Part shown: positions 1 through 64,000 of the stretch, piece after piece
Numbering within the stretch: position 1 is the stretch's first letter
Layout of the letters: each line of letters opens with the position of its first letter
From: Halorubrum vacuolatum
GTDB taxonomy: Archaea; Halobacteriota; Halobacteria; Halobacteriales; Haloferacaceae
Assembly: GCF_900188065.1 (NCBI RefSeq)
Contig: NZ_FZNQ01000003.1
Location: forward strand, 186,001-250,000
Reading direction: 5' to 3'
DNA: 64,000 nt
The notes under the pieces: generated by a model
Database searches by the model: none
Told to the model about the DNA's origin: nothing
The model's input: only the letters and a program-made list of their open reading frames with translations
Made by a program: the position numbers and the translations under genes

Positions 1-18
1 CCCGCGGTCGGCGCTCAT
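1..18 (-). CDS. Start of the next gene in the dap operon (partial, probably lysA)
   Basis: The bases at 16-18 read ATG on the minus strand and overlap the TGA stop of dapD in an ATGA arrangement. Six codons (Met-Ser-Ala-Asp-Arg-Gly) are visible before the window ends. The overlap implies translational coupling with dapD. In haloarchaea the next lysine-pathway genes are usually lysA or dapF, but nothing visible here tells them apart. Confidence 0.45.
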
Positions 19-860
19 TCGCGGAGCGCGTCCTCGCGCTTCGTCGCCTCCAGCGTCTCCTCCTCGACGTGCGTCGCGACGACCGCCGGCTTGTACGCGC
101 CGCCCTCGAAGAGGTCGTGGTCACCGACGGAGGACTCGACCATCCGGGTGAACGCCCGCCGCTCCGCAGGCAGGTGGCCGTAGATGACCTCCTCCTCGAC
201 GAGGTCATACACCGGGATCCGCGGCGTGAGCAGCGTGTTCTCCCCCACGATGGAGCCCTCGCCGATGCGGAACCCCGAGGTGACCCGACAGCCCGCCCCG
301 AGCGAGACGTCGTCCTCGACGATCACCGGGGCGTCCTCGACCGGCTCCAACACGCCGCCGATCAGCGTGTTCGCGCCGAGCTTGACGTTTTCACCCAACT
401 GTGCACAGGAGCCGACGGTGTCACAGGAGTCGATCAGGGTCCCGTCGCCGACGTACGCGCCCATGTTGACGAACGAGGGGCTCATCATGATGCAGTCGCT
501 TCCGAGGTGTGCGCCCCGGCGGATGGCCGTTCCGTCCGGCGTGTTGCGGGTGCCTCGCTCGCCGAGGTCGGCCGTCTCGCGGAGCGGCAGGACGTCGTAG
601 TAGGTCACGTCGCCGTACTCGCGCGGCTTCGTCTCCCGCAGCCCGAAGTTGAGGAGGATCCCCCGCTTCACCCACTCGTTCGTCTCCCAACTCGTCACGT
701 CGGACCCGGTCCGCTCGGCGGCCCTGACCTCCCCGGCTTCCAGCGCCGTGAGGAACGCCTCGAGCGTCGCCTCGTCGTCCGCGGTCGTCTCCGTCGCCGA
801 GAGCCCGTTCTGATACCGCTCCCAGAGATCGGACACGTCGGATTTGAGCGTCATTGACAT
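15..860 (-). CDS. dapD: 2,3,4,5-tetrahydropyridine-2,6-dicarboxylate N-succinyltransferase
   Basis: This enzyme succinylates tetrahydrodipicolinate in the succinylase branch of lysine/diaminopimelate biosynthesis. The protein is about 281 residues, normal for DapD. The centre and C-terminal half show the hexapeptide left-handed beta-helix pattern (GAHLGSDCIMMSPSFVNMGAYVGDGTLIDS, then ENVKLGANTLIGGV) typical of trimeric acyltransferases. Two in-frame ATGs, at 860 and 854, are both plausible. An AT-rich element (TAAATA on the minus strand, about 880-887) lies the right distance upstream for a leaderless internal promoter, so dapD may be expressed partly apart from dapA and dapB. It is the third gene of the operon, 66 bases after dapB, and its stop overlaps the next gene. 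Confidence 0.93.
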   Translation of the reverse strand: MSMTLKSDVSDLWERYQNGLSATETTADDEATLEAFLTALEAGEVRAAERTGSDVTSWETNEWVKRGILLNFGLRETKPREYGDVTYYDVLPLRETADLGERGTRNTPDGTAIRRGAHLGSDCIMMSPSFVNMGAYVGDGTLIDSCDTVGSCAQLGENVKLGANTLIGGVLEPVEDAPVIVEDDVSLGAGCRVTSGFRIGEGSIVGENTLLTPRIPVYDLVEEEVIYGHLPAERRAFTRMVESSVGDHDLFEGGAYKPAVVATHVEEETLEATKREDALRE

Positions 861-926
861 GGATGAGGATGACTGTCGGTATTTACCCGTCGATCGAGTC
901 ATTCCCCGGAGTTATCATTCGCGTCA

Positions 927-1697
927 TCATTCGAGCACGTCATCGAAGTCGTACCACCCGGGATCGCGACCGACGAGCCAGGCGGCTGCATCGAGTGCCC
1001 CCTCCGCGAAGACCGCGCGGTCGCCGGCGCGATGGGTGAGCGAGATCGTCTCGCGGTTGCCCGCGAGCAACACCTCGTGTTCGCCCGTTACGTCGCCCGC
1101 ACGCCGGGCGTGGACGCCGATCTCGTTCCGCCGCCGTGGGGCCTCCCCCTCCCGGCCGTGCGTTCGCTCGTCGAGGTCCGTTCGCACGGACTCGATATCG
1201 CCGAGGATCGTCTTCGCCGTCCCCGAGGGAGCGTCCCGCTTGCCGTTGTGATGCGTCTCGGTCACCTCGACATCGTACGCTGGAACCGCGGCGACGGCCT
1301 CCCGAACCGCCCGACGGAGCGCGGCCACCCCGCGTGCGAAGTTCGACGCCTTCAAAAGCGGGATCTCCCGGCTCGCCGCGCGGAGTCGCTCCGTTCCCGA
1401 GGAGTCGAATCCGGTCGTTCCGGTCACGACCGGAACGTCAGCCGCCGCGCAGGCCTCCACGTAGCGAACGGCGGACTCGGGGCCGGTGAAGTCGACGAGC
1501 ACGTCGGGGTCGTCCGTGGTGAGCAGCTCCGAGAGCTGCCCCGCTGGCTCGACGTCGACCCCCGCGATCGCTGCCGTCTCGGAGCGGTTGACCGCGAACG
1601 CCGGGGTGACGCCCGCACGGCTCGCCGCCGCCTCGATCACCTCACGACCCATGCGTCCACCGGCGCCGGTGACGGCGACCCGGACCGGATCGCTCAT
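927..1697 (-). CDS. dapB: 4-hydroxy-tetrahydrodipicolinate reductase
   Basis: DapB reduces the DapA product with NAD(P)H in lysine biosynthesis. The 256-residue protein starts with a Rossmann nucleotide-binding loop (VTGAGGRMGREV) at about residues 9-20. It has the family signature ETHHNGKRDAPSGTA near residue 147, which holds the catalytic His and Lys. Its ATG overlaps the TGA of dapA in an ATGA arrangement, so translation is probably coupled. Length and motifs are complete. Confidence 0.95.
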   Translation of the reverse strand: MSDPVRVAVTGAGGRMGREVIEAAASRAGVTPAFAVNRSETAAIAGVDVEPAGQLSELLTTDDPDVLVDFTGPESAVRYVEACAAADVPVVTGTTGFDSSGTERLRAASREIPLLKASNFARGVAALRRAVREAVAAVPAYDVEVTETHHNGKRDAPSGTAKTILGDIESVRTDLDERTHGREGEAPRRRNEIGVHARRAGDVTGEHEVLLAGNRETISLTHRAGDRAVFAEGALDAAAWLVGRDPGWYDFDDVLE

Positions 1698-2659
1698 TCG
1701 ACGGCCTCCGGGGTCGCCGGCGCGTCTTCGTCCGTCTCGTAGGTCGCGAGCAATTCGGCCAACGGCTCGCGACGGTCCTCGGAGAGGCGGGTGAGCGGCG
1801 GCCGGATGTGTGGCTCGCCGCGGCCGCGGATCGCCATCGCCTCCTTCACCGGGATCGGGTTGGTCTCGACGAACAGTTCGCGGACGAGCGGTGCGAGTTC
1901 GTGGTGGAGCTCGCGGGCACGGCCGTAATCGCCCGAAAGCGCCGAGCCGACCATCGCACAGGAGCGTTCGGGCTCGACGTTGGCGACGACGCTGATCGTC
2001 CCCGTCCCGCCGATCGAGAGGATCGGTAGGGTGAGCCCATCATCGCCGGAGACGACGGAGAACTCCTCGTCCCTGGTCCGCTCTATCACCTCGCTTATGA
2101 GGTTTAAATCGCCGGACGCAGCCTTATATCCCTGAATGTTCGGATGGCTCGCCAACTCGACGGTCACGTCGACGGGGATCGACTCGCCCGTGCGTGAGGG
2201 GACGTTGTAGACGATCTGTGGGAGGTCGACCGCGTCGGCGATCGTCGTGTAGTGATCGAGAAACCCCTGCGGCTCGGGCTTGTTGTAGTACGGCGAGATG
2301 AGCAGTATGCCGTCCGCGCCGGCGTCGGCCGCGCGCTGGGACAGCGAGAGCGCCTCCGCGGTGTTGTTCGAGCCCGTCCCGGCGATGACCGGGACGTCCT
2401 CGACGGCGTCGCGGACGGTGTGTATCACGTCGATGTGTTCGTCGTGGGTCATCGTCGCGGACTCGCCGGTGGAGCCGACGGGAACGAGTCCGTCGACGCC
2501 CGCGGCCTCCAAGTAGCGGGCGTTCGCGGCCAGCTGTTCGTGATCCACCTCGTTTTCGTCGGTAAACGGCGTCGTCATCGCGGGGTAGACCCCCTCGAAC
2601 GGTTCGTCGGTCGTCTCGTGGTCGGTCGTGTACGGTGTCGTGGTTCGGGCGTTCGTCAT
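1694..2659 (-). CDS. dapA: 4-hydroxy-tetrahydrodipicolinate synthase
   Basis: DapA is a class I aldolase of the (beta/alpha)8 type that condenses pyruvate with aspartate semialdehyde, the committed step of the lysine/DAP pathway. Visible marks are GVYPAMTTPFTDENEVD at the N-terminus, VPVGSTGESATM (GTTGE-like loop), the Tyr of YYNKP and YNVPSRTG, and the Schiff-base Lys in IQGYKAASGD. ATG at 2659 gives 321 residues; the extra N-terminal Thr-rich stretch is longer than in most homologues. A GAGGAG sequence lies about 15 bases upstream, so this gene may have a real leader with a ribosome site rather than being leaderless. It leads the operon. Confidence 0.94.
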   Translation of the reverse strand: MTNARTTTPYTTDHETTDEPFEGVYPAMTTPFTDENEVDHEQLAANARYLEAAGVDGLVPVGSTGESATMTHDEHIDVIHTVRDAVEDVPVIAGTGSNNTAEALSLSQRAADAGADGILLISPYYNKPEPQGFLDHYTTIADAVDLPQIVYNVPSRTGESIPVDVTVELASHPNIQGYKAASGDLNLISEVIERTRDEEFSVVSGDDGLTLPILSIGGTGTISVVANVEPERSCAMVGSALSGDYGRARELHHELAPLVRELFVETNPIPVKEAMAIRGRGEPHIRPPLTRLSEDRREPLAELLATYETDEDAPATPEAVE

Positions 2660-2861
2660 GGGTGTGTGTCGTCTCCTCACGTGTGTCGTGTCTCAACGGT
2701 TCGTGTCACGATGCGCGGTCAGGGGCCGTCCGGGACGGGGTCGCCACTCCCGCCGGTGGACGTCTCACGCGCGTTTTTTCGAGAAGGGCCGCGTCGCTGT
2801 CGGCGGTCGGACGCCGGGTTCGGACGCGGTTCGGGTCACATCGACATGTGTGCCCGTCGGA

Positions 2862-2874
2862 AATATATGCGTTA
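2862..2874 (-). promoter_or_regulatory. Possible TATA element for the dap operon
   Basis: On the minus strand the sequence reads GCATATATTTCC, the most AT-rich element in the 280 bases before dapA. If used, it would give a leader of about 175 bases before the dapA ATG. That is long for a haloarchaeal mRNA and could house regulation. This is inference from base composition only. Confidence 0.35.
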
Positions 2875-2939
2875 CGCCTCGCGTGGGCGACATCGACGCT
2901 CGTCGGCTCCGCCTCGCACCGTCCGTCCCGCCATCCCAC

Positions 2940-3410
2940 TCACACCGCAAAGAGTCGATCGACGTCCTCGACCTGTCGGCGATAGATCCCACGTCCCTTC
3001 AGTCGGGGAACCTCATGGCGATGGACGGTGTCCTCGTCCGCATCGTAGATGATCGGAAAGACGTTCGTCCGTCGCTCGGCCACCGTGTACGTCGTCGCCT
3101 CCTCGATGACGTCGGCGGGCGGATCCGAACAGCAACAGACGAGATAGCCGAGCGGCGTCGTCGAGGCGCCGTACTCGCGCGCCCGCTCGATCAACCGATC
3201 CCGGAGCCGGTCGGCGAGGTCGGCGACGTCGTCGCGTGTCAGATCCGATCCGTCGATCACCGCCGCGAGCACGTAGACGTTTCCGAGCGTCTGATCGTGA
3301 TCGGTTCCCTCCCACATCGCCTCGAAGGTCTCCGTGTCCACGTCGACCGGCGAGAGGTCCGCATTCCGTCGTTCGACGTCGACCCGTTCACGGTACTGTG
3401 ATACGTCCAT
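2940..3410 (-). CDS. Uncharacterised 156-residue haloarchaeal protein
   Basis: I do not recognise a named family. The protein is acidic and soluble, with no membrane segment. A Cys-Cys-Cys run (YLVCCCSDPP) lies near the middle, and the C-terminus is basic and aromatic (RLKGRGIYRRQVEDVDRLFAV). ATG at 3410 was chosen because the upstream in-frame residues (MSAWTIA) fall in the intergenic AT-rich stretch. It is transcribed away from the fructosidase gene and towards dapA. The pattern of a cysteine cluster in an alpha/beta-like protein is suggestive, but no function can be assigned. Confidence 0.7.
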   Translation of the reverse strand: MDVSQYRERVDVERRNADLSPVDVDTETFEAMWEGTDHDQTLGNVYVLAAVIDGSDLTRDDVADLADRLRDRLIERAREYGASTTPLGYLVCCCSDPPADVIEEATTYTVAERRTNVFPIIYDADEDTVHRHEVPRLKGRGIYRRQVEDVDRLFAV

Positions 3411-3521
3411 GGCTATTGTCCACGCGCTCAATGATTAAAAATGATACACACTCCGGGCAGACTCCGCACGGCGGTTCCGGTCCCGGGATGTTTTTGACTA
3501 CCGGTGTGGTACCCGATCGAT

Positions 3522-5702
3522 ATGCAGCCTTCGGCGATCCGTCTCGGGTTCCCGATCGATGGCGAACCCAACGACGAGGAGACCGCGGCGCTGTCGTTCG
3601 CCCGGCGGATCGTCGACGACGTCGAGCCCGTTCCGCTCCGCGAGGTCGCCTCCGGGACGGTCACGCTCGATCGGTTCGACGCGCTCTGGTGGCACGCACA
3701 TGCGCCCGTAAGCGACCCACACACGGTCGCGGTATGTCGTGACCCGATCTGCGCGTACATCGCCGACGGCGGCGGCCTTTGGTGTTCCGCGCGCGCGCTT
3801 GCCCAAGTGGCGGCGCTCGGCATCGATCCCGTGCCGCCGGACGCGACGGGGACCGAACGGGTCACCGAGGCGGTCGGCCCGCTCTGGAAGGCCGTGTACG
3901 CGGATCATCCCGCGCTGGATGGACTCGACGGGCTTCGACACCACATCCGTCCCCCCGGCTCCGAGGGACCGTACGCCCGCTACGAGCGCGTGCTTCCCGA
4001 ACGGGCGGACGTGCTGGCGGCGACGTATCGTGGCACGACGGACGTCCCGACGGAGCCGGCCGTGCTTCAGTGGCGACTCGGGTCCGGGACGGTCCTCGGG
4101 GTCGGCGTCGGCATGGAGTTCGCTCAGCCGGACGACCCGGACACGGAGGCCACCCGTGAGCGATTCTCGGCGAACGTTCTCCGTTGGCTCGCCGGCGACG
4201 CGGATCACGAGACGGCGCTTGCAACCGGCCGTCCGAAGACGGGACCGGAGCTCCTCCGGTATCGTGACGCGCTCGCCGACGACCCGAACCGACCGCGATT
4301 TCATCCCACGCCGCCGGCCAACTGGCTCAACGATCCAAACGGCCTCATCCATCACGACGGCACCTACCATCTATTTTATCAGTACAACCCGGGCGGGCCG
4401 TATCATCACACCGTTCACTGGGGCCACGCCGTGAGCGACGACCTCGTCCACTGGCGGGACCGCCCGGTGGCGATGACGCCCGATCCCTCCGGGCCCGACC
4501 GCGACGGCTGTTGGTCGGGCTGTGCGGTCGCCGTCGATGGCGACGTCTACGCGCTCTACACCGGGGGCCGGGACGGCTGGCAGCGACCGTGTCTCGCCAG
4601 GGCTACCGATGACGACCTCACCGCGTTCGAGCAAGTCGACGACAATCCCGTCATCGACGCGCCGCCCCCGGCGCTCGACCTCCTCTCGACGCCCGGGGAG
4701 CCGGCGCATTTCCGTGATCACTGTCTCGTTCGCGAGGACGGCCGATGGCACCACCTGATCGGGGCGGGCCTACAGGACTACGGGGGTGTCGTCGTCTCCT
4801 ACACCGGAACCGACCTGACCGAGTGGACGTACGCGGGCCCGACGCTCGTCGCCGACGAGGCGGAGCCGGGCGTCGTCTGGGAGTGTCCGGAGCTCCTGCG
4901 GTATCCGGACGGCGATCTGCTCCACGTCTCCGATTACTCGCACGTCCGGTACTTCATCGGCGAGTTCGACGCGGACGAGAGTCGATTCGTTCCCGACAGC
5001 CGTGGCACGCTCGATCCGGGTGCGTTCTACGCCCCACAGTCGCTCACGACGCCCGACGGACGGGAGGTGATGATCGGCTGGCTGCGGGAGGAACGCTCCG
5101 TCTCGTCGCAGTGGGAGGCGGGGTGGGCAGGCGCGATGAGTCTGCCCCGGGAAGTCGCCGTCATTGACGGCGACATCCGGCAGCGGCCCGTCCGGGAGGT
5201 CGAGCGGCTCCGCCGCGAACGGCTCCACGAGGGAACGCTCACGCTCGATGACGCTGCCCGGCGTCTTCCGGTCGAGGGGACCGCTCTCGAATGTCGACTT
5301 CGCGTCGACCCGACCGACGCAACGGAGGTCGGGCTCGTGCTCCGTGCCTCGCCCGACGGTCCCGAATCCACGAGCGTGCGTATTCGCCCCGACCGTGTCG
5401 TCGTCGATCGCACCGAGAGCAGCGTCGATCCGGCGGCGCACGCCGACGATGTCGCGGTCGACGTTGCCGATCTCTCACGTCCGTTCGACATCCGGACCTT
5501 CCTCGATGGCTCTGTCTTAGAGCTGTTCGTGAACGATCGGCGCGCGCTCTCAACGCGGATCTATCCGACGCGTGCGGACGCAACCGGTGTGGGGCTCTAC
5601 GCCGGTCCGGGTGGCGCGACGATCGACCTCGACATCTGGCGGCTCGGTTCGGCGTGGCCCGCGCTTTCCGATCGAGCCGAGATGATGCCGTCGCCTCGCT
5701 GA
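3522..5702 (+). CDS. Glycoside hydrolase family 32 protein (beta-fructosidase/levanase-like) with extra N-terminal domain
   Basis: GH32 enzymes cleave beta-fructosides such as sucrose, inulin or levan with retention. The first 235 or so residues form a separate alpha/beta domain that resembles a glutamine-amidotransferase-like fold. The five-bladed propeller then begins at FHPTPPANWLNDPNG, whose Asp271 is the expected nucleophile. The transition-state motif normally read as RDP is RDH here (Asp399, His400). The acid/base Glu454 lies in WECPE. A beta-sandwich follows, ending in the usual LELFVNDR-type C-terminal module. There is no signal peptide, so it is probably cytoplasmic. ATG 3522 gives 726 residues; GTG at 3504 is an alternative. 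No sugar transporter or kinase lies next to it. Confidence 0.88.
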   Translation: MQPSAIRLGFPIDGEPNDEETAALSFARRIVDDVEPVPLREVASGTVTLDRFDALWWHAHAPVSDPHTVAVCRDPICAYIADGGGLWCSARALAQVAALGIDPVPPDATGTERVTEAVGPLWKAVYADHPALDGLDGLRHHIRPPGSEGPYARYERVLPERADVLAATYRGTTDVPTEPAVLQWRLGSGTVLGVGVGMEFAQPDDPDTEATRERFSANVLRWLAGDADHETALATGRPKTGPELLRYRDALADDPNRPRFHPTPPANWLNDPNGLIHHDGTYHLFYQYNPGGPYHHTVHWGHAVSDDLVHWRDRPVAMTPDPSGPDRDGCWSGCAVAVDGDVYALYTGGRDGWQRPCLARATDDDLTAFEQVDDNPVIDAPPPALDLLSTPGEPAHFRDHCLVREDGRWHHLIGAGLQDYGGVVVSYTGTDLTEWTYAGPTLVADEAEPGVVWECPELLRYPDGDLLHVSDYSHVRYFIGEFDADESRFVPDSRGTLDPGAFYAPQSLTTPDGREVMIGWLREERSVSSQWEAGWAGAMSLPREVAVIDGDIRQRPVREVERLRRERLHEGTLTLDDAARRLPVEGTALECRLRVDPTDATEVGLVLRASPDGPESTSVRIRPDRVVVDRTESSVDPAAHADDVAVDVADLSRPFDIRTFLDGSVLELFVNDRRALSTRIYPTRADATGVGLYAGPGGATIDLDIWRLGSAWPALSDRAEMMPSPR

Positions 5703-5747
5703 CGGTTGGTGGAGGGTCGGGCCGTCCACCTGAGCTCCGAGCGACGC

Positions 5748-6173
5748 TCACTTCCCGACGCGAGCGACGACGGTGTCGCCGACGAGGTCGCCGACGCGCT
5801 GGTCGTCGTCCGTGAGCAGAATGGCGACGAGGCCGACGAGGTAGCCGAAGAGGCCGTCGACGATGCGCAACACGTTCCGGATGGCGGATGCTTTCATGTC
5901 ACACGGGGAACCGTCCTCCATCACGACGACGATACCGAGGAACCGCTTTCCGACGGTCTGTCCGTACGTTCCCTCCATGTAGATGAAGTACGCGAAGAAG
6001 ACGATCGGCGCGAGGCTGGCGAGCAGCAACCCGAGCGCGTCGCTGATGATCGACGTGATGACGACAAGCAGCCCGAACGCGAACCCGAGAAGGATCACGT
6101 CGAGTAGGAATGCGCCGATCCGCGGCAATAGCGTCTCCGTATGCGTGCCCATCCGTGGGCGTGGTCGCTCCAT
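5748..6173 (-). CDS. RDD family membrane protein
   Basis: The 141-residue protein has an RDD-type layout: RIGAFLLDVILLGFAFG (Arg and Asp of the first helix), two further hydrophobic helices around residues 40-60, then YGQTVGKRFLGIVVV and a final helix ending DDDQRVGDLVGDTVVAR. RDD proteins are small integral membrane proteins of mostly unknown role, some linked to ion exchange. ATG 6173 was preferred over the upstream GTG 6179 because a strong TATA box (about 6198-6206) sits about 29 bases away, consistent with a leaderless start. Confidence 0.85.
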   Translation of the reverse strand: MERPRPRMGTHTETLLPRIGAFLLDVILLGFAFGLLVVITSIISDALGLLLASLAPIVFFAYFIYMEGTYGQTVGKRFLGIVVVMEDGSPCDMKASAIRNVLRIVDGLFGYLVGLVAILLTDDDQRVGDLVGDTVVARVGK

Positions 6174-6197
6174 ACTCACGTATTCGCTCCCTCCCAG

Positions 6198-6206
6198 TAT
6201 ATAAAA
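6198..6206 (-). promoter_or_regulatory. TATA box of the RDD gene
   Basis: The minus-strand sequence GTTTTATATAC lies about 25-33 bases before the ATG at 6173. This is the expected distance for a leaderless archaeal transcript. The surrounding region is GC-rich, so the element stands out. Confidence 0.6.
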
Positions 6207-6308
6207 CGTCGTGCGTCCGAGGGGGATCGAGCGTCAGGCCACGCGATGTGGCTGTCGGCAATCGGGGGAGACACGTGGGGAACGACCCCTCGCGCCCGCG
6301 CTTGTCGA

Positions 6309-6677
6309 TCAGGTGACGACCCACATCGCGTAGACGTTGTTCGCGGTGAGAAACAGTCCGACGAGAGTGAGCAGTATCGGCGGAAAATAATACAGCAGGG
6401 CGTCGCCGTCGCGCGCGCCCACGACGCTGATCCAGACCATGATGCAGTAGACGACGACCTTCAGCGCGACTAGGCCAGCGAATCCGAAGGCGTCGATGGC
6501 GGCCACCACGATAGGGTTCGCCTCGTCCATCTCGGGAACGTAGGTGAGGAAGGCGATGGTGGAGACGATGTCGCCGACGCCGTAGGTCGTCGTCGCGGCG
6601 ATCCAGAGGGCGTAGAACTCGCGTGGCCGCCGACGATAGGCCGGCCGGCGTCGGGAACGATCACGGGAGCGGGACAC
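6309..6677 (-). CDS. Small integral membrane protein (DUF5658-like)
   Basis: The 122-residue protein has a basic N-terminus (SRSRDRSRRRPAYRRRPR) followed by three or four hydrophobic helices. Marks include YGVGDIVSTIAFL, an EANP motif after the first helix, and a C-terminal helix ending TANNVYAMWVV. The GDxxxT and EANP pattern resembles the haloarchaeal membrane family I know as DUF5658; that assignment is from memory and untested. The only in-frame start before the first helix is GTG 6677. No functional partner is adjacent. Confidence 0.72.
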   Translation of the reverse strand: MSRSRDRSRRRPAYRRRPREFYALWIAATTTYGVGDIVSTIAFLTYVPEMDEANPIVVAAIDAFGFAGLVALKVVVYCIMVWISVVGARDGDALLYYFPPILLTLVGLFLTANNVYAMWVVT

Positions 6678-6787
6678 GACGGAGCCAGTCGGTCGCGCGT
6701 ACTGAATCTACCGGTCTCGGTTCCGACGTTTGCGGGCGAGTTGACGACGATGGACCACGTGTGACGAGCCTGAATCTTGTGGATCGA

Positions 6788-8782
6788 TCACGCGGGCCCG
6801 ACATCCCGGATCTCGAACCGTGCGCCGCCGTCCGTTCCGGCCGTGACGCGAACCGTCCATCCGTGGGCGTCACATACTCGTTTGACGATCCCCAGCCCCA
6901 GCCCGGTTCCGTCCGGATTCGTCGAGTAGCCCGCCTCGAACACACGCTCCCGATCGGCCTCCGGAATTCCCGGCCCGGTGTCTTCGATGTAGAACCCGTC
7001 ATCCAGTTCACCGACCGTCACCGTCACCGCCTCGTCTCCGTGTTCGATCGCGTTCCGGAACAGGTTCTCGAACAGCTGTGTGACCCGGGTACGTTCCGCC
7101 TCCACCGATGTGTCCGTCTCGATCCGGAAACCGCTTTCTCCCGTTTCGACGTTCCGCCAGGCCTCCCGTGCCAACGTCGCGAGCGACAGCCGTTCCGTTT
7201 CGATGGCGTCGTCGGTTCGAGCCAGTTCGAGGAGGTCCTCGATCAACCGCTCCATCCGCTCGAGGGCGTCTACCACCACCGCTAGATGCTCGGGGTCGGC
7301 ATCGTCATCGTCAATAGCGAGTCTGACGCGTCCCTGTGCGACGTTGAGCGGATTTCGAAGGTCGTGTGAGAGAACCCTGTTTACCTCCTCCAGACGCGTC
7401 TTTTCGCGCTCGATCGCCTTCCGTCGGCTGATATCGACGTACATCGCGAGGGTGCCGTCGAGCTCCCCGTCCGCCATCCGCCGCGGCACGGCACGCAACA
7501 GCGTTTCGACGCGCTCCCCCTCCGTGGTGAGTAGTTCCCGATCCGCGCTGACCAACTTCCCGGACAACGCCCGGCTATACCCGTCCTCCAGGAGTTTCCG
7601 TGCCGATTCGTTCGTGTAGAACGACGCCAGTTTTCGATCGAGCACCTCGTTCTTTCGATAGCCTAACCGATCGGCGAACCGCTGGTTGCAGTCGTCGACG
7701 ATCGGTTCGCCGTCGACCGTCCGTGTCAGCACCATCATGATCGGTGCCTCCTCGAACAGGTAGCGATACTGTGCCTCCAACTCCGCGGTCTGCCGCTCCA
7801 ACTCCTGCTCGTACTCCTTCCGCTCCGAGATGTCCCGCATCACCGCGAGGATGCCGTCGACCGGCTCTCGACCGATGAAGTTCTGTGCCCGGCTTTCGAC
7901 CCAGTGCCATTCCCCGTTTACGTCCTCGGCCCTGAGCTCTATCTTGTCGATCTCCTCGGGGGCCGCGATCACCCGTTCGAAATGATCGATTACCCGCGAC
8001 CTGTCCTCCGGGTGGATCTGTTCAAATGGCGTTTCCCCGACGAGGCTACGTGGTTCCCAGTCGAAAAGCGGTGACGGCGGGCTCTGGTAGTCGACCGTCC
8101 CGTCCTCATCGAGGACGACGATGAGATCAGGCGAGTATTCCAACATCGCCTCGTACCGGTGTAGCTCACGCTCCCGCTCCTTCCGATCGGTGATATCCTG
8201 TATCGCCCCGCGGATCGCGTGAATCTCGCCGCCTTCATACACCGGTTCGCCGGACGTTCGTACCCATCGATGCCGCCCATCGGCGGTGATCAATCGGAGC
8301 TCCTCCTCGTAGGGCTCGCCCGACTCGATACATCGGGCCGTCGCCCGTTCGATCCTCTCACGGTCGTCGGGGTGATAGAACTCGACGCCCGCCTCGAGGG
8401 TCGGCTCGAACGGCTCATCCGGGTCCAGGCCGTGAATGGCGTACGTTCCTCGCGTCCAGCGCTGCTCGCCGGTCTCGACGTCTACCTCCCAGCCGCCCAC
8501 CCGGGCCAGCCGTTCGGTCTGTCGGAGCAGTTCGTCGTCGCCGGTTTCCCCCGTCTCGGACGGCTCCGCGGTCGTGCCGGCCCCGCATCCCTCTCTCCGC
8601 GCTCGCTCGCTCGCCGGGACGACTCCATCGGGTGGATCGGCGTCGATACTCGACGCCACCTCCTCCGGATCGCTCGCTGTCTCCACCACGAACCGCTCGT
8701 CCCCGTCTTCGAGCTGCTGTCGTAGCAGGTCGGCGACCGCTGGATCGTCACCGAGGTAGAGCACCCGGACCGTATCGCCCAT
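6788..8782 (-). CDS. Multi-PAS sensor histidine kinase with degenerate receiver-like N-terminus
   Basis: The 664-residue soluble kinase has, in order: a short receiver-like segment (VRVLYLGDDPAVADLLRQQL, about residues 5-60) that lacks the usual phospho-Asp region; a low-complexity linker; three PAS/PAC units (about 90-210, 215-335 and 340-455), the first with a PAC end RGAIQDITDRKERE; and a HisKA domain with the H-box VLSHDLRNPLN. An HATPase domain follows, with N-box NLFRNAIEHG and G-box DTGPGIPEADRERVFEAGYS. There is no membrane segment, so it senses an intracellular signal, as many haloarchaeal PAS kinases do. No response regulator is adjacent. Confidence 0.9.
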   Translation of the reverse strand: MGDTVRVLYLGDDPAVADLLRQQLEDGDERFVVETASDPEEVASSIDADPPDGVVPASERARREGCGAGTTAEPSETGETGDDELLRQTERLARVGGWEVDVETGEQRWTRGTYAIHGLDPDEPFEPTLEAGVEFYHPDDRERIERATARCIESGEPYEEELRLITADGRHRWVRTSGEPVYEGGEIHAIRGAIQDITDRKERERELHRYEAMLEYSPDLIVVLDEDGTVDYQSPPSPLFDWEPRSLVGETPFEQIHPEDRSRVIDHFERVIAAPEEIDKIELRAEDVNGEWHWVESRAQNFIGREPVDGILAVMRDISERKEYEQELERQTAELEAQYRYLFEEAPIMMVLTRTVDGEPIVDDCNQRFADRLGYRKNEVLDRKLASFYTNESARKLLEDGYSRALSGKLVSADRELLTTEGERVETLLRAVPRRMADGELDGTLAMYVDISRRKAIEREKTRLEEVNRVLSHDLRNPLNVAQGRVRLAIDDDDADPEHLAVVVDALERMERLIEDLLELARTDDAIETERLSLATLAREAWRNVETGESGFRIETDTSVEAERTRVTQLFENLFRNAIEHGDEAVTVTVGELDDGFYIEDTGPGIPEADRERVFEAGYSTNPDGTGLGLGIVKRVCDAHGWTVRVTAGTDGGARFEIRDVGPA

Positions 8783-8871
8783 CTATCCGTATATCGGGTT
8801 ACGTCGTAAAAAACCGACTGATAACCGATACGCGCCGACCGAGGGTCGTTTCGTCCTCTTCGGCTCCGTTC

Positions 8872-8931
8872 TTTTCCGATCCAGACCTTTCCGATCTGCT
8901 CCTTTCCGATCCGGACCTTTCCGATCCGTTC
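8872..8931. repeat. 15-base tandem repeat, four copies
   Basis: Four copies of a unit starting CTTTCCGATC recur with an exact 15-base period (the TTT blocks begin at 8873, 8888, 8903 and 8918). The copies differ at a few positions after GATC. The array fills the gap between the divergent histidine kinase and nth starts, ending about 27 bases before the nth ATG. Its role is unknown. Confidence 0.85.
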
Positions 8932-8957
8932 AATGTCCGCCGACTGGAGGGATCGGT

Positions 8958-9641
8958 ATGGGCACGCCGCTTTCACCCCGGGACGTACAGGTCGAGGAGG
9001 TCCTCGATCGGCTGTATGAGGAGTACCCCGACTCGACCATCTCGCTTCGCTACTCGAACCGGCTGGAGCTTCTGATCGCGGTGATCCTCTCGGCACAGTG
9101 TACCGATGAGCGGGTCAACACGGTGTGTGCGGACCTCTTCGAGACCTACCGTACGCCCGAGGAGTATGCGAACGCGCCACAGGAGGAGCTCGCGGAGGCC
9201 ATCAGCTCGATCACCTACTACAACAACAAAGCGAAGTACATCCGATCGGCCTGTGCGGATATCGCGGAGAAACACGACGGCGAGGTGCCCGATACGATGT
9301 CCGAACTCACCGACCTCGCCGGCGTCGGCCGCAAGACCGCGAACGTCGTCCTCCAGCACGGCCACGACATCGTGGAGGGAATCGTCGTCGACACCCACGT
9401 CCAGCGGATCTCCCGCCGACTGGGTATCACCGAGGAGGAACGGCCGGGGACGATCGAACGCGACCTTCTCGGGATCGTCCCCGAGGAGCACTGGCAGCAG
9501 TTCACGCACCTCTTCATCGATCACGGTCGCGCGACGTGTACCGCGATCAACCCCGACTGTGCGGACTGCGTGCTCGCGGATATCTGTCCCTCGGAGAAGG
9601 GCGACTCGACGGTCGATCTCGCGAGCGGGGACACCTGGTAA
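8958..9641 (+). CDS. nth: Endonuclease III
   Basis: Nth is a DNA glycosylase/AP lyase of base excision repair that removes oxidised pyrimidines. The 227-residue protein has the helix-hairpin-helix LAGVGRKTANVVL with its catalytic Lys (in GRKTAN), the catalytic Asp in GIVVDTHVQRISRRLG, and a C-terminal [4Fe-4S] loop with the spacing C-x6-C-x2-C-x5-C (CTAINPDCADCVLADIC). ATG 8958 gives the normal length. It stands alone behind the 15-base repeat array. Confidence 0.96.
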   Translation: MGTPLSPRDVQVEEVLDRLYEEYPDSTISLRYSNRLELLIAVILSAQCTDERVNTVCADLFETYRTPEEYANAPQEELAEAISSITYYNNKAKYIRSACADIAEKHDGEVPDTMSELTDLAGVGRKTANVVLQHGHDIVEGIVVDTHVQRISRRLGITEEERPGTIERDLLGIVPEEHWQQFTHLFIDHGRATCTAINPDCADCVLADICPSEKGDSTVDLASGDTW

Positions 9642-9668
9642 GGCTCGGTCCTCCGCTGCGGACCCGTC

Positions 9669-10643
9669 CTACAGCCAGCCGGCGTCGGGATCGACACGAC
9701 CGGCCGGCACTTCGCCGTTCAACACCGCCGCCACGTCGTCGGCGGCACGGGTGTTCACCTCCTCGTAGGCGTCCTCGCTGTACCACGCGGCGTGTGGCGT
9801 GATCACGGTGTCGGGTCGTCCGACGAGCGGGTCGTCCTCGGGCGGCTCCTCGGCGAGCACGTCGAGGCCGGCCGCCTTGATCGTGTCCGTCTCCAGCGCC
9901 GAGAGCAGGGCATCCGCGTCGACCACCGGTCCGCGACCCACGTTGACGAGCACGGAGTCGGATGAGAGCTTCGAGAGGGCGTCCGCATCGACCATCCCAC
10001 GCGTCGACTCGGTGAGGGGTGCGTAGACGGCGACGTGGTCGGCCCGATCGAACAGTTCGTCGACCCCGACGGGCTCCACGTCGCGGTCGGTCATCACCTC
10101 GGGCTCCACGTACGGATCGTGCGCGACGAGTTCCGCGCCGAACCCGGCGAGCCGGTCGGCGGCGAGCCGGGCGATCGGTCCGAACGAAAGGAGTCCCACG
10201 GTCGCGCCCTTGAGTCTCCGGACCGGTCGGCCCACCTCCCACGACCAACCACCGTCCGCGACGTCGGCGTCGTACGGCTTCACGGACCGCAGGCAGTCGA
10301 GCAGCAGCGCGACCGAGTGGGTCGCCACCTCGTTCGTGCAGTAGTCCGGAACCCGGGTGACGGTCACGCCGTTCGCGGCGGCGGCCGCGACGTCGATGTT
10401 GTCGACGCCCACCGCCGATCGGGCGATCACTTGGAGGTCGAGCGCCTCGATCGCGTTCGCGTCGACGGCGGTGTTGATGTCGGTGACGAGCGCGGCAGCC
10501 CCCGTCGCGGCCTCGATCACCTCGTCGGTCGAATCCATGTCGGCGACGACCACCTCGACGGGACCGTCGACGCGCTCGGCGAGCCGACGGCGGTAGATCT
10601 CCGGGTCTATCATCGGGAACTCCGACAGCACGACGCGAGTCAT
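9669..10643 (-). CDS. D-isomer 2-hydroxyacid dehydrogenase (CtBP/phosphoglycerate dehydrogenase-like)
   Basis: This is an NAD-dependent dehydrogenase of the 2-hydroxyacid family. The 324-residue protein shows the nucleotide-binding segment GATVGLLSFGPIARLAADRL, the catalytic Arg in NVGRGPVVD, the Glu in LAEEPPEDD, and the His in TPHAAWYSE. The Trp after the His (HAAWYS) and the overall length match the C-terminal-binding-protein subgroup of haloarchaea. There is no ACT domain, so it is probably not the main SerA. ATG 10643 follows an AT-rich element by about 25 bases and fits the usual N-terminus (MTRVVLSEFPMIDPE). The substrate is unknown. Confidence 0.85.
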   Translation of the reverse strand: MTRVVLSEFPMIDPEIYRRRLAERVDGPVEVVVADMDSTDEVIEAATGAAALVTDINTAVDANAIEALDLQVIARSAVGVDNIDVAAAAANGVTVTRVPDYCTNEVATHSVALLLDCLRSVKPYDADVADGGWSWEVGRPVRRLKGATVGLLSFGPIARLAADRLAGFGAELVAHDPYVEPEVMTDRDVEPVGVDELFDRADHVAVYAPLTESTRGMVDADALSKLSSDSVLVNVGRGPVVDADALLSALETDTIKAAGLDVLAEEPPEDDPLVGRPDTVITPHAAWYSEDAYEEVNTRAADDVAAVLNGEVPAGRVDPDAGWL

Positions 10644-10791
10644 ATCCCCGGCTATGGGAAGGGCATACTTGAGTACCTTTGATACTCGGTTACGAAGCCG
10701 GAATATTTTATGATCGATCGCCCTTGTCCCGTCGAACCGTCGGTCGACGCCCTTCGACGCCTCTTTTTGCATGGCGGTAGTACCTTCAACC

Positions 10792-11100
10792 GTGAGCGAC
10801 GAGACCTCGAGTAAGCCCCCGATGCTCGTCCTCCTCGAGTCGTTGGGCTTCTATCGAAACGTTCGCATCGGCGCCGTCGCTGGCGTGCTGCTCGCGGCGC
10901 TGCTCTATGTCGTTCGGACCTTCGAGCTGCTCGGCCCGCTCGTCGAAACACGCGAGTATCCCTTGCTCGGCCCGGAGGCATGGTTTCTCCTCCTGGCGTT
11001 CGTGTTGGCGGCGACGTTCGCGCTGCTCGTGGCGTCCGCACTCACGATCGTCGAAGCGATCCGCGGCGCGAGAAAGGTCTCGGCGGAGGACGTCCGCTAA
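10792..11100 (+). CDS. Small two-helix membrane protein, function unknown
   Basis: The 102-residue protein has two hydrophobic segments (VRIGAVAGVLLAALLYVV and WFLLLAFVLAATFALLVASAL) joined by a loop, and ends in a charged cytoplasmic tail (RGARKVSAEDVR). GTG 10792 was chosen because a T-rich TATA-like element lies about 25 bases upstream; an upstream ATG at 10771 would add seven residues. It diverges from the 2-hydroxyacid dehydrogenase gene. I do not know its role. Confidence 0.68.
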   Translation: MSDETSSKPPMLVLLESLGFYRNVRIGAVAGVLLAALLYVVRTFELLGPLVETREYPLLGPEAWFLLLAFVLAATFALLVASALTIVEAIRGARKVSAEDVR

Positions 11101-11219
11101 CCGAGGCGACACCGATGGCGGCCGATCCGCTGACGCCGCTGGCGACACGAGAACCGTGATCGAGTCCGTTTCATCTCATCACGCGGCGATCCCTCCACAA
11201 AACAGGGGCACGTTTGCGG

Positions 11220-11501
11220 TCAGTCGGCCGTACAGGACGGCTCACATTCGTCGCCGGTGAACTCCTGGGCGGGTTCGGTGAGCCGATAGAGATTCTGTCG
11301 AGCGTCGGCGAAGTAGACGTCCTCGTCGACGATGCCGATCCCCTCCAGCCGTTCGAGCGCGTACCGAACGGTCCGTGCGGACAGCATCGACTCCTGAACG
11401 ATCCCCTTCTGTGTCAGTGGGCCGTTGTATTCGAGCACTTTAAATACGAGTTTGGCGCTCGGTGGGAGGTCGTCGAGACGCTCCGTTTGGGTTCCAGCCA
11501 T
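11220..11501 (-). CDS. Winged helix-turn-helix DNA-binding protein
   Basis: The 93-residue protein is a compact winged helix: LPPSAKLVFKVLEYNGPLTQKGIVQESMLSARTVRYALERLEGIGIVDEDVYFADARQNLYRL. The recognition helix is SARTVRYALERL, and the wing reads VYFADARQNLYRL. This is a MarR/ArsR-like arrangement. The tail CEPSC (two Cys three apart) could bind metal or form a disulphide. ATG 11501 lies about 30 bases after a CATTTATCA element (11528-11536, minus strand), consistent with a leaderless transcript. It is monocistronic; the target is unknown. Confidence 0.8.
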   Translation of the reverse strand: MAGTQTERLDDLPPSAKLVFKVLEYNGPLTQKGIVQESMLSARTVRYALERLEGIGIVDEDVYFADARQNLYRLTEPAQEFTGDECEPSCTAD

Positions 11502-11787
11502 CGGTGTGAACCGAACGCACACACGGTGATAAATGTTGATGCGGGACGGCGGATTTTCGCCGACATAGGGGCAACATGATCCGCTTCCTCGGGCAGAAAG
11601 CGGACTATATTGCCGGATGGCGGCCGATAAACTGACCAGTCAGTCAGCCGTGGCGCTCGCGCGCGGATCGATCAACTACGGTCGTCCGTGGTCACTTCCC
11701 CCACCATGGATCGGCTCCTTGCGACCGTTCGACCCGCTCCACCCCCGGAACGAACGCCTTTTTACGGGGGGTTACACACTCCTACGT

Positions 11788-12090
11788 ATGAGCGATGATC
11801 CGAGGATAACCGGCCATACCCGGAGCGTGGTCGTCACCACGATCTGCTGTCTCGCGGGGATCGCCGCGGGCGTGGTGTCGGCGCTCTACGTCGGGACGGA
11901 CCCGGCCGACGCCGGTTCGACGATAGCCGTCCTCATCATGGGCGTTTTCGTCATCGTCCAGTACCCCTTATATACCGTTATCGGCGTCGGCGACTTCGGG
12001 ATCAAGGACAACCTCTACGTCACCTTCATGACGTTCACGCTGTGGTTCATCAGCTACACGATCCTTTTGACCTCCGCGGTGACGATATAA
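11788..12090 (+). CDS. EMC6-like small membrane protein
   Basis: The 100-residue protein has three predicted membrane helices (VVVTTICCLAGIAAGVVSALYV, TIAVLIMGVFVIVQYPLYTVI and LYVTFMTFTLWFISYTILLTS). I recall haloarchaeal proteins of this type, next to the Rli gene, being named EMC6-like, that is, related to subunit 6 of the eukaryotic ER membrane complex that inserts membrane proteins. The identity is from memory. Its stop codon abuts the ATG of the ABCE1 gene with no gap, so the two are surely co-transcribed and probably translationally coupled. Confidence 0.75.
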   Translation: MSDDPRITGHTRSVVVTTICCLAGIAAGVVSALYVGTDPADAGSTIAVLIMGVFVIVQYPLYTVIGVGDFGIKDNLYVTFMTFTLWFISYTILLTSAVTI

Positions 12091-13914
12091 ATGGCCGACG
12101 ACAGCATCGCCGTCGTCGATCTGGATCGTTGTCAGCCGGATCGATGCAACTACGAGTGTGCCAACTACTGCCCGCCGAACCGGACCGGCAAGGAGTGCAT
12201 CACGCAACGCGGTCCCGATGCCGTCGAGGGCGGCCCCGATCAGATCCGGATCTCCGAGGAGATCTGTCTCGGCGAGACCTGCGGGATCTGCGTCGAGAAG
12301 TGTCCCTTCGACGCCATCGAGATCATCAACCTCCCCTCCGAGTTGGAGGAGGATCCCGTCCACCGCTACGGCGAGAACGCCTTCGCGCTGTACGGGCTTC
12401 CGGTGCCGGAACCCGGCACCGTCACCGGGATCCTCGGGCCGAACGGGATCGGGAAGTCAACTGCGGTCCACGCGCTCGCCGGCGAGCGGGTTCCGAACCT
12501 CGGCGCTCACGAGATCGACGATCCGGGCTGGGAGCCGGTCCTCGATCGATTCCGTGGCACCGGCCTCCAGACCTACCTCGAAGCGCTTCAGGCCGGCGAC
12601 GTCACCGTCGCCCGCAAGCCGCAGTACGTCGATCAGATCCCGAAGCAGTTCGACGGCAACACCCGCGATCTCCTCGAACGGACCGACGAGCGCGGCGTCC
12701 TCGACGACCTCATCGACCGCCTGAACATCCGGCCGGTGATGGATCAGGAGATCGGCTCCATCTCCGGCGGGGAGCTGCAGCGGGTCGCCATCGCGGCGTG
12801 TCTCGCCCGGGACGCCGACTTCTATTTCCTCGACGAGATCACCCCGTACCTCGACATCGGCCAGCGGATGGTCGCCGCCCGACTCATCCAGGAGCTCGCG
12901 ACCGACGAGGGGACCGAACGGTCGATGCTCGTCGTCGAACACGACCTCGCGATCCTCGATCTGCTCACCGACGTTCTCCACGTCGCCTACGGCGAGCCCG
13001 GGGCGTACGGGGTCATCACGGATCCGAAGTCCGTCCGTGGCGGGATCAACGAGTACCTGAAGGGTTACCTCGACAACGAGAACATGCGGATCCGGCCGAG
13101 CGCGATCACCTTCGAGGAGCACGCCCCCCGCGTCACCACGAAGGGGAGCCCGCTCGTGGCGTACCCCGAACTCTCGAAGTCCTACGGCGACGGGGAGTTC
13201 GAACTCGACGTCGAGGGGGGAACGATCTACGAGTCGGAGGTCCTCGGGATCGTCGGCCCGAACGGGATCGGGAAGTCGACGCTCGCGCGGATCTTCGCGG
13301 GCTCGCTCGAACCCGACACCGGCTCGGTCGATTTCGACCTCGATATCGCGTATAAACCGCAGTACATCGAGATCGACCAGCCGATGCGCGTCGATGTCTT
13401 TCTGTCCTCCATCACCGACCGGTTCGGCTCCTCCTACTGGAACACGGAGATCGCTCAACCCCTCCAGCTCGAACGGATCATGGAGCGGGACCTCACCGAC
13501 CTTTCGGGTGGCGAGCGCCAGCGGGTCGCCATCGCGGCGTGTCTCTCGAAGGACGCCGACCTCTACCTGCTCGACGAGCCCTCCGCACACCTCGACGTCG
13601 AACAGCGGGTTCGCGCGACGACGGCGATCCGCCGCTACGCGGAGAACCACGACGCGACGGTGCTCGTCATCGACCACGACATCTACATGATCGACCTCCT
13701 TGCGGACCGGCTGATGGTCTTTGACGGTGAACCCGCCGTCAGCGGGCACGCCTCCGCCCCACAGGAGATGCGCGCGGGGATGAACGACTTCCTCGCGGAT
13801 CTCGACATCACCTTCCGTCGCGACGAGCGGACCGGTCGCCCGCGGATCAACAAACCCGGTTCACAGAAGGACGCCCAACAGAAGCGCGAAGGCGAGTACT
13901 ACTACTCGGCGTGA
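12091..13914 (+). CDS. Ribosome recycling ATPase ABCE1/Rli1
   Basis: ABCE1 splits 70S/80S-type ribosomes after termination together with aRF1/Pelota. The 607-residue protein has the N-terminal iron-sulphur domain with two [4Fe-4S] sets (CQPDRCNYECANYCP and CLGETCGICVEKCP). Two ATPase cassettes follow. Each has a Walker A (GPNGIGKST), a signature (ISGGELQRVAIAACLARDAD and LSGGERQRVAIAACLSKDAD) and a Walker B ending in Asp-Glu (FLDEI; LLDEPSAHLD). The hinge and C-terminal region are complete. It directly follows the EMC6-like gene. Confidence 0.97.
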   Translation: MADDSIAVVDLDRCQPDRCNYECANYCPPNRTGKECITQRGPDAVEGGPDQIRISEEICLGETCGICVEKCPFDAIEIINLPSELEEDPVHRYGENAFALYGLPVPEPGTVTGILGPNGIGKSTAVHALAGERVPNLGAHEIDDPGWEPVLDRFRGTGLQTYLEALQAGDVTVARKPQYVDQIPKQFDGNTRDLLERTDERGVLDDLIDRLNIRPVMDQEIGSISGGELQRVAIAACLARDADFYFLDEITPYLDIGQRMVAARLIQELATDEGTERSMLVVEHDLAILDLLTDVLHVAYGEPGAYGVITDPKSVRGGINEYLKGYLDNENMRIRPSAITFEEHAPRVTTKGSPLVAYPELSKSYGDGEFELDVEGGTIYESEVLGIVGPNGIGKSTLARIFAGSLEPDTGSVDFDLDIAYKPQYIEIDQPMRVDVFLSSITDRFGSSYWNTEIAQPLQLERIMERDLTDLSGGERQRVAIAACLSKDADLYLLDEPSAHLDVEQRVRATTAIRRYAENHDATVLVIDHDIYMIDLLADRLMVFDGEPAVSGHASAPQEMRAGMNDFLADLDITFRRDERTGRPRINKPGSQKDAQQKREGEYYYSA

Positions 13915-13996
13915 GCCTGTTCATACCTCAGATTACGATCGATCGCGACCTGCATCTGTATTTTTAACCGTGATCGTTCCGTGCGGATCGGTAGCC

Positions 13997-15196
13997 GTGG
14001 TCAACAGAGACACCGTCCCCCTGACGGATCAGCAACGACTCGTCCGCGACTCGATCCGTGACATCTGCTCGGATTTCGATCGGGAGTACTGGCGCGAAAA
14101 GGACGAGGCGGGCGAATACCCACACGAGTTCGTCGACGAACTCGCTGCTCACGGATGGCTCGGAGTGCTCCTCCCGATGGAGTACGATGGCGCCGGTATG
14201 GGTACCGAAGAGGTCGTGGTGATCATGGAGGAGATCGCCGCCTCCGGCGGTGGCTTCAGCGCGGCACAGGCCGTCCACGGGGCCATTTATAACTCCGTTC
14301 CGCTGGTCACCTACGGGAGCGAGGAAATGAAAGCCGATCTCCTCCCGAAGGTCGCTCGCGGCGAGAAATCAATTCAGGCCTTCGGACTCACCGAGCCGAA
14401 CGCGGGCTCCGACTCGACGTCCATCGAGACCAGCGCTACTCACGAGGGCGACGAGTACGTGATCGACGGACAGAAGATTTGGATCTCGCGGGTCGACGCG
14501 AGCGACTATCTCGTGCTCGTCGCCCGGACCACGCCGAAATCCGAGGTCGAGAAACACACGTTGGGGATCACGATGTTCCTCATCGACTTGGAGGACGCCT
14601 ACGATCAGGGCGCCCTCGAGATCAGCCAGATCGACAAGACCGCGAGCGGCGCGGTCCACTCCTATGAGCTGTTCTTCGAGGGGCTGCGGGTCCCGGAGAC
14701 GGCCGTCATCGGCGAGGTGGGGAACGGCTTTTATCAGATGCTCGACGGACTCAACGAGGAGCGGTTGGCCATCGCCGCGGAGTGTATCGGGCTCGGCGAG
14801 GTAGCGGTCGAGACCGGCGTCGCGTACGCGAACGATCGCGAGGTGTTTGGCAGGGCGATCGGCTCAAACCAGGCGATCCAGCATCCGCTCGCGGAGGCGC
14901 ACGCCCGCGTGCAGGCCGCGAAAGGGATGGTCTATAACGCCGCCAGTCAAGTCGAGGAATCGAGCCGTCAGGAGATCGGTGCGTTAGCGAACATGGCGAA
15001 GTTCCTCGCGGCCGACGCGGCGTTCGCCGCCGCCGACGCGGCCGTCCAGACGCACGGCGGCTTCGGCGTCGCCCGCGAGTACGACGTCGAGCGCTACCTG
15101 CGGGAGGCGCGCCTCACCCGATTGGTCCCGATAACCCAGGAGCTTGCGTTAAACTACATCGGCGAACGCGTGCTCGATCTCCCCCGGTCGTACTAA
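13997..15196 (+). CDS. Acyl-CoA dehydrogenase
   Basis: This FAD enzyme family oxidises acyl-CoA to enoyl-CoA. The 399-residue protein contains the FAD/substrate segment GLTEPNAGSDSTSI at about residue 130, and EYDVERYLREARLTRLVPITQEL near the C-terminus, which carries a Glu/Asp-rich region where the catalytic Glu is often found. An alpha-helical N-terminus (LTDQQRLVRDSIRDI) is normal. GTG 13997 follows a TTTTTAACC element (about 13962-13970) by about 28 bases, supporting a leaderless start. The acyl substrate cannot be read from sequence, and no enoyl-CoA hydratase or ETF gene is adjacent. It converges on the copper ATPase with a 7-base gap. Confidence 0.9.
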   Translation: MVNRDTVPLTDQQRLVRDSIRDICSDFDREYWREKDEAGEYPHEFVDELAAHGWLGVLLPMEYDGAGMGTEEVVVIMEEIAASGGGFSAAQAVHGAIYNSVPLVTYGSEEMKADLLPKVARGEKSIQAFGLTEPNAGSDSTSIETSATHEGDEYVIDGQKIWISRVDASDYLVLVARTTPKSEVEKHTLGITMFLIDLEDAYDQGALEISQIDKTASGAVHSYELFFEGLRVPETAVIGEVGNGFYQMLDGLNEERLAIAAECIGLGEVAVETGVAYANDREVFGRAIGSNQAIQHPLAEAHARVQAAKGMVYNAASQVEESSRQEIGALANMAKFLAADAAFAAADAAVQTHGGFGVAREYDVERYLREARLTRLVPITQELALNYIGERVLDLPRSY

Positions 15197-15203
15197 CGAT
15201 CGC

Positions 15204-17840
15204 TTATAACAACTCCCGCGAGGAGTTCGTCACCACGAGCAGACTGGACAGCCCCATCGCGACGGCGGCGAAGAGGGGGTTTAACAGCCCCGTCACGGCG
15301 AGCGGGATGGCGATCGCGTTGTAACAGAACGCCCAGCCGATGTTCCCCTTCACGCGTCGGCCGGCCGCCCGCGACAGCTCGAAGACGGTCGCGATCGACC
15401 CGAGGTCGTCGTCGACGACGGCGACGTCCGCGGCGTCGGCGGCCATCGCCGTCCCCCCGCCGAGCGCGATCCCGAGGTCGGCGGCCGCGAGCGCGGGCGC
15501 GTCGTTCGTCCCGTCACCGACCATCACCGTCCGGCCGCGCCCTTTTAAGCGCTCCACCGTCTCGGCTTTCCCCTCCGGGGGGACACCCGCGAAGACCTCG
15601 CTCACGGCCTCGTGTTCGCGGAAAACCGTCGCCGCCCGCGCGTCGTCGCCGGTCAACACGACGACCTCGACCCCGGCGTCGGCGAGGTCGGTGAGCGTCT
15701 CCGCCCAGCCCTCGCGCAGTTCGTCGCCGACGACCACCACGCCCTCGGCGGCCCCGTCGCGGCCGAGCGCGACGGGGACCCGTCCGACGTCCCTCGCCTC
15801 GTCGACAGTGTCCCTGATCGCCTCCGGAACCGTCCAGCCCCGCTCCTCGAAGAGGTCGGGATGCCCGACGATCACCTCACGGCCGTCGACGACGCCGGAG
15901 ACGCCAAGCCGGTGATCGACGAACGATTCGACGCCGTCGGCGCCAGCGTCGGTTCCGTTCGGCATGTCTTCGGTGGCCTCCTCGGCGACCGCCGCACCGC
16001 CGTCCGGTCGGGTGTTCTCGCCGCCGTCCGCAAGCGCTTGCCCGTCGTCCGCGACCGCGGCGCTCGCTCCTCCCCCTGCGGCCGCGATCGCCTGCCCGAC
16101 GGGGTGTGCTGAACGCGCCTCTAAGGTCGCAGCGAGCGCGAGCAGGTCGTCGTCCACGTCGCGATCGATGAGCGTCATCTCGCCGGTCGTGAGCGTCCCG
16201 GTCTTGTCGAAGACGACCGTGTCGGCGTCGCGGATCCGCTCGAACACCGTGTCATCGAAGACGACGATGGATCGACGGAGCGCGTCGCGGACGCCCGAGG
16301 CGACCGCGAGCGGCGTCGCCAACCCGAGCGCACAGGGACAGGAGACGATGAGCACGGTGAGCGCGACGAGCATGGCCGTCCCGATACCGTTGCCGAGCGC
16401 GAGGTTGACCGCGGCGACGACGACTGCGAGGACGAGAACGAGCGGGACGAAGATCGTCGCCAACCGGTCGGCGAGCTTCTGGACGCCGTGATTGCCGCTC
16501 TGCAGGTCCCAGACCAGCTCCGCCACCCGGTCGAGACTGGAGGCGGCGTCGGGGCCGACCGCGACCGTCACCGCCCCGTCGGCGACGACGGAGCCGCCGA
16601 CGACCGTCGAACCGAGATCCTTCCGCACCGGCATCGACTCGCCAGTTACCACGGATTCGTCGACCGCGGCGGTCCCGTCGACGACCTCGCCGTCGACTGG
16701 AACGCGCTCGCCCGCCCGCACGAGGACGTGATCGCCCGGTCTGAGGTCGTCGAGCGCGACGGTTTCGGGCTCTTCAAGTCGCTCAACGCTGGCGGCTTCG
16801 GTGGCTTCGGCGGCCTCGGCGGCGCCCCCGGCTTCCCCGACCCCCGCGGCCCGCGCCACCCGCCGCGCCGTGTCTACCTGCACCGCGGTGAGATCGGAGA
16901 GCAGCTCCGTCGCGCGCCGCTTGATCGACGACTCATAATGGGTCCCGACCGTGACGATCACGATGATCGCGACGGTGACGTCGTAGTAGATGGAGGGGTT
17001 ATCCAGCAGGATCACCGCGAGCGTGCTGTAGAGGTACGCGCTCACCGCCGCGATGGCGACGAGGAGGTCCATGTTCGGCGAGCGTGTCTTGATACTGACG
17101 TACGCCCCCCGGAGGATCGGCTTGCCGGTGAACAGCAGGACGACGGTCGTGAGCACCCCGATGACGATGAAAAAGTAGTTCCCGCTCGCCGACGCCATCG
17201 CCTCGTTGAGGAACTCCAGCGTCCGCTCGTCATAGAACGGGAACGCGAAGTAGGTCGGGTAGATGATGACGATGTACTGTAACATCACCGCCATCCCGAC
17301 GAGGACGCCCGCCGCGAGCCGCGCGGTCGCCATGTTGTCCGCCTGTCGTCGCGAGAAGGCGTCATCGCGCGGATAGGCGGTGTAGCCGAGCCCGCTCACC
17401 GCCTCCGAGAGGTCCTCGGTGGTGACGGCGTCGGGGTCGTGATCGATCCGGACGGTGTCGGTAACGTAGCTCGCGCTCGCAGCGCTCACCCCGTCCGTTC
17501 GGGTCGCGACGGTCTCGATGAACGCCTCACAGGTCGCACAGTGCATCCCCTCGACCTCGAGGAACGTCGCCTCGTGGCCGGCGGGGACGTTTGGCTCGTC
17601 GTCGGCTTCCTCGGCCCGTCCGGATCGCTTGCGCTCTCGGACCGCCGTCGCGTCGACATCGGCGTCGCCGAGCGCCTCGTGGACGTCCCGACAGCCGACA
17701 CAGCAGAACCGATCGCCCGCGTCGTTGACGACGTCGACGCCGGCCACCGACAGCCCACAGAGCGTGCAACCGGGATCCGTTCCGGACCCCTCGGCGGCCC
17801 GCGGCCCGGTCGACGCGTCCGTCTCGGACATACCAGCCAT
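15204..17840 (-). CDS. Copper-transporting P1B-type ATPase with Cys-rich N-terminus
   Basis: This integral membrane pump exports or loads Cu(I). The 878-residue protein starts with a TRASH/YHS-like zinc-finger segment (CTLCGLSVAGVDVVNDAGDRFCCVGC, about residues 27-55). An HMA domain with GMHCATC (about 97-103) follows, then membrane helices, the actuator TGES motif (VVTGESMP), the ion-site CPC in SCPCALGLATP, DKTGT, the HP pair (ARSAHPVGQAI) and GDGTNDAPAL. An acidic Gly/Ala-rich insertion lies between HP and the nucleotide domain (about 600-650). The Cys-rich front end resembles CcoI-type pumps for oxidase copper loading. ATG 17840 or 17831 may be used. The gene follows a TauE-type gene by 63 bases. 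Confidence 0.94.
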   Translation of the reverse strand: MAGMSETDASTGPRAAEGSGTDPGCTLCGLSVAGVDVVNDAGDRFCCVGCRDVHEALGDADVDATAVRERKRSGRAEEADDEPNVPAGHEATFLEVEGMHCATCEAFIETVATRTDGVSAASASYVTDTVRIDHDPDAVTTEDLSEAVSGLGYTAYPRDDAFSRRQADNMATARLAAGVLVGMAVMLQYIVIIYPTYFAFPFYDERTLEFLNEAMASASGNYFFIVIGVLTTVVLLFTGKPILRGAYVSIKTRSPNMDLLVAIAAVSAYLYSTLAVILLDNPSIYYDVTVAIIVIVTVGTHYESSIKRRATELLSDLTAVQVDTARRVARAAGVGEAGGAAEAAEATEAASVERLEEPETVALDDLRPGDHVLVRAGERVPVDGEVVDGTAAVDESVVTGESMPVRKDLGSTVVGGSVVADGAVTVAVGPDAASSLDRVAELVWDLQSGNHGVQKLADRLATIFVPLVLVLAVVVAAVNLALGNGIGTAMLVALTVLIVSCPCALGLATPLAVASGVRDALRRSIVVFDDTVFERIRDADTVVFDKTGTLTTGEMTLIDRDVDDDLLALAATLEARSAHPVGQAIAAAGGGASAAVADDGQALADGGENTRPDGGAAVAEEATEDMPNGTDAGADGVESFVDHRLGVSGVVDGREVIVGHPDLFEERGWTVPEAIRDTVDEARDVGRVPVALGRDGAAEGVVVVGDELREGWAETLTDLADAGVEVVVLTGDDARAATVFREHEAVSEVFAGVPPEGKAETVERLKGRGRTVMVGDGTNDAPALAAADLGIALGGGTAMAADAADVAVVDDDLGSIATVFELSRAAGRRVKGNIGWAFCYNAIAIPLAVTGLLNPLFAAVAMGLSSLLVVTNSSRELL

Positions 17841-17903
17841 TGGGGCTGCTCGTTGATGAGTCGGTCGGTCGTGGGTGGCCTTCCCCGCTCGCTCCTCGGT
17901 CGT

Positions 17904-18764
17904 TCAGTGCCCGTCGTGGCCGCCGCCGACTTCGAGCGGGTTCCAGAACGGCAACTCGGGGTGTGGGAGATGGATCCCGACCTCCATCAGCCCGTGGGCG
18001 AACAGGACGTAGCCGAGCACGACGAACGCGAGCCCGAGCACGCGGTGTACCCGGCGACGGTGGACGGCGTCGACGCTCTCGATCACCGTCCCGTAGAGGA
18101 AGACGGCCGGCATCGTCCCGATCCCGAGCGCCGCGAGCGCGACGCCGCCCGCGAGCGGCGAGCCGCTCGCGAACGCATAGAGGTACGCCGGATAGAGGAT
18201 CGGACACGGAAGCAGCCCGTGTACCGCGCCGAGCCCGACGATCCCGGGGCCACCGGCGAGCCGATCGACGTGGCCGGTCAGCCAGCCAGTCACCCGTTCC
18301 ACTCCGGGCAGGTGTACGCCGCCGGCCGCACCCCCGAGCAGATACCGAACGCCGATACCGATCACGGCCGCCCCAATGAGGAGTCCGACGGCCCCGCGGA
18401 TCGTCCCGGCCGCCTCGGTGAGCGTCGCCGTCGTCACGAGGAGGACCCCGCCGAGCGCGCCGAACGCCGCGCCGATGAGGGTGTAGCTCGCCGCCCGCCC
18501 GAGGTTGAAAAGGGCGTGCTGTCGAACCTCGTAGGTCGTCAAGTGACCCCGTCTCCGGGCGGATGCGGTCGCCGTCCTCCCGCCGTCAGCCCGTCCCGGA
18601 TCGCCCGTCTTCCCGCCGGCGGAACCTTCCCCACCACGGCGCATTCGTGAGGCGTAGATCGTGACGAGCGGTCCACACATCCCGATACAGTGCGCGCCGC
18701 CGAGCAGCCCGATCACGAGGAATAAGAGGACATCGACGCCGAGAAGTGAGGACGGGATGGCCAT
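17904..18764 (-). CDS. Sulfite exporter TauE/SafE-type (UreH/CcoS-context) membrane protein
   Basis: The 286-residue protein has seven or so helices. The first ends in GGAHCIGMCGPLVT, the signature of the UreH/DsbD-like branch of this superfamily with its CxxxC pair (HCIGMC). A second half-signature, GLGAVHGLLPCPILYPAYLYA, carries a conserved Pro-Cys. Close homologues sit with copper ATPases and cytochrome oxidase assembly genes in many prokaryotes, where they probably help move copper. The Cys pairs and the following copper ATPase support a metal or redox role over sulphite export. A charged loop (about 60-85) is low in complexity. Confidence 0.83.
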   Translation of the reverse strand: MAIPSSLLGVDVLLFLVIGLLGGAHCIGMCGPLVTIYASRMRRGGEGSAGGKTGDPGRADGGRTATASARRRGHLTTYEVRQHALFNLGRAASYTLIGAAFGALGGVLLVTTATLTEAAGTIRGAVGLLIGAAVIGIGVRYLLGGAAGGVHLPGVERVTGWLTGHVDRLAGGPGIVGLGAVHGLLPCPILYPAYLYAFASGSPLAGGVALAALGIGTMPAVFLYGTVIESVDAVHRRRVHRVLGLAFVVLGYVLFAHGLMEVGIHLPHPELPFWNPLEVGGGHDGH

Positions 18765-18770
18765 ATGGAA

Positions 18771-19238
18771 TCAGCTCCGCCTCCGGAACTCGATCGTCGC
18801 CAGCGCCGAGAGGACGACGAGCAACGCGAGTTCGCTCAGCTTCGAGACGAGTTCGAAGGTGTCGTTCGCGAGGTGATCGATGACGATCTCGACGGTCCCG
18901 GCGTCGTGGTGTCCGTGCGGTTCCCGTCCGGGCCAGAAGGCACCGTGTTCGAGGACGGTGTGCCATGCCACGTAGCCGACGAGGAAGACGAGCATGAGCG
19001 CCGCGCCGGCGACGTAGATCGGCAGCGGGTCGAAATCAAGCATCACGAGCGTGATCCCCATCAGTATCGCCATCGTCGCGAGGAGGAACGCGGCCGGCCG
19101 CGGGTCGGGAAACTGCCGGACTTGGAGCTGGAGCGCCATGTTCGGAAGCGCCCAGTAGGCGTGCAGGCCGGCGACGACGACGGCGAGGACGCCAGCGCTC
19201 CATCGAAGCGGACGCTCCGCGCGTTTGCGGTCGCTCAT
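18771..19238 (-). CDS. Four-helix membrane protein in the copper cluster, function unknown
   Basis: The 155-residue protein has four hydrophobic helices (about residues 10-30, 47-65, 70-90 and 125-150). The loop between helices 3 and 4 is His-rich (WHTVLEHGAFWPGREPHGHHDAGT), so it could bind metal. Only six bases separate it from the TauE-type gene, so it is the first gene of a three-gene operon with the copper ATPase. I do not recognise the family; a role in copper delivery or oxidase assembly is inferred from position only. ATG 19238 (MSDRKR) was chosen over an upstream GTG-like extension. Confidence 0.75.
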   Translation of the reverse strand: MSDRKRAERPLRWSAGVLAVVVAGLHAYWALPNMALQLQVRQFPDPRPAAFLLATMAILMGITLVMLDFDPLPIYVAGAALMLVFLVGYVAWHTVLEHGAFWPGREPHGHHDAGTVEIVIDHLANDTFELVSKLSELALLVVLSALATIEFRRRS

Positions 19239-19370
19239 CCGTGATCCCCCGACGTATCGTGTCCGGCCGCCCACGACGCCCGGCGTCTACTCATTATCAT
19301 TCATGTATGGGTCCAACGGATAATTGGCTTCTGGTGAGCGATTCGAACGCCCCCACACTGCGGGCAGCGT

Positions 19371-19421
19371 CCGGAGCCGCCCCCGGAGCCGTGTCCCCGG
19401 AGCCGCCCCCGGAGCCGACCC
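19371..19421. repeat. Short CCGGAGCCG repeats
   Basis: The unit CCGGAGCC is repeated four times at roughly 12-14-base spacing just downstream of the scpA stop. It is probably simple-sequence expansion in GC-rich DNA. It lies between scpA and the membrane protein operon. Confidence 0.6.
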
Positions 19422-19433
19422 CGTGCCCGCCGA

Positions 19434-20432
19434 TCAGTCCGCTATCGCTTCCGCCTCCGCGAGGGCGGCGTTCGGATCGCGTATCCACAAATCGCCGAAG
19501 AGGTCGTCCTGTTGGAGACGGACCGAGCCGCGATGGGCCATGAACAACAGCGCGAGGAACGTCATGAACGGCCGGCCGCCGGCGGCTTCGACCTCCGCGA
19601 ACAGCACCTCGGCGCGTCCGTTGTCGAACTGCCGGCGAAGCGCGCCCTCGACGTCGTCGATGACGTCCTCGATGTCCTCGTCGTGGGTTCGCTCGGTCGC
19701 CTCCCCCGCGGTCGGCTCCCCGTCGCGACGGAATGCATCGCCGGCGTGATAATCGAGCGTCCGCGTCCCGCGGTCGTAGCCTGTGGGCGACTCGCTCGTG
19801 TCGTACTCCCGTGACCGTTTCCACCAGGAGTCGCGCTCGGCTTCCCGCAGCTCGCGGACCAACTCGTCGAGCGTCTCCGGCGAGCCCCGGGTGTTCTTCC
19901 GGTCGAGCCGCCGATCCATCTCGGCTTCCAACTGGTCGATCGGGTCGAATTCCGGATCCGCCGGGTCGGCCGCGTCGCCCTCCAGGGCGGCTTCCCATGG
20001 CTCCATCGCGGGCTCCTCGTCCTCGTCGTCCTCGGCGAGCAGCTCGTCGCTTTTCATCCGCAACAGGACGCTGGCATAAAAGAGCGCTCGGCCGGTCGTC
20101 CGGAGGTCCGTTCGGTCGAGCTTCGCGAGGAAGGCGTCCGTCACGTGTACGATGTCGATGTCCCACGGTTCGATCTCGCCCTCCTCGGCGAGCTGGACGA
20201 GGATCTCGACGGGTTCGACCTCGCGGTCGTCGCCGTCGCTGCCCCCACCGCTGTCGTCGTCATCGTCCGTACCCGCCGTACCGTCCGTCCCCGTGGACTC
20301 CTCGAATGGGTTCGGCGTCGAGCGGCTCGAACCGTCGCGCTCGCTCGTCAGATCGATGGTCGGGACCTCGTCGGCGCCCTCGTGGCCGTTTCTCCCTTTG
20401 CCGTCTTTGCCCTCGCCGTTCCGATCAGTCAT
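19434..20432 (-). CDS. scpA: Segregation and condensation protein A (kleisin)
   Basis: ScpA is the kleisin that bridges the SMC heads in the condensin complex. The 332-residue protein has a long acidic, low-complexity start (about residues 1-70) followed by the kleisin core: VEPVEILVQLAEEGEIEPWDIDIVHVTDAFL, where the WDIDI motif is typical of ScpA. The winged-helix C-terminus runs MTFLALLFMAHRGSVRLQQDDLFGDLWI. The start overlaps the last eight bases of smc, so the two are coupled. No scpB gene is seen in the window. Confidence 0.92.
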   Translation of the reverse strand: MTDRNGEGKDGKGRNGHEGADEVPTIDLTSERDGSSRSTPNPFEESTGTDGTAGTDDDDDSGGGSDGDDREVEPVEILVQLAEEGEIEPWDIDIVHVTDAFLAKLDRTDLRTTGRALFYASVLLRMKSDELLAEDDEDEEPAMEPWEAALEGDAADPADPEFDPIDQLEAEMDRRLDRKNTRGSPETLDELVRELREAERDSWWKRSREYDTSESPTGYDRGTRTLDYHAGDAFRRDGEPTAGEATERTHDEDIEDVIDDVEGALRRQFDNGRAEVLFAEVEAAGGRPFMTFLALLFMAHRGSVRLQQDDLFGDLWIRDPNAALAEAEAIAD

Positions 20433-23400
20433 CCGCGGTCACCTCCTCCTCGCCGTCGTCGCCGCCGAAGCGCATCCCGGTCACCGCGGAGACGTTATCG
20501 CCCTGCATCGTCACCCCGATGGCGCGGTCGGAGCGTTCGAGCAGGGCCGCCCGGTGTCCGACGACGACGAACTGGGCGTCTGCGGCCAGCTCCTCTATCA
20601 TCTCGCCGACCCGCTCGGCGTTGACTGCATCGAGGAAGGCATCGATCTCATCGAGCGCGTAGAAGGGGGCGGGGTTGTGTCGCTGGATCGCGAAGATGAA
20701 CGAGAGCGCGGTGAGCGACTTCTCCCCGCCGCTCATCGCGCCGAGCCGCTGGACCGGCTTGTCCGCCGGCTGTGCTTTCATCGTTAACCCCTCCTCGAAG
20801 GGATCCTCCGGGTTCTCCAACACCAACTCCCCCGTTCCCGCCGAGAGCCGGGAGAAGATCTCCCTGAAGTGGCCGTTGATCGATTCGAACGTCTCCATGA
20901 ACGTCGCCTTCTTTTCGGCCTCGTAGCTCTCGATCCGCTCTTCGATCGCGTCGCGTTCGGAGACGAGCACGTCGCGGCGCTCCTCCAGCTGGTCGAGTTC
21001 CGCTTCGACCTCGTCGTACTCGTCTATCGCGAGCATATTGACCGGCTCCAACGCCTCCATAGCCGCCTCCAGCTCCCCGATCCGCGCCTCGACCGTTTCG
21101 AGGTCGGGGATCGCCTCCGGGTCGTACTCGCCGACCTGCGCCTCCAACTCGTCGATCTCCCAGGCCAACCGGTCGGCTCGCTCCGAGAGCGAGTCGATCT
21201 CGTCCTCGGCGGCGGAGACACGCGAGGCCTGCTCGTCGCGCTCGCGGGTCGCCTCCCGGATCTCCTCACGGAGCGACTCGCGCTCGGCTCTGAGCTCCGA
21301 GAGCTCCTCTTCGAGGTCGGCGATGGCCTCCCGTTTCGTCACCAGCCGTTCCTCGCGTTCCTCGATGGCCGCTTCGTGCTCTTCGATGGCCGTCTCCGCC
21401 TCGGCTTTCCGGTTCTGTGCGTTCTCGACCGTCTCGTGGAGGTCATCGACGGCGTCGGTCGCGTACTCCCGTTCGAGGGTCAACTCGTTGAGCCGGGAAT
21501 CGAGCGAGTCGATCCGCGCCTCCCGCTCGTCGATCTCGGCACGGATCTCGTCGGCGCGTTCGGAGAGCTCCGGGATCTTCGAGTCGGCGAGTTCGGACTC
21601 GATCTCCGCGATCGCCGCCTCGGTTTCCTCGATGTCGTCGTCGAGCCCGTCGATGGTCCCGTCCAACTCGCTCATCTCGGCGTCGACCGATTCGCGGCGC
21701 TCGGCCATCTCCGCTAATTCTTCCTCCAACCGCTCGATCCGCGCGTTCGTCTCCGCGAGGGTTTCCTCGGCGCGCTCGACGTCGGCCTCGACGGAACGTA
21801 CGCGCTCGGCGGCGTCGGCTTTCCGCTCGCGGGCGTCGTCGATCTTCGACTCCAACTCGGCGATCTCCGCCTCCAGTTCCTGTCTGTCGTCCTCCAGATC
21901 CCGTATTTCGGCGGCGATCCGATCGAGTTTGCCCCCGCCGGATTTGCTGAACGAGTAGCGCGAGCCGCCGCCGGAACCCCCCGTCATCGCGCCGGATTTC
22001 TCGACGAGGTCGCCGTCGAGCGTCACCATTCGATAGTCGCCCATGAGGTCGCGGGCGGTCCGCATGTCCTCGACGACGAGCGTCGACCCGAGCACGTACG
22101 AGAAGATCGGCTCGTACCGATCGTCGTAGTCGACGAGGTTGCGTGCGAAGTCGATGACGCCCGGCATCGACGGACACCTCGGGAGCCCCCGGTCGTCCAT
22201 CTTCGTGATCGGGAGGAACGTCGCACGGCCGGCGTTCCGCCGCTTGAGGTACTCGATGCAGGTCGACCCGACCCCGTCGTCGTCGACGACGACGTTCGCG
22301 AGCCGGCCGCCGGCTGCGGTCTCACACGCTTCGGCGTACTCCGTCTCGACGGATCCGAGCTCGCCGACTGCGCCGTGAACGCCGTCGATGCCGCCGTTTT
22401 TCACCTCCGTGACCGCGCGTGGCCAGGAGCTGTCGCCCCGCTGGCTGGCGGCGGCCTCGAGGCTGGCGTATTCGTTCTGTTTCTCCCGGAGTTCGGATTC
22501 GACCTCGTCCAACCGCTCCGCACGCTCGGCCTTCTCGGCGAACAGGTCGGCGACCGCCTCCTCAATGGTCTCCTCGTTTCGCTGGGCCTTGTCCAACTCG
22601 CTTTTGAGCTCGGAGATGCGCGCTTTGATCTCCGGGATCTCCTCACGGGCGGCGTTCAGCCGCTCGCGGGTCTCGCTCTCCTCGTTCGACCGACGCCGGG
22701 CCTCATCGAGCAGCCGGTCCTTCTCGCGTTGCGCCTCGTTCCGCTCCGTTTTGAGCGATTCGAGCCGTTCTTTCCGTTCGGACAACTCGGCTTTCAGCTC
22801 ATCGAATTCGGTGTCTGCCCCCTCGATCTCGGCTTCGACGTCGGCCAGCTCGCCGCGCTTCGTCGCGATTTCCGACTTCACGGAGGCTTTCTCGATCTTC
22901 ACGTCCTTGATCTCCGCGTCGAGCTCCTCGATTCGCTCGTCCTTTCGGTCGATCTGTACGAAGGCGTTTCGTCGCTCGGTCTCCGCCTCCGTCGCTCGCC
23001 GCTCCGCGTCCTCGATCCGCCCCTCCAGCCGGTCGATCTCACCTTTGATCTCCTCGATCTCCGCGCGGATGGCGATCTGTTCGTCCTCCCCCTTCGTTTC
23101 GATCTCGTGGGTGAGATCGGCGAGATCCTCCTCCAACCGGGTGAGCCGTCCCTGTCTCACGTCGAGCTCTGCACGGAGCGATTCGAGGTCCCCCTCACGC
23201 TCGTCGATCTCCGTTTGCACCTCCTTTCGCGTCTCGCGTTTCTCCTCCAGCTCGGAGGCTTTCAGGTAGCCGCGCTGCGTCTCGATCTCCTCACGATGTG
23301 ATCGATACTCGAGCGCCCGCTCGCGCTCCTCGGAGAGCCGATCCAGTCTATCCGCACGCTCTTCGATCCGGAGGTCGGCCTCGTCGATCCGTTCTTGAAC

Positions 23401-24009
23401 CGTCTCCAACTCCTCGCGCGCCGCCTCCTTTTTGGCGTCGAACTCCGCGACACCGGCGATCTCGTCGATGATTCCCCGCCGCTGGTAGGCGGTCATGTTG
23501 ATGATCTCGGTGACGTCACCCTGCATGACGACGTTGTAGCCCTCGGGGGTCACACCCGCCGCCGCGAGCAGGTCCTGGATGTCCGAGAGGTTCACCGAGC
23601 GACCGTTCAGGTAGTAGTAGGAGTAGTAGTTCTCCTCGGTGCGTTTCACCCGGCGTTTGATCGTGATCTCGGAGACGTCGCCGACGTTCTCGGAGCCGGC
23701 GGCGGCGACCACCTGCGCCCGATCGAGCGTGCCGTCCTCGTTCGAGAGGACGACGGTGACGGCGGCCTCGTTCGGCCCGGAGACGTCCTCGTCGCCGTCG
23801 TGACCGGGGTTGTAGATGAGATCGGTAAGCTTCTCCGCGCGGATCCCGCGGGTGCGTGCGAGCCCGAGCGCGAACAACACGCCGTCGATGATGTTCGACT
23901 TTCCGGAGCCGTTCGGCCCGGCGATGACCGTGAAATCCTCATAAAGCGGGATCCTCGTCGTCCGCCCGAAGCTTTTGAATCCGTCCAGAACGACTTCCGT
24001 GATGTGCAT
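20425..24009 (-). CDS. smc: Chromosome segregation protein SMC
   Basis: SMC is the coiled-coil ATPase of condensin that compacts and separates chromosomes. At 1194 residues it has full length: Walker A GPNGSGKSN at about residue 32; long coiled coils (about 165-500 and 670-1010, dense in Glu/Arg/Leu); a hinge (about 520-640, with GIDGVHGAVGEL and a Gly-rich end); the signature MSGGEKSLTALSFIFA; and Walker B with FYALDEIDAFLD. ATG 24009 gives MHITEVVLDGFKSFG, the normal start. It lies between an upstream coiled-coil gene and the overlapping scpA. Confidence 0.97.
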   Translation of the reverse strand: MHITEVVLDGFKSFGRTTRIPLYEDFTVIAGPNGSGKSNIIDGVLFALGLARTRGIRAEKLTDLIYNPGHDGDEDVSGPNEAAVTVVLSNEDGTLDRAQVVAAAGSENVGDVSEITIKRRVKRTEENYYSYYYLNGRSVNLSDIQDLLAAAGVTPEGYNVVMQGDVTEIINMTAYQRRGIIDEIAGVAEFDAKKEAAREELETVQERIDEADLRIEERADRLDRLSEERERALEYRSHREEIETQRGYLKASELEEKRETRKEVQTEIDEREGDLESLRAELDVRQGRLTRLEEDLADLTHEIETKGEDEQIAIRAEIEEIKGEIDRLEGRIEDAERRATEAETERRNAFVQIDRKDERIEELDAEIKDVKIEKASVKSEIATKRGELADVEAEIEGADTEFDELKAELSERKERLESLKTERNEAQREKDRLLDEARRRSNEESETRERLNAAREEIPEIKARISELKSELDKAQRNEETIEEAVADLFAEKAERAERLDEVESELREKQNEYASLEAAASQRGDSSWPRAVTEVKNGGIDGVHGAVGELGSVETEYAEACETAAGGRLANVVVDDDGVGSTCIEYLKRRNAGRATFLPITKMDDRGLPRCPSMPGVIDFARNLVDYDDRYEPIFSYVLGSTLVVEDMRTARDLMGDYRMVTLDGDLVEKSGAMTGGSGGGSRYSFSKSGGGKLDRIAAEIRDLEDDRQELEAEIAELESKIDDARERKADAAERVRSVEADVERAEETLAETNARIERLEEELAEMAERRESVDAEMSELDGTIDGLDDDIEETEAAIAEIESELADSKIPELSERADEIRAEIDEREARIDSLDSRLNELTLEREYATDAVDDLHETVENAQNRKAEAETAIEEHEAAIEEREERLVTKREAIADLEEELSELRAERESLREEIREATRERDEQASRVSAAEDEIDSLSERADRLAWEIDELEAQVGEYDPEAIPDLETVEARIGELEAAMEALEPVNMLAIDEYDEVEAELDQLEERRDVLVSERDAIEERIESYEAEKKATFMETFESINGHFREIFSRLSAGTGELVLENPEDPFEEGLTMKAQPADKPVQRLGAMSGGEKSLTALSFIFAIQRHNPAPFYALDEIDAFLDAVNAERVGEMIEELAADAQFVVVGHRAALLERSDRAIGVTMQGDNVSAVTGMRFGGDDGEEEVTADD

Positions 24010-24036
24010 TGATGCTCGGGGGATGGCGTCCCGGGC

Positions 24037-24471
24037 CTACGCGACGATGATGTCGCTGTCGCCCGACTCGTCCGTCTCTGTACTCCCTCCTTTTTCCTCC
24101 GGCTTATCGGCTTCGGCATCGGCCGTCTCGGTCGCGTCCTCCGGCACGACCATCCCATCTTCCGTGGCGGACTGATCCTCCGTCGTCACGTCCTCCCCGC
24201 TTTCGGTTGCGTCCGGTCCTTCCCTTCGCTTTACCACGTCGACGTGGTCATCGGAGTGGGTCGTCCGTTCCGACAGCTCCGGCGGTGTCGGCTCCGTGGC
24301 GTCCGCTTCCGCCGCTCGCCGCGCGGCGGCCCGTCGTTCGGCCTCCGCATCCCGGTCCGCCTCCAGCTGTCGGACGCGCTCTTTCATCTCCACGAGCTCC
24401 TCGGTGAGCCCGTTGACTGCAGCCTGCAGTTCGGCGACCTGCCGTTCGAGGTCCTCGACCCGGTTACTCAT
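24037..24471 (-). CDS. Coiled-coil acidic protein upstream of smc
   Basis: The 144-residue protein has a heptad-rich N-terminus (VEDLERQVAELQAAVNGLTEELVEMKERVRQLEADRD), so a coiled-coil dimer is likely. A long Asp/Glu/Thr-rich tail, probably disordered, ends in SGDSDIIVA. Only 27 bases separate it from smc. It has no known name to me; position suggests a role with SMC or in its regulation. ATG 24471 lies about 29 bases after GTTTATACC on the minus strand, consistent with a leaderless transcript. Confidence 0.8.
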   Translation of the reverse strand: MSNRVEDLERQVAELQAAVNGLTEELVEMKERVRQLEADRDAEAERRAAARRAAEADATEPTPPELSERTTHSDDHVDVVKRREGPDATESGEDVTTEDQSATEDGMVVPEDATETADAEADKPEEKGGSTETDESGDSDIIVA

Positions 24472-24495
24472 GTTACACGTATGTCCACGCGTGTG

Positions 24496-24504
24496 GTATA
24501 AACT
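24496..24504 (-). promoter_or_regulatory. TATA box of the coiled-coil/smc/scpA operon
   Basis: The minus strand reads GTTTATACC 25-33 bases before the ATG at 24471. The adjacent sequence at 24509-24519 holds the palindrome CAGACGTCTG, a candidate operator. Confidence 0.6.
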
Positions 24505-24539
24505 TGCGTCAGACGTCTGTATGATGTACTGACAGATGC

Positions 24540-24612
24540 GGGTGGCCACGGCTGCTTAGTGGGTGGCCACGTCAGCTTGGAGGGTGGTCACGTCGCCTCG
24601 CGGGTGACGACC
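24540..24612. repeat. 21-base direct repeats between the smc and cdrL operons
   Basis: GGGTGGCCACG occurs at 24540-24550 and 24561-24571, GGGTGGTCACG at 24582-24592, and a weaker GGGTGACGACC at 24602-24612. The spacing of 21, 21 and about 20 bases is two helical turns, so bound proteins would lie on one face of the DNA. The array is about 60-130 bases before the cdrL ATG. Confidence 0.8.
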
Positions 24613-24672
24613 GTCCGTCGCGCGTCGGACACGGAGGAAGATACTTATGCTACGCATCGATATCTGCACGTC

Positions 24673-25275
24673 ATGAGCAAGATCACCTTCCGGGCGGACG
24701 ACGACCTCGTCGAGCGTCTGGAAGCGTGTGACGCCTCGAAAAGCGAGGTCATGCGGAACGCGTTGCGCGCGTATCTCGACGAACGGACGCCGGATGATCC
24801 GGCGTCCGACAGCGTGGGTGGGACGACTGACAGCGTCGACGATCTCCTCGCCGATCGCATCGACGAATTGCTCGCAGAGCGGCTCGACGCCGCACTCGGC
24901 GAGCGGTTCGGCCACGGCGTTCACGGGCCCTCCCCGGCGTATACGCCGCCACACACCGGTGAGCTCACCGTAAACGTCACGCTCGACGCCCCAAACGCCG
25001 AAGAAAGCGACGCGAGCGTCTCTCATACCCCTGCCGTCGAGGCGGACGCGTCTACACGTAAGACGGCGCCGGGAGACGCGGTGCAAACGCCCGAAAACGC
25101 GTGCGGCGGATGTGGCGAAAACGTGCCGGAGGACCACGTATACTGCCCGAACTGCGGGAGCAAACAGTCCCATCGAGCCTTCTGTGAATGCGGCGATGAG
25201 GTCCGAACCGACTGGTCGTTCTGCCCCGGCTGTGGCCGTCGAACGCCCGCAGCGGACGTCCTTGGAGATCGGTAA
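24673..25275 (+). CDS. cdrL: Ribbon-helix-helix and double zinc-ribbon regulator, probable CdrL
   Basis: The first 40 residues form a MetJ/Arc-type ribbon-helix-helix (MSKITFRADDDLVERLEACDASKSEVMRNALRAYLDER). A middle low-complexity region follows, then two zinc ribbons: CGGCGENVPEDHVYCPNC and CECGDEVRTDWSFCPGC. In haloarchaea the long RHH protein CdrL is encoded just upstream of cdrS-ftsZ2 and controls that operon. The gene order here (long RHH, short RHH, ftsZ2) agrees with that. ATG 24673 sits about 27 bases after ACTTATG (24643-24649), consistent with a leaderless start. The CdrL name rests on order and length, not on an alignment. Confidence 0.82.
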   Translation: MSKITFRADDDLVERLEACDASKSEVMRNALRAYLDERTPDDPASDSVGGTTDSVDDLLADRIDELLAERLDAALGERFGHGVHGPSPAYTPPHTGELTVNVTLDAPNAEESDASVSHTPAVEADASTRKTAPGDAVQTPENACGGCGENVPEDHVYCPNCGSKQSHRAFCECGDEVRTDWSFCPGCGRRTPAADVLGDR

Positions 25276-25323
25276 GTGTTGAAAACGGGCGTTTCAGGCC
25301 CGTATGCGCCGTATTCACTGATT

Positions 25324-25478
25324 GTCTTACGCCCTCCGTTAGATTTATAACAGTTCCCCCGGTGAGTACAACTGCGTAAGACGGTCGTCTTACAGCGTCC
25401 GTCCGCCGGACGGGATGTCCCCGCCGTCGGCCGGTTTCCAGCTGTAAGACGCACTCGGCGTGTGACGTGCCGTCTTAC
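25324..25478 (+). promoter_or_regulatory. cdrS-ftsZ2 promoter with five GTCTTAC half-sites
   Basis: A TATA box (TTTATAA, 25344-25350) precedes a leader of about 115 bases. The heptamer GTCTTAC, or its complement GTAAGAC, occurs at 25324-25330, 25376-25382, 25387-25393, 25444-25450 and 25472-25478. The second and third form GTAAGAC-GGTC-GTCTTAC, a palindrome with perfect 7-base arms placed at the expected transcription start. The fourth and fifth are again an inverted pair, with 21 bases between them, and end 12 bases before the cdrS ATG. A dimeric RHH protein such as CdrL or CdrS would suit such sites. Confidence 0.75.
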
Positions 25479-25490
25479 CGGGGGAATACA

Positions 25491-25670
25491 ATGGAGCGTG
25501 TGACACTACGGATCCCGAAACAGCAAATCGACGAGGTCGAACAGATGGTGGAAACGGGCGAATTCCCGAACCGGAGCGAGGCGATCCGGTCGGCCGTCCG
25601 CGACATGTTGAACGAACAGGACGGCGAGCGCGAGGAGCGCGGCCGCAGCCGAAGCTGGGCCAAGGTGTAG
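25491..25670 (+). CDS. cdrS: Short ribbon-helix-helix cell-division regulator CdrS
   Basis: The 59-residue protein is almost only a ribbon-helix-helix: [40 protein letters not shown], with a short Arg/Glu tail. CdrS is a haloarchaeal regulator needed for normal cell division and co-transcribed with ftsZ2. The distance to the ftsZ2 ATG is four bases, so they form one operon. ATG 25491 is preferred; an upstream in-frame start at 25467 would run into the operator region. Conservation of this small gene next to ftsZ2 is well known in the class. Confidence 0.93.
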
Positions 25671-25674
25671 TTCG

Positions 25675-26883
25675 ATGCAGGACATCGTTCAAGACGCCTT
25701 AGAGAACGCGGAAGCCGAAAAGCGCGAGATGGACGCCAGCATGGACGACGACGAGTTCGGGGATCCCCGGATCGTCATCGTCGGCTGTGGTGGCGCCGGC
25801 AACAACACGATCAACCGGCTGTACAACATCGGCGTCGACGGCGCGGACACCGTCGCCATCAACACCGACAAACAGCACCTGAAGATGGTCGAAGCCGACA
25901 CGAAGATCCTCGTCGGCAAGTCGCTCACGGCCGGACTCGGTGCCGGCGGTGACCCGAAGATGGGCGAACGTGCCACCGAGATGGCACAGGGGACGATCAA
26001 AGACGTCCTCGGCGAGGCCGACCTCGTCTTCGTCACGGCGGGTATGGGCGGCGGGACCGGCACGGGTGCCGCCCCCGTCGTCGCGAAGATCGCCAAAGAG
26101 CAGGGCGCGATCGTCGTCGGGATGGTCTCGACGCCGTTCAACGTTGAGCGTGCGCGGACGGTGAAAGCCGAGGAGGGACTCGAAAGCCTCCGTAACGAGG
26201 CCGACTCGATCATCGTCCTCGATAACAACCGGCTGCTCGATTACGTCCCCAACCTCCCGATCGGCAAGGCGTTCTCCGTGATGGATCAGATCATCGCGGA
26301 GACGGTGAAGGGGATCTCCGAGACGATCACCCAGCCGTCGCTCATCAACTTGGACTACGCCGATATGTCCACCATCATGAACCAGGGTGGCGTCGCCGTC
26401 ATGTTGGTCGGTGAGACCCAGGACAAAAACAAGACCCAGGAGGTTGTCAACGACGCGATGAACCATCCGCTTTTGGACGTCGACTATCGCGGTGCCTCCG
26501 GCGGGCTCGTTCACATCACGGGCGGTCCCGACCTCACGCTCAAAGAGGCCGAGGGCATCGCCGACAACATCACCGAACGGCTGGAGGCGAGCGCGAACGT
26601 CATCTGGGGCGCACGCATCCAGGAGGAGTACAAAGGTAAGGTCCGCGTCATGGCGATCATGACCGGGGTCCAAAGCGCACAGGTCCTCGGCCCCTCGACA
26701 CAGAAGCAGGCCGACAAATCACGCGCCAGCATCAACGGCACCGGCGACGATCGCGGCGAATCGCGCGGCCGAGCCGCCGACACGCACACATCACGTAACG
26801 CGGGCAACCAGCGCGCCGCGTGGGAGTCGGACGGCGGAACCGACGCCGTCGAACGGAAAAACGGGCTCGACGTCATCCGCTAG
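25675..26883 (+). CDS. ftsZ2: Cell division protein FtsZ2
   Basis: FtsZ2 is one of the two main tubulin-like GTPases of haloarchaeal division and drives constriction. The 402-residue protein begins [15 protein letters not shown], the typical FtsZ2 start. It carries the GTP-binding loop [14 protein letters not shown], the G-box [14 protein letters not shown] and the synergy loop [16 protein letters not shown] low-complexity Ser/Arg linker leads to the conserved C-terminal end (RKNGLDVIR). It follows cdrS in one operon. A U-rich run (26912-26921) after the stop may be the terminator. Confidence 0.97.
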
Positions 26884-26911
26884 CGGATCGACATCCCGAA
26901 CCCTCGGACTC

Positions 26912-26921
26912 GTTTCTTTTT
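26912..26921 (+). terminator. U-rich terminator after ftsZ2
   Basis: GTTTCTTTTT lies 29-38 bases after the ftsZ2 stop, in the short convergent gap to ncsA. Archaeal transcription commonly ends at U-tracts without a strong hairpin. No stem is evident here. Confidence 0.45.
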
Positions 26922-26957
26922 CAACCACGCACGACGCGTACCCATGGAGCCGTCAGT

Positions 26958-27932
26958 CTAGGCCGCTTCGATCGCCGCGAGCAGCCGACACTTCCGACAG
27001 ACGTCCCGGCTCGTCTTCGAGCCACAGCGCTCACACGTGCTCAACCCGGGACCGTCGCCGTCGTCGCGGTAGCGGTCGGCGGCGAGCGCGGACAGCTCTT
27101 CATACCCGGCCATGATCGAGTGTCGCGTGCCGGGATGGTTCTCCTCTAGGTCGTGAATGAGCGACTGAATCTCGCCGCGATACGCCTCGGCGGCGTGTGG
27201 ACATTCGGCCATGTGAACCGGCAGGTCGCGGACGTGACAGTAGAGGGCGACCTCCTTTTCGGGGACGTCGCGAAGCGGTTTCGCGCGCGGGACGAACGCG
27301 TCGGTTCCCGCCCCGTCGCGCTCATCGAACGGCCCGAGCGAGGCGTCGAAGTGTTTCGCCACCTGCTTCACGTCGCCTTCGAGGATATTCATCAGCGCCG
27401 TCTGCGCCTCGTCATCGAGGTTGTGACCGGTGAGCAGTTTGTCCGCGTCGAAGGATTCGGCGTAGCGTTCGAGCACGTCACGCCGGAAGACCCCACAGTA
27501 GGCACACGGGGCCATGTTCTCGGGGTCCTCGCGGGCGACGTCGTCCATTCGGACGTCGAACTCCTCCTCGTAGGTGACGACCTCGTGGCGTATGGAGAGA
27601 TCCGCGGCGAGGTCGACGCAGGCGTCGAGGCTGGCGTCTCGGTAGCCGTCGATCCCCTCGTGGATCGTGAGCGCGAGCATCTCGACGCGCGGGTCCTTCC
27701 CGAAGACGTCATCGAGGATGTGTGTCAACGCGACGCTGTCTTTCCCACCAGAGAGCCCGATGACCCAGCGGTCCGGATCCTCGGGCGTCGCGTCCGGGTC
27801 GAGCAGGCCGTCCTCGCGAACGCGGCGTTTCACACGCCGTTCGACCGATCGGCAGAGATGCTCGCCACAGAGGTGTGCGCCCGAGTAGGCGGCGTGATGG
27901 ATCGCCTCGGCGCCGCACGTGTCACACTCCAT
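26958..27932 (-). CDS. ncsA: tRNA 2-thiolation enzyme NcsA (TtuA/Ncs6 family)
   Basis: NcsA adenylates and thiolates wobble uridine in tRNA, using the ubiquitin-like SAMP2 as sulphur carrier in haloarchaea. The 324-residue protein has two terminal zinc ribbons (MECDTCGAEAIHH...CGEHLC and CERCGSKTSRDVCRKC) and the PP-loop ATP site GLSGGKDSVALTHIL. Catalytic cysteines lie in PCAYCGVFRRD and in the CPHAAEAYRG region. The TtuA-like motif GHNLDDEAQTALMNILEGD is also present. ATG 27932 begins at the first zinc ribbon and is preferred over the distal Met. It converges on ftsZ2. Confidence 0.92.
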   Translation of the reverse strand: MECDTCGAEAIHHAAYSGAHLCGEHLCRSVERRVKRRVREDGLLDPDATPEDPDRWVIGLSGGKDSVALTHILDDVFGKDPRVEMLALTIHEGIDGYRDASLDACVDLAADLSIRHEVVTYEEEFDVRMDDVAREDPENMAPCAYCGVFRRDVLERYAESFDADKLLTGHNLDDEAQTALMNILEGDVKQVAKHFDASLGPFDERDGAGTDAFVPRAKPLRDVPEKEVALYCHVRDLPVHMAECPHAAEAYRGEIQSLIHDLEENHPGTRHSIMAGYEELSALAADRYRDDGDGPGLSTCERCGSKTSRDVCRKCRLLAAIEAA

Positions 27933-27994
27933 CGTCGCGAGGTAGCGCTCGCGTGGGCATACCGGTTGCGATATGGGGAACCCCTCGATTTCGT

Positions 27995-28717
27995 TCACCC
28001 GAGGGCGTCGGGACCTTCACGGACGGCGGCCCGGAGCGTTTTCCGGTGCTCCGTCCGCGAGCGTGAGGAAAAGAGTTCGTGGCCGCCGTCGTAGAGGATC
28101 GTTCGGTCGGCGGCGATCCGATCGCCAACCCGACGTGGGTCGACGACGGGGTCGGTGAGCGTACAGAAGGCCACGGCCGTGGGGTCGGGATCGATGGCCG
28201 CCAGTCCGACGTGTGCCCGACCGGCCTCCCTGAGAAACGTCGGCGCGGCCGCATCCGGCCCTTCGCGAAGCTGTCGGTCGGTCGCGAGTTCGCCGATCGC
28301 CGCCCGCTTCTCCTCACGGGTCCCGCCGGTCGGGACGATCGGACGGGAAATTGGGAGCCGCTGGACGAGCGAGAGGAGCGGGCCCGTCGTCTCCGGGGCG
28401 AACCCCCACCACGGGCTGAGATACGTCCGTGTCGTCGGTTCCGGTGCAGGATCGCGAAGGTACGCGCCGATCAGCCCGCCCGTTGAGTGCCCAATAAACC
28501 GATACGTCCCGAGCGTCTCGGCGAGTTCCCGCACCGGATCCAGGTACTCCCGCTCGAAGGACGTCACGACGTCGGGGATCTCGACCGCGTGGACGAACGA
28601 ATCTGCCGCGAGCGTCTCCACCAGCCAGCGGACGTTCTCGTGCTGCAACCGATTGCCCCATCCGATGACACAGAGAAGGTTCGGATCGGTCGGGTCGCCG
28701 ACGGTTTCGGTTCGCAT
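27995..28717 (-). CDS. Alpha/beta hydrolase
   Basis: The 240-residue protein has the nucleophile elbow GHSTGGLIGAYL (Ser at about 89), an N-terminal CVIGWGNRLQHENVRWLVETL, and a C-terminal His in YDGGHELFSSRSRTEH that could complete the triad with Asp in LTDPVVDPR. The substrate is unknown. No signal peptide is seen. It is 62 bases upstream of ncsA on the same strand, perhaps in one operon, though the functions need not be linked. ATG 28717 (MRTETVGD) is preferred to a GC-rich upstream start. Confidence 0.8.
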   Translation of the reverse strand: MRTETVGDPTDPNLLCVIGWGNRLQHENVRWLVETLAADSFVHAVEIPDVVTSFEREYLDPVRELAETLGTYRFIGHSTGGLIGAYLRDPAPEPTTRTYLSPWWGFAPETTGPLLSLVQRLPISRPIVPTGGTREEKRAAIGELATDRQLREGPDAAAPTFLREAGRAHVGLAAIDPDPTAVAFCTLTDPVVDPRRVGDRIAADRTILYDGGHELFSSRSRTEHRKTLRAAVREGPDALG

Positions 28718-28870
28718 GTCCCGTTCACGGCCGGTTGTCACTTAAGAACGCGTGTGGACCGGCGGTCTCACCGCCCCGGTGTCGCGCTCGCGTACGCCAG
28801 ACTGAAACAACACACTGCACGTTGTCGCCGGTTTCGATATCGGTTTGTCGACGGGAGCCGGGGTTCGACC

Positions 28871-29389
28871 GTGACTGATTCGCCGACCGGGATCGACCGT
28901 GACCCCGATCCGCGCCCGCTTCGAGAGAACCCACCACCGGAGAGCCGACGGACTCGCCTCTGGCGGCTCGCATACAACCTCTTTCCGGCGTATCGGGGGA
29001 CCGGCGCGCGGATCGAACACATCGGCCGGGACTGGCGGTACGTCCGCACCCGTGTCCCGTACAACTGGCGCACCCGAAATCTGGTCGGTGCGATCTTCGG
29101 CGGCAGCCTCTACGGGGCGGTCGATCCCGTCTACATGACCCTGCTTCAGCGGAACCTCGACGACAGCTTCACCGTCTGGGATAAGTCGGCGGCGATCGAG
29201 TTCATCAGACCCGGCCGGGGGACGCTCTATGCCGAGTTCGAGGTCGACGAGGCCGAGCTGACGACGATACGCGGGACGCTCTCGCCGGACGAATCCATCG
29301 ACCGCGAGTACCTCGTTTCGCTCGTCGACGACGACGGGGTCGTTCACGCCGCCTGTCGGAAGACGGTGTACATCAAACGGGAGCCGTGA
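28871..29389 (+). CDS. DUF4442 / hot-dog fold thioesterase-like protein
   Basis: The 172-residue protein has the DUF4442 pattern: YNLFPAYRGTGARIEHIGRDWRYVRTRVPYNWRTRNLVGAIFGGSLYGAVDPVYMTLL. It ends in a beta-strand-rich C-terminus (LVSLVDDDGVVHAACRKTVYIKREP). This family shares the hot-dog fold with acyl-CoA thioesterases, although the catalytic Asp/Glu is not obvious. GTG 28871 was chosen because the sequence before it is low in coding character. It diverges from the alpha/beta hydrolase gene and converges with the next. Confidence 0.78.
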   Translation: MTDSPTGIDRDPDPRPLRENPPPESRRTRLWRLAYNLFPAYRGTGARIEHIGRDWRYVRTRVPYNWRTRNLVGAIFGGSLYGAVDPVYMTLLQRNLDDSFTVWDKSAAIEFIRPGRGTLYAEFEVDEAELTTIRGTLSPDESIDREYLVSLVDDDGVVHAACRKTVYIKREP

Positions 29390-29401
29390 TGTCTGGACCG
29401 T

Positions 29402-30337
29402 TCAGGCGGTCGCCCCGGCGATGAGGCTCTCACGGACCGTCTCCGTGAACCGCTCGGGGTACTCGACGTGCGGCAACAGTCGGGCGCGATCGAAGACGAC
29501 GAGCCGAGCGTCCGCGGCCTCCGCAAGCTCCCTCCCGTCCGCGAGCGGGCTCACCTCCGCTTCGCGTCCCCAGACGACCGTCGGTGGGACCTCCAGGGCG
29601 GCGAGCGCGGCGGCGAGGTCGAGCTCGCTGTTGAGATAGCCCGAGATGAACGAGGCGGGGGCGAAGCGGGCGTTCTCGACGTGGGTCGTCCGCCATTCGT
29701 AATCCACCCACTCGTCGGTCACGTTCGCGACGTCGTAGTAGCCGTGGTCGGCGTTGAAATACCGGATCGACGGCTTCGAGGTTACGAGATTGAAGACCGC
29801 CTCGCCGACGAGCGGCGCGCGCACCAGCTCGCGCAGCCAATCCTTCGGCGGCGTGGGGCCCGCGACCGTCGTCGGACAGACGCCCACGAACCCGGAGATC
29901 TCGACCTCCTCGGCTGCCGCCGCGGCGTAGGCGGCCGACAGCGAGGAGGCGACGACCGCCGGCGTCTCGAACAGTTCGAGGAAGTCGGCGACGAAGTCCT
30001 CATACAGCGCGGCGGAGTACCGCAGCGGCGGCCGGTCAGATCGCCCGTAGCCGGGGAAATCGGGGGCGATCACGTGATGATCCGTCGCGAGATCGCTGAA
30101 GACCTCACGCCACTCGCCGCTCGATCCGGCCGCGTTGATCCCGTGTAACAGGACGAGATCGGGGTCGTCGGGGTCACCGGCCTCGACGTAGCCCACATCG
30201 ATCCCCCGCCAGCGGAACGTCCGATCCTCGCCGGCCACCGCCGACTCCAGTTCCCCCTGATACCTGAGTCCGCCGTTCGCGGCCGCCACCGCACCGACGC
30301 CGAGGAGAGCTGTCCCTGCGAGCGTTCTGAGCTTCAT
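29402..30337 (-). CDS. Alpha/beta hydrolase, possibly membrane-anchored
   Basis: The 311-residue protein starts with a short hydrophobic segment (LRTLAGTALLGVGAVAAANGG), possibly a signal anchor. The hydrolase core reads LVLLHGINAAGSSGEWREVFSDL, VIAPDFPGYGRSDRPPLRYS, and a nucleophile elbow SSLSAAYAAAAA in which the usual first Gly is Ser. The His of RLLPHVEYPERF is near the end. Substrate unknown. A strong minus-strand TATA box (about 30361-30372) 29 bases before ATG 30337 indicates a leaderless gene apart from the redoxin pair upstream. Confidence 0.82.
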   Translation of the reverse strand: MKLRTLAGTALLGVGAVAAANGGLRYQGELESAVAGEDRTFRWRGIDVGYVEAGDPDDPDLVLLHGINAAGSSGEWREVFSDLATDHHVIAPDFPGYGRSDRPPLRYSAALYEDFVADFLELFETPAVVASSLSAAYAAAAAEEVEISGFVGVCPTTVAGPTPPKDWLRELVRAPLVGEAVFNLVTSKPSIRYFNADHGYYDVANVTDEWVDYEWRTTHVENARFAPASFISGYLNSELDLAAALAALEVPPTVVWGREAEVSPLADGRELAEAADARLVVFDRARLLPHVEYPERFTETVRESLIAGATA

Positions 30338-30360
30338 GGAAACCTGTTGGTTCGCGGGCG

Positions 30361-30372
30361 ACTTATATACGT
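30361..30372 (-). promoter_or_regulatory. TATA box of the alpha/beta hydrolase gene
   Basis: The minus strand reads CGTATATAAGT, 25-35 bases upstream of ATG 30337. It stands out in a GC-rich gap. Confidence 0.6.
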
Positions 30373-30417
30373 TGGGCGGGGGTGTACTGGAGGTCGCCGA
30401 CCGGGTCGTCCGCGGCG

Positions 30418-30927
30418 TCAGCCGATCAGGTCGCCGATCGCCCCGTCGAGTTCGTCGTAGTCGGGAAACGCCGGGTGTTCGGCGGCGACCCACACGTATC
30501 GTACCGTCCGATCGGCGTCCAATAAGAACACGGCGGGCCGACACTCGGTGATCCCAGCCATCCCGTCGATATCGTGTTCGACGCCGTATTCGCGCGCGAC
30601 CTCCGCACCCGGGTCCGAGAACAGCCGAACGCCCTCACCCCGTGTGTCGAGGAGCCGTTTGTGTTCATACGGCGTCGAGATCGAGACCCCGAGGACGTCG
30701 ATATCGGCCGCCCAGCCGCGGTCGTCGATCTCGTTGTAGAGATACGTCGCCTGGAACGCGCCGTCCATCGGATGAAAGACGAGCAGCGTCGGCCCGTCGA
30801 CGACGTCCGCGAGCGACCGGTCCTCCCAGTATTCGGTGGTGACGAGCGGACGGGTGAAATCGGGGGCGACCTCGCCCGCCTCGATGTGATCCGCCGGCGG
30901 CAGCGAGACGACCTCGAAGTCGGGCAT
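30418..30927 (-). CDS. Peroxiredoxin-fold protein lacking the peroxidatic cysteine
   Basis: The 169-residue protein has the AhpC/TSA thioredoxin fold: GEVAPDFTRPLVTTEYWEDRSLADVV, LLVFHPMDGAFQATYLYNEI, VLGVSISTPYEHKRLL and RPAVFLLDADRTVRYVW. In true peroxiredoxins the third strand is followed by PxxxTxxC. Here the matching residues are PMDGAFQA, so both Thr and Cys are replaced by Ala. The only Cys is in ITECRPA. The protein cannot be an ordinary Cys-based peroxidase. Its ATG immediately follows the stop of the glutaredoxin-like gene, so the two are co-translated. Confidence 0.85.
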   Translation of the reverse strand: MPDFEVVSLPPADHIEAGEVAPDFTRPLVTTEYWEDRSLADVVDGPTLLVFHPMDGAFQATYLYNEIDDRGWAADIDVLGVSISTPYEHKRLLDTRGEGVRLFSDPGAEVAREYGVEHDIDGMAGITECRPAVFLLDADRTVRYVWVAAEHPAFPDYDELDGAIGDLIG

Positions 30928-31224
30928 CTATGCGTCACCCCCGACGCTCGCTTCGGCCGCGTCCGTACCCGCGGTCCCGCCGTAGGTTCGCTCCAAGTAT
31001 TCGACGATGTTCCCGCTCTCGGACATCGTCACGCCCGTCTCGGCATCCACGATGGCCGGGACGCTTCGTTTCCCGGAGATCCGTTTCACGACGTTGCGTT
31101 CGGAGTGCATCGGTTCGACGTACCGCGAGCGGTACGGCACGTCGAGCTGATCGAGCACCCTGACGACCCGTTCACAGTAGGGACACGCCTGCAGCCGGTA
31201 CAGCGTGATGGCTGGTTCGGTCAT
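30928..31224 (-). CDS. Glutaredoxin-like protein (GST N-terminal domain)
   Basis: The 98-residue protein has a thioredoxin/glutaredoxin fold with the active site ACPYCERV (CPYC, near residue 14), the cis-Pro in KRSVPAIVD and a thiol-binding MSESGNIVEYL motif. Haloarchaea lack glutathione and use gamma-glutamylcysteine, so this may be its physiological partner. It leads a two-gene unit with the Cys-less peroxiredoxin-like gene, with no gap between them. ATG 31224 was chosen; the longer upstream reading is repeat-derived. Confidence 0.85.
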   Translation of the reverse strand: MTEPAITLYRLQACPYCERVVRVLDQLDVPYRSRYVEPMHSERNVVKRISGKRSVPAIVDAETGVTMSESGNIVEYLERTYGGTAGTDAAEASVGGDA

Positions 31225-31542
31225 GTTCGCATGGACGGCCGCCAGCGTCCTAACGGTACCGACCTCGGAACGTCCTCGACGCCAAACGTCCCCGATCCCT
31301 GGACGTCCCCGATCCCTGGACGTCCCCGATCCCTGGACGTCCCCGATATCCCGCCCACCGCACGACGGATCGTCCCATCGCCGGGGACCCCAGCGAACGC
31401 TCGGAGAGCCAGCGGGGCACGTCCGAGGAACCAGCGAGTACGGTCGAGGAACCAGCGCGGCCGCCGGAATCGACTGCGCGGACCACCCAGGAGCCGACGA
31501 AGGTAACGTTTTAACGGCCACCCGACCGACACCAAGGAGTAT
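31225..31542. repeat. Intergenic region holding two tandem-repeat blocks
   Basis: This 318-base gap between divergent genes has a 17-base repeat in four copies (ACGTCCCCGATCCCTGG-like units starting at 31286, 31303, 31320 and 31337). It also has a 21-base repeat in three copies (GAGGAACCAGCG or near variants at 31404, 31425 and 31446). A TTTTAACG box (31509-31516) precedes the CorC-type ATG by about 30 bases. I see no gene in the gap. Confidence 0.82.
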
Positions 31543-32907
31543 ATGGGCTCAACGCTTCTCGTGCTGGCGGCCGGTATCCCAGGGCTACCGGTCTTGGAGG
31601 GCCCGATAGTCACGCTGCTCGGGATCCTCGCCATCGTGATACTGCTCGGGATGTCGGCGTTCTTCTCCTCCTCGGAGATCGCGATGTTCTCGCTGCCGAA
31701 ACACCGCGTCGACAGCCTCGTCGACGAGGGCATAAAAAGCGCGAGGACCATCCGGGCGCTCAAGGAGAACCCCCACCGACTGCTGGTGACGATCCTCGTC
31801 GGCAACAACCTCGTCAACATCGCGATGACCGCCATCGCGACCGCGCTCATCGGCCTCTACGTCGAGAGCGCGCTGTTGACCATCGTGTTCACGACCTTCG
31901 GGATCACGGCGGTCGTCCTGCTGTTCGCGGAGACGGCACCGAAATCATACGCCGTCGAGCACACCGAATCGTGGTCGCTGCGGATCGCCCGCCCGCTCAA
32001 GCTCTCGGAGACGCTGTTGTATCCGCTCGTGGTCGTCTTCGATCATCTCACTCGCCTCGTGAACAAAGTCACCGGCGGCCGCGCCGCCATCGAGTCGACC
32101 TACGTCACCCGCGAGGAGATACAGAACATCATCGAGACGGGTGAGCGCGAGGGCGTCATCGACGAGGAGGAACGGGAGATGCTCGCGCGGATATTCCGGT
32201 TCAACAACACCATCGCCAAGGAGGTGATGACCCCGCGTCTCGACATCACGGCGGTTCCCAAGGACGCGTCCGTCGACGAGGCGATCGAGACGTGCATCCA
32301 GGCGGATCGCGAGCGCGTCCCCGTCTTCGACCGCAACCTCGACAACATCATCGGAATCGTCACCGTCCGCGACCTCGTCCGCGAGCTCCGCTACTCCGAG
32401 GGTGAACCCTCCCTCGAACGCGTCGTCAAGCCCACCCTGCACGTTCCCGAATCGAAGAACGTCGACGAGCTGTTGACCGAGATGCAGGACAACCGCCTCC
32501 AGATGGTCATCGTCATCGACGAGTTCGGCACGACGGAGGGGCTCATCACCTTGGAGGACATGGTGGAGGAGATCGTCGGCGACATTCTGGAGGGCGACGA
32601 GCCCGAGCCGATCGAGTTCGTAGCGGAGAACGTCGCGCTCGTTCAGGGGGAGGTCAACATCGACGAGGTGAACGAGGCGTTGGAGATCGACCTCCCGGAG
32701 GGCGAGGAGTTCGAGACGCTCGCGGGGTTCGTCTTCAACCGCGCCGGTCGCCTCGTCGAGGAGGGCGAGGAGATCGAGTTCGACGAGGTCAAGATCGGCA
32801 TCGAGCGCGTCGATAACACCCGAATTATGCAGGTACGCGTCACCGTGCTCGAACGTGAGGAGGCCGACCCGGAGGTCGAGGAGGCCGACGCGGGCGACGA
32901 CGACTGA
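31543..32907 (+). CDS. CNNM/CorC-type membrane protein with CBS pair
   Basis: The 454-residue protein has a CNNM (DUF21) membrane domain of four helices (about residues 1-185), a CBS pair (about 210-335; VMTPRLDITAVPKDASVDEAIETC and IIGIVTVRDLVREL), and a CorC_HlyC C-terminal domain (about 350-440; NIDEVNEALEIDLPEGEEFETLAGFVFNRAGRL). Members of this family are linked to Mg2+ or Co2+ transport or its regulation, with ATP/Mg sensing by CBS. A signal-like hydrophobic start is part of the first helix. It is monocistronic. Confidence 0.9.
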   Translation: MGSTLLVLAAGIPGLPVLEGPIVTLLGILAIVILLGMSAFFSSSEIAMFSLPKHRVDSLVDEGIKSARTIRALKENPHRLLVTILVGNNLVNIAMTAIATALIGLYVESALLTIVFTTFGITAVVLLFAETAPKSYAVEHTESWSLRIARPLKLSETLLYPLVVVFDHLTRLVNKVTGGRAAIESTYVTREEIQNIIETGEREGVIDEEEREMLARIFRFNNTIAKEVMTPRLDITAVPKDASVDEAIETCIQADRERVPVFDRNLDNIIGIVTVRDLVRELRYSEGEPSLERVVKPTLHVPESKNVDELLTEMQDNRLQMVIVIDEFGTTEGLITLEDMVEEIVGDILEGDEPEPIEFVAENVALVQGEVNIDEVNEALEIDLPEGEEFETLAGFVFNRAGRLVEEGEEIEFDEVKIGIERVDNTRIMQVRVTVLEREEADPEVEEADAGDDD

Positions 32908-32967
32908 TCGCGGCGAATCCGACCGTCGACGGCGAACCGTTTTGCCGCTTCCACCCCATCCTCACCC

Positions 32968-33144
32968 ATGGGATCCGTGAAAACCGACCTCGTCAACGGG
33001 ATCATCTCGCTCGTCATCAGCGTCGCCGTCATCGCCCTGCTCGCCGATGACGAGGCTGAACCGTACACGCTCGGCGACGTGTTGCTCGCCGCCGGGGTTT
33101 CGGCGTTCCTCTCCGGGTATCTCACGAGCTACTTCGCGAAGTGA
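32968..33144 (+). CDS. 58-residue two-helix membrane protein
   Basis: This small open frame begins at ATG 32968 and encodes about 58 residues with two hydrophobic helices (TDLVNGIISLVISVAVIALL and VLLAAGVSAFLSGYL) around a charged loop (DDEAEPYT). It ends in YFAK. Codon use (GC-rich third positions) matches its neighbours, which supports coding. It follows the CorC-type gene by 60 bases and may share its transcript. I know no function. Confidence 0.7.
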   Translation: MGSVKTDLVNGIISLVISVAVIALLADDEAEPYTLGDVLLAAGVSAFLSGYLTSYFAK

Positions 33145-33228
33145 GGGGCGTACGGGGCGTCCGAACCCATCTGCACGCCTTCGATGGCGACGTTATTTAT
33201 AAACCCACCACCAGCGCCGAGTATCCAG

Positions 33229-33627
33229 TTATAAACTTTCCAGCAGTACCTGCCGCCGCCGATCTAGATCGAACATCGCCTCCCGGGCGTCGAGCCGCTC
33301 CAAAAACGTGAAGACGTCCGCGCCGTGTCGCTCCGCATAGCCCAACAGTTCCTCGATCCCCGCCCGGTTCAAAGCGTACGATTCGAGCAGCCCGCACATG
33401 AGTGCCAACGCGATCCCCGCATCGCCGGTCGGAAAGGCGGAGTCGACCGCCGTGAGATCGGGGCCGCTTTCGGAGACGACGGCTTTCGGATCCACGCCCA
33501 CCTCCGCCGCCGGATGGGTTGTGAGACAGCGCGTACAGATCGCGGCGACCGTCGCGGGGGCGTGTTCACGTATGTCTTCAGGGACGGCAAAGGCGACGAC
33601 GTCGGCTCCACATCGCGGGCAGGCCAT
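33229..33627 (-). CDS. Haloarchaeal zinc-finger protein (DUF6276-like)
   Basis: The 132-residue protein begins MACPRCGADVVAF, with a second pair in ICTRCLTTHP, so a CxxC...CxxC zinc ribbon is likely. The C-terminal helical part (ALMCGLLESYALNRAGIEELLGYAERHGADVFTFLERL) is conserved in haloarchaea and I associate it with DUF6276; this is from memory. A TTTAAATATT element (33647-33657, minus strand) lies about 25 bases before ATG 33627, so the gene is probably leaderless. It precedes no partner gene. Confidence 0.75.
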   Translation of the reverse strand: MACPRCGADVVAFAVPEDIREHAPATVAAICTRCLTTHPAAEVGVDPKAVVSESGPDLTAVDSAFPTGDAGIALALMCGLLESYALNRAGIEELLGYAERHGADVFTFLERLDAREAMFDLDRRRQVLLESL

Positions 33628-33765
33628 ATCGACCGTCCGCGGGCCGAATATTTAAAAGGGGAACCGTCGCTTTGCTTGTGTATCGACGTAATCAGAGCCC
33701 ATTCAGTACACCGTAAAGATGGCCTTCGAGCGAGACGAATCCTCCGTTAAAAATGTACAGCCGAC

Positions 33766-34452
33766 TCAGTCCGCGGAGACGGTCTCCGACTCGGCAGCTT
33801 CCGCCTCCGCTTCGGCCTTCGCCTCCTCTTCTTCCTTCTTCGCTTTGATCTTCTTTAGCCGGAAGATCTCCTCACGCTCCTGCTCTTCGAGCTTCTGCTC
33901 GATGTACTCCTGGTTCTCATAGAGCTGGGGTAACAGCGTGAACTCCAGGGCGTTCACCCGCCGTTTCGTCGTCTCGATCTCCTCCAACATCTTCTTCATC
34001 GCCGTCTCGACCTCGGCGGCGAGGATGATCGTCTCCAACAGCTCCTCGTAGGCGTCCGCGGCCTCGTCGATCCGCGCGGAGGAGCCGAGCAACCCGTACC
34101 CACGTTCATCGAGGTTCTTCCGTACCTTCGAGGACTCGATCTGTGGGACGACGACCCCCATGATGTTCTTCGACTGCGTGGTGATCTCGGGGTGTTCTTT
34201 CAGCGCCGCGGCCGCTCCGCGGACGGCGACGTCGCCCTCCATCGCGCGCGCTTTGTTCAGCTTGTCCTGTGCGCGCTCGTAGTCCTCGGCCATGTCCGAC
34301 CGGACGTCCTGTGCCTGATCGAGGATGTCCATAAACTCCATGATGAGCCCGTCACGCTTCTGTTCGAGCGTGTCGTGCCCCCGCTCGGAGAGCTCGATGC
34401 GATCCTCGATCGCCATCAGGTTCTTGCGTGTCGGCTTGACGTCCTTGGCCAT
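33766..34452 (-). CDS. atpD: A-type ATP synthase subunit D
   Basis: Subunit D forms the central rotor shaft of the A1 head. The 228-residue protein starts [41 protein letters not shown], the family start. It is mostly coiled coil, followed by a Lys/Glu-rich, disordered tail ([21 protein letters not shown]). It is the last gene of the atp operon, six bases after atpB. Confidence 0.96.
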
Positions 34453-34458
34453 GGTAGG

Positions 34459-35877
34459 TTAGTCGGCCGCCTCGGCGACCGCCTCTTCGGCGTCCTCCTC
34501 GTGGTAGTACTGTTCGATATACTCCTCGCCGACGCGGTTGAGTTCCGATTTCGGCAGCATCGAGAGCAGTTCCCAGCCGATCTCGAGCGTCTCCTCGATA
34601 TCGCGGCTGGTCTGGAATCCCTGATCGATGAACTCCGTCTCGAAGGCGTCCGCGAAGTCGAGATACTTGTTGTCACGCTCGGAGAGCGCCTCACGACCGA
34701 CGATGTTCACGAGGTCACGAAGGTCCTCGCCCTCCGCGTACGCCGCGTACATCTGGTCGGAGACGTCGCCGTGGTCGCCACGGGTAAGTCCCTCGCCGAT
34801 CCCGTCGTCCATCAGCCGGGAGAGGCTGGGAAGCACGTTCACGGGGGGTTGCAGGCCCTGACTGTTGAGGTCGGGGTCGACGTAGATCTGCCCCTCCGTG
34901 ATGTAGCCGGTCAGGTCCGGGATCGGGTGGGTGTCGTCGTCGCCCGGCATCGTGAGGATCGGGATCTGCGTCACCGACCCCTCACGGCCCTCGATCCGAC
35001 CCGCACGCTCGTACAGCTGTGCCAGGTCGGTGTACATGTATCCGGGGTAGCCACGGCGGCCCGGCACCTCCTCGCGGGCGGCGCCGATCTCACGGAGCGC
35101 CTCACAGTAGTTCGTCATGTCCGTGAGGATGACGAGCACGTGGTAGTCCTTCTCGAAGGCGAGATACTCGGCGGTCGTGAGCACCATCCGCGGGGTGACC
35201 GTCCGCTCGACGGCGGGGTCGTCCGCGAGGTTCATGAAGACGACGGAGCGCTCCAACGCGCCGGTCCGTTCGAAGTCCTCCATGAACTCGTTCGCCTCCT
35301 CCTGGGTGATCCCCATCGCGCCGAAGATCACCGCGAACTCGGAGCCTTCGCCGCCGTCGCTCTCCTCTTCGGGCACGCTCGCCTGCCGGGCGATCTGCAT
35401 CGCCAACTCGCTGTGCGGCTGGCCCGAACTCGAGAAGATCGGCAGCTTCTGCCCGCGAACGAGCGTGTTCATGCCGTCAATGGCCGACACGCCCGTCTCG
35501 ATGAACTCCTCGGGGTACTCCCGCGAGTACGGGTTGATCGCCGCCCCGACGATGTCCTGTCGCTCCTCAGGGACGATCTCGGGTCCGTCGTCGATCGGGC
35601 GGCCGGAGCCGTCCAGCACGCGCCCGAGCAGGTCCTCGGTGACGGGCATCTTCATCGTTTCGCCGAGGAACCGAACGGATGCCTTCTGGTCGATACCGGA
35701 GGTGCCCTCGAACACCTGGATGGCCACGACGCCATCCGCGGATTCGAGCACCTGTCCACGCAGCGTCTTCCCCTGTGCCGTCTCGATCTCGACGATCTCG
35801 TCGTACCCGATCGGCTCGTCGACCTCGGCGTACACCAGCGGGCCGCTGATCTCGGTGATGGTTTGGTATTCTTTCAT
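34459..35877 (-). CDS. atpB: A-type ATP synthase subunit B
   Basis: Subunit B is the non-catalytic nucleotide-binding subunit of the hexameric head. At 472 residues it shows [39 protein letters not shown] (a degenerate P-loop without GKT), and [29 protein letters not shown]. All are typical of archaeal B subunits. It lies between atpA (2 bases) and atpD (6 bases). Confidence 0.97.
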
Positions 35878-35879
35878 GG

Positions 35880-37652
35880 TCAGTAGAGGCTCCGAATGCC
35901 GTCAGCGATCTCCGATTTCAGCTCCTCGATGTACTCGCCGTACTCCTCCTGGACGCCGATCCGGTTGATCTTCGGGATCGCCTCGACGGCGATGATCTCC
36001 TCGACGGGGACGCCGGCTTCGAGCGCCTTGAACGCCTCGTCGTTGAACGTCCGGATCGTCGTCAGGATGAGGTAGGTCTTCTCCGGCGGACAGTACGTGT
36101 CGACCGGGTGGAACGCGTTCTGCTGCAGGTACGCCTCACGAAGATAGCGGGCGACCTCCAGGGTCAGCTGCTGGTCCTCCGGCAGCGCGTCCTTCCCGAC
36201 CAGCTGCACGATCTCCTGCAGCTCCGTCTCCTCGTCCAGCACGTCGACGGCCCACTGGCGCGTCGAATCCCAGTCCTCTGCGACCTCCTCTTTGAACCAC
36301 GGGTCGAGCTGGTCTTTATATAGCGAGTAGGACTCGTTCCAGTTGATCGATGGGAAGTGTCGACGCTCGGCGAGGTCCGCATCGAGCGCCCAGAACGTCT
36401 TCACGATCCGCAGCGTGTTCTGGGTGACCGGCTCGGAGAAGTCGCCGCCCGGCGGGCTCACCGCGCCGATCGCGGAGACGGACCCCTCCGTGCCGTTGAT
36501 GTTCTCGAAGTAGCCGGCCCGCTCGTAGAACTGCGCCAGCCGCGCGGCGAGGTACGCCGGGTAGCCCTCCTCGCCGGGCATCTCCTCCAGTCGCGAGGAG
36601 ATCTCGCGCATCGCCTCCGCCCATCGCGAGGTGGAGTCGGCCATCAGCGCGACGTCGTAACCCATGTCCCGGTAGTACTCCGCGATCGTGATCCCCGTGT
36701 AGATACAGGATTCACGCGCCGCGACGGGCATGTTCGAGGTGTTCGCGATGAGCGAGGTTCGCGCCATCAGCGGGTTGCCGTTGGCGGGGTCCTCAAGCTC
36801 CGGGAAGTCCTCGATCACCTCCGTCATCTCGTTGCCACGCTCGCCACAGCCGACGTAGACGATGATGTCCGCGTCGGCGTACTTCGCGAGCTGGTGCTGG
36901 GTGACGGTCTTGCCCGAGCCGAACGGGCCCGGAATGGCTGCCGTCCCACCCTTCGCGATCGGGAACAGGCCGTCGAGAATACGCTGGCCCGAAACAAGCG
37001 GGGTCCGCGGCGTCCGCTTCTCGACGGTCGGTCGGGGCTCACGCACCGGCCACTCCTGATGCATCGAGATCTCGACGCCGTTGTCGAGTTCGGCGACCGC
37101 CTCGGTGACGTCGAACGAACCGGCCTCGATCGACTCGATGGCCGCCGTCTCGCCGTCGTCCAAGGCGTTCGGCGGCACCATCACCTTGTGGTCGATGGTG
37201 ACCGTCTCCTCGACGATCCCGATCACGTCGCCGCGGCCGACCTCGTCGCCGACCTCGACGGTCGGCTCGAACTCCCACTCGGCTTCGAGGTCGATGCCGG
37301 GCGCGTCGACCCCGCGGTCGAGATAGGGGCTTTCCATCTTCCCCTCCAGCACGTCCAGGGGCCGCTGCACGCCGTCGTAGATGGCGTCCAACATTCCCGG
37401 GCCGAGGTCGACCGACAGCGGCTCGCCCGTGTTCTCGACGGGTTCGCCGGGGCCGACGCCGGAGGTCTCTTCATACACCTGAATGGTCGTGATGTTGCCC
37501 TCGATCTCGATCACTTCCCCCATGAGTCCTTCGTCGCCGACGTAGACGACGTCGTTCATGCGGGCGTCGAGGTCGCGGGCGCTCACGACCGGACCGCTCA
37601 CGCTTTGGATGACACCGGTTGCGGTGCCGTCCGTGGATTCTGCTTTGCTCAT
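35880..37652 (-). CDS. atpA: A-type ATP synthase catalytic subunit A
   Basis: Subunit A hydrolyses or makes ATP. The 590-residue protein has the P-loop [15 protein letters not shown] near residue 235, the non-homologous region (about 115-190), the [10 protein letters not shown] catalytic Glu region, and [27 protein letters not shown]. No intein interrupts the P-loop. It follows atpF with no real gap. Confidence 0.98.
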
Positions 37653-37653
37653 A

Positions 37654-37983
37654 TCAGTCGTCCTCCTCCATCAGGTCGATCCCGATGGCTCGTTTGATCT
37701 GGTCTCGCAGCCCGCCGCTGCCGGCACCCGATGCGCCGAGCGTCACGAGGACGGGCTCGATGCTCCCTTCGACCCGCTCGCGGGTCCCCCGCGAGAGGTG
37801 ATCGAGGTCCGCGTCGTACATCACGATGATACCGATCTCGTCGTCCGCGAGGGTCCGCTCGACGGCATCATCGAGCTGCTCGGGCTTTTCCGTCTCCGGG
37901 ACGTTCTCGCACTTTCGGACGCCGGCGAGCCGGAAGCCCGTCGTGAACTCCGGACTGCCGACGACGGCGATCTCCTGGCTCAT
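37654..37983 (-). CDS. atpF: A-type ATP synthase subunit F
   Basis: Subunit F is a small Rossmann-like protein on the central stalk that links to D. The 109-residue protein begins [22 protein letters not shown] and has the [16 protein letters not shown] stretch typical of the family. It overlaps atpC by four bases and is followed immediately by atpA. Confidence 0.94.
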
Positions 37984-39026
37984 GTTATCACCAGATCCTC
38001 TTCGATCTCGGCGGCCGAAAGGCCGGCCTCCTTGCCGCGGGCGATCGCCCGAATGTTCTCCACCTCACGCTCCTTCGCGAGGATGTATGAAATGACCGGC
38101 GTCACCGACACCGGGTGCCTCGTTCCCAGTTTGTCGCCGTAGTTCAAAAGCGCCGTGTCCGTCGCGTGTTCGAACGCGATGAGGCTGTCCGCCACCTCGA
38201 GTTCGCGCAGCGCCGGCCCGAGCTCGTCGGCGTAGTCGCTGTCGGCGATGTACTCGACGAGCTCGTCCAGGTCACGCGCGAGTCGCGCGAGCGTGTCGCG
38301 GTCGAACAGGTCGCCGCCGTCGATGAAGTACTCGGCGGGGTCGATCTCCGCACCGGAACGCGCGAGCCGAAGCGCGTTGTCGGCGTTGCGGAAGTCGATC
38401 TCCGCTTTGAGAAACGCCTCGTACTGTCTCACGGGCTCCCCACGTGGTAAGTTCCCCAACAGCCGCTCGTAGAACGCGCGGTCTATCGCGTTCTCCAACG
38501 GAACGAGGACGTCGGTCTCCTCGTACTCCTCGTAGGCCGCCGCGAGCGGCTCGCCGTAGATCGTTCCTTCGAGGATCTCGACGACCGCCTCGATCGACTC
38601 GGCCTCGAGTAGCCGACGGATCAACCGGTCGTCGAACTCGCCGGCACGGATGAGGTCGGTCTCGATAGCCTCGCGGCTCGCGTCGGTGTAGATCCCACGA
38701 ATAACCGTCTTCACGTTCCCCGCGTCGAACTTCCGAAGGTAGCGGACGATGAGGTCATACAGCTCCCCCTCGCTCCAGTCGAGGATCTCCTCGAACTGTT
38801 TCGCGAGATTTGCGTTGAGCGCGTACTCGATCAGGTCGACGCCGCCATGTCTGCTCCCCAGCGCGTTGATCTCCGCCTCGTAGGTCGACTCCTCCATGAA
38901 CCGGGCGATCTCCGGGGGGGACATGCGGGTAAGCTTGCGATACTCCTCGGTGCTGTACAGCATGCCGCGGCGGGCGCGAACCCTGGCCACGACGTACTCC
39001 GGGTTCGAGCTGCCGACGAGGCTCAT
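37980..39026 (-). CDS. atpC: A-type ATP synthase subunit C
   Basis: Subunit C (d-like) couples the central stalk to the proteolipid ring. The 348-residue protein is all alpha-helical (for example YVVARVRARRGMLYSTEEYRKL and RFMEESTYEAEINAL) and matches the family length and start. Both ends overlap neighbours: atpE by four bases upstream and atpF by four bases downstream. Confidence 0.95.
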   Translation of the reverse strand: MSLVGSSNPEYVVARVRARRGMLYSTEEYRKLTRMSPPEIARFMEESTYEAEINALGSRHGGVDLIEYALNANLAKQFEEILDWSEGELYDLIVRYLRKFDAGNVKTVIRGIYTDASREAIETDLIRAGEFDDRLIRRLLEAESIEAVVEILEGTIYGEPLAAAYEEYEETDVLVPLENAIDRAFYERLLGNLPRGEPVRQYEAFLKAEIDFRNADNALRLARSGAEIDPAEYFIDGGDLFDRDTLARLARDLDELVEYIADSDYADELGPALRELEVADSLIAFEHATDTALLNYGDKLGTRHPVSVTPVISYILAKEREVENIRAIARGKEAGLSAAEIEEDLVIT

Positions 39027-39601
39027 GTGTCGAACAGTCGCTCCGAGAGGCCTTTCAACTCGTCGTCCCAGACCTCCGCGAGGACCGAGTCGAACGTGTT
39101 GTTCACGCGAACGCGGGAGGCGTCGCTCTCGCCGACGACGCCGCCGAGACAGTCGACCTCGCCGTCGACCTCGACGTTCTCGCGCTCCTCACAGAGCTCC
39201 TCGACGAGTTCGATATCCTCGGCGCGGGTATAGACGGCGACGTCCTTGCCGTCGAACTCCGCGACCGTGGCATCGAGCAGGGTCTCCGTGAGTTCGCGTC
39301 GGCGTTCGCCCTCGAACGCCGCGATCTCCGACTCGACGCCGTCGCGAACGTCGTTCAGTACGTCGCGACGGGCGGCGAGCCGCTCCTGTTTCGCTTCGAG
39401 CTTTGCGGAAGAGAGCGTCTGCTCGCGCTCACGCTCGACCTGCCGATCCGCTTCGGCGAGGCGCTCCTCGCGGATCCGCTCGGCGTCGGCCTCAGCGTCG
39501 GCGATGATCTCGTCAGCCTCGGCGTCGGCCTGCTCGCGTATTTCCTCTGCACGCGCGCGGGCTTCGTCCCGGATGTCCTCAACGACAGTGTCCAAACTCA
39601 T
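39023..39601 (-). CDS. atpE: A-type ATP synthase subunit E
   Basis: Subunit E forms a peripheral stalk with H. The 192-residue protein starts with a long charged coiled coil (ARAEEIREQADAEADEIIADAEADAERIREERLAEA) and ends in a compact alpha/beta head that contacts subunit B. The sequence is rich in Glu/Ala/Arg and complete. It is between atpK and atpC. Confidence 0.95.
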   Translation of the reverse strand: MSLDTVVEDIRDEARARAEEIREQADAEADEIIADAEADAERIREERLAEADRQVEREREQTLSSAKLEAKQERLAARRDVLNDVRDGVESEIAAFEGERRRELTETLLDATVAEFDGKDVAVYTRAEDIELVEELCEERENVEVDGEVDCLGGVVGESDASRVRVNNTFDSVLAEVWDDELKGLSERLFDT

Positions 39602-39621
39602 TGGTTGGAAAGGAGGTCGGG

Positions 39622-39873
39622 TTAGACGATGAAGACGACGACCAGCGCGAGAATGACGATCGTCTCGGGCAGCACCGTCAGGATAAGCCCGTTGACGAAG
39701 AGATCATCGTCCTCCGCCATCGCGCCGACGGCGGCGGCCCCGATGCCACGCTCCGCGTAGCCGGCGGCGAGCGCCGCGAGACCGACGGCCAGTGCGGCAG
39801 CGGTGTCGGCCTCGATCAGTACTTCCCCTTCTTGCATTGCGACGTGCCCGAGTTCGTTGGCAGTTTCGATCAT
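39622..39873 (-). CDS. atpK: A-type ATP synthase proteolipid (ring) subunit
   Basis: This 83-residue two-helix protein forms the membrane rotor ring. Helix 1 is ALAVGLAALAAGYAERGIG with the small-residue pattern of ring packing. Helix 2 is NGLILTVLPETIVILALVVVFIV, where Glu in LPETI carries the ion-binding carboxylate. A gap of 204 bases separates it from atpI, unlike the tight spacing elsewhere in the operon, and holds its own TATA-like box. Confidence 0.95.
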   Translation of the reverse strand: MIETANELGHVAMQEGEVLIEADTAAALAVGLAALAAGYAERGIGAAAVGAMAEDDDLFVNGLILTVLPETIVILALVVVFIV

Positions 39874-39928
39874 TGTGGTAGGTTCCGATTGCTCGTCTCC
39901 GAACAGTCTCTAGTTGCCCCCACAGGAG

Positions 39929-39939
39929 TCATAAAGCTT
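39929..39939 (-). promoter_or_regulatory. Possible internal promoter before atpK
   Basis: The minus strand reads AAGCTTTATGA, about 55-65 bases before the atpK ATG (39873). It is the only AT-rich stretch in the atpI-atpK gap. An extra start here would raise ring-subunit output, as needed for a multimeric ring. This is inferred from position and sequence. Confidence 0.4.
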
Positions 39940-40077
39940 CCCAAACGGAACGACGAGAACGGTCGATTGGGGGCTTCTAACCCACGTCTATCGGGACTTT
40001 CGGACGGCGAGTGTGTGACCGTGTACCGTGACGTTCGGAGCCGTTCGTGGCGGCTCCGATGGGGAGCCTCCCCGCGT

Positions 40078-42312
40078 TCAGTCGTCGGCGGTGTACTGCC
40101 GGTCGTAGCCGAACGGCTCGTAGGGGTCGCCACCGCCCTCGTAGAACTTCCCGAAGAACTCGACGTACTCGAGACGGATCCCCTGAATGCCGGCGGCGGT
40201 GACGCCGAGCAGCAGGACGACGATGTGGCCGATGATCGCCACGAGGATCGCCCCGACGAGCGCGACGATCCCGATCACGCTCGGCTCGAACGCCGTCGAG
40301 ATGCCGGCGAAGACGAGTTCGACCTCGCCCGCGGCCGCGCGTTCCTGTGCGCTCGCGAGGTTGCTCGGCGTGAAGATGAACGTGAAGCTCCCGTCGCCGC
40401 CGTCGCTGATGTACGCGCCGAACGCCAGCAGGTTGACCGCGAGCGCCATCCCGCCCTTCGCGATCAGCACCGCCATGATCCGGGCGTAGGAGATGGCGTT
40501 CACGAGCGGCGACAACACCTCGACGGCCTCGGTCGGCTCGCCGATCAAAAGCAGGATGAAGCCGAGCGCGGCGGCCGCGATCGCGAGGTACCCGACGATC
40601 ACCGGGAAGCCAGCGAACTCCACGAACCCGAGGGTCACCAACCCGATGGAATCGAACATGAAGTCCGGTTTCATCCCGCCGACGTGCTGGCTGAAGATCC
40701 AGATCCAGATCCCGTTGAGCAGCAGGATCCACGAGAAGCTCTCGTAGATCGCGTGCTTGAGATCATGCGCCTGATAGAGGCTGACGAACGAGAGGACGTA
40801 CCCGACGTTGAGGTGGAGCACGCCGAACAGCACGCTCACGACGAGCCACGCCAGCGCCCAATCGGCGCTCCCGGGTGAGAGCCCCTTGGACATCTCCCAC
40901 GCCTCGATGCCCAGCCACGGGTACGCGTGGTAGCCGAAGATGTCGACCCCGTAGTAGATCCCGAACAGGAAGGTGAAGATACCTGCCCAGATGGAGACCG
41001 CACCCAGCTCACGCATCGCGCCGTCGTGGTTGCTGTAGAGATACCAGCCGATGACGCCGTACAGCACCCCATAGCCCATGTCCCCGATCATGAACCCGAA
41101 CATGAGCGGGAACGTGAGGAAGACCAGAAGCGTCGGGTCGAACTCGGTGTACTTCGGCCGACCGAACCCTTTCACGAGCAGTTCGAACGGACCGGCAAGG
41201 TCGCCGTTTTTCTGCACGACCGGCGGGTTGTCCTCGGGTTGTGCGTGCCCGCCGTCCGTGGCCGCCTCCTGTTCGGTATCCTTCGCATCCGCGGCCGAGG
41301 CCTCGGCGGCGTCTTCATCGTCCGCGCGCGCTCCCCCATCATCTACCGGCTCGCTGTGATGGTCGCCGTCGGGCGTGAAGGAGGCGCGTTCGAGCTCCTC
41401 GACCTCCGCGTGGTCGCCGACCGCGTCGGCGATGGTCGCCGCGAACTCGTCGAACGTCGCCGTCGGGATCCAGCCCTCCGCGATGAAGGCGTTCTCCGTC
41501 GTCGCGAACGACAGCGGCGCCTGTTTCTTCTGTGCCTCGATGGTGAGTTGTTCTTCGGCGCGGAGGAGGAAGCCGGCCGCCTCCTCCTTGATCTCGGCGA
41601 TCTCCGCGTCGATCGACTCGCGTTCGGCTTCGAGTTCCGCCCGCTCCGCTTCGAGTTCCGCGACGTACTCCGCCGGACTCCGATCGGCATCCGGCACGTT
41701 GAGGAACGCGATGTCGACGCCGACCAACGCGTCCTGTAACGCGCCCTCGTCGGCGTCTTCGGCCGGTCTCGCGAAGATCGCGACGACGCCCCGGCCGCTG
41801 AATACCTCGTAGGCTTCGAGCCCCTCGGCCGCTTCGAGCGCGGTTTCGACGTCAGACGCCTTCGCCTCGCCGACGACGACTTCGAGCGACTCGTACCCTT
41901 TGAGGAGGTCGAGTTCGATACCGAGTTCGGCGAACGGCTCCATCCGGTCGATCTCGTCCGTGAGCTCGCGAATTTCGCCGCGGATCGCATCACGTCGGTC
42001 GTTTCGCTCGTTGACCCGTTCGCGGATGTCCGCGAGCGCCGCTTCGAGTTCATCGTCGTCGAGCGCGCCGGCGGCATCGATCTCCTCACCCGTCACGTCG
42101 AGGATGCTTTCGAGGGACCGAACGGTCACGAGCCGCTCGTTGATCGCTTCGGCCCCCTCCAGTGACTGTCCGGGTTCGAACCCTTCGTACCGCTCATCGT
42201 AGTCGGTAACGTGGAGCGAGTGGTGTTCGTACGCCGCCTCGATGACGTCGTCGATGACGCGTTTCGAGCCCGCCACCGACACCTTGCTCATCTGCTCCGG
42301 TCTGAGGGCCAT
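40078..42312 (-). CDS. atpI: A-type ATP synthase subunit I (a-subunit)
   Basis: Subunit I is the membrane stator that forms the ion path with the ring. The 744-residue protein has a cytoplasmic, coiled-coil N-terminal half (about residues 1-330, with an acidic Ser/Ala/Asp-rich linker at 330-370) and a C-terminal half with seven or so helices. These include FPLMFGFMIGDMGYGVLYGVIGWYL and the conserved Arg region LVNAISYARIMAVLIAKGGMALAVN. It is one base past the atpH stop, so coupled. Confidence 0.96.
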   Translation of the reverse strand: MALRPEQMSKVSVAGSKRVIDDVIEAAYEHHSLHVTDYDERYEGFEPGQSLEGAEAINERLVTVRSLESILDVTGEEIDAAGALDDDELEAALADIRERVNERNDRRDAIRGEIRELTDEIDRMEPFAELGIELDLLKGYESLEVVVGEAKASDVETALEAAEGLEAYEVFSGRGVVAIFARPAEDADEGALQDALVGVDIAFLNVPDADRSPAEYVAELEAERAELEAERESIDAEIAEIKEEAAGFLLRAEEQLTIEAQKKQAPLSFATTENAFIAEGWIPTATFDEFAATIADAVGDHAEVEELERASFTPDGDHHSEPVDDGGARADDEDAAEASAADAKDTEQEAATDGGHAQPEDNPPVVQKNGDLAGPFELLVKGFGRPKYTEFDPTLLVFLTFPLMFGFMIGDMGYGVLYGVIGWYLYSNHDGAMRELGAVSIWAGIFTFLFGIYYGVDIFGYHAYPWLGIEAWEMSKGLSPGSADWALAWLVVSVLFGVLHLNVGYVLSFVSLYQAHDLKHAIYESFSWILLLNGIWIWIFSQHVGGMKPDFMFDSIGLVTLGFVEFAGFPVIVGYLAIAAAALGFILLLIGEPTEAVEVLSPLVNAISYARIMAVLIAKGGMALAVNLLAFGAYISDGGDGSFTFIFTPSNLASAQERAAAGEVELVFAGISTAFEPSVIGIVALVGAILVAIIGHIVVLLLGVTAAGIQGIRLEYVEFFGKFYEGGGDPYEPFGYDRQYTADD

Positions 42313-42654
42313 CTATTCCCCCGACGCGTATGCTTCCACCGCTTTTTCGAACCGTTCGACGGCATCGTCGACGGCGTCGTCGATCCGGTTTCGTGCCTCG
42401 CTCTCGAGCGCTTCACGATCGGCACGGCCCGCCTCGAGGATCTCCTCGCGACGATCCTCGATCTCCTCACGGGCCGCCGCGAGCCGTTCGTCGGCCTCCT
42501 CGGCCGCCTCACGCTCGGCCTCCGTGCGGATCTCGTCCGCACGCCGCCGGGCCTCGGCGAGGCGCTCGTCGGCGTCGGCTTCCGCCTCCGCGATGATCTC
42601 GTCCGCCTCCCTTTCGGTCTCCTTGATCCGGTCGAGCACCTCTGGTCTCGCCAT
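42313..42654 (-). CDS. atpH: A-type ATP synthase subunit H
   Basis: Subunit H is the second peripheral-stalk helix and pairs with E. The 113-residue protein is one long charged coiled coil (EVLDRIKETEREADEIIAEAEADADERLAEARRRADEIR...), ending in ERFEKAVEAYASGE. ATG 42654 lies about 30-39 bases after the operon TATA box, and the longer upstream reading is repeat-derived. It leads the nine-gene operon atpHIKECFABD. Confidence 0.93.
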   Translation of the reverse strand: MARPEVLDRIKETEREADEIIAEAEADADERLAEARRRADEIRTEAEREAAEEADERLAAAREEIEDRREEILEAGRADREALESEARNRIDDAVDDAVERFEKAVEAYASGE

Positions 42655-42684
42655 ACTCTCTAATCGTAGAAAACTCCACGAGCG

Positions 42685-42693
42685 ACATATAAG
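42685..42693 (-). promoter_or_regulatory. TATA box of the atp operon
   Basis: The minus strand reads CTTATATGT 31-39 bases before the atpH ATG. It is well matched to an archaeal TATA element and is the only such site in the gap. It should drive the whole ATP synthase operon. Confidence 0.65.
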
Positions 42694-42726
42694 GTGTTTG
42701 CGAAACGAGGCGGAACAGCCGCCGCC

Positions 42727-42796
42727 GTTTCGCCGTAGTTCCGTCGCCGTTCCGTCCCGTCCCGTTTCGCCGTAGTTCCGTCGCCGCTCCGTCCCG
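42727..42796. repeat. 37-base direct repeat, two copies, between atpH and minD
   Basis: A unit beginning GTTTCGCCGTAGTTCCGTCG starts at 42727 and again at 42764. The second copy has one C/T change and a truncated end. It lies upstream of both divergent promoters. Role unknown. Confidence 0.8.
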
Positions 42797-42889
42797 AACA
42801 CTTGGCACGTCCGCCTCGGTGGGTCGGTCGTTTCCTCCGTCGCTCTCCACGGCTGCCCGGCAGTCGTCGATCCCCGGCGATCGCCCGCG

Positions 42890-42900
42890 TACATTTAAGT
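42890..42900 (+). promoter_or_regulatory. TATA-like box of the minD gene
   Basis: ACATTTAAGTA lies about 24-34 bases before the ATG at 42924, as expected for a leaderless gene. Confidence 0.55.
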
Positions 42901-42923
42901 AGGAGTCGCCGGACCGTGACGGT

Positions 42924-44087
42924 ATGGCAACGGTGTATGCGGTCGCCTCGGCGAAAGGTGGGGTGGGAAAGACCACCACGGCCGCGGCGGTGGCCACGGT
43001 GCTTGCCGGGACCGGCGCCGATGTCGTCGCCGTCGATGCCGACATCGGAATGGCCAACCTCGCGAGTTCGCTCGGCATCGACGTCGGCGAGACGACGCTA
43101 CATGACGTCCTCGCCGACCGTGCCGATCCACTGGATGCGGTCCACGAGGGTCCGAACGGGTTACGGGTGGTCCCGGGGACCACCGATCTCGACGCGTACG
43201 CCGCGGCGGATCCGACGGCCCTCCGGCAGGTCATCGACGCCCTCGATGCCGCCGACTATCTCGTATTGGACGTCGGTGCCGGGCTCTCACACGAGTCGTC
43301 GCTCCCGCTCGGGCTCGCCGACGAGACGCTGCTCGTTTCGACGCCCGAACGCGACGCGCTCGGCGACACCGAAAAGACCCGCCAGCTCACCGAGCGTCTC
43401 GGCGGCACCGTCGCCGGCGCAGCTATCACCCGCACGGACCCGTCATGCATGGACGCCGAGGACGAACTCGTCGCGGAGCTGCTCCGGACGACCGTCCTCT
43501 GCCGGATCCCGGAAGACCCAGCCATCGGCGAGGCGATCGACGCCGGCAAGCCGCTCGTCACGTTCGCCCCGGCGGCCCCTGCGAGCCACGCCTATCGGGA
43601 GTTAACCCGGGAGTTGACCGATATCGCCGTCGAGGAGCCCGCCGTCGGGGAGTCCGCCGTCGAGGTGGACGAGCCGGCCGAGACAAGTGAGGCAGACGCA
43701 TCGGCAGCAGGGGCCGACGACGACGATGCGGACGACGACGGCATCATCGTCGCCGACGCCGAGGCGACGGGGATGGAACCGCCGGAGGACGAGTTGGAGG
43801 GTATCGTCGCGGACGAACCGGAGACTGACGCGGTGGAGGAGGCTGAGACTGACGCGGTGGAGGAGGCTGACGCGGTGGAAGACTCAGTTGCGGACGAGAT
43901 AGACGATCCGGAGACCGACGACGTTGACGAGCCGACCGAGGACGATCCGGACGACGAACTCGCCGGAAGCGTTCCGTTCCGTGACGACGATACGGGGATG
44001 GACACCGCCCTCGCGCGCGAGCGCGAAGACTCCGAGGAGGAGGAAGAAAAAAAGGGTGGGTTCTTTAGCCGTCTGTTCGGCCGCTGA
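42924..44087 (+). CDS. MinD-family ATPase with acidic extension and amphipathic tail
   Basis: MinD/ParA ATPases position structures in the cell. The 387-residue protein begins MATVYAVASAKGGVGKTTTAAAVA (deviant Walker A with signature Lys), followed by VVAVDADIGMANLASSLG and the YLVLDVGAGLSHES Walker B-like region. A tail from about residue 240 is rich in Asp/Glu with short repeats (TDAVEEA). The C-terminus ends EEEEEKKGGFFSRLFGR, which closely resembles the amphipathic membrane-targeting helix of bacterial MinD (…GFLKRLFG). This implies reversible membrane binding. Haloarchaea have several MinD paralogues; which one this is cannot be fixed. Confidence 0.9.
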   Translation: MATVYAVASAKGGVGKTTTAAAVATVLAGTGADVVAVDADIGMANLASSLGIDVGETTLHDVLADRADPLDAVHEGPNGLRVVPGTTDLDAYAAADPTALRQVIDALDAADYLVLDVGAGLSHESSLPLGLADETLLVSTPERDALGDTEKTRQLTERLGGTVAGAAITRTDPSCMDAEDELVAELLRTTVLCRIPEDPAIGEAIDAGKPLVTFAPAAPASHAYRELTRELTDIAVEEPAVGESAVEVDEPAETSEADASAAGADDDDADDDGIIVADAEATGMEPPEDELEGIVADEPETDAVEEAETDAVEEADAVEDSVADEIDDPETDDVDEPTEDDPDDELAGSVPFRDDDTGMDTALAREREDSEEEEEKKGGFFSRLFGR

Positions 44088-44138
44088 TCGGGGGTGGGAA
44101 TTGCCGCTCGTTCGGTCGTCGCCTCCGATCCGTGTCGG

Positions 44139-45110
44139 TCACGCCTCCGACGGCGGTTCCGCACGCTCGCGCAACAGCTCGCGGACGGCGTCCGGGTCGT
44201 CGATGGCGGCCAGTTCCTCACACGAGACGAGCGCGGTCCCCTCGACGGCGTCCCGTTTCTCGTCCTGCTCGGTGAAATACACCGACCGGGTCCGTGCGAC
44301 CTCGCCGATGGAGGACATGATCCGGGCGCGCTTTTCGGCCGCCCGGGTGAACGCCGAGTGACCCGTGAGCATCCGCATCGAGCGTCCGTCGTCGTCCTCG
44401 GAGACGGCCTTGAACGGCGCACGGGCGGTCGGATGGACGGTGAAGCCGGCGCTCGTGAGTACGTGGACGACGTGTTCGTCGTCCGGGTCCGCATCGGGAG
44501 CCGACGGGGTCGGGTCCGCATCACGGACGTCCTCCGCCCCATCGAGGACATCGACGGGGCTGGAGAACGGCTTCTCGAACAGCTCCTCCAGTTGGAGCGC
44601 CACCTCGATGGAGGCGTTCATTCCGTCCTCATACTTCGAGACGGTTCGTCTGGAGACGCCGAGTTCGGTCGCCAAGCGACCGAGCGACCAGCCACGCTCC
44701 TCCCGCTCGTCGGCCAGCAGGTCGCCGTCCAGACTCACATAGAGGCCGCCGGGCGCCGCGTAGATGAGCGGCGGCATCTCCTCGACGAACAGCTCGTAGG
44801 CGGTGTCCGGGTGGATCACGGGGACGCCGTGTCTGAAGTAGACGACGCCGGGTTTCAGGTCCTCATCGCGCGTGCGAAGGCCGACGACCAGCGGCGTCGC
44901 CTCCAGGTACTCGCCCAGCCGCCGCAGCTCGGCGCCGGTCTCGGCATCGAGTGCGTCCACGTTCCCGAGGATCTTGAGCAACACGAGGTCCCCGCCGCGC
45001 CGGGCGGCGACGTCGAAGCTCTTCGGCCGGACCGCACACCGGTCACTGACGGTGAAATCCGCATCCTCAAGCATCGCGGTGAGGTTGCCGATCAGCGCAG
45101 TCCGGGTCAT
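44139..45110 (-). CDS. Cro/C1-type HTH transcriptional regulator, archaeal-specific family
   Basis: The 323-residue protein has an N-terminal nuclease-like alpha/beta domain ([48 protein letters not shown]), a linker domain with a C-terminal Trp/Tyr-rich edge, and an HTH ([47 protein letters not shown], about residues 137-185). An alpha/beta C-terminal domain completes it. It matches the conserved archaeal family of putative HTH regulators of this length. ATG 45110 is about 26 bases after a minus-strand ATATAAATA element (45132-45140). The target is unknown. Confidence 0.86.
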
Positions 45111-45131
45111 GTGCGATGGTATGCCACTCGC

Positions 45132-45140
45132 AATATAAAT
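45132..45140 (-). promoter_or_regulatory. TATA box of the HTH regulator gene
   Basis: The minus strand reads ATTTATATT at this site, about 26 bases upstream of ATG 45110, in line with a leaderless transcript. The sequence to the right also carries a plus-strand CTATAAATACC at 45208-45217 for the divergent tiaS side. Confidence 0.6.
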
Positions 45141-45207
45141 ACGTTGTGGCGGTTTCATATCCGTGGGCGTGGACGCCTGCATGCGTTTTTCTACGACCTC
45201 GCTCGGA

Positions 45208-45217
45208 AGCTATAAAT
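45208..45217 (+). promoter_or_regulatory. TATA box upstream of tiaS
   Basis: CTATAAATACC precedes the tiaS GTG by about 145 bases, leaving a leader of about 120 bases. The leader has a strong stem-loop (45309-45343) and a tiny ATG...TGA reading of eight codons at 45243-45269. Confidence 0.55.
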
Positions 45218-45308
45218 ACCTGATTTCACACGCGCTCACGTTATGCGAGGGCCCCACGGACTGCCGTGACCGTTCTGCGGTGCGAATCGCCGTTCACCAC
45301 GTTACCCC

Positions 45309-45343
45309 CTCCCGCTCCGAGCCGAAACCGGCTTGAGCGGGAG
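45309..45343 (+). promoter_or_regulatory. Stem-loop in the tiaS leader
   Basis: CTCCCGCTC (45309-45317) pairs exactly with GAGCGGGAG (45335-45343). Inside it AGCCG (45320-45324) pairs with CGGCT (45329-45333) around an AAAC loop. The structure ends 16 bases before the GTG start. A stem so near the start could hide it or mark an attenuator. Inference from sequence only. Confidence 0.65.
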
Positions 45344-45359
45344 CCACGAAGGTGAGACC

Positions 45360-46811
45360 GTGCCGATCGTCGCCATCGACGACACCGATTCCCGCGTCGA
45401 CGGGATGTGTACCACCTACGTCGCCACGCGGCTCGCGGAGCGACTCGTCGCCGCGGGCGCGTCGGTCGATCGCCGACTCCTGATCCGTCTCAACCCCGCG
45501 GTGAAATATAAGACGCGGGGAAACGCCGCTGTGGCGCTTCACGCCGCCGATATCTCCCCACTGGCTGCTCTCGATCTCGCACGCGACACCGTTCGAACGT
45601 TCGCCGTCGTCGACGACGATCGAACTTCACCCGGCGTCGTCGTCGCCGACCTCGACGTTCCACCGGATCTCGCACTCCCGCCGGGCGACGGGACGACCAT
45701 CCCGGAACCGATCGCGTCGTTCACCCGCCGCGCGCTTCGCGAGCGCCTGACGATCGACGAGGCCGTCGCACTCGCCGACACGTACGGCTTCCTCCACGCC
45801 GCCGTCGGTGGGACGGATCATCCGGGACGCGGTCGGATCGGCGCGCTTGCGGCCGTCGGCGCGCCCGCCGCGTTCGACGACTGGACGGTCGAGCACATCT
45901 CCTATCGGGAACTCGACCGCTGTGGCACGCCCCGCGAGGTCGACGCGGACTCGGTCTTTGCGGCCGCGGCCGATGGGTATCCGGTCGTGTGGGATACCGT
46001 CGACCGCGGCACCGGCGAGGTGGTCTGCGTCCCGAACGCGCCCGGGCCGATCCTCCACGGTATCCGCGGTGACGACGCGATGGCGTGCCGTTCGGTCGCC
46101 GAGGCCATCCGAAGCGAACCTGTCGATCGAACCACGACGTTTCTCACGAACCAAGGGACCGACGTCCATCTCGAGGGGGGCGCGATCGGCGACCTTCGCG
46201 ATGGTGCGAGCTATCGTGTCGATGGGGTGATCGCCGCGCCGCCCGAGACGAAGCGGGGCGGGCACGTCCACGTCGCGCTGGTCGATCCCGAGACGGCTAC
46301 CTCCCCCCCGACCGCCGCAACGACGCCGGTCGATCCAGCAGTACCGGCAGTACCGGCAGCTTCGGCCGACCCGGCAGCACCGACGACGACGGCCGCCCGC
46401 GAGCTCACCTGCGTGGCGTTCAAACCGACCGGTCGCTTCCGCGACCACGTTCGGGCGCTCAGAGCCGGCGACCGGGTGACCGTCTGTGGGGAATGCGAGC
46501 GGCGACCGATGGGGGATCCGCCGGCGACACGGGAGACGCTCAAACTGGAGAAGTTCGCGGTCCGCCGGCTCGTCCGGACGGAGCCTTCGACGCCGACGTG
46601 TCCGGAGTGTGATCGACGGATGTCCTCCGCCGGCCGCGACCAGGGGTATCGCTGCCGCGACTGCGACACCGCCGCACCCGGCCGGGTCGATCGGCCGATC
46701 GATCGGTCCCTCGAACCCGGCTGGTATGAGGTGCCGCCGTCGGCCCGGCGACATATCGCAAAGCCACTTATCAGGGGTGGGTTCGACGCACCCAGCAATC
46801 CGGAGCGCTGA
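45360..46811 (+). CDS. tiaS: tRNA(Ile2) 2-agmatinylcytidine synthetase TiaS
   Basis: TiaS attaches agmatine to the wobble C of tRNA-Ile(CAU) with ATP, so that it reads AUA. The 483-residue protein begins PIVAIDDTDSRVDGMCTTYVATRLAERL, a motif of the family, and has LIRLNPAVKYKTRGNAAVAL, the kinase-like region and an OB-fold. The C-terminal zinc ribbon is CPECDRRMSSAGRDQGYRCRDCDTA. An Ala/Pro/Thr-rich linker (about residues 310-345) is an odd insertion. GTG 45360 was chosen since it follows the leader stem and begins at the conserved core. A TTG at 45333 would extend it. Confidence 0.93.
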   Translation: MPIVAIDDTDSRVDGMCTTYVATRLAERLVAAGASVDRRLLIRLNPAVKYKTRGNAAVALHAADISPLAALDLARDTVRTFAVVDDDRTSPGVVVADLDVPPDLALPPGDGTTIPEPIASFTRRALRERLTIDEAVALADTYGFLHAAVGGTDHPGRGRIGALAAVGAPAAFDDWTVEHISYRELDRCGTPREVDADSVFAAAADGYPVVWDTVDRGTGEVVCVPNAPGPILHGIRGDDAMACRSVAEAIRSEPVDRTTTFLTNQGTDVHLEGGAIGDLRDGASYRVDGVIAAPPETKRGGHVHVALVDPETATSPPTAATTPVDPAVPAVPAASADPAAPTTTAARELTCVAFKPTGRFRDHVRALRAGDRVTVCGECERRPMGDPPATRETLKLEKFAVRRLVRTEPSTPTCPECDRRMSSAGRDQGYRCRDCDTAAPGRVDRPIDRSLEPGWYEVPPSARRHIAKPLIRGGFDAPSNPER

Positions 46812-46874
46812 TCGACGGGCGGCTCCGATCGCCGCCCCCTATGTTTTTCCGTTCCGGTCGTCTGTGTACCGTCG

Positions 46875-47681
46875 ATGAACGCCGTTACCCTCGGTCCCGC
46901 CGGCACGTACTCCCATCGTGCGGCGCGGGCCGTCGCAGCCGAGGTGTCGTTCCGCGAGTCGGTCACCGCCATCGTCGACGCCGTCGCGAACGGCGAGTTC
47001 GAACGCGGAGTCGTCCCCATCGAGAACAGCATCGAGGGATCCGTCACCGAAAGCCTCGACGCGCTCGCGGAGTACGATGTCTCCGTGACAAAGGAGATCG
47101 TCACGCCGATTCGCCATGCGCTGCTCGCTCAGGGCTCCGACTTCGAGCTCGTCGCGAGCCACGCACAGGCGCTTGCACAGTGCCGCAATTGGCTCGAGAC
47201 GAACCATCCCGATGTCGGACTGGAAGCGGTCGCCTCGACCGCTCGGGGTGTCGAACGCGCCCGCGAGGACGCCAGGATCGCCGGCATCGGTCATCCGGAT
47301 AACGCGGGCGACGATCTGACGATCCTCGCGGAGAACATTCAGGATCGGACCTCGAACGCGACCCGGTTCCTCGTCGTCGCCCCGGTGAAGGCTCGCTCGG
47401 AGGCCGGCGGCAAGACGACGCTCATCGTCTATCCCAACGACAACTATCCCGGACTCCTCCTCGAACTGCTGGAGTCGTTCGCCGAACGCAATCTGAACCT
47501 CTCGCGGATCGAGTCGCGGCCGAGCGGGGAACGGCTCGGGGACTACCTCTTCCATTTCGACGTCGACGCCGGTCTCTATGAGGACCACACGACGGCGGCG
47601 ATCGAGGAGATCGAGGACATCGCCTCGAAGGGATGGGTTCGCATCCTCGGCTCGTATGACACCGAGCACGTGTTGAAGTGA
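46875..47681 (+). CDS. pheA: Prephenate dehydratase
   Basis: PheA decarboxylates and dehydrates prephenate to phenylpyruvate in phenylalanine synthesis. The 268-residue protein begins MNAVTLGPAGTYSHRAARAVA and has the motifs GVVPIENSIEGSVTESLD, PIRHALLAQG and RTSNATRFLVV (catalytic Thr region). The C-terminal ACT domain (about residues 180-268), with LLELLESFAERNLNLSRIESRPSG, senses Phe. No chorismate mutase domain is fused, so it is a monofunctional form. It is 63 bases after tiaS. Confidence 0.95.
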   Translation: MNAVTLGPAGTYSHRAARAVAAEVSFRESVTAIVDAVANGEFERGVVPIENSIEGSVTESLDALAEYDVSVTKEIVTPIRHALLAQGSDFELVASHAQALAQCRNWLETNHPDVGLEAVASTARGVERAREDARIAGIGHPDNAGDDLTILAENIQDRTSNATRFLVVAPVKARSEAGGKTTLIVYPNDNYPGLLLELLESFAERNLNLSRIESRPSGERLGDYLFHFDVDAGLYEDHTTAAIEEIEDIASKGWVRILGSYDTEHVLK

Positions 47682-47849
47682 CATCCCCCTCGTCGTAAAC
47701 GGCGAGGCTTCCCGCGTATGGGGAATACCAGTTCGTCGTCGGTGGCAGCGGATTATGTTTGATCGATCGTCAATGAGCGCTCGATGTCGTTCTCTTCTGT
47801 AATATTTGGTGCCCTACAGAGCTATTAAAATTGAAAAACGGAAAGCAAC

Positions 47850-47860
47850 GGATATATATC
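47850..47860 (+). promoter_or_regulatory. TATA box of hemAT
   Basis: GATATATATC is centred about 25 bases before the hemAT ATG (47880), as expected for a leaderless gene. The gap from 47690 is otherwise AT-rich (TTAAAATTGAAAAACG), unlike most of the window. Confidence 0.65.
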
Positions 47861-47879
47861 GCCCTGCAAAATCCGTCGC

Positions 47880-49613
47880 ATGGCGAAGTCGGAACACTAT
47901 GGTTGGGCGGACCTCGGACAGGGGGGGCTCAACGATCAACTAGATGCCGATGTGTTGGTTGAGCAGATCGGGTTGGACGCACACGAGATCGAGTGGCGAA
48001 AGGAGTTCATCGGCTTCGATCGCGAGGATGAGCAACGGCTTCAACAGTATCAGGACGTGTTTGCGGCTAATGCCGAGCAGATCGCGGACGACTTCTATGC
48101 GAATCTCACCGACTACGAGCAGACCGCCGAGATTATCGGCCGGTCCGAAAAGCACGTCGACGCGCTGAAACGGACGCAGTCGGCCTATCTCACGACGCTC
48201 GTCGAGGGACAATACGGACAGGAGTATTTCACCCACCGAGCACGGATCGGCAAGATCCACGATCTACTGGATATGCCCATGAAACACTATCTCGGCCAGT
48301 ACGGGGTCTACTACGATCTGATCCTTCCAGTCGTTGGCGATCGCCTCACCGAGTCACTGGCTGACCGGGTACTTGCGGCAGTCGATGGTGCTGATGGGGC
48401 GGGTGATTCAGCGGGAGGCGACGGCTCGGATCCATCGATTACGGAGATCATCGAGGACGAGGTGAGCTATCACATTGAGGATATCCTCTCGCTGCTTCGA
48501 ATCATCAATCTCGACATGCAGGTCGTCACGGACACCTACATCCACTCCTATAGCCAACGGCTGGAGGAGGAGGCCGAGCGCAACGAACGGCTGATGGCGA
48601 GCGTCGAGCAGGACCTCCAAGATCCGATCAGCGAACTGCAGTCGACCGCCCAGGAGGTCTCCCGCAGCGCGAACGAGATCACGGATGCGGCCGATCAGCA
48701 GGCCGAACAGATCGGCGAGATCTCCTCGGAGGTGTCGAGCCTCTCGGCGACGATCGAGGAAGTCGCCGCCACGGCCGATCAAGTGGAAAACGCCAGTGAA
48801 CGCGCCAGGGACTTGGCTGAAGACGGCGAGGACGCCGCAAGCGATGCCGTCGAGACGATGGATGACATCGGGGACGCTGTCGATGGCGTGGCCGACGATC
48901 TGACCGAACTTCAGGACCGCGTCGACGAGATCGACGAGTTCGTCGAGACGATCAACGACATCGCGGACCAGACGAACATCCTCGCGTTGAACGCCTCTAT
49001 TGAGGCCGCACGCGCCGGCAACGCCGGTGCGGGGTTCGGCGTCGTGGCCGACGAGATCAAGGAGCTCGCTCAGGAGTCACAACGGCACGCGGGCAACATC
49101 GAACGGATGGTCGCCGATATTCAGGCGGATACCGACGAGACCGTTTCGAGCTTGACGGCCGCAACCGAGCAGGTCGATCGCGGTATCACCCGCGTGCAGG
49201 ATGCCATGGAGAGCTTGAACGACATCGCGGAGGCGGTTCGTGAATCGACGGACGGTATCACCGGCGTGGCGAAAGCCACCGACGATCAGGCGGCCGCGAG
49301 CGAGGAGATCGCTTCCATGGTCGATCAGGTCGTCGGCGAGACGGACCGGGTGACGAAGGAGATCGAAGAGCTCGCAGCGGCGAACGAAGAACAGGCCGCG
49401 ATGGCACGGGAAGTCAAGCAGTCGGTCGCCCGGCTCTCGAACGAGACATCACTCACCGATGGCGGGACTGTGGTAGCAACTGATTCCGGCGGGGACGTGA
49501 CGATTCCGGCGGACCTTCCCGATGGGATCCCCGACTTCGTGGTCGAGATGCTCACCGAGAAGCAGCTGAAACAGGTCGCACGCGGTGAGCTGTCCCCTTC
49601 CGATCTGCTGTGA
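47880..49613 (+). CDS. Globin-coupled aerotaxis transducer HemAT
   Basis: HemAT binds O2 through haem and signals to the chemotaxis kinase. The 577-residue soluble protein has a globin sensor in about the first 190 residues, with HRARIGKIHDLLDMPMKHYL, where His127 is the likely proximal ligand. An extra linker follows, then an MCP signalling domain with the hairpin DQTNILALNASIEAARAGNAGAGFGVVADEIKELAQES. Acidic C-terminus. No membrane segment. It is monocistronic; che genes are not in the window. Confidence 0.95.
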   Translation: MAKSEHYGWADLGQGGLNDQLDADVLVEQIGLDAHEIEWRKEFIGFDREDEQRLQQYQDVFAANAEQIADDFYANLTDYEQTAEIIGRSEKHVDALKRTQSAYLTTLVEGQYGQEYFTHRARIGKIHDLLDMPMKHYLGQYGVYYDLILPVVGDRLTESLADRVLAAVDGADGAGDSAGGDGSDPSITEIIEDEVSYHIEDILSLLRIINLDMQVVTDTYIHSYSQRLEEEAERNERLMASVEQDLQDPISELQSTAQEVSRSANEITDAADQQAEQIGEISSEVSSLSATIEEVAATADQVENASERARDLAEDGEDAASDAVETMDDIGDAVDGVADDLTELQDRVDEIDEFVETINDIADQTNILALNASIEAARAGNAGAGFGVVADEIKELAQESQRHAGNIERMVADIQADTDETVSSLTAATEQVDRGITRVQDAMESLNDIAEAVRESTDGITGVAKATDDQAAASEEIASMVDQVVGETDRVTKEIEELAAANEEQAAMAREVKQSVARLSNETSLTDGGTVVATDSGGDVTIPADLPDGIPDFVVEMLTEKQLKQVARGELSPSDLL

Positions 49614-49711
49614 GCTTTTCAACCAGTGGCTGGTCGGTGAACGGTTACGCGATATACTGTGGATCGGTCGCCGGTCGGATTTGATATTGTACTATGCACT
49701 TTATCAACTGA

Positions 49712-50623
49712 TCACGAACCATCGAAGGCGGCCACGGACACGAACTCGTTCTCCACGACTGCATTCGCGAGAGCGGCGATGTCCACCTCGCCAAGCTGGT
49801 GTGGGTACTTCCGTCCGATGTACCGAACGAGGTTCCGCAGATCCCGTTCAAGCAGCTCTCTGGCGTTCTCGTGATCGGTCGGCACCGCCTGCGGCCAATC
49901 GAAAAGTGTGATTCCGCTCTCGGCGACGGCGACGTTGTGTTCGCTCGCGTCGGCGTGGATCCACCCACGGTGATACGCCTTCGTTAACTCACGGACGATC
50001 AGATCCAGGACGGGAACCGCCTGCTCGGGATCGAGTTTCGCCCGCGCTAACTCGACGCCCGCGAACTTATCCATCACGATGGCGTGGCGATTGTGATCGA
50101 TCGGTCGGGGGACCGCGACGTCAGGATAGAGGTCTTCGATCACCTGATACTCGCGTTCGGCCGCCTTGCGCGCGGTGTACATCCAGGAGACGTGGTTGCG
50201 GTCGGCGGTGTACTCGCGTCCACGGTTCACCTCCCGGAAGTTCGTGTAGCCCTCGCGGTGGTATTTCAACGCGACCGGTTTGAACGAGCGGGCCTCGTAG
50301 ACGTCGCCTTCCTTTCCCAATCCGAGCGGCGCGCCGACACCCTCTACCGTTTCACGCTCGGCGAACGTCCGTAACGCGAGCGCGTCGTATCCCTCGAAGG
50401 TGAGCTGGTAGCCCTCATACTGGATCGTCTTCCGCTGAATGAGTTCGCGGTCGAGACAGCGATCCAACCGATATTCGACCTCCTCGGCGGTGAGATTGGC
50501 GTAGTCAGGGAGCTTGTCCCGTCGAACCCATTCGGAGAAACGCATCCCCTGCTCGACGCCCGAGAGGAGATAGAAGTCCTCGTCGTCGAGTGTGACCATC
50601 TCTCCCGCGACGTTTCGGACCAT
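49712..50623 (-). CDS. rio2: RIO2 family serine/threonine protein kinase
   Basis: Rio2 acts in late maturation of the small ribosomal subunit. The 303-residue protein has a winged-helix N-terminal domain (residues 1-90; SGVEQGMRFSEWVRRDKLPDYANLTAEEVEYRLDRC), the ATP loop GLGKEGDVYEARS, VALKYHREGYTNFRE, the catalytic HADASEHNVAV and the metal-binding FDWPQAV. Instead of the usual HxD the catalytic loop reads HADASEHN, normal for RIO kinases. ATG 50623 gives the standard start. Confidence 0.95.
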   Translation of the reverse strand: MVRNVAGEMVTLDDEDFYLLSGVEQGMRFSEWVRRDKLPDYANLTAEEVEYRLDRCLDRELIQRKTIQYEGYQLTFEGYDALALRTFAERETVEGVGAPLGLGKEGDVYEARSFKPVALKYHREGYTNFREVNRGREYTADRNHVSWMYTARKAAEREYQVIEDLYPDVAVPRPIDHNRHAIVMDKFAGVELARAKLDPEQAVPVLDLIVRELTKAYHRGWIHADASEHNVAVAESGITLFDWPQAVPTDHENARELLERDLRNLVRYIGRKYPHQLGEVDIAALANAVVENEFVSVAAFDGS

Positions 50624-50759
50624 ACGGGCCCTACTCCGGCGATTCCTAAAAGGAACGCGTGTCCGCCGGTGGAGACAAAATAAAGCGTATTCTACGATAT
50701 CGAATTTCTCCTCGCACGCGAACGTAACCGCTTTCGCTCCGGCGGCGTGAGGGACGGTG

Positions 50760-51641
50760 ATGACCGAGACGCCGACGTGGCGGCTGATCCGTGAGGAGCG
50801 ACGTCCGGGACCGCTGCAGATGGCGTTGGACGAGGTGGCCGCCGAGACCGCGGCTGCGGGCGGGCCGGCGACGATCCGGACGTATCGGTGGGATCCCGAC
50901 TGTCTCACACTCGGCTACGGCCAGGACCCGGACACCGTCGACTGGACGTTTTGTGATCGGGAAGCGATCGACGTCACTCGACGCCAGACCGGCGGTGGCG
51001 GGATCTACCACGACGGCTTCGGGGACGTCGCCTACTCCATCGTCGTGCCGGCTGCGGCAGTTCCGGGGAAGCTTCTCGACTGTTATCACCAGCTCTGTGA
51101 GCCGATCCTCGCGGCCTTCGATCGGCTGGGGATCGACGCCGACTACGTCGCCGAGGAGGTACCCGAACTGTATCACCCCGCGTGTTACCTTCGGGAGCTT
51201 CACCCCGCACATGACATCATCGCCGCCGGCCGGAAGATCGCCGGCAACGCCCAGTACCGCAAGCGGGATGCAGTGGTCCAGCATGGATCGTTGACCTACT
51301 CGGTCGATGCCGAACGGCACCTCGGGGTCTTCGTGGACCCGCCGGTGGATGTCAATGGCTTCCGCGAGCGGGTCGTCGGCATGGACGAACTGGTCGACGT
51401 CGACCGGGCGTCAGTGGTGCGAACGGTTGCGGAGACGCTCGCGGAGTGGGCACGCGACGGTCGCCTCGCCGGAGGGATGAATGACGATGACAACGGGGGG
51501 ATCCATGACGACGGCACCACCTCGGTCGAGGTGACGACGGGCTCGTGGACCGACGCCGAGTTGGAACGCGCCCGTGAACTCGTCGAAATCAAATACACTG
51601 ACGACGCGTGGGTTCGGGCACGACCGGGGGATCGACGGTAA
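50760..51641 (+). CDS. Lipoate-protein ligase A family protein
   Basis: This family attaches lipoate or octanoate to lipoyl domains of 2-oxoacid dehydrogenases or glycine cleavage H protein. The 293-residue protein has the ligase core: [14 protein letters not shown], the signature [25 protein letters not shown], the catalytic Lys in [13 protein letters not shown], and a C-terminal helix that includes [10 protein letters not shown]. The GGG run and KIAGNAQ are diagnostic. A Gly/Asp-rich insertion (about 238-252) is odd. ATG 50760 follows a GTG by three bases. Confidence 0.9.
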
Positions 51642-51700
51642 CCGAAGGTCCCGCGACCGCTTTCCGAAGCGGCTTTTTGTCGGTACGCCCTCGCTCCGGT

Positions 51701-52537
51701 ATGACCCTCAAGATCGGCGCACACGTCTCCGTCGCCGGCGGCGTGGACAACGCGGTCGACAGACAGACCGAGATCGGCGGCAACTGCGGGCAGATCTTCA
51801 CCCACTCGCCGCAGGTCTGGCAGGACCCGAACATCGACGAGGAGCAGGCCGAGCGGTTCCGTGCGGGAACCGAACGGGACCTTGAGGGGCCGTGGGTTAT
51901 CCACACCTCCTATCTCGTGAACCTCTGTACGCCGAAGGATGACCTCCGTGCGAAGTCGCTGGAGTCGATGCAACGGGAAGTCGAGGCGGCGAGCCAACTG
52001 AACGTCCCGTTCGTGAACGTCCACCTCGGCGCACACACCGGCGCCGGTGTCGAGGGCGGCCTCGACAACGCGGCGTCCGTGATAGACGACATCGACGTCC
52101 CCGAGGACGTGACGATCCTGATCGAAAGCGACGCGGGGTCGGGGACGAAACTCGGTGGCGACTTCGAACACCTCGCCGGGGTGATCGACCGAACCGAGAC
52201 CGACATCGACGTCTGTATCGACACCGCTCACACCTTCGCGGCCGGATACGACCTCTCGACGGCCACAGGGGTTGATGAGACGATCTCGGAGTTCGACGAG
52301 GTCGTCGGACTTGAGCACCTGCGCTGTATCCACCTCAACGACTCGAAACACGACTGTGGGACGAACAAGGACGAACACGCCCATATCGGGGAGGGATACA
52401 TCGGCGATGAGGGGATGGAGCGGATCATCAATCACCCGGACCTCCTCGACGTCCCGCTCGTCTTGGAGACGCCGACGGAGGACGGACGCAGCTACGCGTG
52501 GAACGTACAGCGCGTTCGGGAGCTTCGGCAGGAATAG
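51701..52537 (+). CDS. nfo: Endonuclease IV (deoxyribonuclease IV)
   Basis: Nfo is a Zn-dependent AP endonuclease of base excision repair. The 278-residue TIM barrel starts [19 protein letters not shown] and holds the metal ligands in [58 protein letters not shown] and VLETPTEDG. All key His, Glu and Asp are present. ATG 51701 lies at the natural N-terminus. It complements endonuclease III at 9 kb. Confidence 0.95.
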
Positions 52538-52608
52538 CGTTCGATCCGTCGCTGTCCATCTCTTCTCGGATCCGGACGCTTTTATCGACCGGTCTCGAAT
52601 CCGGCGGC

Positions 52609-53439
52609 GTGCGACGGTTCTCCGCGGACTATCTCGAACGAACCCGCCAAGGGATGTGGAGCGATAGCCGCGAGGCGCTTGCCGACCTCGACCTTCCGAA
52701 CCGCCAGCGGGTGCTCGATGTCGGGTGTGGAACCGGCGAACTCACCCGTGTGCTTGACACGGAGACGCCGTCGGAAACGACCGTCATCGGCGTGGATGCC
52801 GATCCTGCCCTCCTTACGGTGGCCCGTCAGGAGACCGGACTTCAGATGTGTCGGGGCGACGCCTCCCGACTGCCCGTTCGGACCGACGCGGCCGATCTCG
52901 TCGTCTGTCAAGCGCTGTTGATCAACCTTCCGGACCCCTCGCTGGCCGTTCGGGAGTTCGTCCGGGTTTCGGACGACTTCGTCGCCGCCATTGAGCCCGA
53001 CAACAGGGCCGTGACCGTCTCTTCGACGATCGATTCGGAGGAGCGTCTAGAACGTGAGGCACGTGAGACTTTTCTCCGGGGCGTCGATACCGACGTCGCG
53101 CTCGGCGGCCGGGTCCGTGAACTGTTCGAGGCGGCCGGTCTCACGGACGTTCGAACCCGCCGCTACCAACACGAGAAGCGGACGGAGCCGCCGTATTCGG
53201 CGGCCGCGCTCAGATCGGCGGCGCGAAAGGCCTCCGGCGCGGGACTCGCAGACCACCGCGAGGAGTTGGAGCGCGCCACCTCGACCGCCGCGTACGACGA
53301 CCTCCGTCGTCGCTGGCGCGAGATGGGTCGATCAGTCGTTGACGGGATGCGTGCGGGCGAGTACGAGCGGGTCGAACGGGTCCCCTTCGACGTTACCGTC
53401 GGTCGCGTACCGGCGAATGGCCTCGCCGGTGGACGCTGA
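52609..53439 (+). CDS. Class I SAM-dependent methyltransferase
   Basis: The 276-residue protein shows the SAM-binding motif VLDVGCGTGELTRVL (about residues 35-50), the acidic VIGVDADPALL after strand 2, and ADLVVCQALLINLPDPSLAVREFVRV (motif IV region). It resembles ubiquinone/small-molecule methyltransferases; the substrate is not evident. GTG 52609 was chosen since the sequence before it overlaps nfo in another frame. It is 71 bases downstream of nfo and may share its transcript. It converges on the DHQ synthase gene with a 5-base gap. Confidence 0.88.
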   Translation: MRRFSADYLERTRQGMWSDSREALADLDLPNRQRVLDVGCGTGELTRVLDTETPSETTVIGVDADPALLTVARQETGLQMCRGDASRLPVRTDAADLVVCQALLINLPDPSLAVREFVRVSDDFVAAIEPDNRAVTVSSTIDSEERLEREARETFLRGVDTDVALGGRVRELFEAAGLTDVRTRRYQHEKRTEPPYSAAALRSAARKASGAGLADHREELERATSTAAYDDLRRRWREMGRSVVDGMRAGEYERVERVPFDVTVGRVPANGLAGGR

Positions 53440-53444
53440 GGGAG

Positions 53445-54617
53445 TTACTTCTCGATGATGCTCTCCTCTACGGCCTCGCCGAAGTGACGGGCGACGTCCT
53501 CGTAGTAGACGAGCACCTCGTCACCGACCTCGAGGTCCGTCACGGCGGTTCGACCGTTTGCGGTCGCGACTTTCACCGTCTCGGCGTTCTGAATGAGCGT
53601 CTCGACCCGATCGACGCCGTCGTCGGTTTCGACCTCGGCTTGCAGCCTGAACATCGGGCGCTTCTCGATCTTCACGCGTCCAACGATCGCCTCCCGGGTG
53701 TGGCCGGCCGTATCGACGATCTGGACCTCATCGCCGCTCGATAGCTCGGCGAGGTAGTTCGTTCCGCCCTCGGGATTGCGAACGTACGCGTGGACGGCTC
53801 CGGCGTTCACGCGGAACGGCCGGGATTCGACGTAGGGGGACTCGGCCGTCTCGGCGTGGACGAAAAAGAGCCCGCGGGACATCGATCCGATCAGCATCCC
53901 CTCGGAGTCGTCCATGAGCGATCCGGTGTCGATACAGACCCGGTCGGCCATTCCGGTTCGTTCGACGGCGGTGACCTCGGCGTGGCGAAGGTCGAGCGAC
54001 TCGCGATCGGCCGCATCGCGTGCGTCGACAGCCCCGCGGATCTCGTCCGGATCGTCGGTGTCGAGGAGGACGCCGTCGGCGCCGATCTCCAGCGTTTCGA
54101 AGGCCGTCTGTGCCTCCGCGGCGGTCGTCGCACCCGCGATCAGGTGGGTTTCCTCGCCGACGCGGGCGATGAGGTTCTCGAGCGGGATGATCGACCAGTC
54201 CTCGCCGACGATCACGGTGTATTCGGCCTCCACGGCGGCCGCCTCGGCGAACGTCTCGTACTCCGTATCGAGGATACGGATGTATGCGCCCTGTGCGCGG
54301 TCGTCGCGCCGACGCAACGTGGTGAGGTCGGCGGAGCCGGAGAGGTCGCTCGGGAGGTCGATCGTGCCGTCCCCCTCGCTGTCTTTTCCGACGAAGTAGG
54401 CGTCGGCCGACTCCCGCTCCTCGTCGCCGTCGACGACGTCGGCTTCGGCGAGGAACGCGGCGACGTTCACGTCACCCAACTCACGGACGCGACCGACATC
54501 GTGTTCGTCGACGAGCACCCAGTCCGCCCCCGCTTCGATCCCCGTCGTGATCCGCCGCTTTTGTGTCTCCCAGTCACCGACGCTCCCGTCGGCTTTGATC
54601 CAGACCGTGCGCGTCAT
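53445..54617 (-). CDS. 3-dehydroquinate synthase II
   Basis: This enzyme makes dehydroquinate by the archaeal route from 2-amino-3,7-dideoxy-D-threo-hept-6-ulosonate, using NAD, instead of classical AroB. The 390-residue protein starts TRTVWIKADGSVGDWETQKRRITTGIEAGADWVLVDEHDVGRVRELG, the family start, and contains RVCIDTGSLMDDSEGMLIGSMSRGLFFVHAET and the C-terminal beta-rich region. Two in-frame ATGs (54617 and 54623) are close. The ADTH synthase partner gene is not in the window. Confidence 0.93.
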   Translation of the reverse strand: MTRTVWIKADGSVGDWETQKRRITTGIEAGADWVLVDEHDVGRVRELGDVNVAAFLAEADVVDGDEERESADAYFVGKDSEGDGTIDLPSDLSGSADLTTLRRRDDRAQGAYIRILDTEYETFAEAAAVEAEYTVIVGEDWSIIPLENLIARVGEETHLIAGATTAAEAQTAFETLEIGADGVLLDTDDPDEIRGAVDARDAADRESLDLRHAEVTAVERTGMADRVCIDTGSLMDDSEGMLIGSMSRGLFFVHAETAESPYVESRPFRVNAGAVHAYVRNPEGGTNYLAELSSGDEVQIVDTAGHTREAIVGRVKIEKRPMFRLQAEVETDDGVDRVETLIQNAETVKVATANGRTAVTDLEVGDEVLVYYEDVARHFGEAVEESIIEK

Positions 54618-54793
54618 ACTCATTCGCTCACGGCCGCGCGGCTTGAACGCTACGAAAGTGCGAACGACTCCGGCGCGCTCGCCGATCCCTCGATAGGCCG
54701 TGACCCCTGCCCCTGAGTTCGGCGGGTTCCGCTCCCGACTCGCGCGTGTCGTGCAGCCGCGCCCTTATTATCCGTGGCCCGGTACCGACGCCT

Positions 54794-55432
54794 ATGCGCA
54801 CGCTCGATGGCACCGACCGGGAGATCATCAGGCTCCTTCTCGCGGACGCGAGACGGCCCTACAGCGACATCGCTGATCGCGTCGATCTGTCCGCACCGGC
54901 CGTCTCGGATCGTATCGACCGCCTCCGTGAGACGGGGGTGATCGAGGGCTTCACCGTTCGTATCGACGATGAGGCGTTAACTGGCGGGCTGGAGACGCTC
55001 GTGACGCTGGAGCTCGCCCCCCTTGACGTCGACGACGCCTACGACGCGCTCGTCGACCACGACGGGGTCGAACACGTCTTTCTCACGGCCGAGGGAACGG
55101 TCGTCTTCTCCGCGACGATGGACGGGGACGGCGGTGGCGATGCGGACACCGGTTCCGAATCGGCTGGACCCGCGGGCGGCGTCCGGCGGCTCGTCGCGGA
55201 GACGGTCGGGCTGGAGACCGTTCGGAACCTCTCCGTACGGGTCCTCGACCGTTCCGAGTGGTCGCCGACCCTCGGGAACGTCGACCTCGCGGTCGACTGT
55301 GTCGTCTGTGGAAACACCGTCACCGCCGAGGGTGAGTCCGCTCGGGTCGACGGCACGCTGTATCACTTCTGTTGTGGCTCCTGCCGAGGTGGGTTCGAGG
55401 ATCGATACGAACGGCTGGCCGACGGCGTCTGA
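54794..55432 (+). CDS. Lrp/AsnC-type metalloregulator with TRASH domain
   Basis: The 212-residue protein has an Lrp-type HTH (TDREIIRLLLADARRPYSDIADRVDLSAPAVSDRIDRLRETGVIEGF). An alpha/beta sensor-like half with an acidic Gly/Asp insertion follows, then a C-terminal TRASH metal-binding domain CVVCGNTVTAEGES...YHFCCGSCRGGFEDRY, with the CxxC and CCxxC spacing. In Halobacterium a protein with this layout is needed for copper induction of the copper P-type ATPase; that knowledge is established for the homologue. The copper ATPase at 15.2-17.8 kb is its likely target. It is divergent from the DHQ synthase gene. Confidence 0.9.
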   Translation: MRTLDGTDREIIRLLLADARRPYSDIADRVDLSAPAVSDRIDRLRETGVIEGFTVRIDDEALTGGLETLVTLELAPLDVDDAYDALVDHDGVEHVFLTAEGTVVFSATMDGDGGGDADTGSESAGPAGGVRRLVAETVGLETVRNLSVRVLDRSEWSPTLGNVDLAVDCVVCGNTVTAEGESARVDGTLYHFCCGSCRGGFEDRYERLADGV

Positions 55433-55500
55433 TCCCGACCGTCGGCTTGTAACCTTCCGACCGGAGCGTTATTGTAGTGGCTTTCCGTTTATGTCTCCAT

Positions 55501-57024
55501 ATGCCCGAGGAATCGCCGGGCGAACTCCTCCTCGACCACATCAACGACCTCCTCGTCGTCATCGACGCCGATGGTACGTATCGGTACGTCAACGCGGTTG
55601 CCAGTCGTGTCGTTGGTGAGGATCCCTCCGAACTCCTCGGGACGAACGCGTTCGATCGGATCCACCCTGACGACCGCGAGCGTGTGCTTCGAACGTTCTC
55701 CGAGTTGGTCGACGCCGAGACGCCAACAGCCGAGGCGACGATTTCATATCGATTTCGGTCGGCGGATGGGTCCTGGATCTGGCTTGAGAGCCGCTGCTCG
55801 AATCATCCCGTCACCGAAATCGGCGGGTACGTCGTGAGCTCCCGGGACGTGACCGATCGTCTCGAAGCGGAACATGCTCGGGACGAGACGGCAGCACGCC
55901 TCGATCAGATCGCCGATAGCACCGACGATGTGCTCTGGATGTTCTCCGGCGACTGGTCCGAGGTGCTGTTCGTCAACCGTGCGTATGAGTCGCTGTACGG
56001 TGGGGATGTCGATACGCTCAAACGTGACCCGTCGGCGTTTCTCACGTGTACGCACCCGGATGACCGGGCGTCCGTGCTTGAGGCGATGGGCCGCTTATCC
56101 GACGGCGAGGAACTCGATATCGAATATCGGGTGAACCCCGATCAGGGCTACCACCGCTGGGTGTGGGTTCGAGGCCGGCCTATCGTCGAGGACGGTGAGG
56201 TCGTCCGCGTCGCGGGGTTCTCCCGTGATGTCACCGACCGCCGTCGCCGCCGCCGGCATCTCGGCATGCTTGACACCGTCCTGCGGCACAACCTCCGAAA
56301 CGACCTGAACAAGATCCTTGGCTACGTGGAAACGGTCCAGGATGAGGATATCGAGCGGTCGGGCCGAACGCCCGACGACGAGCGCGTTGTTTCCGGGCCG
56401 GGGGGGTCCGGGGTGCCCGATCTGGATCCCGTCGAGTGGGCGGAGGTCGTGCGCCAGGTCAGCGACGGGCTGCTGGAGAAGGCTGACAAACAGCGGGAGA
56501 TCACCCGCATCCTCACGGAGCGACCGCCGGTCGAACCGGTCGACCTCGCCGCGGCGCTGGAGGGGGCGATCGAGACCGTCTCGGCGTCCTTCCCCGACGT
56601 GGCGATCGAGGTGTCGGTCCCGTCCTCGTTGCCCGTGGCTGCGATCCCGTCGATCGAGATCGCGATGATGGAGCTGATCGAGAACGCGGCGACATACGAC
56701 TCAGCCCGCGACACCGTCCGCGATCACGGTCCAGGGATTCACATCTCTGCCGATCGGGACGATGATGCGGGCTCGATCGTCCTCGAGATCGTCGATCACA
56801 ACCCGCCCATTCCCGAATACGACCATCGGGTGCTGACCGGCGAACAGGAGATGCCGGAGGTGCATCACAGCAGCGGAGTCGGCCTGTGGCTCGTCTACTG
56901 GATCGTCGACCTCTCGGGCGGATACATCGAGTACGAGCGTGTCGAGGGGCGGAACGTGGTTCGAATTCGGTTGTCGGAATCGGACGGGTCACCGATGGAC
57001 ACCGATGCGGCCGGCGGAAAGTAA
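55501..57024 (+). CDS. PAS-domain sensor histidine kinase
   Basis: The 507-residue soluble kinase has two PAS units (about residues 12-125: LLVVIDADGTYRYVNAVASRVVGEDPSELLG; and about 130-255), each with a PAC end (SSRDVTDRLE, FSRDVTDRRRR). The H-box VLRHNLRNDLNKILGYVE is of the haloarchaeal HLRN type. An ATPase domain with IENAATYD and GVGLWLVYWIVDLSGG follows. There is no membrane segment or receiver domain. The signal is unknown. ATG 55501 is preferred to a 24-base upstream start. Confidence 0.88.
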   Translation: MPEESPGELLLDHINDLLVVIDADGTYRYVNAVASRVVGEDPSELLGTNAFDRIHPDDRERVLRTFSELVDAETPTAEATISYRFRSADGSWIWLESRCSNHPVTEIGGYVVSSRDVTDRLEAEHARDETAARLDQIADSTDDVLWMFSGDWSEVLFVNRAYESLYGGDVDTLKRDPSAFLTCTHPDDRASVLEAMGRLSDGEELDIEYRVNPDQGYHRWVWVRGRPIVEDGEVVRVAGFSRDVTDRRRRRRHLGMLDTVLRHNLRNDLNKILGYVETVQDEDIERSGRTPDDERVVSGPGGSGVPDLDPVEWAEVVRQVSDGLLEKADKQREITRILTERPPVEPVDLAAALEGAIETVSASFPDVAIEVSVPSSLPVAAIPSIEIAMMELIENAATYDSARDTVRDHGPGIHISADRDDDAGSIVLEIVDHNPPIPEYDHRVLTGEQEMPEVHHSSGVGLWLVYWIVDLSGGYIEYERVEGRNVVRIRLSESDGSPMDTDAAGGK

Positions 57025-57058
57025 CCTACTTGAGGCCCGACGGGAAAGGGATAACCGA

Positions 57059-57131
57059 AGTCCCGTGGTGTAGTGGCCAATCATAATGGCCTTTGGAGCC
57101 ATTGACGGCGGTTCGAATCCGCCCGGGACTA
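57059..57131 (+). tRNA. tRNA-Gln (anticodon UUG)
   Basis: A 73-base cloverleaf fits fully. The acceptor AGTCCCG (57059-57065) pairs with CGGGACT (57124-57130), with A at position 73. The anticodon stem ATGGC/GCCAT (57086-57090 with 57098-57102) holds loop CTTTGGA with anticodon TTG at 57093-57095. The T arm is GGCGG-TTCGAAT-CCGCC (57107-57123). The D stem is short with one mismatch. CCA is not encoded. The 3' half is copied again at 57208. Confidence 0.92.
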
Positions 57132-57232
57132 TCCTGTCGCGAGCAACTCCGCGAGCGACAGATATCTTCAGCGGATTCGAATCAGGGAGCAGCTTTGCTG
57201 CGACCGTGGTTCGAATCCGCCCGGGACTATCC
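57110..57232. repeat. Direct repeat of the tRNA-Gln 3' end (possible att scar)
   Basis: A perfect 25-base direct repeat spans 57110-57134 (T-arm/acceptor 3' half of the tRNA plus four bases) and 57208-57232, 98 bases apart. A palindrome GATTCGAATC (57174-57183) and hairpins TGTCGC/GCGACA (57135-57160) and GCAGC-TTT-GCTGC (57189-57201) lie between. tRNA 3' ends are typical integration sites, so this looks like a relic attL/attR pair with almost all cargo lost. No integrase is near. Confidence 0.75.
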
Positions 57233-57472
57233 GGCTGCGAACACGTTCGTGAGCGGTTCAAACACGACCGTGAGCGGTTCAAAAACGCGGGGAGAAGGGC
57301 GTGAGATTCTCGTATGTATTCCTCGACCAATACGCGTTACTCTCTGCGCTGAGAATTCGCCTTTGTGGTTGCCGTCTTGACGTCCATTCGGTCCAGCGGC
57401 TGACGACACGGCGGCTCCCATCCGGTGGCATCGTGACTGAGATTTATATCCGATCGTGTCTGTAGCTAACAC
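57132..57472. other. Gene-poor region after tRNA-Gln
   Basis: This 341-base stretch holds the tRNA-end duplication (to 57232), then a 21-base repeat in two copies (CGTGAGCGGTTCAAA at 57248 and 57269). Nothing further is recognised from 57290 until the TATA box GATTTATATC (57441-57450) that precedes the FMN-binding gene. No coding frame with normal codon use is seen. Confidence 0.7.
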
Positions 57473-57922
57473 ATGGCGGATCACTATGGTTTAGTGGGAG
57501 GCGAGATGGACGCGTCCGCGATCGACGACGCACTGAGGGAGATCGGCCTCGGCGTGCTTTCGATGAGCGCTGATGGCGTGCCGTATGGAGTGCCGATATC
57601 CTTCGGGTACGACGGCAGCGATACGCTGTATTTCGTCTTTATCGACCAGAGTGTCGACCTCCGGAAGGAATCCTATGCCGAACGGAGCGATCTGGCGAGC
57701 TTCACCGCGTACGATGTCAACCCTGATGGCTCGTGGAGAAGCGTGATCGTCTCGGGGAGCCTCGATCGCATCACCATCGACGAGTGGGACGCTGCCCGTG
57801 AAGCGTTGGCGGGCAACGCCTATCGATCAAACCAGTTCGAACGGTACGAGATCGACGAGAACCCCAACGTCTGGGCGCTCGATATCGACGATCGGTCCGG
57901 ACGTGCCGTCGGCCAGCGGTAA
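57473..57922 (+). CDS. Pyridoxamine 5'-phosphate oxidase-like FMN-binding protein
   Basis: The 149-residue protein has a split-barrel flavin fold (VLSMSADGVPYGVPISFGYDGSDTLYFVFIDQSVDLRKESYAERSDLASFTAY). Such proteins bind FMN or F420 or act in stress metabolism; the precise reaction cannot be given. The ATG at 57473 lies about 28 bases after a good TATA box, so it is leaderless. An in-frame Met 11 codons downstream is less likely. Confidence 0.85.
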   Translation: MADHYGLVGGEMDASAIDDALREIGLGVLSMSADGVPYGVPISFGYDGSDTLYFVFIDQSVDLRKESYAERSDLASFTAYDVNPDGSWRSVIVSGSLDRITIDEWDAAREALAGNAYRSNQFERYEIDENPNVWALDIDDRSGRAVGQR

Positions 57923-57966
57923 CACAACGAACACCGACGCTCCGTCGGGTCCCGTCGTCGCCGTCG

Positions 57967-58170
57967 GTGAGGTCTGACCGGTGCCAAGAGCTTTTTACTC
58001 AACTCTCCGACCGCGTGGCGCTGATCCCGCTTCGGGACGATCCGATCGCGGGCCTCCGCGATGCTGTTGGAGACGCGTTCGAGGGGAAACCGGTCGCCGA
58101 GATCAAACGCGAAGCCCGGGATGCAACGCGCGAGGACGCCGTCGCGGCGTTCACCGAGCCGCAGGCATGA
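57967..58170 (+). CDS. Possible 67-residue helical protein, unknown
   Basis: A GTG-started frame of 67 codons (MRSDRCQELFTQLSDRVALIPLRDDPIAGLRDAVGDAF...) ends in AAFTEPQA. The pattern is amphipathic helix with many Asp/Arg, possibly a small regulator or a decayed antitoxin. Codon use matches its neighbours, but no ribosome site or TATA box is clear. It could also be non-coding. Confidence 0.4.
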   Translation: MRSDRCQELFTQLSDRVALIPLRDDPIAGLRDAVGDAFEGKPVAEIKREARDATREDAVAAFTEPQA

Positions 58171-58259
58171 TCCCCGCCGATACGGATCTTCATAGCGGTC
58201 TTGCGATCGCAGGTTTCGCTGGTATCCTCACCCCACGAGGGTAATCGGTCGTAGACGGA

Positions 58260-59039
58260 CTACTCAAACGGCTCCGTTTCCGCTCCCGAGCCCGGATAGA
58301 CGATCTCCATCGGCACGTCGAGTTCCGGGTCGATCCCCGCATCTTCGTCGGGCAACGTCGGGTACGGGCGGTTCTCGCTTCGCGGCCCGAGGTCGAGCGT
58401 CGCGGCGGTCGCCGCGAGGACGGCCGCGTCGACGACGTCGTCGAGGGCGCTTCTGGGGAGTCGCTCGTGCCACTCGGTATCCTCGCGACGCGTCTTTATT
58501 ACCTCCGAGACGGTCCCGTACAGGTCCTCCATTCCGGGGATCGACGCGAGCACGTCGAGTCTGGCTTCGATCCCGTCGTCGTCGTGTTTCGTCTCCAACG
58601 CGCCGCCCGCGAACGCCGCGAAACAGCACTCGGGATGACCCTCGTAGATCCGGTCGCGGGCGTCGGGGCGGGTTCGCAGGAGGGCATCGACCGCCCTGAT
58701 GCGCGGAAAGAGCCACCAACTCTGGCTGCTGATCCCGGCCCCGTGTCTCTCGCGGGCGACATCATAGTCGTCGCTCTCGACGGCTTCCCGACAGGGGATC
58801 GAAAAGACGGTGCTGCCGCGCCCGCCGAGATATTCGCTTGCGGCGCGATCACAGCCACGGGTCGCGCCACGATCGGGTGGCAGTCCGATGGGGATATCGA
58901 TGAGGACGGCGCGCGCGTCCCGCCCGTGGGCATCCCAGACGTTCAGGATCGAGGGCTCCGTCGTCACACGGGTCCGATCGCCGGCTTCGACGACGACCCA
59001 ACGTCCGCCGGCCCAATCGACGCCGAGGTGGGTGGCCAT
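58260..59039 (-). CDS. DUF429 family protein (RNase H-like fold)
   Basis: The 259-residue protein starts with the DUF429 motif MATHLGVDWAGGRWVVVEA and has the acidic ends AVLIDIPIGLPPDRGATRGCDRAASEYLG, EGHPECCFAAFAGG and SALDDVVDAAVLAATA. This family is predicted to have an RNase H-like fold, with the Asp of VDWAG and others as possible ligands. Function unproven. ATG 59039 is used in preference to an upstream Met. Confidence 0.85.
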   Translation of the reverse strand: MATHLGVDWAGGRWVVVEAGDRTRVTTEPSILNVWDAHGRDARAVLIDIPIGLPPDRGATRGCDRAASEYLGGRGSTVFSIPCREAVESDDYDVARERHGAGISSQSWWLFPRIRAVDALLRTRPDARDRIYEGHPECCFAAFAGGALETKHDDDGIEARLDVLASIPGMEDLYGTVSEVIKTRREDTEWHERLPRSALDDVVDAAVLAATAATLDLGPRSENRPYPTLPDEDAGIDPELDVPMEIVYPGSGAETEPFE

Positions 59040-59099
59040 GATCCTGCAAGGCGCCACAGCGGATTTGAGTGATCGGGTGGCCCGACCTTCCCCGGACGG

Positions 59100-59498
59100 T
59101 CAGGGGTCACCCGGATAGCCGTCAGCGGTCGGGCTGAGATCGAGCACGTCAACCGGGCCGAGCGTGAGCGCATTCGGCTGATATCGCCCCCGAGGTGGTC
59201 GATAGCCTGCGGCCTCGAGGACGGTTTCGACGACCGCCTGCGTCTCCGCTCGGACGCCCATCGTCTCCGCCACCGAGGCGACGTCGTGCTCGACGCAGTG
59301 GATCGTCTCGATCTCCCACGAGTAATCGCCGTAACAGGAGAGCGCCACGGTGACGGCGTCGCCGGCGGTCAGCGTCTCACCACACGTCCGACAGCCGATC
59401 GTCGCCGTGCCGAAGTCCTGTTTGACCGCCAGGCTCTCGACGACCAGCCCGGTGAACGCCGCGGCGAGTTCCGCCTCGGACGGTGACCATGCGGGCAT
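59100..59498 (-). CDS. Uncharacterised protein with possible zinc site
   Basis: The 132-residue protein has a CxxC pair in GCRTCGETLTAGD, a third Cys in SCYGDYS and CVEH further on, so a zinc site is likely. The start MPAWSPSEAELAAAFTG is helical, the C-terminus is Pro/Leu-rich. No family is recognised. It shares a symmetric TATA element (59523-59530) with the divergent gene, 28 bases from its ATG. Confidence 0.7.
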   Translation of the reverse strand: MPAWSPSEAELAAAFTGLVVESLAVKQDFGTATIGCRTCGETLTAGDAVTVALSCYGDYSWEIETIHCVEHDVASVAETMGVRAETQAVVETVLEAAGYRPPRGRYQPNALTLGPVDVLDLSPTADGYPGDP

Positions 59499-59520
59499 CG
59501 TGAACCGATCCGTGCCGCGT

Positions 59521-59531
59521 AGATATATATC
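59521..59531. promoter_or_regulatory. Shared bidirectional TATA element
   Basis: ATATATAT (59523-59530), a perfect palindrome, sits in a 55-base gap between divergent ATGs at 59498 and 59554. The centre is about 28 bases from each ATG. Both genes should then start as leaderless transcripts from one symmetric element. Inference from spacing. Confidence 0.65.
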
Positions 59532-59553
59532 CCTCTCGCTCCGACCACGACGC

Positions 59554-59763
59554 ATGGAGCCGCGAGCCGACGGATCGCTCGTCCCGGAGGAGAACCGGAA
59601 ATGGTTCCGGCTCGGCGTCGCCGTCGCCGTCGCTTGGGTCCCGGCGACGCTCGCGCTGCTCGTGTTGTTCGAGTTGGATCCCGCCCTCGGGCTGGCGGGC
59701 GTCGTCGTCGGGGGAGTGGTCTTCGGGATCGCCTTCACCGTCTTCGTCCTGTACGTGTATTGA
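59554..59763 (+). CDS. 69-residue two-helix membrane protein
   Basis: The protein has a polar start (MEPRADGSLVPEENRKWFR) and two hydrophobic helices (LGVAVAVAWVPATLALLVLF and GLAGVVVGGVVFGIAFTVFVLYVY). It ends at the membrane. No known family. Its start is set by the shared TATA box. The next gene is UspA, 107 bases on, with its own TATA box. Confidence 0.75.
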   Translation: MEPRADGSLVPEENRKWFRLGVAVAVAWVPATLALLVLFELDPALGLAGVVVGGVVFGIAFTVFVLYVY

Positions 59764-59837
59764 GCCGAGGACGTGCCCGATACGTTTTCGTTGTGGGAAG
59801 CACCGCGTTCCGTTCGACATCCATCCCTTCATTAGGA

Positions 59838-59846
59838 AAATTTATG
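59838..59846 (+). promoter_or_regulatory. TATA box of the UspA gene
   Basis: AAATTTATG is about 25-33 bases before ATG 59871, matching a leaderless start. Confidence 0.55.
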
Positions 59847-59870
59847 ACATACATCGACCGATCCATCCGT

Positions 59871-60296
59871 ATGTACACGATTCTGATGGCCGTCGGCGCC
59901 GAGCGGGACCCCGCGAAATACGCCGCCGAGGCGGTCTCGGCGTTTCCCGGGAGGGACGCGTTCTCCGTTATCGTCTTAAACGTCCAGCGGGAGTTCGAGG
60001 CGGTCGGGGAAGGCGGGCGGGTGCGGTCGGCGGACCTCTACGATGAGGCCGCCTTCCCGGAAAGCGTCGACCTCGCGGTGTCGATCCTCGAGGACGCCGG
60101 CATCGACACCACGAAACGGCGGGCACACGGCGACCCCGCCGAACGGATCCTCGATGTCGCCGCGGAACGGGACGTCGATCAGATCGTCATCGGAACGGAG
60201 AATCGCTCGCCGGCGGGCAAGGCGCTGTTCGGAAGCGTGATGCAGTCGGTGATCCTCGATACGGAACTTCCGGTGACGGTCATCAGCCGCGATTGA
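59871..60296 (+). CDS. Universal stress protein (UspA family)
   Basis: The 141-residue Rossmann-like protein starts MYTILMAVGAERDPAKYAAEAV and has the ATP-binding pattern G-x2-x-G-x9-G (IGTENRSPAGKALFGSVMQSVIL). UspA proteins bind ATP and act in stress survival. It is monocistronic by its TATA box. Confidence 0.9.
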   Translation: MYTILMAVGAERDPAKYAAEAVSAFPGRDAFSVIVLNVQREFEAVGEGGRVRSADLYDEAAFPESVDLAVSILEDAGIDTTKRRAHGDPAERILDVAAERDVDQIVIGTENRSPAGKALFGSVMQSVILDTELPVTVISRD

Positions 60297-60377
60297 TGTG
60301 ACGCGGTCGTCCGATCGATCGGGATCGGTTCCAGCCGTTCGATGACCGTCCGAAAAGACCGTCCTCGGCCGACGTTC

Positions 60378-61436
60378 TCAGACCAGCCGCTCGGCGATAC
60401 GGGCCGCCCCTTCGGCGGCCGCCGTCGCGGGGTCCTCGGGTGAGACCACGTCGACGTCGCGGTCGAGCTCTTCGCTCAGACGGTTCTCGAATTCGTCGGT
60501 GAGCCCAGGGATACATGCCATCCCGCCGGTGACGGCGATGGGCCGTCCGAGCGCCAGCTGGTAGGGCTTCATGTGGTCGTTGGCGAGTTCGGGAAGGAAC
60601 TCGTTGGCGACCACGTTCACCGCGTCGTCGATGTAGCGGTCGACGGGGTCGCGTACGCCTCGGTCGACGGTGAATTCGTGGCTGCCGCCGCCGGGCTGCT
60701 GGACGACGTCCGTGAACGGCTCGAACCCGTAGACGTCGGCGTGGTCCTCTTTGTACTCCCGGGCAGTCGTTCGGTCGATGTGGACGCGTCCCTGCGTCTC
60801 CTCTTCGACCGCCGAGACGATCCAGCGGTCGACCTCGTTACCCGTGACCGAGCCGGTCGAAAACGGCGAGAGCTGCTCGCCGCGACGGTACGCACAGGCT
60901 TCGAGCGTCGTCGAGCCCATGTTGATCGAGACGAACACCTCATCGACGGCCTCGAGGCCGTCGCCGTAGGCGGGGATCGCGCCACAGAGCGATTCGGGGA
61001 AGCTCCGTGTCTCCGCCTTGCCGACCGTCGACTCCTCGATGACGGTCTTGAGGTTGTTGACCCCGGTTTCGTTGTCGATAGTGGGAACGGCATAGACGAC
61101 GACGCTCTCTTCGGGCACGTTGTGTGCGCTCACGAGCGCTTCGAAGAACCGTTTGGCGTCCGCGACGCTCGCGTCGTCCTCAGGTAACCCCGACCGAAGC
61201 ATAAACCGTACCGTGTCGGGATACTCGGTGGCGGCATCGTGTCCGTACAGGACTCGCTCCTCGCCGGTGATGGCGTCCTCGTAGGTCGCCAAACAGGTGA
61301 GCGTCATCTGTCGTTCACGGCCGCCGCGGCCGTCGGGTAGGTCGAGCACCGTCCGGGTGCTGCCGAGTTTGACGCCGACCGGGGCCGGCTCGTCGATACC
61401 ATCGAAGTCAGTGGTGTCGTCTGTGTCGTCGCTCAT
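60378..61436 (-). CDS. Actin/Hsp70-fold ATPase, probable salactin
   Basis: The 352-residue protein has the actin-fold phosphate-1 loop VGVKLGSTRTVLDL at the start, phosphate-2 FVSINMGSTTLEACAYRRGE (about 164-183), and an adenosine-site region IAVTGGMACIPGLTDEFENRLSEEL (about 300-324). An acidic start (about residues 1-18) is typical of haloarchaea. It is not Hsp70 (too short, no C-terminal domains). Salactin is a described haloarchaeal actin homologue. The position, about 35 kb from ftsZ2, fits the Halobacterium map as I remember it. The name is probable, not proven. Its start overlaps the FlaD/E-domain gene by four bases, so they are coupled. Confidence 0.85.
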   Translation of the reverse strand: MSDDTDDTTDFDGIDEPAPVGVKLGSTRTVLDLPDGRGGRERQMTLTCLATYEDAITGEERVLYGHDAATEYPDTVRFMLRSGLPEDDASVADAKRFFEALVSAHNVPEESVVVYAVPTIDNETGVNNLKTVIEESTVGKAETRSFPESLCGAIPAYGDGLEAVDEVFVSINMGSTTLEACAYRRGEQLSPFSTGSVTGNEVDRWIVSAVEEETQGRVHIDRTTAREYKEDHADVYGFEPFTDVVQQPGGGSHEFTVDRGVRDPVDRYIDDAVNVVANEFLPELANDHMKPYQLALGRPIAVTGGMACIPGLTDEFENRLSEELDRDVDVVSPEDPATAAAEGAARIAERLV

Positions 61437-61915
61437 GGGTGTTCACTCGCACACGAAACGAGCCGGACGAGGGAGACGAGGCTGATCCGATGGTCGGCGG
61501 GGGTGAACGGCCGATCGTGCCGCGGTGGCTCGTAGCCGGGAAGCCGGCGTGTGAGCGTCTTCGCGACCGCCGGGGTTATCCACCCGATCTCGGCGTAGTA
61601 CGACAGCGCGTCGCGGCTCCTGAGGTGGCCGCCGACGTCGACGAGGTAGCCGAGCCAGTCGGCGATCTCGTGTTCCGCCGCCGGCGAACTCGGCACCGCC
61701 GTGAGATACGGCCGTTCGCCGTCGGTGACCTTCCGCAAGTTACGCTGACGTAACAGGATCTCGGTGAACGCGGCCGAGCGTGCCGCCTGCTCGGCTCGGT
61801 TCCGATTCGGTAAACGGAGCGGCCGCTCCCGAGGCGCTCCATCGGCGGTCGCTCGCGTTCCTCCCGCGAGCGACCGCAGCTCCCGTACGTCGTAGTGCCG
61901 TGGATTCAGACTCAT
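61433..61915 (-). CDS. Archaellum FlaD/E-domain protein
   Basis: The 160-residue protein has the Arch_fla_DE pattern: RPYLTAVPSSPAAEHEIADWLGYLVDVGGHLRSRDALSYYAEIGWITPAV. The conserved PYL, WL-YLV, AL-YY and IGWI positions are all visible. In true ArlD/ArlE this domain lies in the cytosolic part of the archaellum motor near the polar cap. No other archaellum gene is near, so this is a stand-alone paralogue. A basic, low-complexity N-terminus precedes it. It is the first gene of an operon with the actin-fold gene (ATGA overlap). No function is established to my knowledge. Confidence 0.83.
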   Translation of the reverse strand: MSLNPRHYDVRELRSLAGGTRATADGAPRERPLRLPNRNRAEQAARSAAFTEILLRQRNLRKVTDGERPYLTAVPSSPAAEHEIADWLGYLVDVGGHLRSRDALSYYAEIGWITPAVAKTLTRRLPGYEPPRHDRPFTPADHRISLVSLVRLVSCASEHP

Positions 61916-62063
61916 GTTCCGTCCGTCGTTCGCGTCCGTACCGGAGACGTTTCGCGCCCGCTATATGAGGATTTGCCTTCGAGTATCGAATCTGATATCC
62001 CAGTAGGATGTGGGCCTCACGGCGAGGATAGCATCGCGTCGCTCATCGGTGGGTATGCCCGTC

Positions 62064-62561
62064 TCAGTCCGCACTGTTCGGACCGGGCAGCGGCTCCGTA
62101 CACCAGTGACAGAAGTCGATCTCGGCGTCGGTTTCGCGCCCGCAACTCGGACATTTCACCGTCGGGACGCCTTCGTCGTCCGCCGTCATGCCGTCGTCGG
62201 TCGGCTCGCCACTCGTGTCGTTCCCCGCACCGACCGTTTGTCCACCCCGTCGGGTTCGCGAGTTCGTCGTCGCCTCCGTGGCGTCCGCGCGCCCGACGAG
62301 GTACGCATCGAGCGCGGAGAGGCCGACGAGGAACGTCACCGGGACGGAGACCTCGACCGGCACCGCCGCGGTGAACGCGCTCGGATCCGCGAGCGGGTCG
62401 CCGGGCTCGACGTCATAGAGGACGAACAGCGCGACCGTCCCCCCGACGATCGTCACATGCCACACCAGCGCGCGACCCCACTGGCGTAAGACGAGATGAC
62501 CGAGTCCCGGCAGGACGATGGCCAGAAACGCGGCAAGAAGCGGTCGAAGGCGGTCTCGCAT
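62064..62561 (-). CDS. Membrane protein with C-terminal zinc ribbon
   Basis: The 165-residue protein has hydrophobic helices near the start (LLAAFLAIVLPGLGHLVLRQW, ALVWHVTIVGGTVALFVLY, VSVPVTFLVGLSALDAYLV), a Gly/Thr-rich linker, and a zinc ribbon CPSCGRETDAEIDFCHWC at the end. This layout is common in haloarchaea; the role is unknown. ATG 62561. Confidence 0.8.
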   Translation of the reverse strand: MRDRLRPLLAAFLAIVLPGLGHLVLRQWGRALVWHVTIVGGTVALFVLYDVEPGDPLADPSAFTAAVPVEVSVPVTFLVGLSALDAYLVGRADATEATTNSRTRRGGQTVGAGNDTSGEPTDDGMTADDEGVPTVKCPSCGRETDAEIDFCHWCTEPLPGPNSAD

Positions 62562-62628
62562 TGCCGTGGGCTTTCGGCGGCGGCTACTTACCGCCTGCGG
62601 TGTCCGTCGGATCGGCCCGCCGTTCCGC

Positions 62629-63288
62629 TCACCGCTCCGCGCAGTACTCGACGAAGTTCCGGAGTATCCGCAGCCCGGTCTCCCCGCTTTTTTCGGGGTG
62701 AAACTGCGTTCCGAAGACGTTTCCGGCCTCGTTGGCGATCACGGCCGGGAAGTCGACGCCGTAGTCGGCGGTCGCCACCACGGCATCGGCGTCGTCCGGT
62801 TCGGCGTAATAGGAGTGGACGAAGTAGGCGTACTCGCCGTCGACGCCCTCGACGATCGGGTGATCGCGGGTCACTGCGAGTTCGTTCCAGCCCATGTGTG
62901 GCACCTTGCGGTCCACGTCGAACCGGACGTTGGTTCCGGGAACGAGGTCGAGACCGGTCACCTCCCCTTCGCCCTCGTGGTCGGCCTCCTCGCTGGAGGT
63001 GAGAAGCATCTGCATCCCGAGACAGATCCCGAACAGCGGTCGGCCGGCCGCCGCGTGATCGGTGATCGCCTCGCGAAGCGGGCCGGCGTTCTCCATCCCC
63101 TCGCGGAACGCCCCGACCCCGGGGAGGACGACGCCGTCTGCGGCCTCGAATGCGGCCGGGTCGTCGGTTATCTCCACGCCTGCGCCGGCCCGCTCCAGTC
63201 CACGGGTGACGGATCTGAGGTTCCCGAGGCCGTAGTCGATCACCACGACCTCGGCGAGCGTCTCCTCTGGTGGCTCGAAGGTGCTCAT
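62629..63288 (-). CDS. hisH: Imidazole glycerol phosphate synthase subunit HisH
   Basis: HisH is the glutaminase that feeds ammonia to HisF in histidine synthesis. The 219-residue protein has the class I amidotransferase core: VVVIDYGLGNLRSV, GVVLPGVGAFREGM, LFGICLGMQMLLTSSEEAD (nucleophile Cys), the YFVHSYYAEP region, and GTQFHPEKSGETGL (His and Glu of the triad). Complete length. It stands alone here; hisF is elsewhere. ATG 63288. Confidence 0.96.
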   Translation of the reverse strand: MSTFEPPEETLAEVVVIDYGLGNLRSVTRGLERAGAGVEITDDPAAFEAADGVVLPGVGAFREGMENAGPLREAITDHAAAGRPLFGICLGMQMLLTSSEEADHEGEGEVTGLDLVPGTNVRFDVDRKVPHMGWNELAVTRDHPIVEGVDGEYAYFVHSYYAEPDDADAVVATADYGVDFPAVIANEAGNVFGTQFHPEKSGETGLRILRNFVEYCAER

Positions 63289-63343
63289 ACTGTCCGTGTG
63301 CGAGCGAGCAAAAAAGCGATTTCCCTTCGGTCCCCGGCTACGC

Positions 63344-64000
63344 CTATTTAAGCGCTGACTCCGCCATACGCCGTGGGAAACCGGTGATAAGCTCCCAGAG
63401 GCTCATCTCGATGTCATCCGCTCGGAGCCGCGAGCGAAGTCGCTGGCTGAACAGCTCGACGGAGATGATGAGGATGAAGATCGAGATGAGCGTCGCCATC
63501 ATGTTCGTAAACTGCAACAGGTTCTGCTGGGAGGTGACGATGAATCCCAGTCCACCCGCCCCGAGGACACCGACGGTGACGGCGATGCGGACGTTGATCT
63601 CGAAGATGTACAGCGTCCACGCAATGAAGGCGGTCCGAACCTGACTGAGCATTCCGAAGAACACGATCTGCGGTTTGCTCGCGCCGGTCGTCCGCATCGC
63701 CTCGATCGGCCCGTCCTCTATCTCCTCAAGCTCATCGACGAAGAGCCGTCCGAGGTTCCCGATCGTGTCGAACGCGATCGCCGTCGCCGCGGCTGCGGGA
63801 CCGAGTCCCAGGAACGGAATGAAGATAAGCGTCCAGATGATGGCGGGGATCGCCCGAATGAACGACATCGTCCCACGGAAGATGAAGTTGAACGGGAACG
63901 GCGTCACGCGCTCGGAGCCGAGGGTCCCGAACACTAACGCGAAGGGGAACCCGACCATCGTTCCGACGAACCCCATCGCGAGGGTGATTCCCGCCTCACC
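63344..64000 (-). CDS. phnE: Phosphonate/phosphate-type ABC transporter permease (partial)
   Basis: The last 218 or so residues are visible. The frame runs off the window end without a start, and the codons up to 64000 (GITLAMGFVGTM) extend the membrane helix before the apparent Met at 63976. The permease EAA-like loop is VDELEEIEDGPIEAMRTTGASKPQIVFFGMLSQV, and other helices are typical of PhnE (IFEINVRIAVTVGVLGAGGLGF). It would pair with PhnC and PhnD, which must lie outside. Low-complexity C-terminus ends in MAESALK. Confidence 0.88.
   Translation of the reverse strand, partial: GEAGITLAMGFVGTMVGFPFALVFGTLGSERVTPFPFNFIFRGTMSFIRAIPAIIWTLIFIPFLGLGPAAAATAIAFDTIGNLGRLFVDELEEIEDGPIEAMRTTGASKPQIVFFGMLSQVRTAFIAWTLYIFEINVRIAVTVGVLGAGGLGFIVTSQQNLLQFTNMMATLISIFILIISVELFSQRLRSRLRADDIEMSLWELITGFPRRMAESALK

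Follow-up and report, generated by a model that had tools for sequence, protein, structure and literature searches.

We found that the gene for salactin, a dynamically unstable actin, is a conserved neighbor of a gene whose product is very probably the archaellum protein ArlD (FlaD), and that the two lie immediately side by side in 70 of the 89 salactin-bearing haloarchaeal genomes in our survey (determined from fetched loci and their coordinates). Both protein families were already known; the novelty lies in the conservation of the pair and in the assignment of its second member as ArlD, neither of which we found in any paper searched. It is highly likely that arlD and salactin are functionally linked in some way. 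The best explanation of the data as a whole, to which we assign a probability of roughly 0.45, is that salactin filaments are anchored or nucleated by ArlD at the polar motor and in turn organize the motility apparatus of the pole or hand it on. The gene link is well supported, whereas we infer the contact between ArlD and salactin, the anchoring or nucleation, and the motility cargo.

Results

An Overlapping Gene Pair Encodes Salactin and a FlaD/E-Domain Protein

The two genes lie near one end of the window, by which we mean the whole 64,000-nt stretch of Halorubrum vacuolatum DNA that was analyzed (Table 1). The sequence-only reading had described open reading frames of 160 and 352 residues joined by an ATGA overlap, and we located both frames on the minus strand, where the overlap of the arlD stop codon (TGA, 61433–61435) with the salactin start codon (ATG, 61434–61436) can be read directly. 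At other Halorubrum loci, the two genes likewise overlap or abut. The ATGA overlap is consistent with translational coupling of arlD and salactin.

Table 1. Features of the arlD-salactin locus in the window, and survey loci with a ParA-CheW gene pair
Feature	Position or loci	Strand	Description and basis
Salactin gene	60378..61436	-	352 aa, actin-fold ATPase; Pfam Salactin (PF25229) 587.7 bits (cut-off 27.1; E = 8e-177); curated NCBIfam salactin equivalog NF053533 574.6 bits (cut-off 400)
arlD (flaD), very probable assignment	61433..61915	-	160 aa; PF04659 57.1 bits
ATGA shared by the stop codon of arlD and the start codon of salactin	61433..61436	-	direct sequence reading
23-nt leader TACGGACGCGAACGACGGACGGA	61918..61940	-	immediately upstream of arlD; alignment of nine upstream regions
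TATA-box-like CATATA	61962..61967	-	conserved distance upstream of arlD; Halorubrum alignment
ParA and CheW genes in divergent orientation to arlD, whether or not salactin is present	L068, L069, L071, L075, L088, L089, L096-L098, L102, L103, L182-L185, L188

By both profiles, the product of 60378–61436 is salactin. In a control search, Haloferax volcanii also gave a match above the low Pfam cut-off for salactin, and this match is probably volactin. An AlphaFold model of the window protein (pLDDT 89.9) has the actin/MreB fold, and its best solved structural matches were MreB/Mbl and MamK (VIA-align Z ~31 over ~310 residues, rmsd ~3.2); MamK has been reported to be the closest to salactin among actin families (PMC10746226). 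The salactin of Halobacterium salinarum (VNG0153C) belongs to the same family by the equivalog cut-off and has a similar length and a disordered, charged N terminus, but it is not encoded beside arlD. The phosphate motifs, which had been called intact, proved to be typical of salactins and noncanonical, with K23 (GVKLGST) and N172 (NMGST) invariant among salactins. We take these two residues to occupy the phosphate-loop positions of Asp in MreB and actin. Salactin is nevertheless reported to polymerize with ATP.

The nine aligned Halorubrum regions upstream of arlD have the 23-nt leader in nearly invariant form, although the upstream bases that flank it vary. The leader has one exact match in each of four genomes (G000, which contains the window, G016, G020, and G027) and none in G026, a genome that lacks the arlD-salactin pair; when we looked in these five genomes for a shared regulon, the arlD copy was the only match. 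CATATA is the probable promoter of a predicted two-gene operon, and the leader, CATATA, and the ATGA overlap together fit a predicted single transcript with coupled translation.

The FlaD/E-Domain Protein Is Very Probably ArlD

The sequence-only reading had seen a FlaD/E domain in a stand-alone protein, and had proposed a profile check of the domain. The domain passed the Arch_fla_DE profile (PF04659; score 57.1 bits, cut-off 21, E = 1.8e-15), but the protein is not a novel stand-alone one and is very probably the ArlD of its genome. Where haloarchaeal genomes have FlaD/E genes, there are usually two proteins that match PF04659: one is short, and the other is the long ArlCE, which combines FlaC with FlaD/E. 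The genome that contains the window has two matches, ArlCE on contig C22 and the product of 61433–61915, which is its sole short FlaD/E protein. The arl cluster on C22 has the order arlCE-F-G-H-I-J, with ArlCE at its head; arlD is absent from this cluster and sits on another contig, and it lies outside the arl cluster in most salactin genomes. The protein has an N-terminal NPxxYDxxELR motif followed by a variable linker, a helix, and a C-terminal FlaD/E domain. Halobacterium FlaD (L170) has the same start, and Y8, D9, L13, and R14 are invariant in the 40 proteins with the motif, Halobacterium L170 included. A tree computed from a small number of columns, in which support reached just 83%–85%, placed Halobacterium FlaD among the salactin-linked proteins. 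We use the name ArlD because the genome encodes no other short FlaD/E protein, because the arl cluster has no D, and because the N-terminal motif is that of Halobacterium FlaD. ArlD of Halobacterium salinarum shares both the FlaD/E domain and the motif and is likewise present as one copy alongside one ArlCE per genome, but its gene adjoins arlCE in the arl cluster, whereas arlD of the window is found with salactin instead.

We rejected the alternative that the protein is an extra paralog beside a normal ArlD, because the genome of the window and most of the surveyed genomes have a single short FlaD/E protein. The exceptions are G180 and G263, in which a second D of the Haloferax type is present. 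Haloferax-type ArlD (L189 7632–8033, L191, and L192) is encoded behind arlJ and lacks the N-terminal motif. Judged by motif and gene position, there are two kinds of ArlD in haloarchaea, and the distinction matters because most of the cell biology of ArlD was done in Haloferax. The N-terminal motif is kept in genomes without salactin, which rules it out as a salactin-specific binding peptide and counts against a salactin-specific contact through it. In a structural model of ArlD, core residues 78–158 had a pLDDT of ~90; in a fold search with this model, no PDB match improved on E = 1.9 or Z = 4.8, which offered no lead, and a missing match does not amount to a new fold.

ArlCDE is the switch ring of the archaellum motor; its binding partners include CheF and ArlH, and it may be in contact with the polar cap (PMC8978795, PMC9126983). 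From work in Halobacterium and Haloferax, ArlD is known to be polar, to bind ArlCE, ArlH, and CheF, and to be needed for motility (PMC2666748, PMC8978795, PMC11588486). Halobacterium cells in which FlaD is deleted have few archaella and are hardly motile (PMC2666748), and the polar position of ArlD-GFP in Haloferax depends on MinD2 and MinD4 (PMC11588486).

arlD and Salactin Are Kept Together

We surveyed 233 haloarchaeal genomes of the order that were at least 90% complete. A profile search found salactin in 89; a 90th match was weak, fell below the cut-off, and was left out of the count. All 89 carry a FlaD/E gene (PF04659), compared with 92 of the 144 genomes without salactin (Fisher 3e-13, a figure that overstates the association because species are not independent). 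A count of co-occurrence had been proposed from the sequence, and it showed the pair to be common: arlD and salactin are immediate neighbors in 37 of 37 salactin genomes in the Haloferacaceae, 32 of 41 in the Haloarculaceae, the single genome of f11, and none of the 10 in the Halobacteriaceae (family names of coded groups were read from named relatives among the loci). The pair was present in 75 of the first 76 loci, which represent several genera. We conclude from this count and from the 70 genomes with adjacent genes that the pairing is not due to chance.

The two genes are mostly in tandem, but they are divergent in G220 (L109) and convergent in G180 (L105). We clustered the neighbors encoded within ~4 kb of salactin at 106 loci; at the BLAST threshold applied, 84 of these loci had a member of the FlaD/E family, and the family that came next was present at 29. 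The flanks of the pair are not conserved even within Halorubrum. The genes are apart in eight Haloarculaceae genomes and in the Halobacteriaceae; in G217, they are on the same strand with 5 kb between them.

Presence and absence are also linked within the Haloferacaceae. A motif-bearing ArlD occurs in all 37 salactin genomes and appears to be absent from the 14 genomes without salactin, of which five have no PF04659 match, four (G026, G167, G181, and G230) have ArlCE and the archaellum ArlI but, by profile search, an ArlD of neither type, and five have two matches. The D of G113, the one of these five that was read, is of the Haloferax type, and the other four are alike by match count only. 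In G001, a Halorubrum without salactin, the archaellum ArlI is missing as well. ArlD without salactin is found in f17, f12, and other genomes. Because every surveyed haloarchaeal genome with salactin has FlaD/E genes and ArlD also occurs without salactin, haloarchaeal salactin seems to need the FlaD/E system, and not vice versa. In one genome (G235, L114–L116), a minimum of three complete salactin genes and one further, partial copy are accompanied by one FlaD/E gene and no archaellum ATPase. In hypha-forming haloarchaea, archaella are reported to have been lost and a single MreB-like family to have expanded (PMC10067837).

Salactin Occurs in Archaellum and Chemotaxis Neighborhoods

The arl operon of G192 (L169, 5939–18524) has the order arlCE-arlF-arlG-salactin-arlCE-arlH-salactin-arlCE-arlH-arlI-arlJ, and both of its salactins exceed the equivalog cut-off. 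With its two salactin, two arlH, and three arlCE-like genes, this operon shows an internal duplication in which salactin is included. The order cheD-arlD-salactin is found in Halogeometricum and in several further Haloferacaceae (L076, L120–L122, and L124–L127), with archaellins within 5 kb at some of the loci. In the Haloarculaceae, genes for a ParA-family ATPase and then a CheW-domain protein are divergent from arlD-salactin, and this ParA-CheW pair remains with arlD at loci from which salactin has moved off (Table 1); in G065, a ParA-CheW pair lies within the arl cluster. The arl cluster of G180 and of G263 is of the Haloferax type and includes a D, and yet both genomes keep arlD at salactin. 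The suggestion, made from the sequence, that the FlaD/E-domain protein links the filament to the pole or the archaellum thus has strong genomic support, from salactin within an arl operon, the cheD-arlD-salactin order, the ParA-CheW pair, and the restriction of haloarchaeal salactin to genomes with FlaD/E genes.

Relatives of salactin are also found outside the haloarchaea, in genomes that we tentatively label methanogen-like and Archaeoglobi-like. None of these relatives has a FlaD/E neighbor, and 5 of the 14 are in genomes without any FlaD/E gene. At the Archaeoglobi-like loci (L204–L213), the salactin-like gene is followed on the same strand by a gene for a coiled-coil protein of 170–245 aa at 9 of 10 loci and then by one for a ParA/MinD-family ATPase at 8, with no FlaD/E gene nearby. 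Because these two genes adjoin the salactin relatives, the combination of an actin, a small adaptor, and a ParA-type ATPase may be the older theme, into which ArlD would have been recruited in haloarchaea.

Discussion

We propose that arlD and salactin form one functional unit, encoded in Halorubrum by a two-gene operon with overlapping frames. ArlD is part of the ArlCDE switch ring beneath the polar archaellum motor; at the motor or in the polar cap, it would anchor and nucleate salactin, and the filaments would consequently grow from the pole. By assembling and collapsing, they would help to keep the polar motility and chemosensory apparatus in place, to space it, or to share it out between the old pole and the new one, and ParA/MinD ATPases would act together with the filaments in this task. 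A functional unit is supported by the persistence of the pair in tandem, divergent, and convergent order while the next neighbor family reaches only 29 of 106 loci; by its arl and che context (the G192 operon, cheD-arlD-salactin, ParA-CheW, and the retention of arlD at salactin in G180 and G263); and by the FlaD/E genes of all 89 salactin genomes together with the linked fate of the two genes in the Haloferacaceae. Published observations also favor it, namely the growth of salactin filaments from the poles and their closeness to MamK (PMC10746226) and the polar, MinD-dependent position of ArlD-GFP (PMC11588486). We hold more tentatively the full version of this proposal, in which the motility pole of archaea has salactin for its cytoskeleton and filaments nucleated by the ArlD-containing motor ring grow and collapse to position, space, or hand on archaella and chemosensory arrays at division, with the DNA phenotype of the deletion as a further or indirect effect.

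That phenotype counts against a motility cargo. Dynamically unstable salactin filaments, growing and shrinking from the poles, are known only from Halobacterium (PMC10746226). A salactin deletion in Halobacterium salinarum caused no defect of motility or shape in rich medium, but in low phosphate, the mutant lost viability and partitioned DNA unevenly, giving cells that looked anucleate (PMC10746226). Salactin may thus be a chromosome-segregation actin, as published, for which the motor marks the pole and ArlD is only the polar anchor, with DNA as the cargo. We consider this reading, the chief rival, less probable than the motility proposal. It fits the published phenotype better than the motility proposal does, and it could draw on the ParA-family ATPases near arlD-salactin in the Haloarculaceae and on the ParA/MinD gene that follows the salactin-like gene in Archaeoglobi-like genomes. 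The CheW, cheD, and arl context suits it less well, since the ParA encoded near arlD has a chemosensory protein, CheW, as its partner and salactin of G192 lies inside an arl operon. Further points against it are that no surveyed haloarchaeal salactin genome lacks FlaD/E genes and that the flanks of the pair have no centromere-like repeats. The unlinked genes of the Halobacteriaceae (0 of 10 adjacent), the lack of an archaellum ATPase in G235, and the outside relatives, which have no FlaD/E neighbor and in part no FlaD/E gene, count against the motility proposal and the segregation reading alike.

It is improbable that salactin has no positioning role and regulates ArlD or the ArlCDE ring in motor assembly or switching. 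The overlap of the two genes, the insertion of salactin between arlG and arlH in G192, and the binding of CheF by the ArlCDE switch (PMC9126983) would suit such a regulator, but long, dynamically unstable filaments would be unusual for one, motility is unchanged in the Halobacterium deletion, and salactin homologs occur in genomes without FlaD/E genes. Least probable of all is a historical accident kept by inertia between proteins of unrelated roles, since the separation of the genes in the Halobacteriaceae and in eight Haloarculaceae genomes and the frequency of ArlD without salactin elsewhere are outweighed by a pair that stays while its flanking genes turn over, that outlasts inversions, replacement of the arl cluster, and insertion into the arl operon, and whose members are present or absent together in the Haloferacaceae.

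The proposed role of arlD and salactin resembles, in part, that of several known systems. The filament of the magnetosome actin MamK was among the best structural matches of the salactin model (Z 31.1), but its cargo differs from that of salactin, and we know of no FlaD/E partner for it. In ParMRC plasmid segregation, too, one operon encodes a dynamically unstable actin and a small partner; the system differs in that the partner of salactin is an archaellum protein and, to our knowledge, not a ParR of any kind. A search beside the operon for ParMRC-type, centromere-like direct repeats found only scattered, degenerate repeats, most of them in coding DNA, and no iteron array. The ParC/ParP system that anchors chemosensory arrays in Vibrio uses a ParA-family ATPase and a CheW-domain protein, as found beside arlD in the Haloarculaceae, and MinD4 and MinD2 of Haloferax position the motility apparatus at the pole, as proposed here for arlD-salactin. 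We know of no actin in either system.

We found no link between FlaD/ArlD and an actin in the literature covered by PMC (subscription papers and preprints lie outside it), in agreement with the sequence-only reading, which knew of no description of the pairing. The founding study of salactin reported poor synteny within Halobacterium and proposed a role in DNA, and the part of its text available to us mentions neither FlaD nor the archaellum (PMC10746226). It saw no informative synteny because it was done in Halobacterium, which belongs to the one family in which the link is broken. The adjacency of salactin and arlD suggests that this cytoskeleton and the machinery for swimming cooperate at the pole. 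It bears on what anchors salactin at the pole, what cargo the filaments carry, and how polar archaella are placed and inherited in haloarchaea, and a conserved pair of a dynamically unstable actin gene and an archaellum switch gene makes all three questions testable together.
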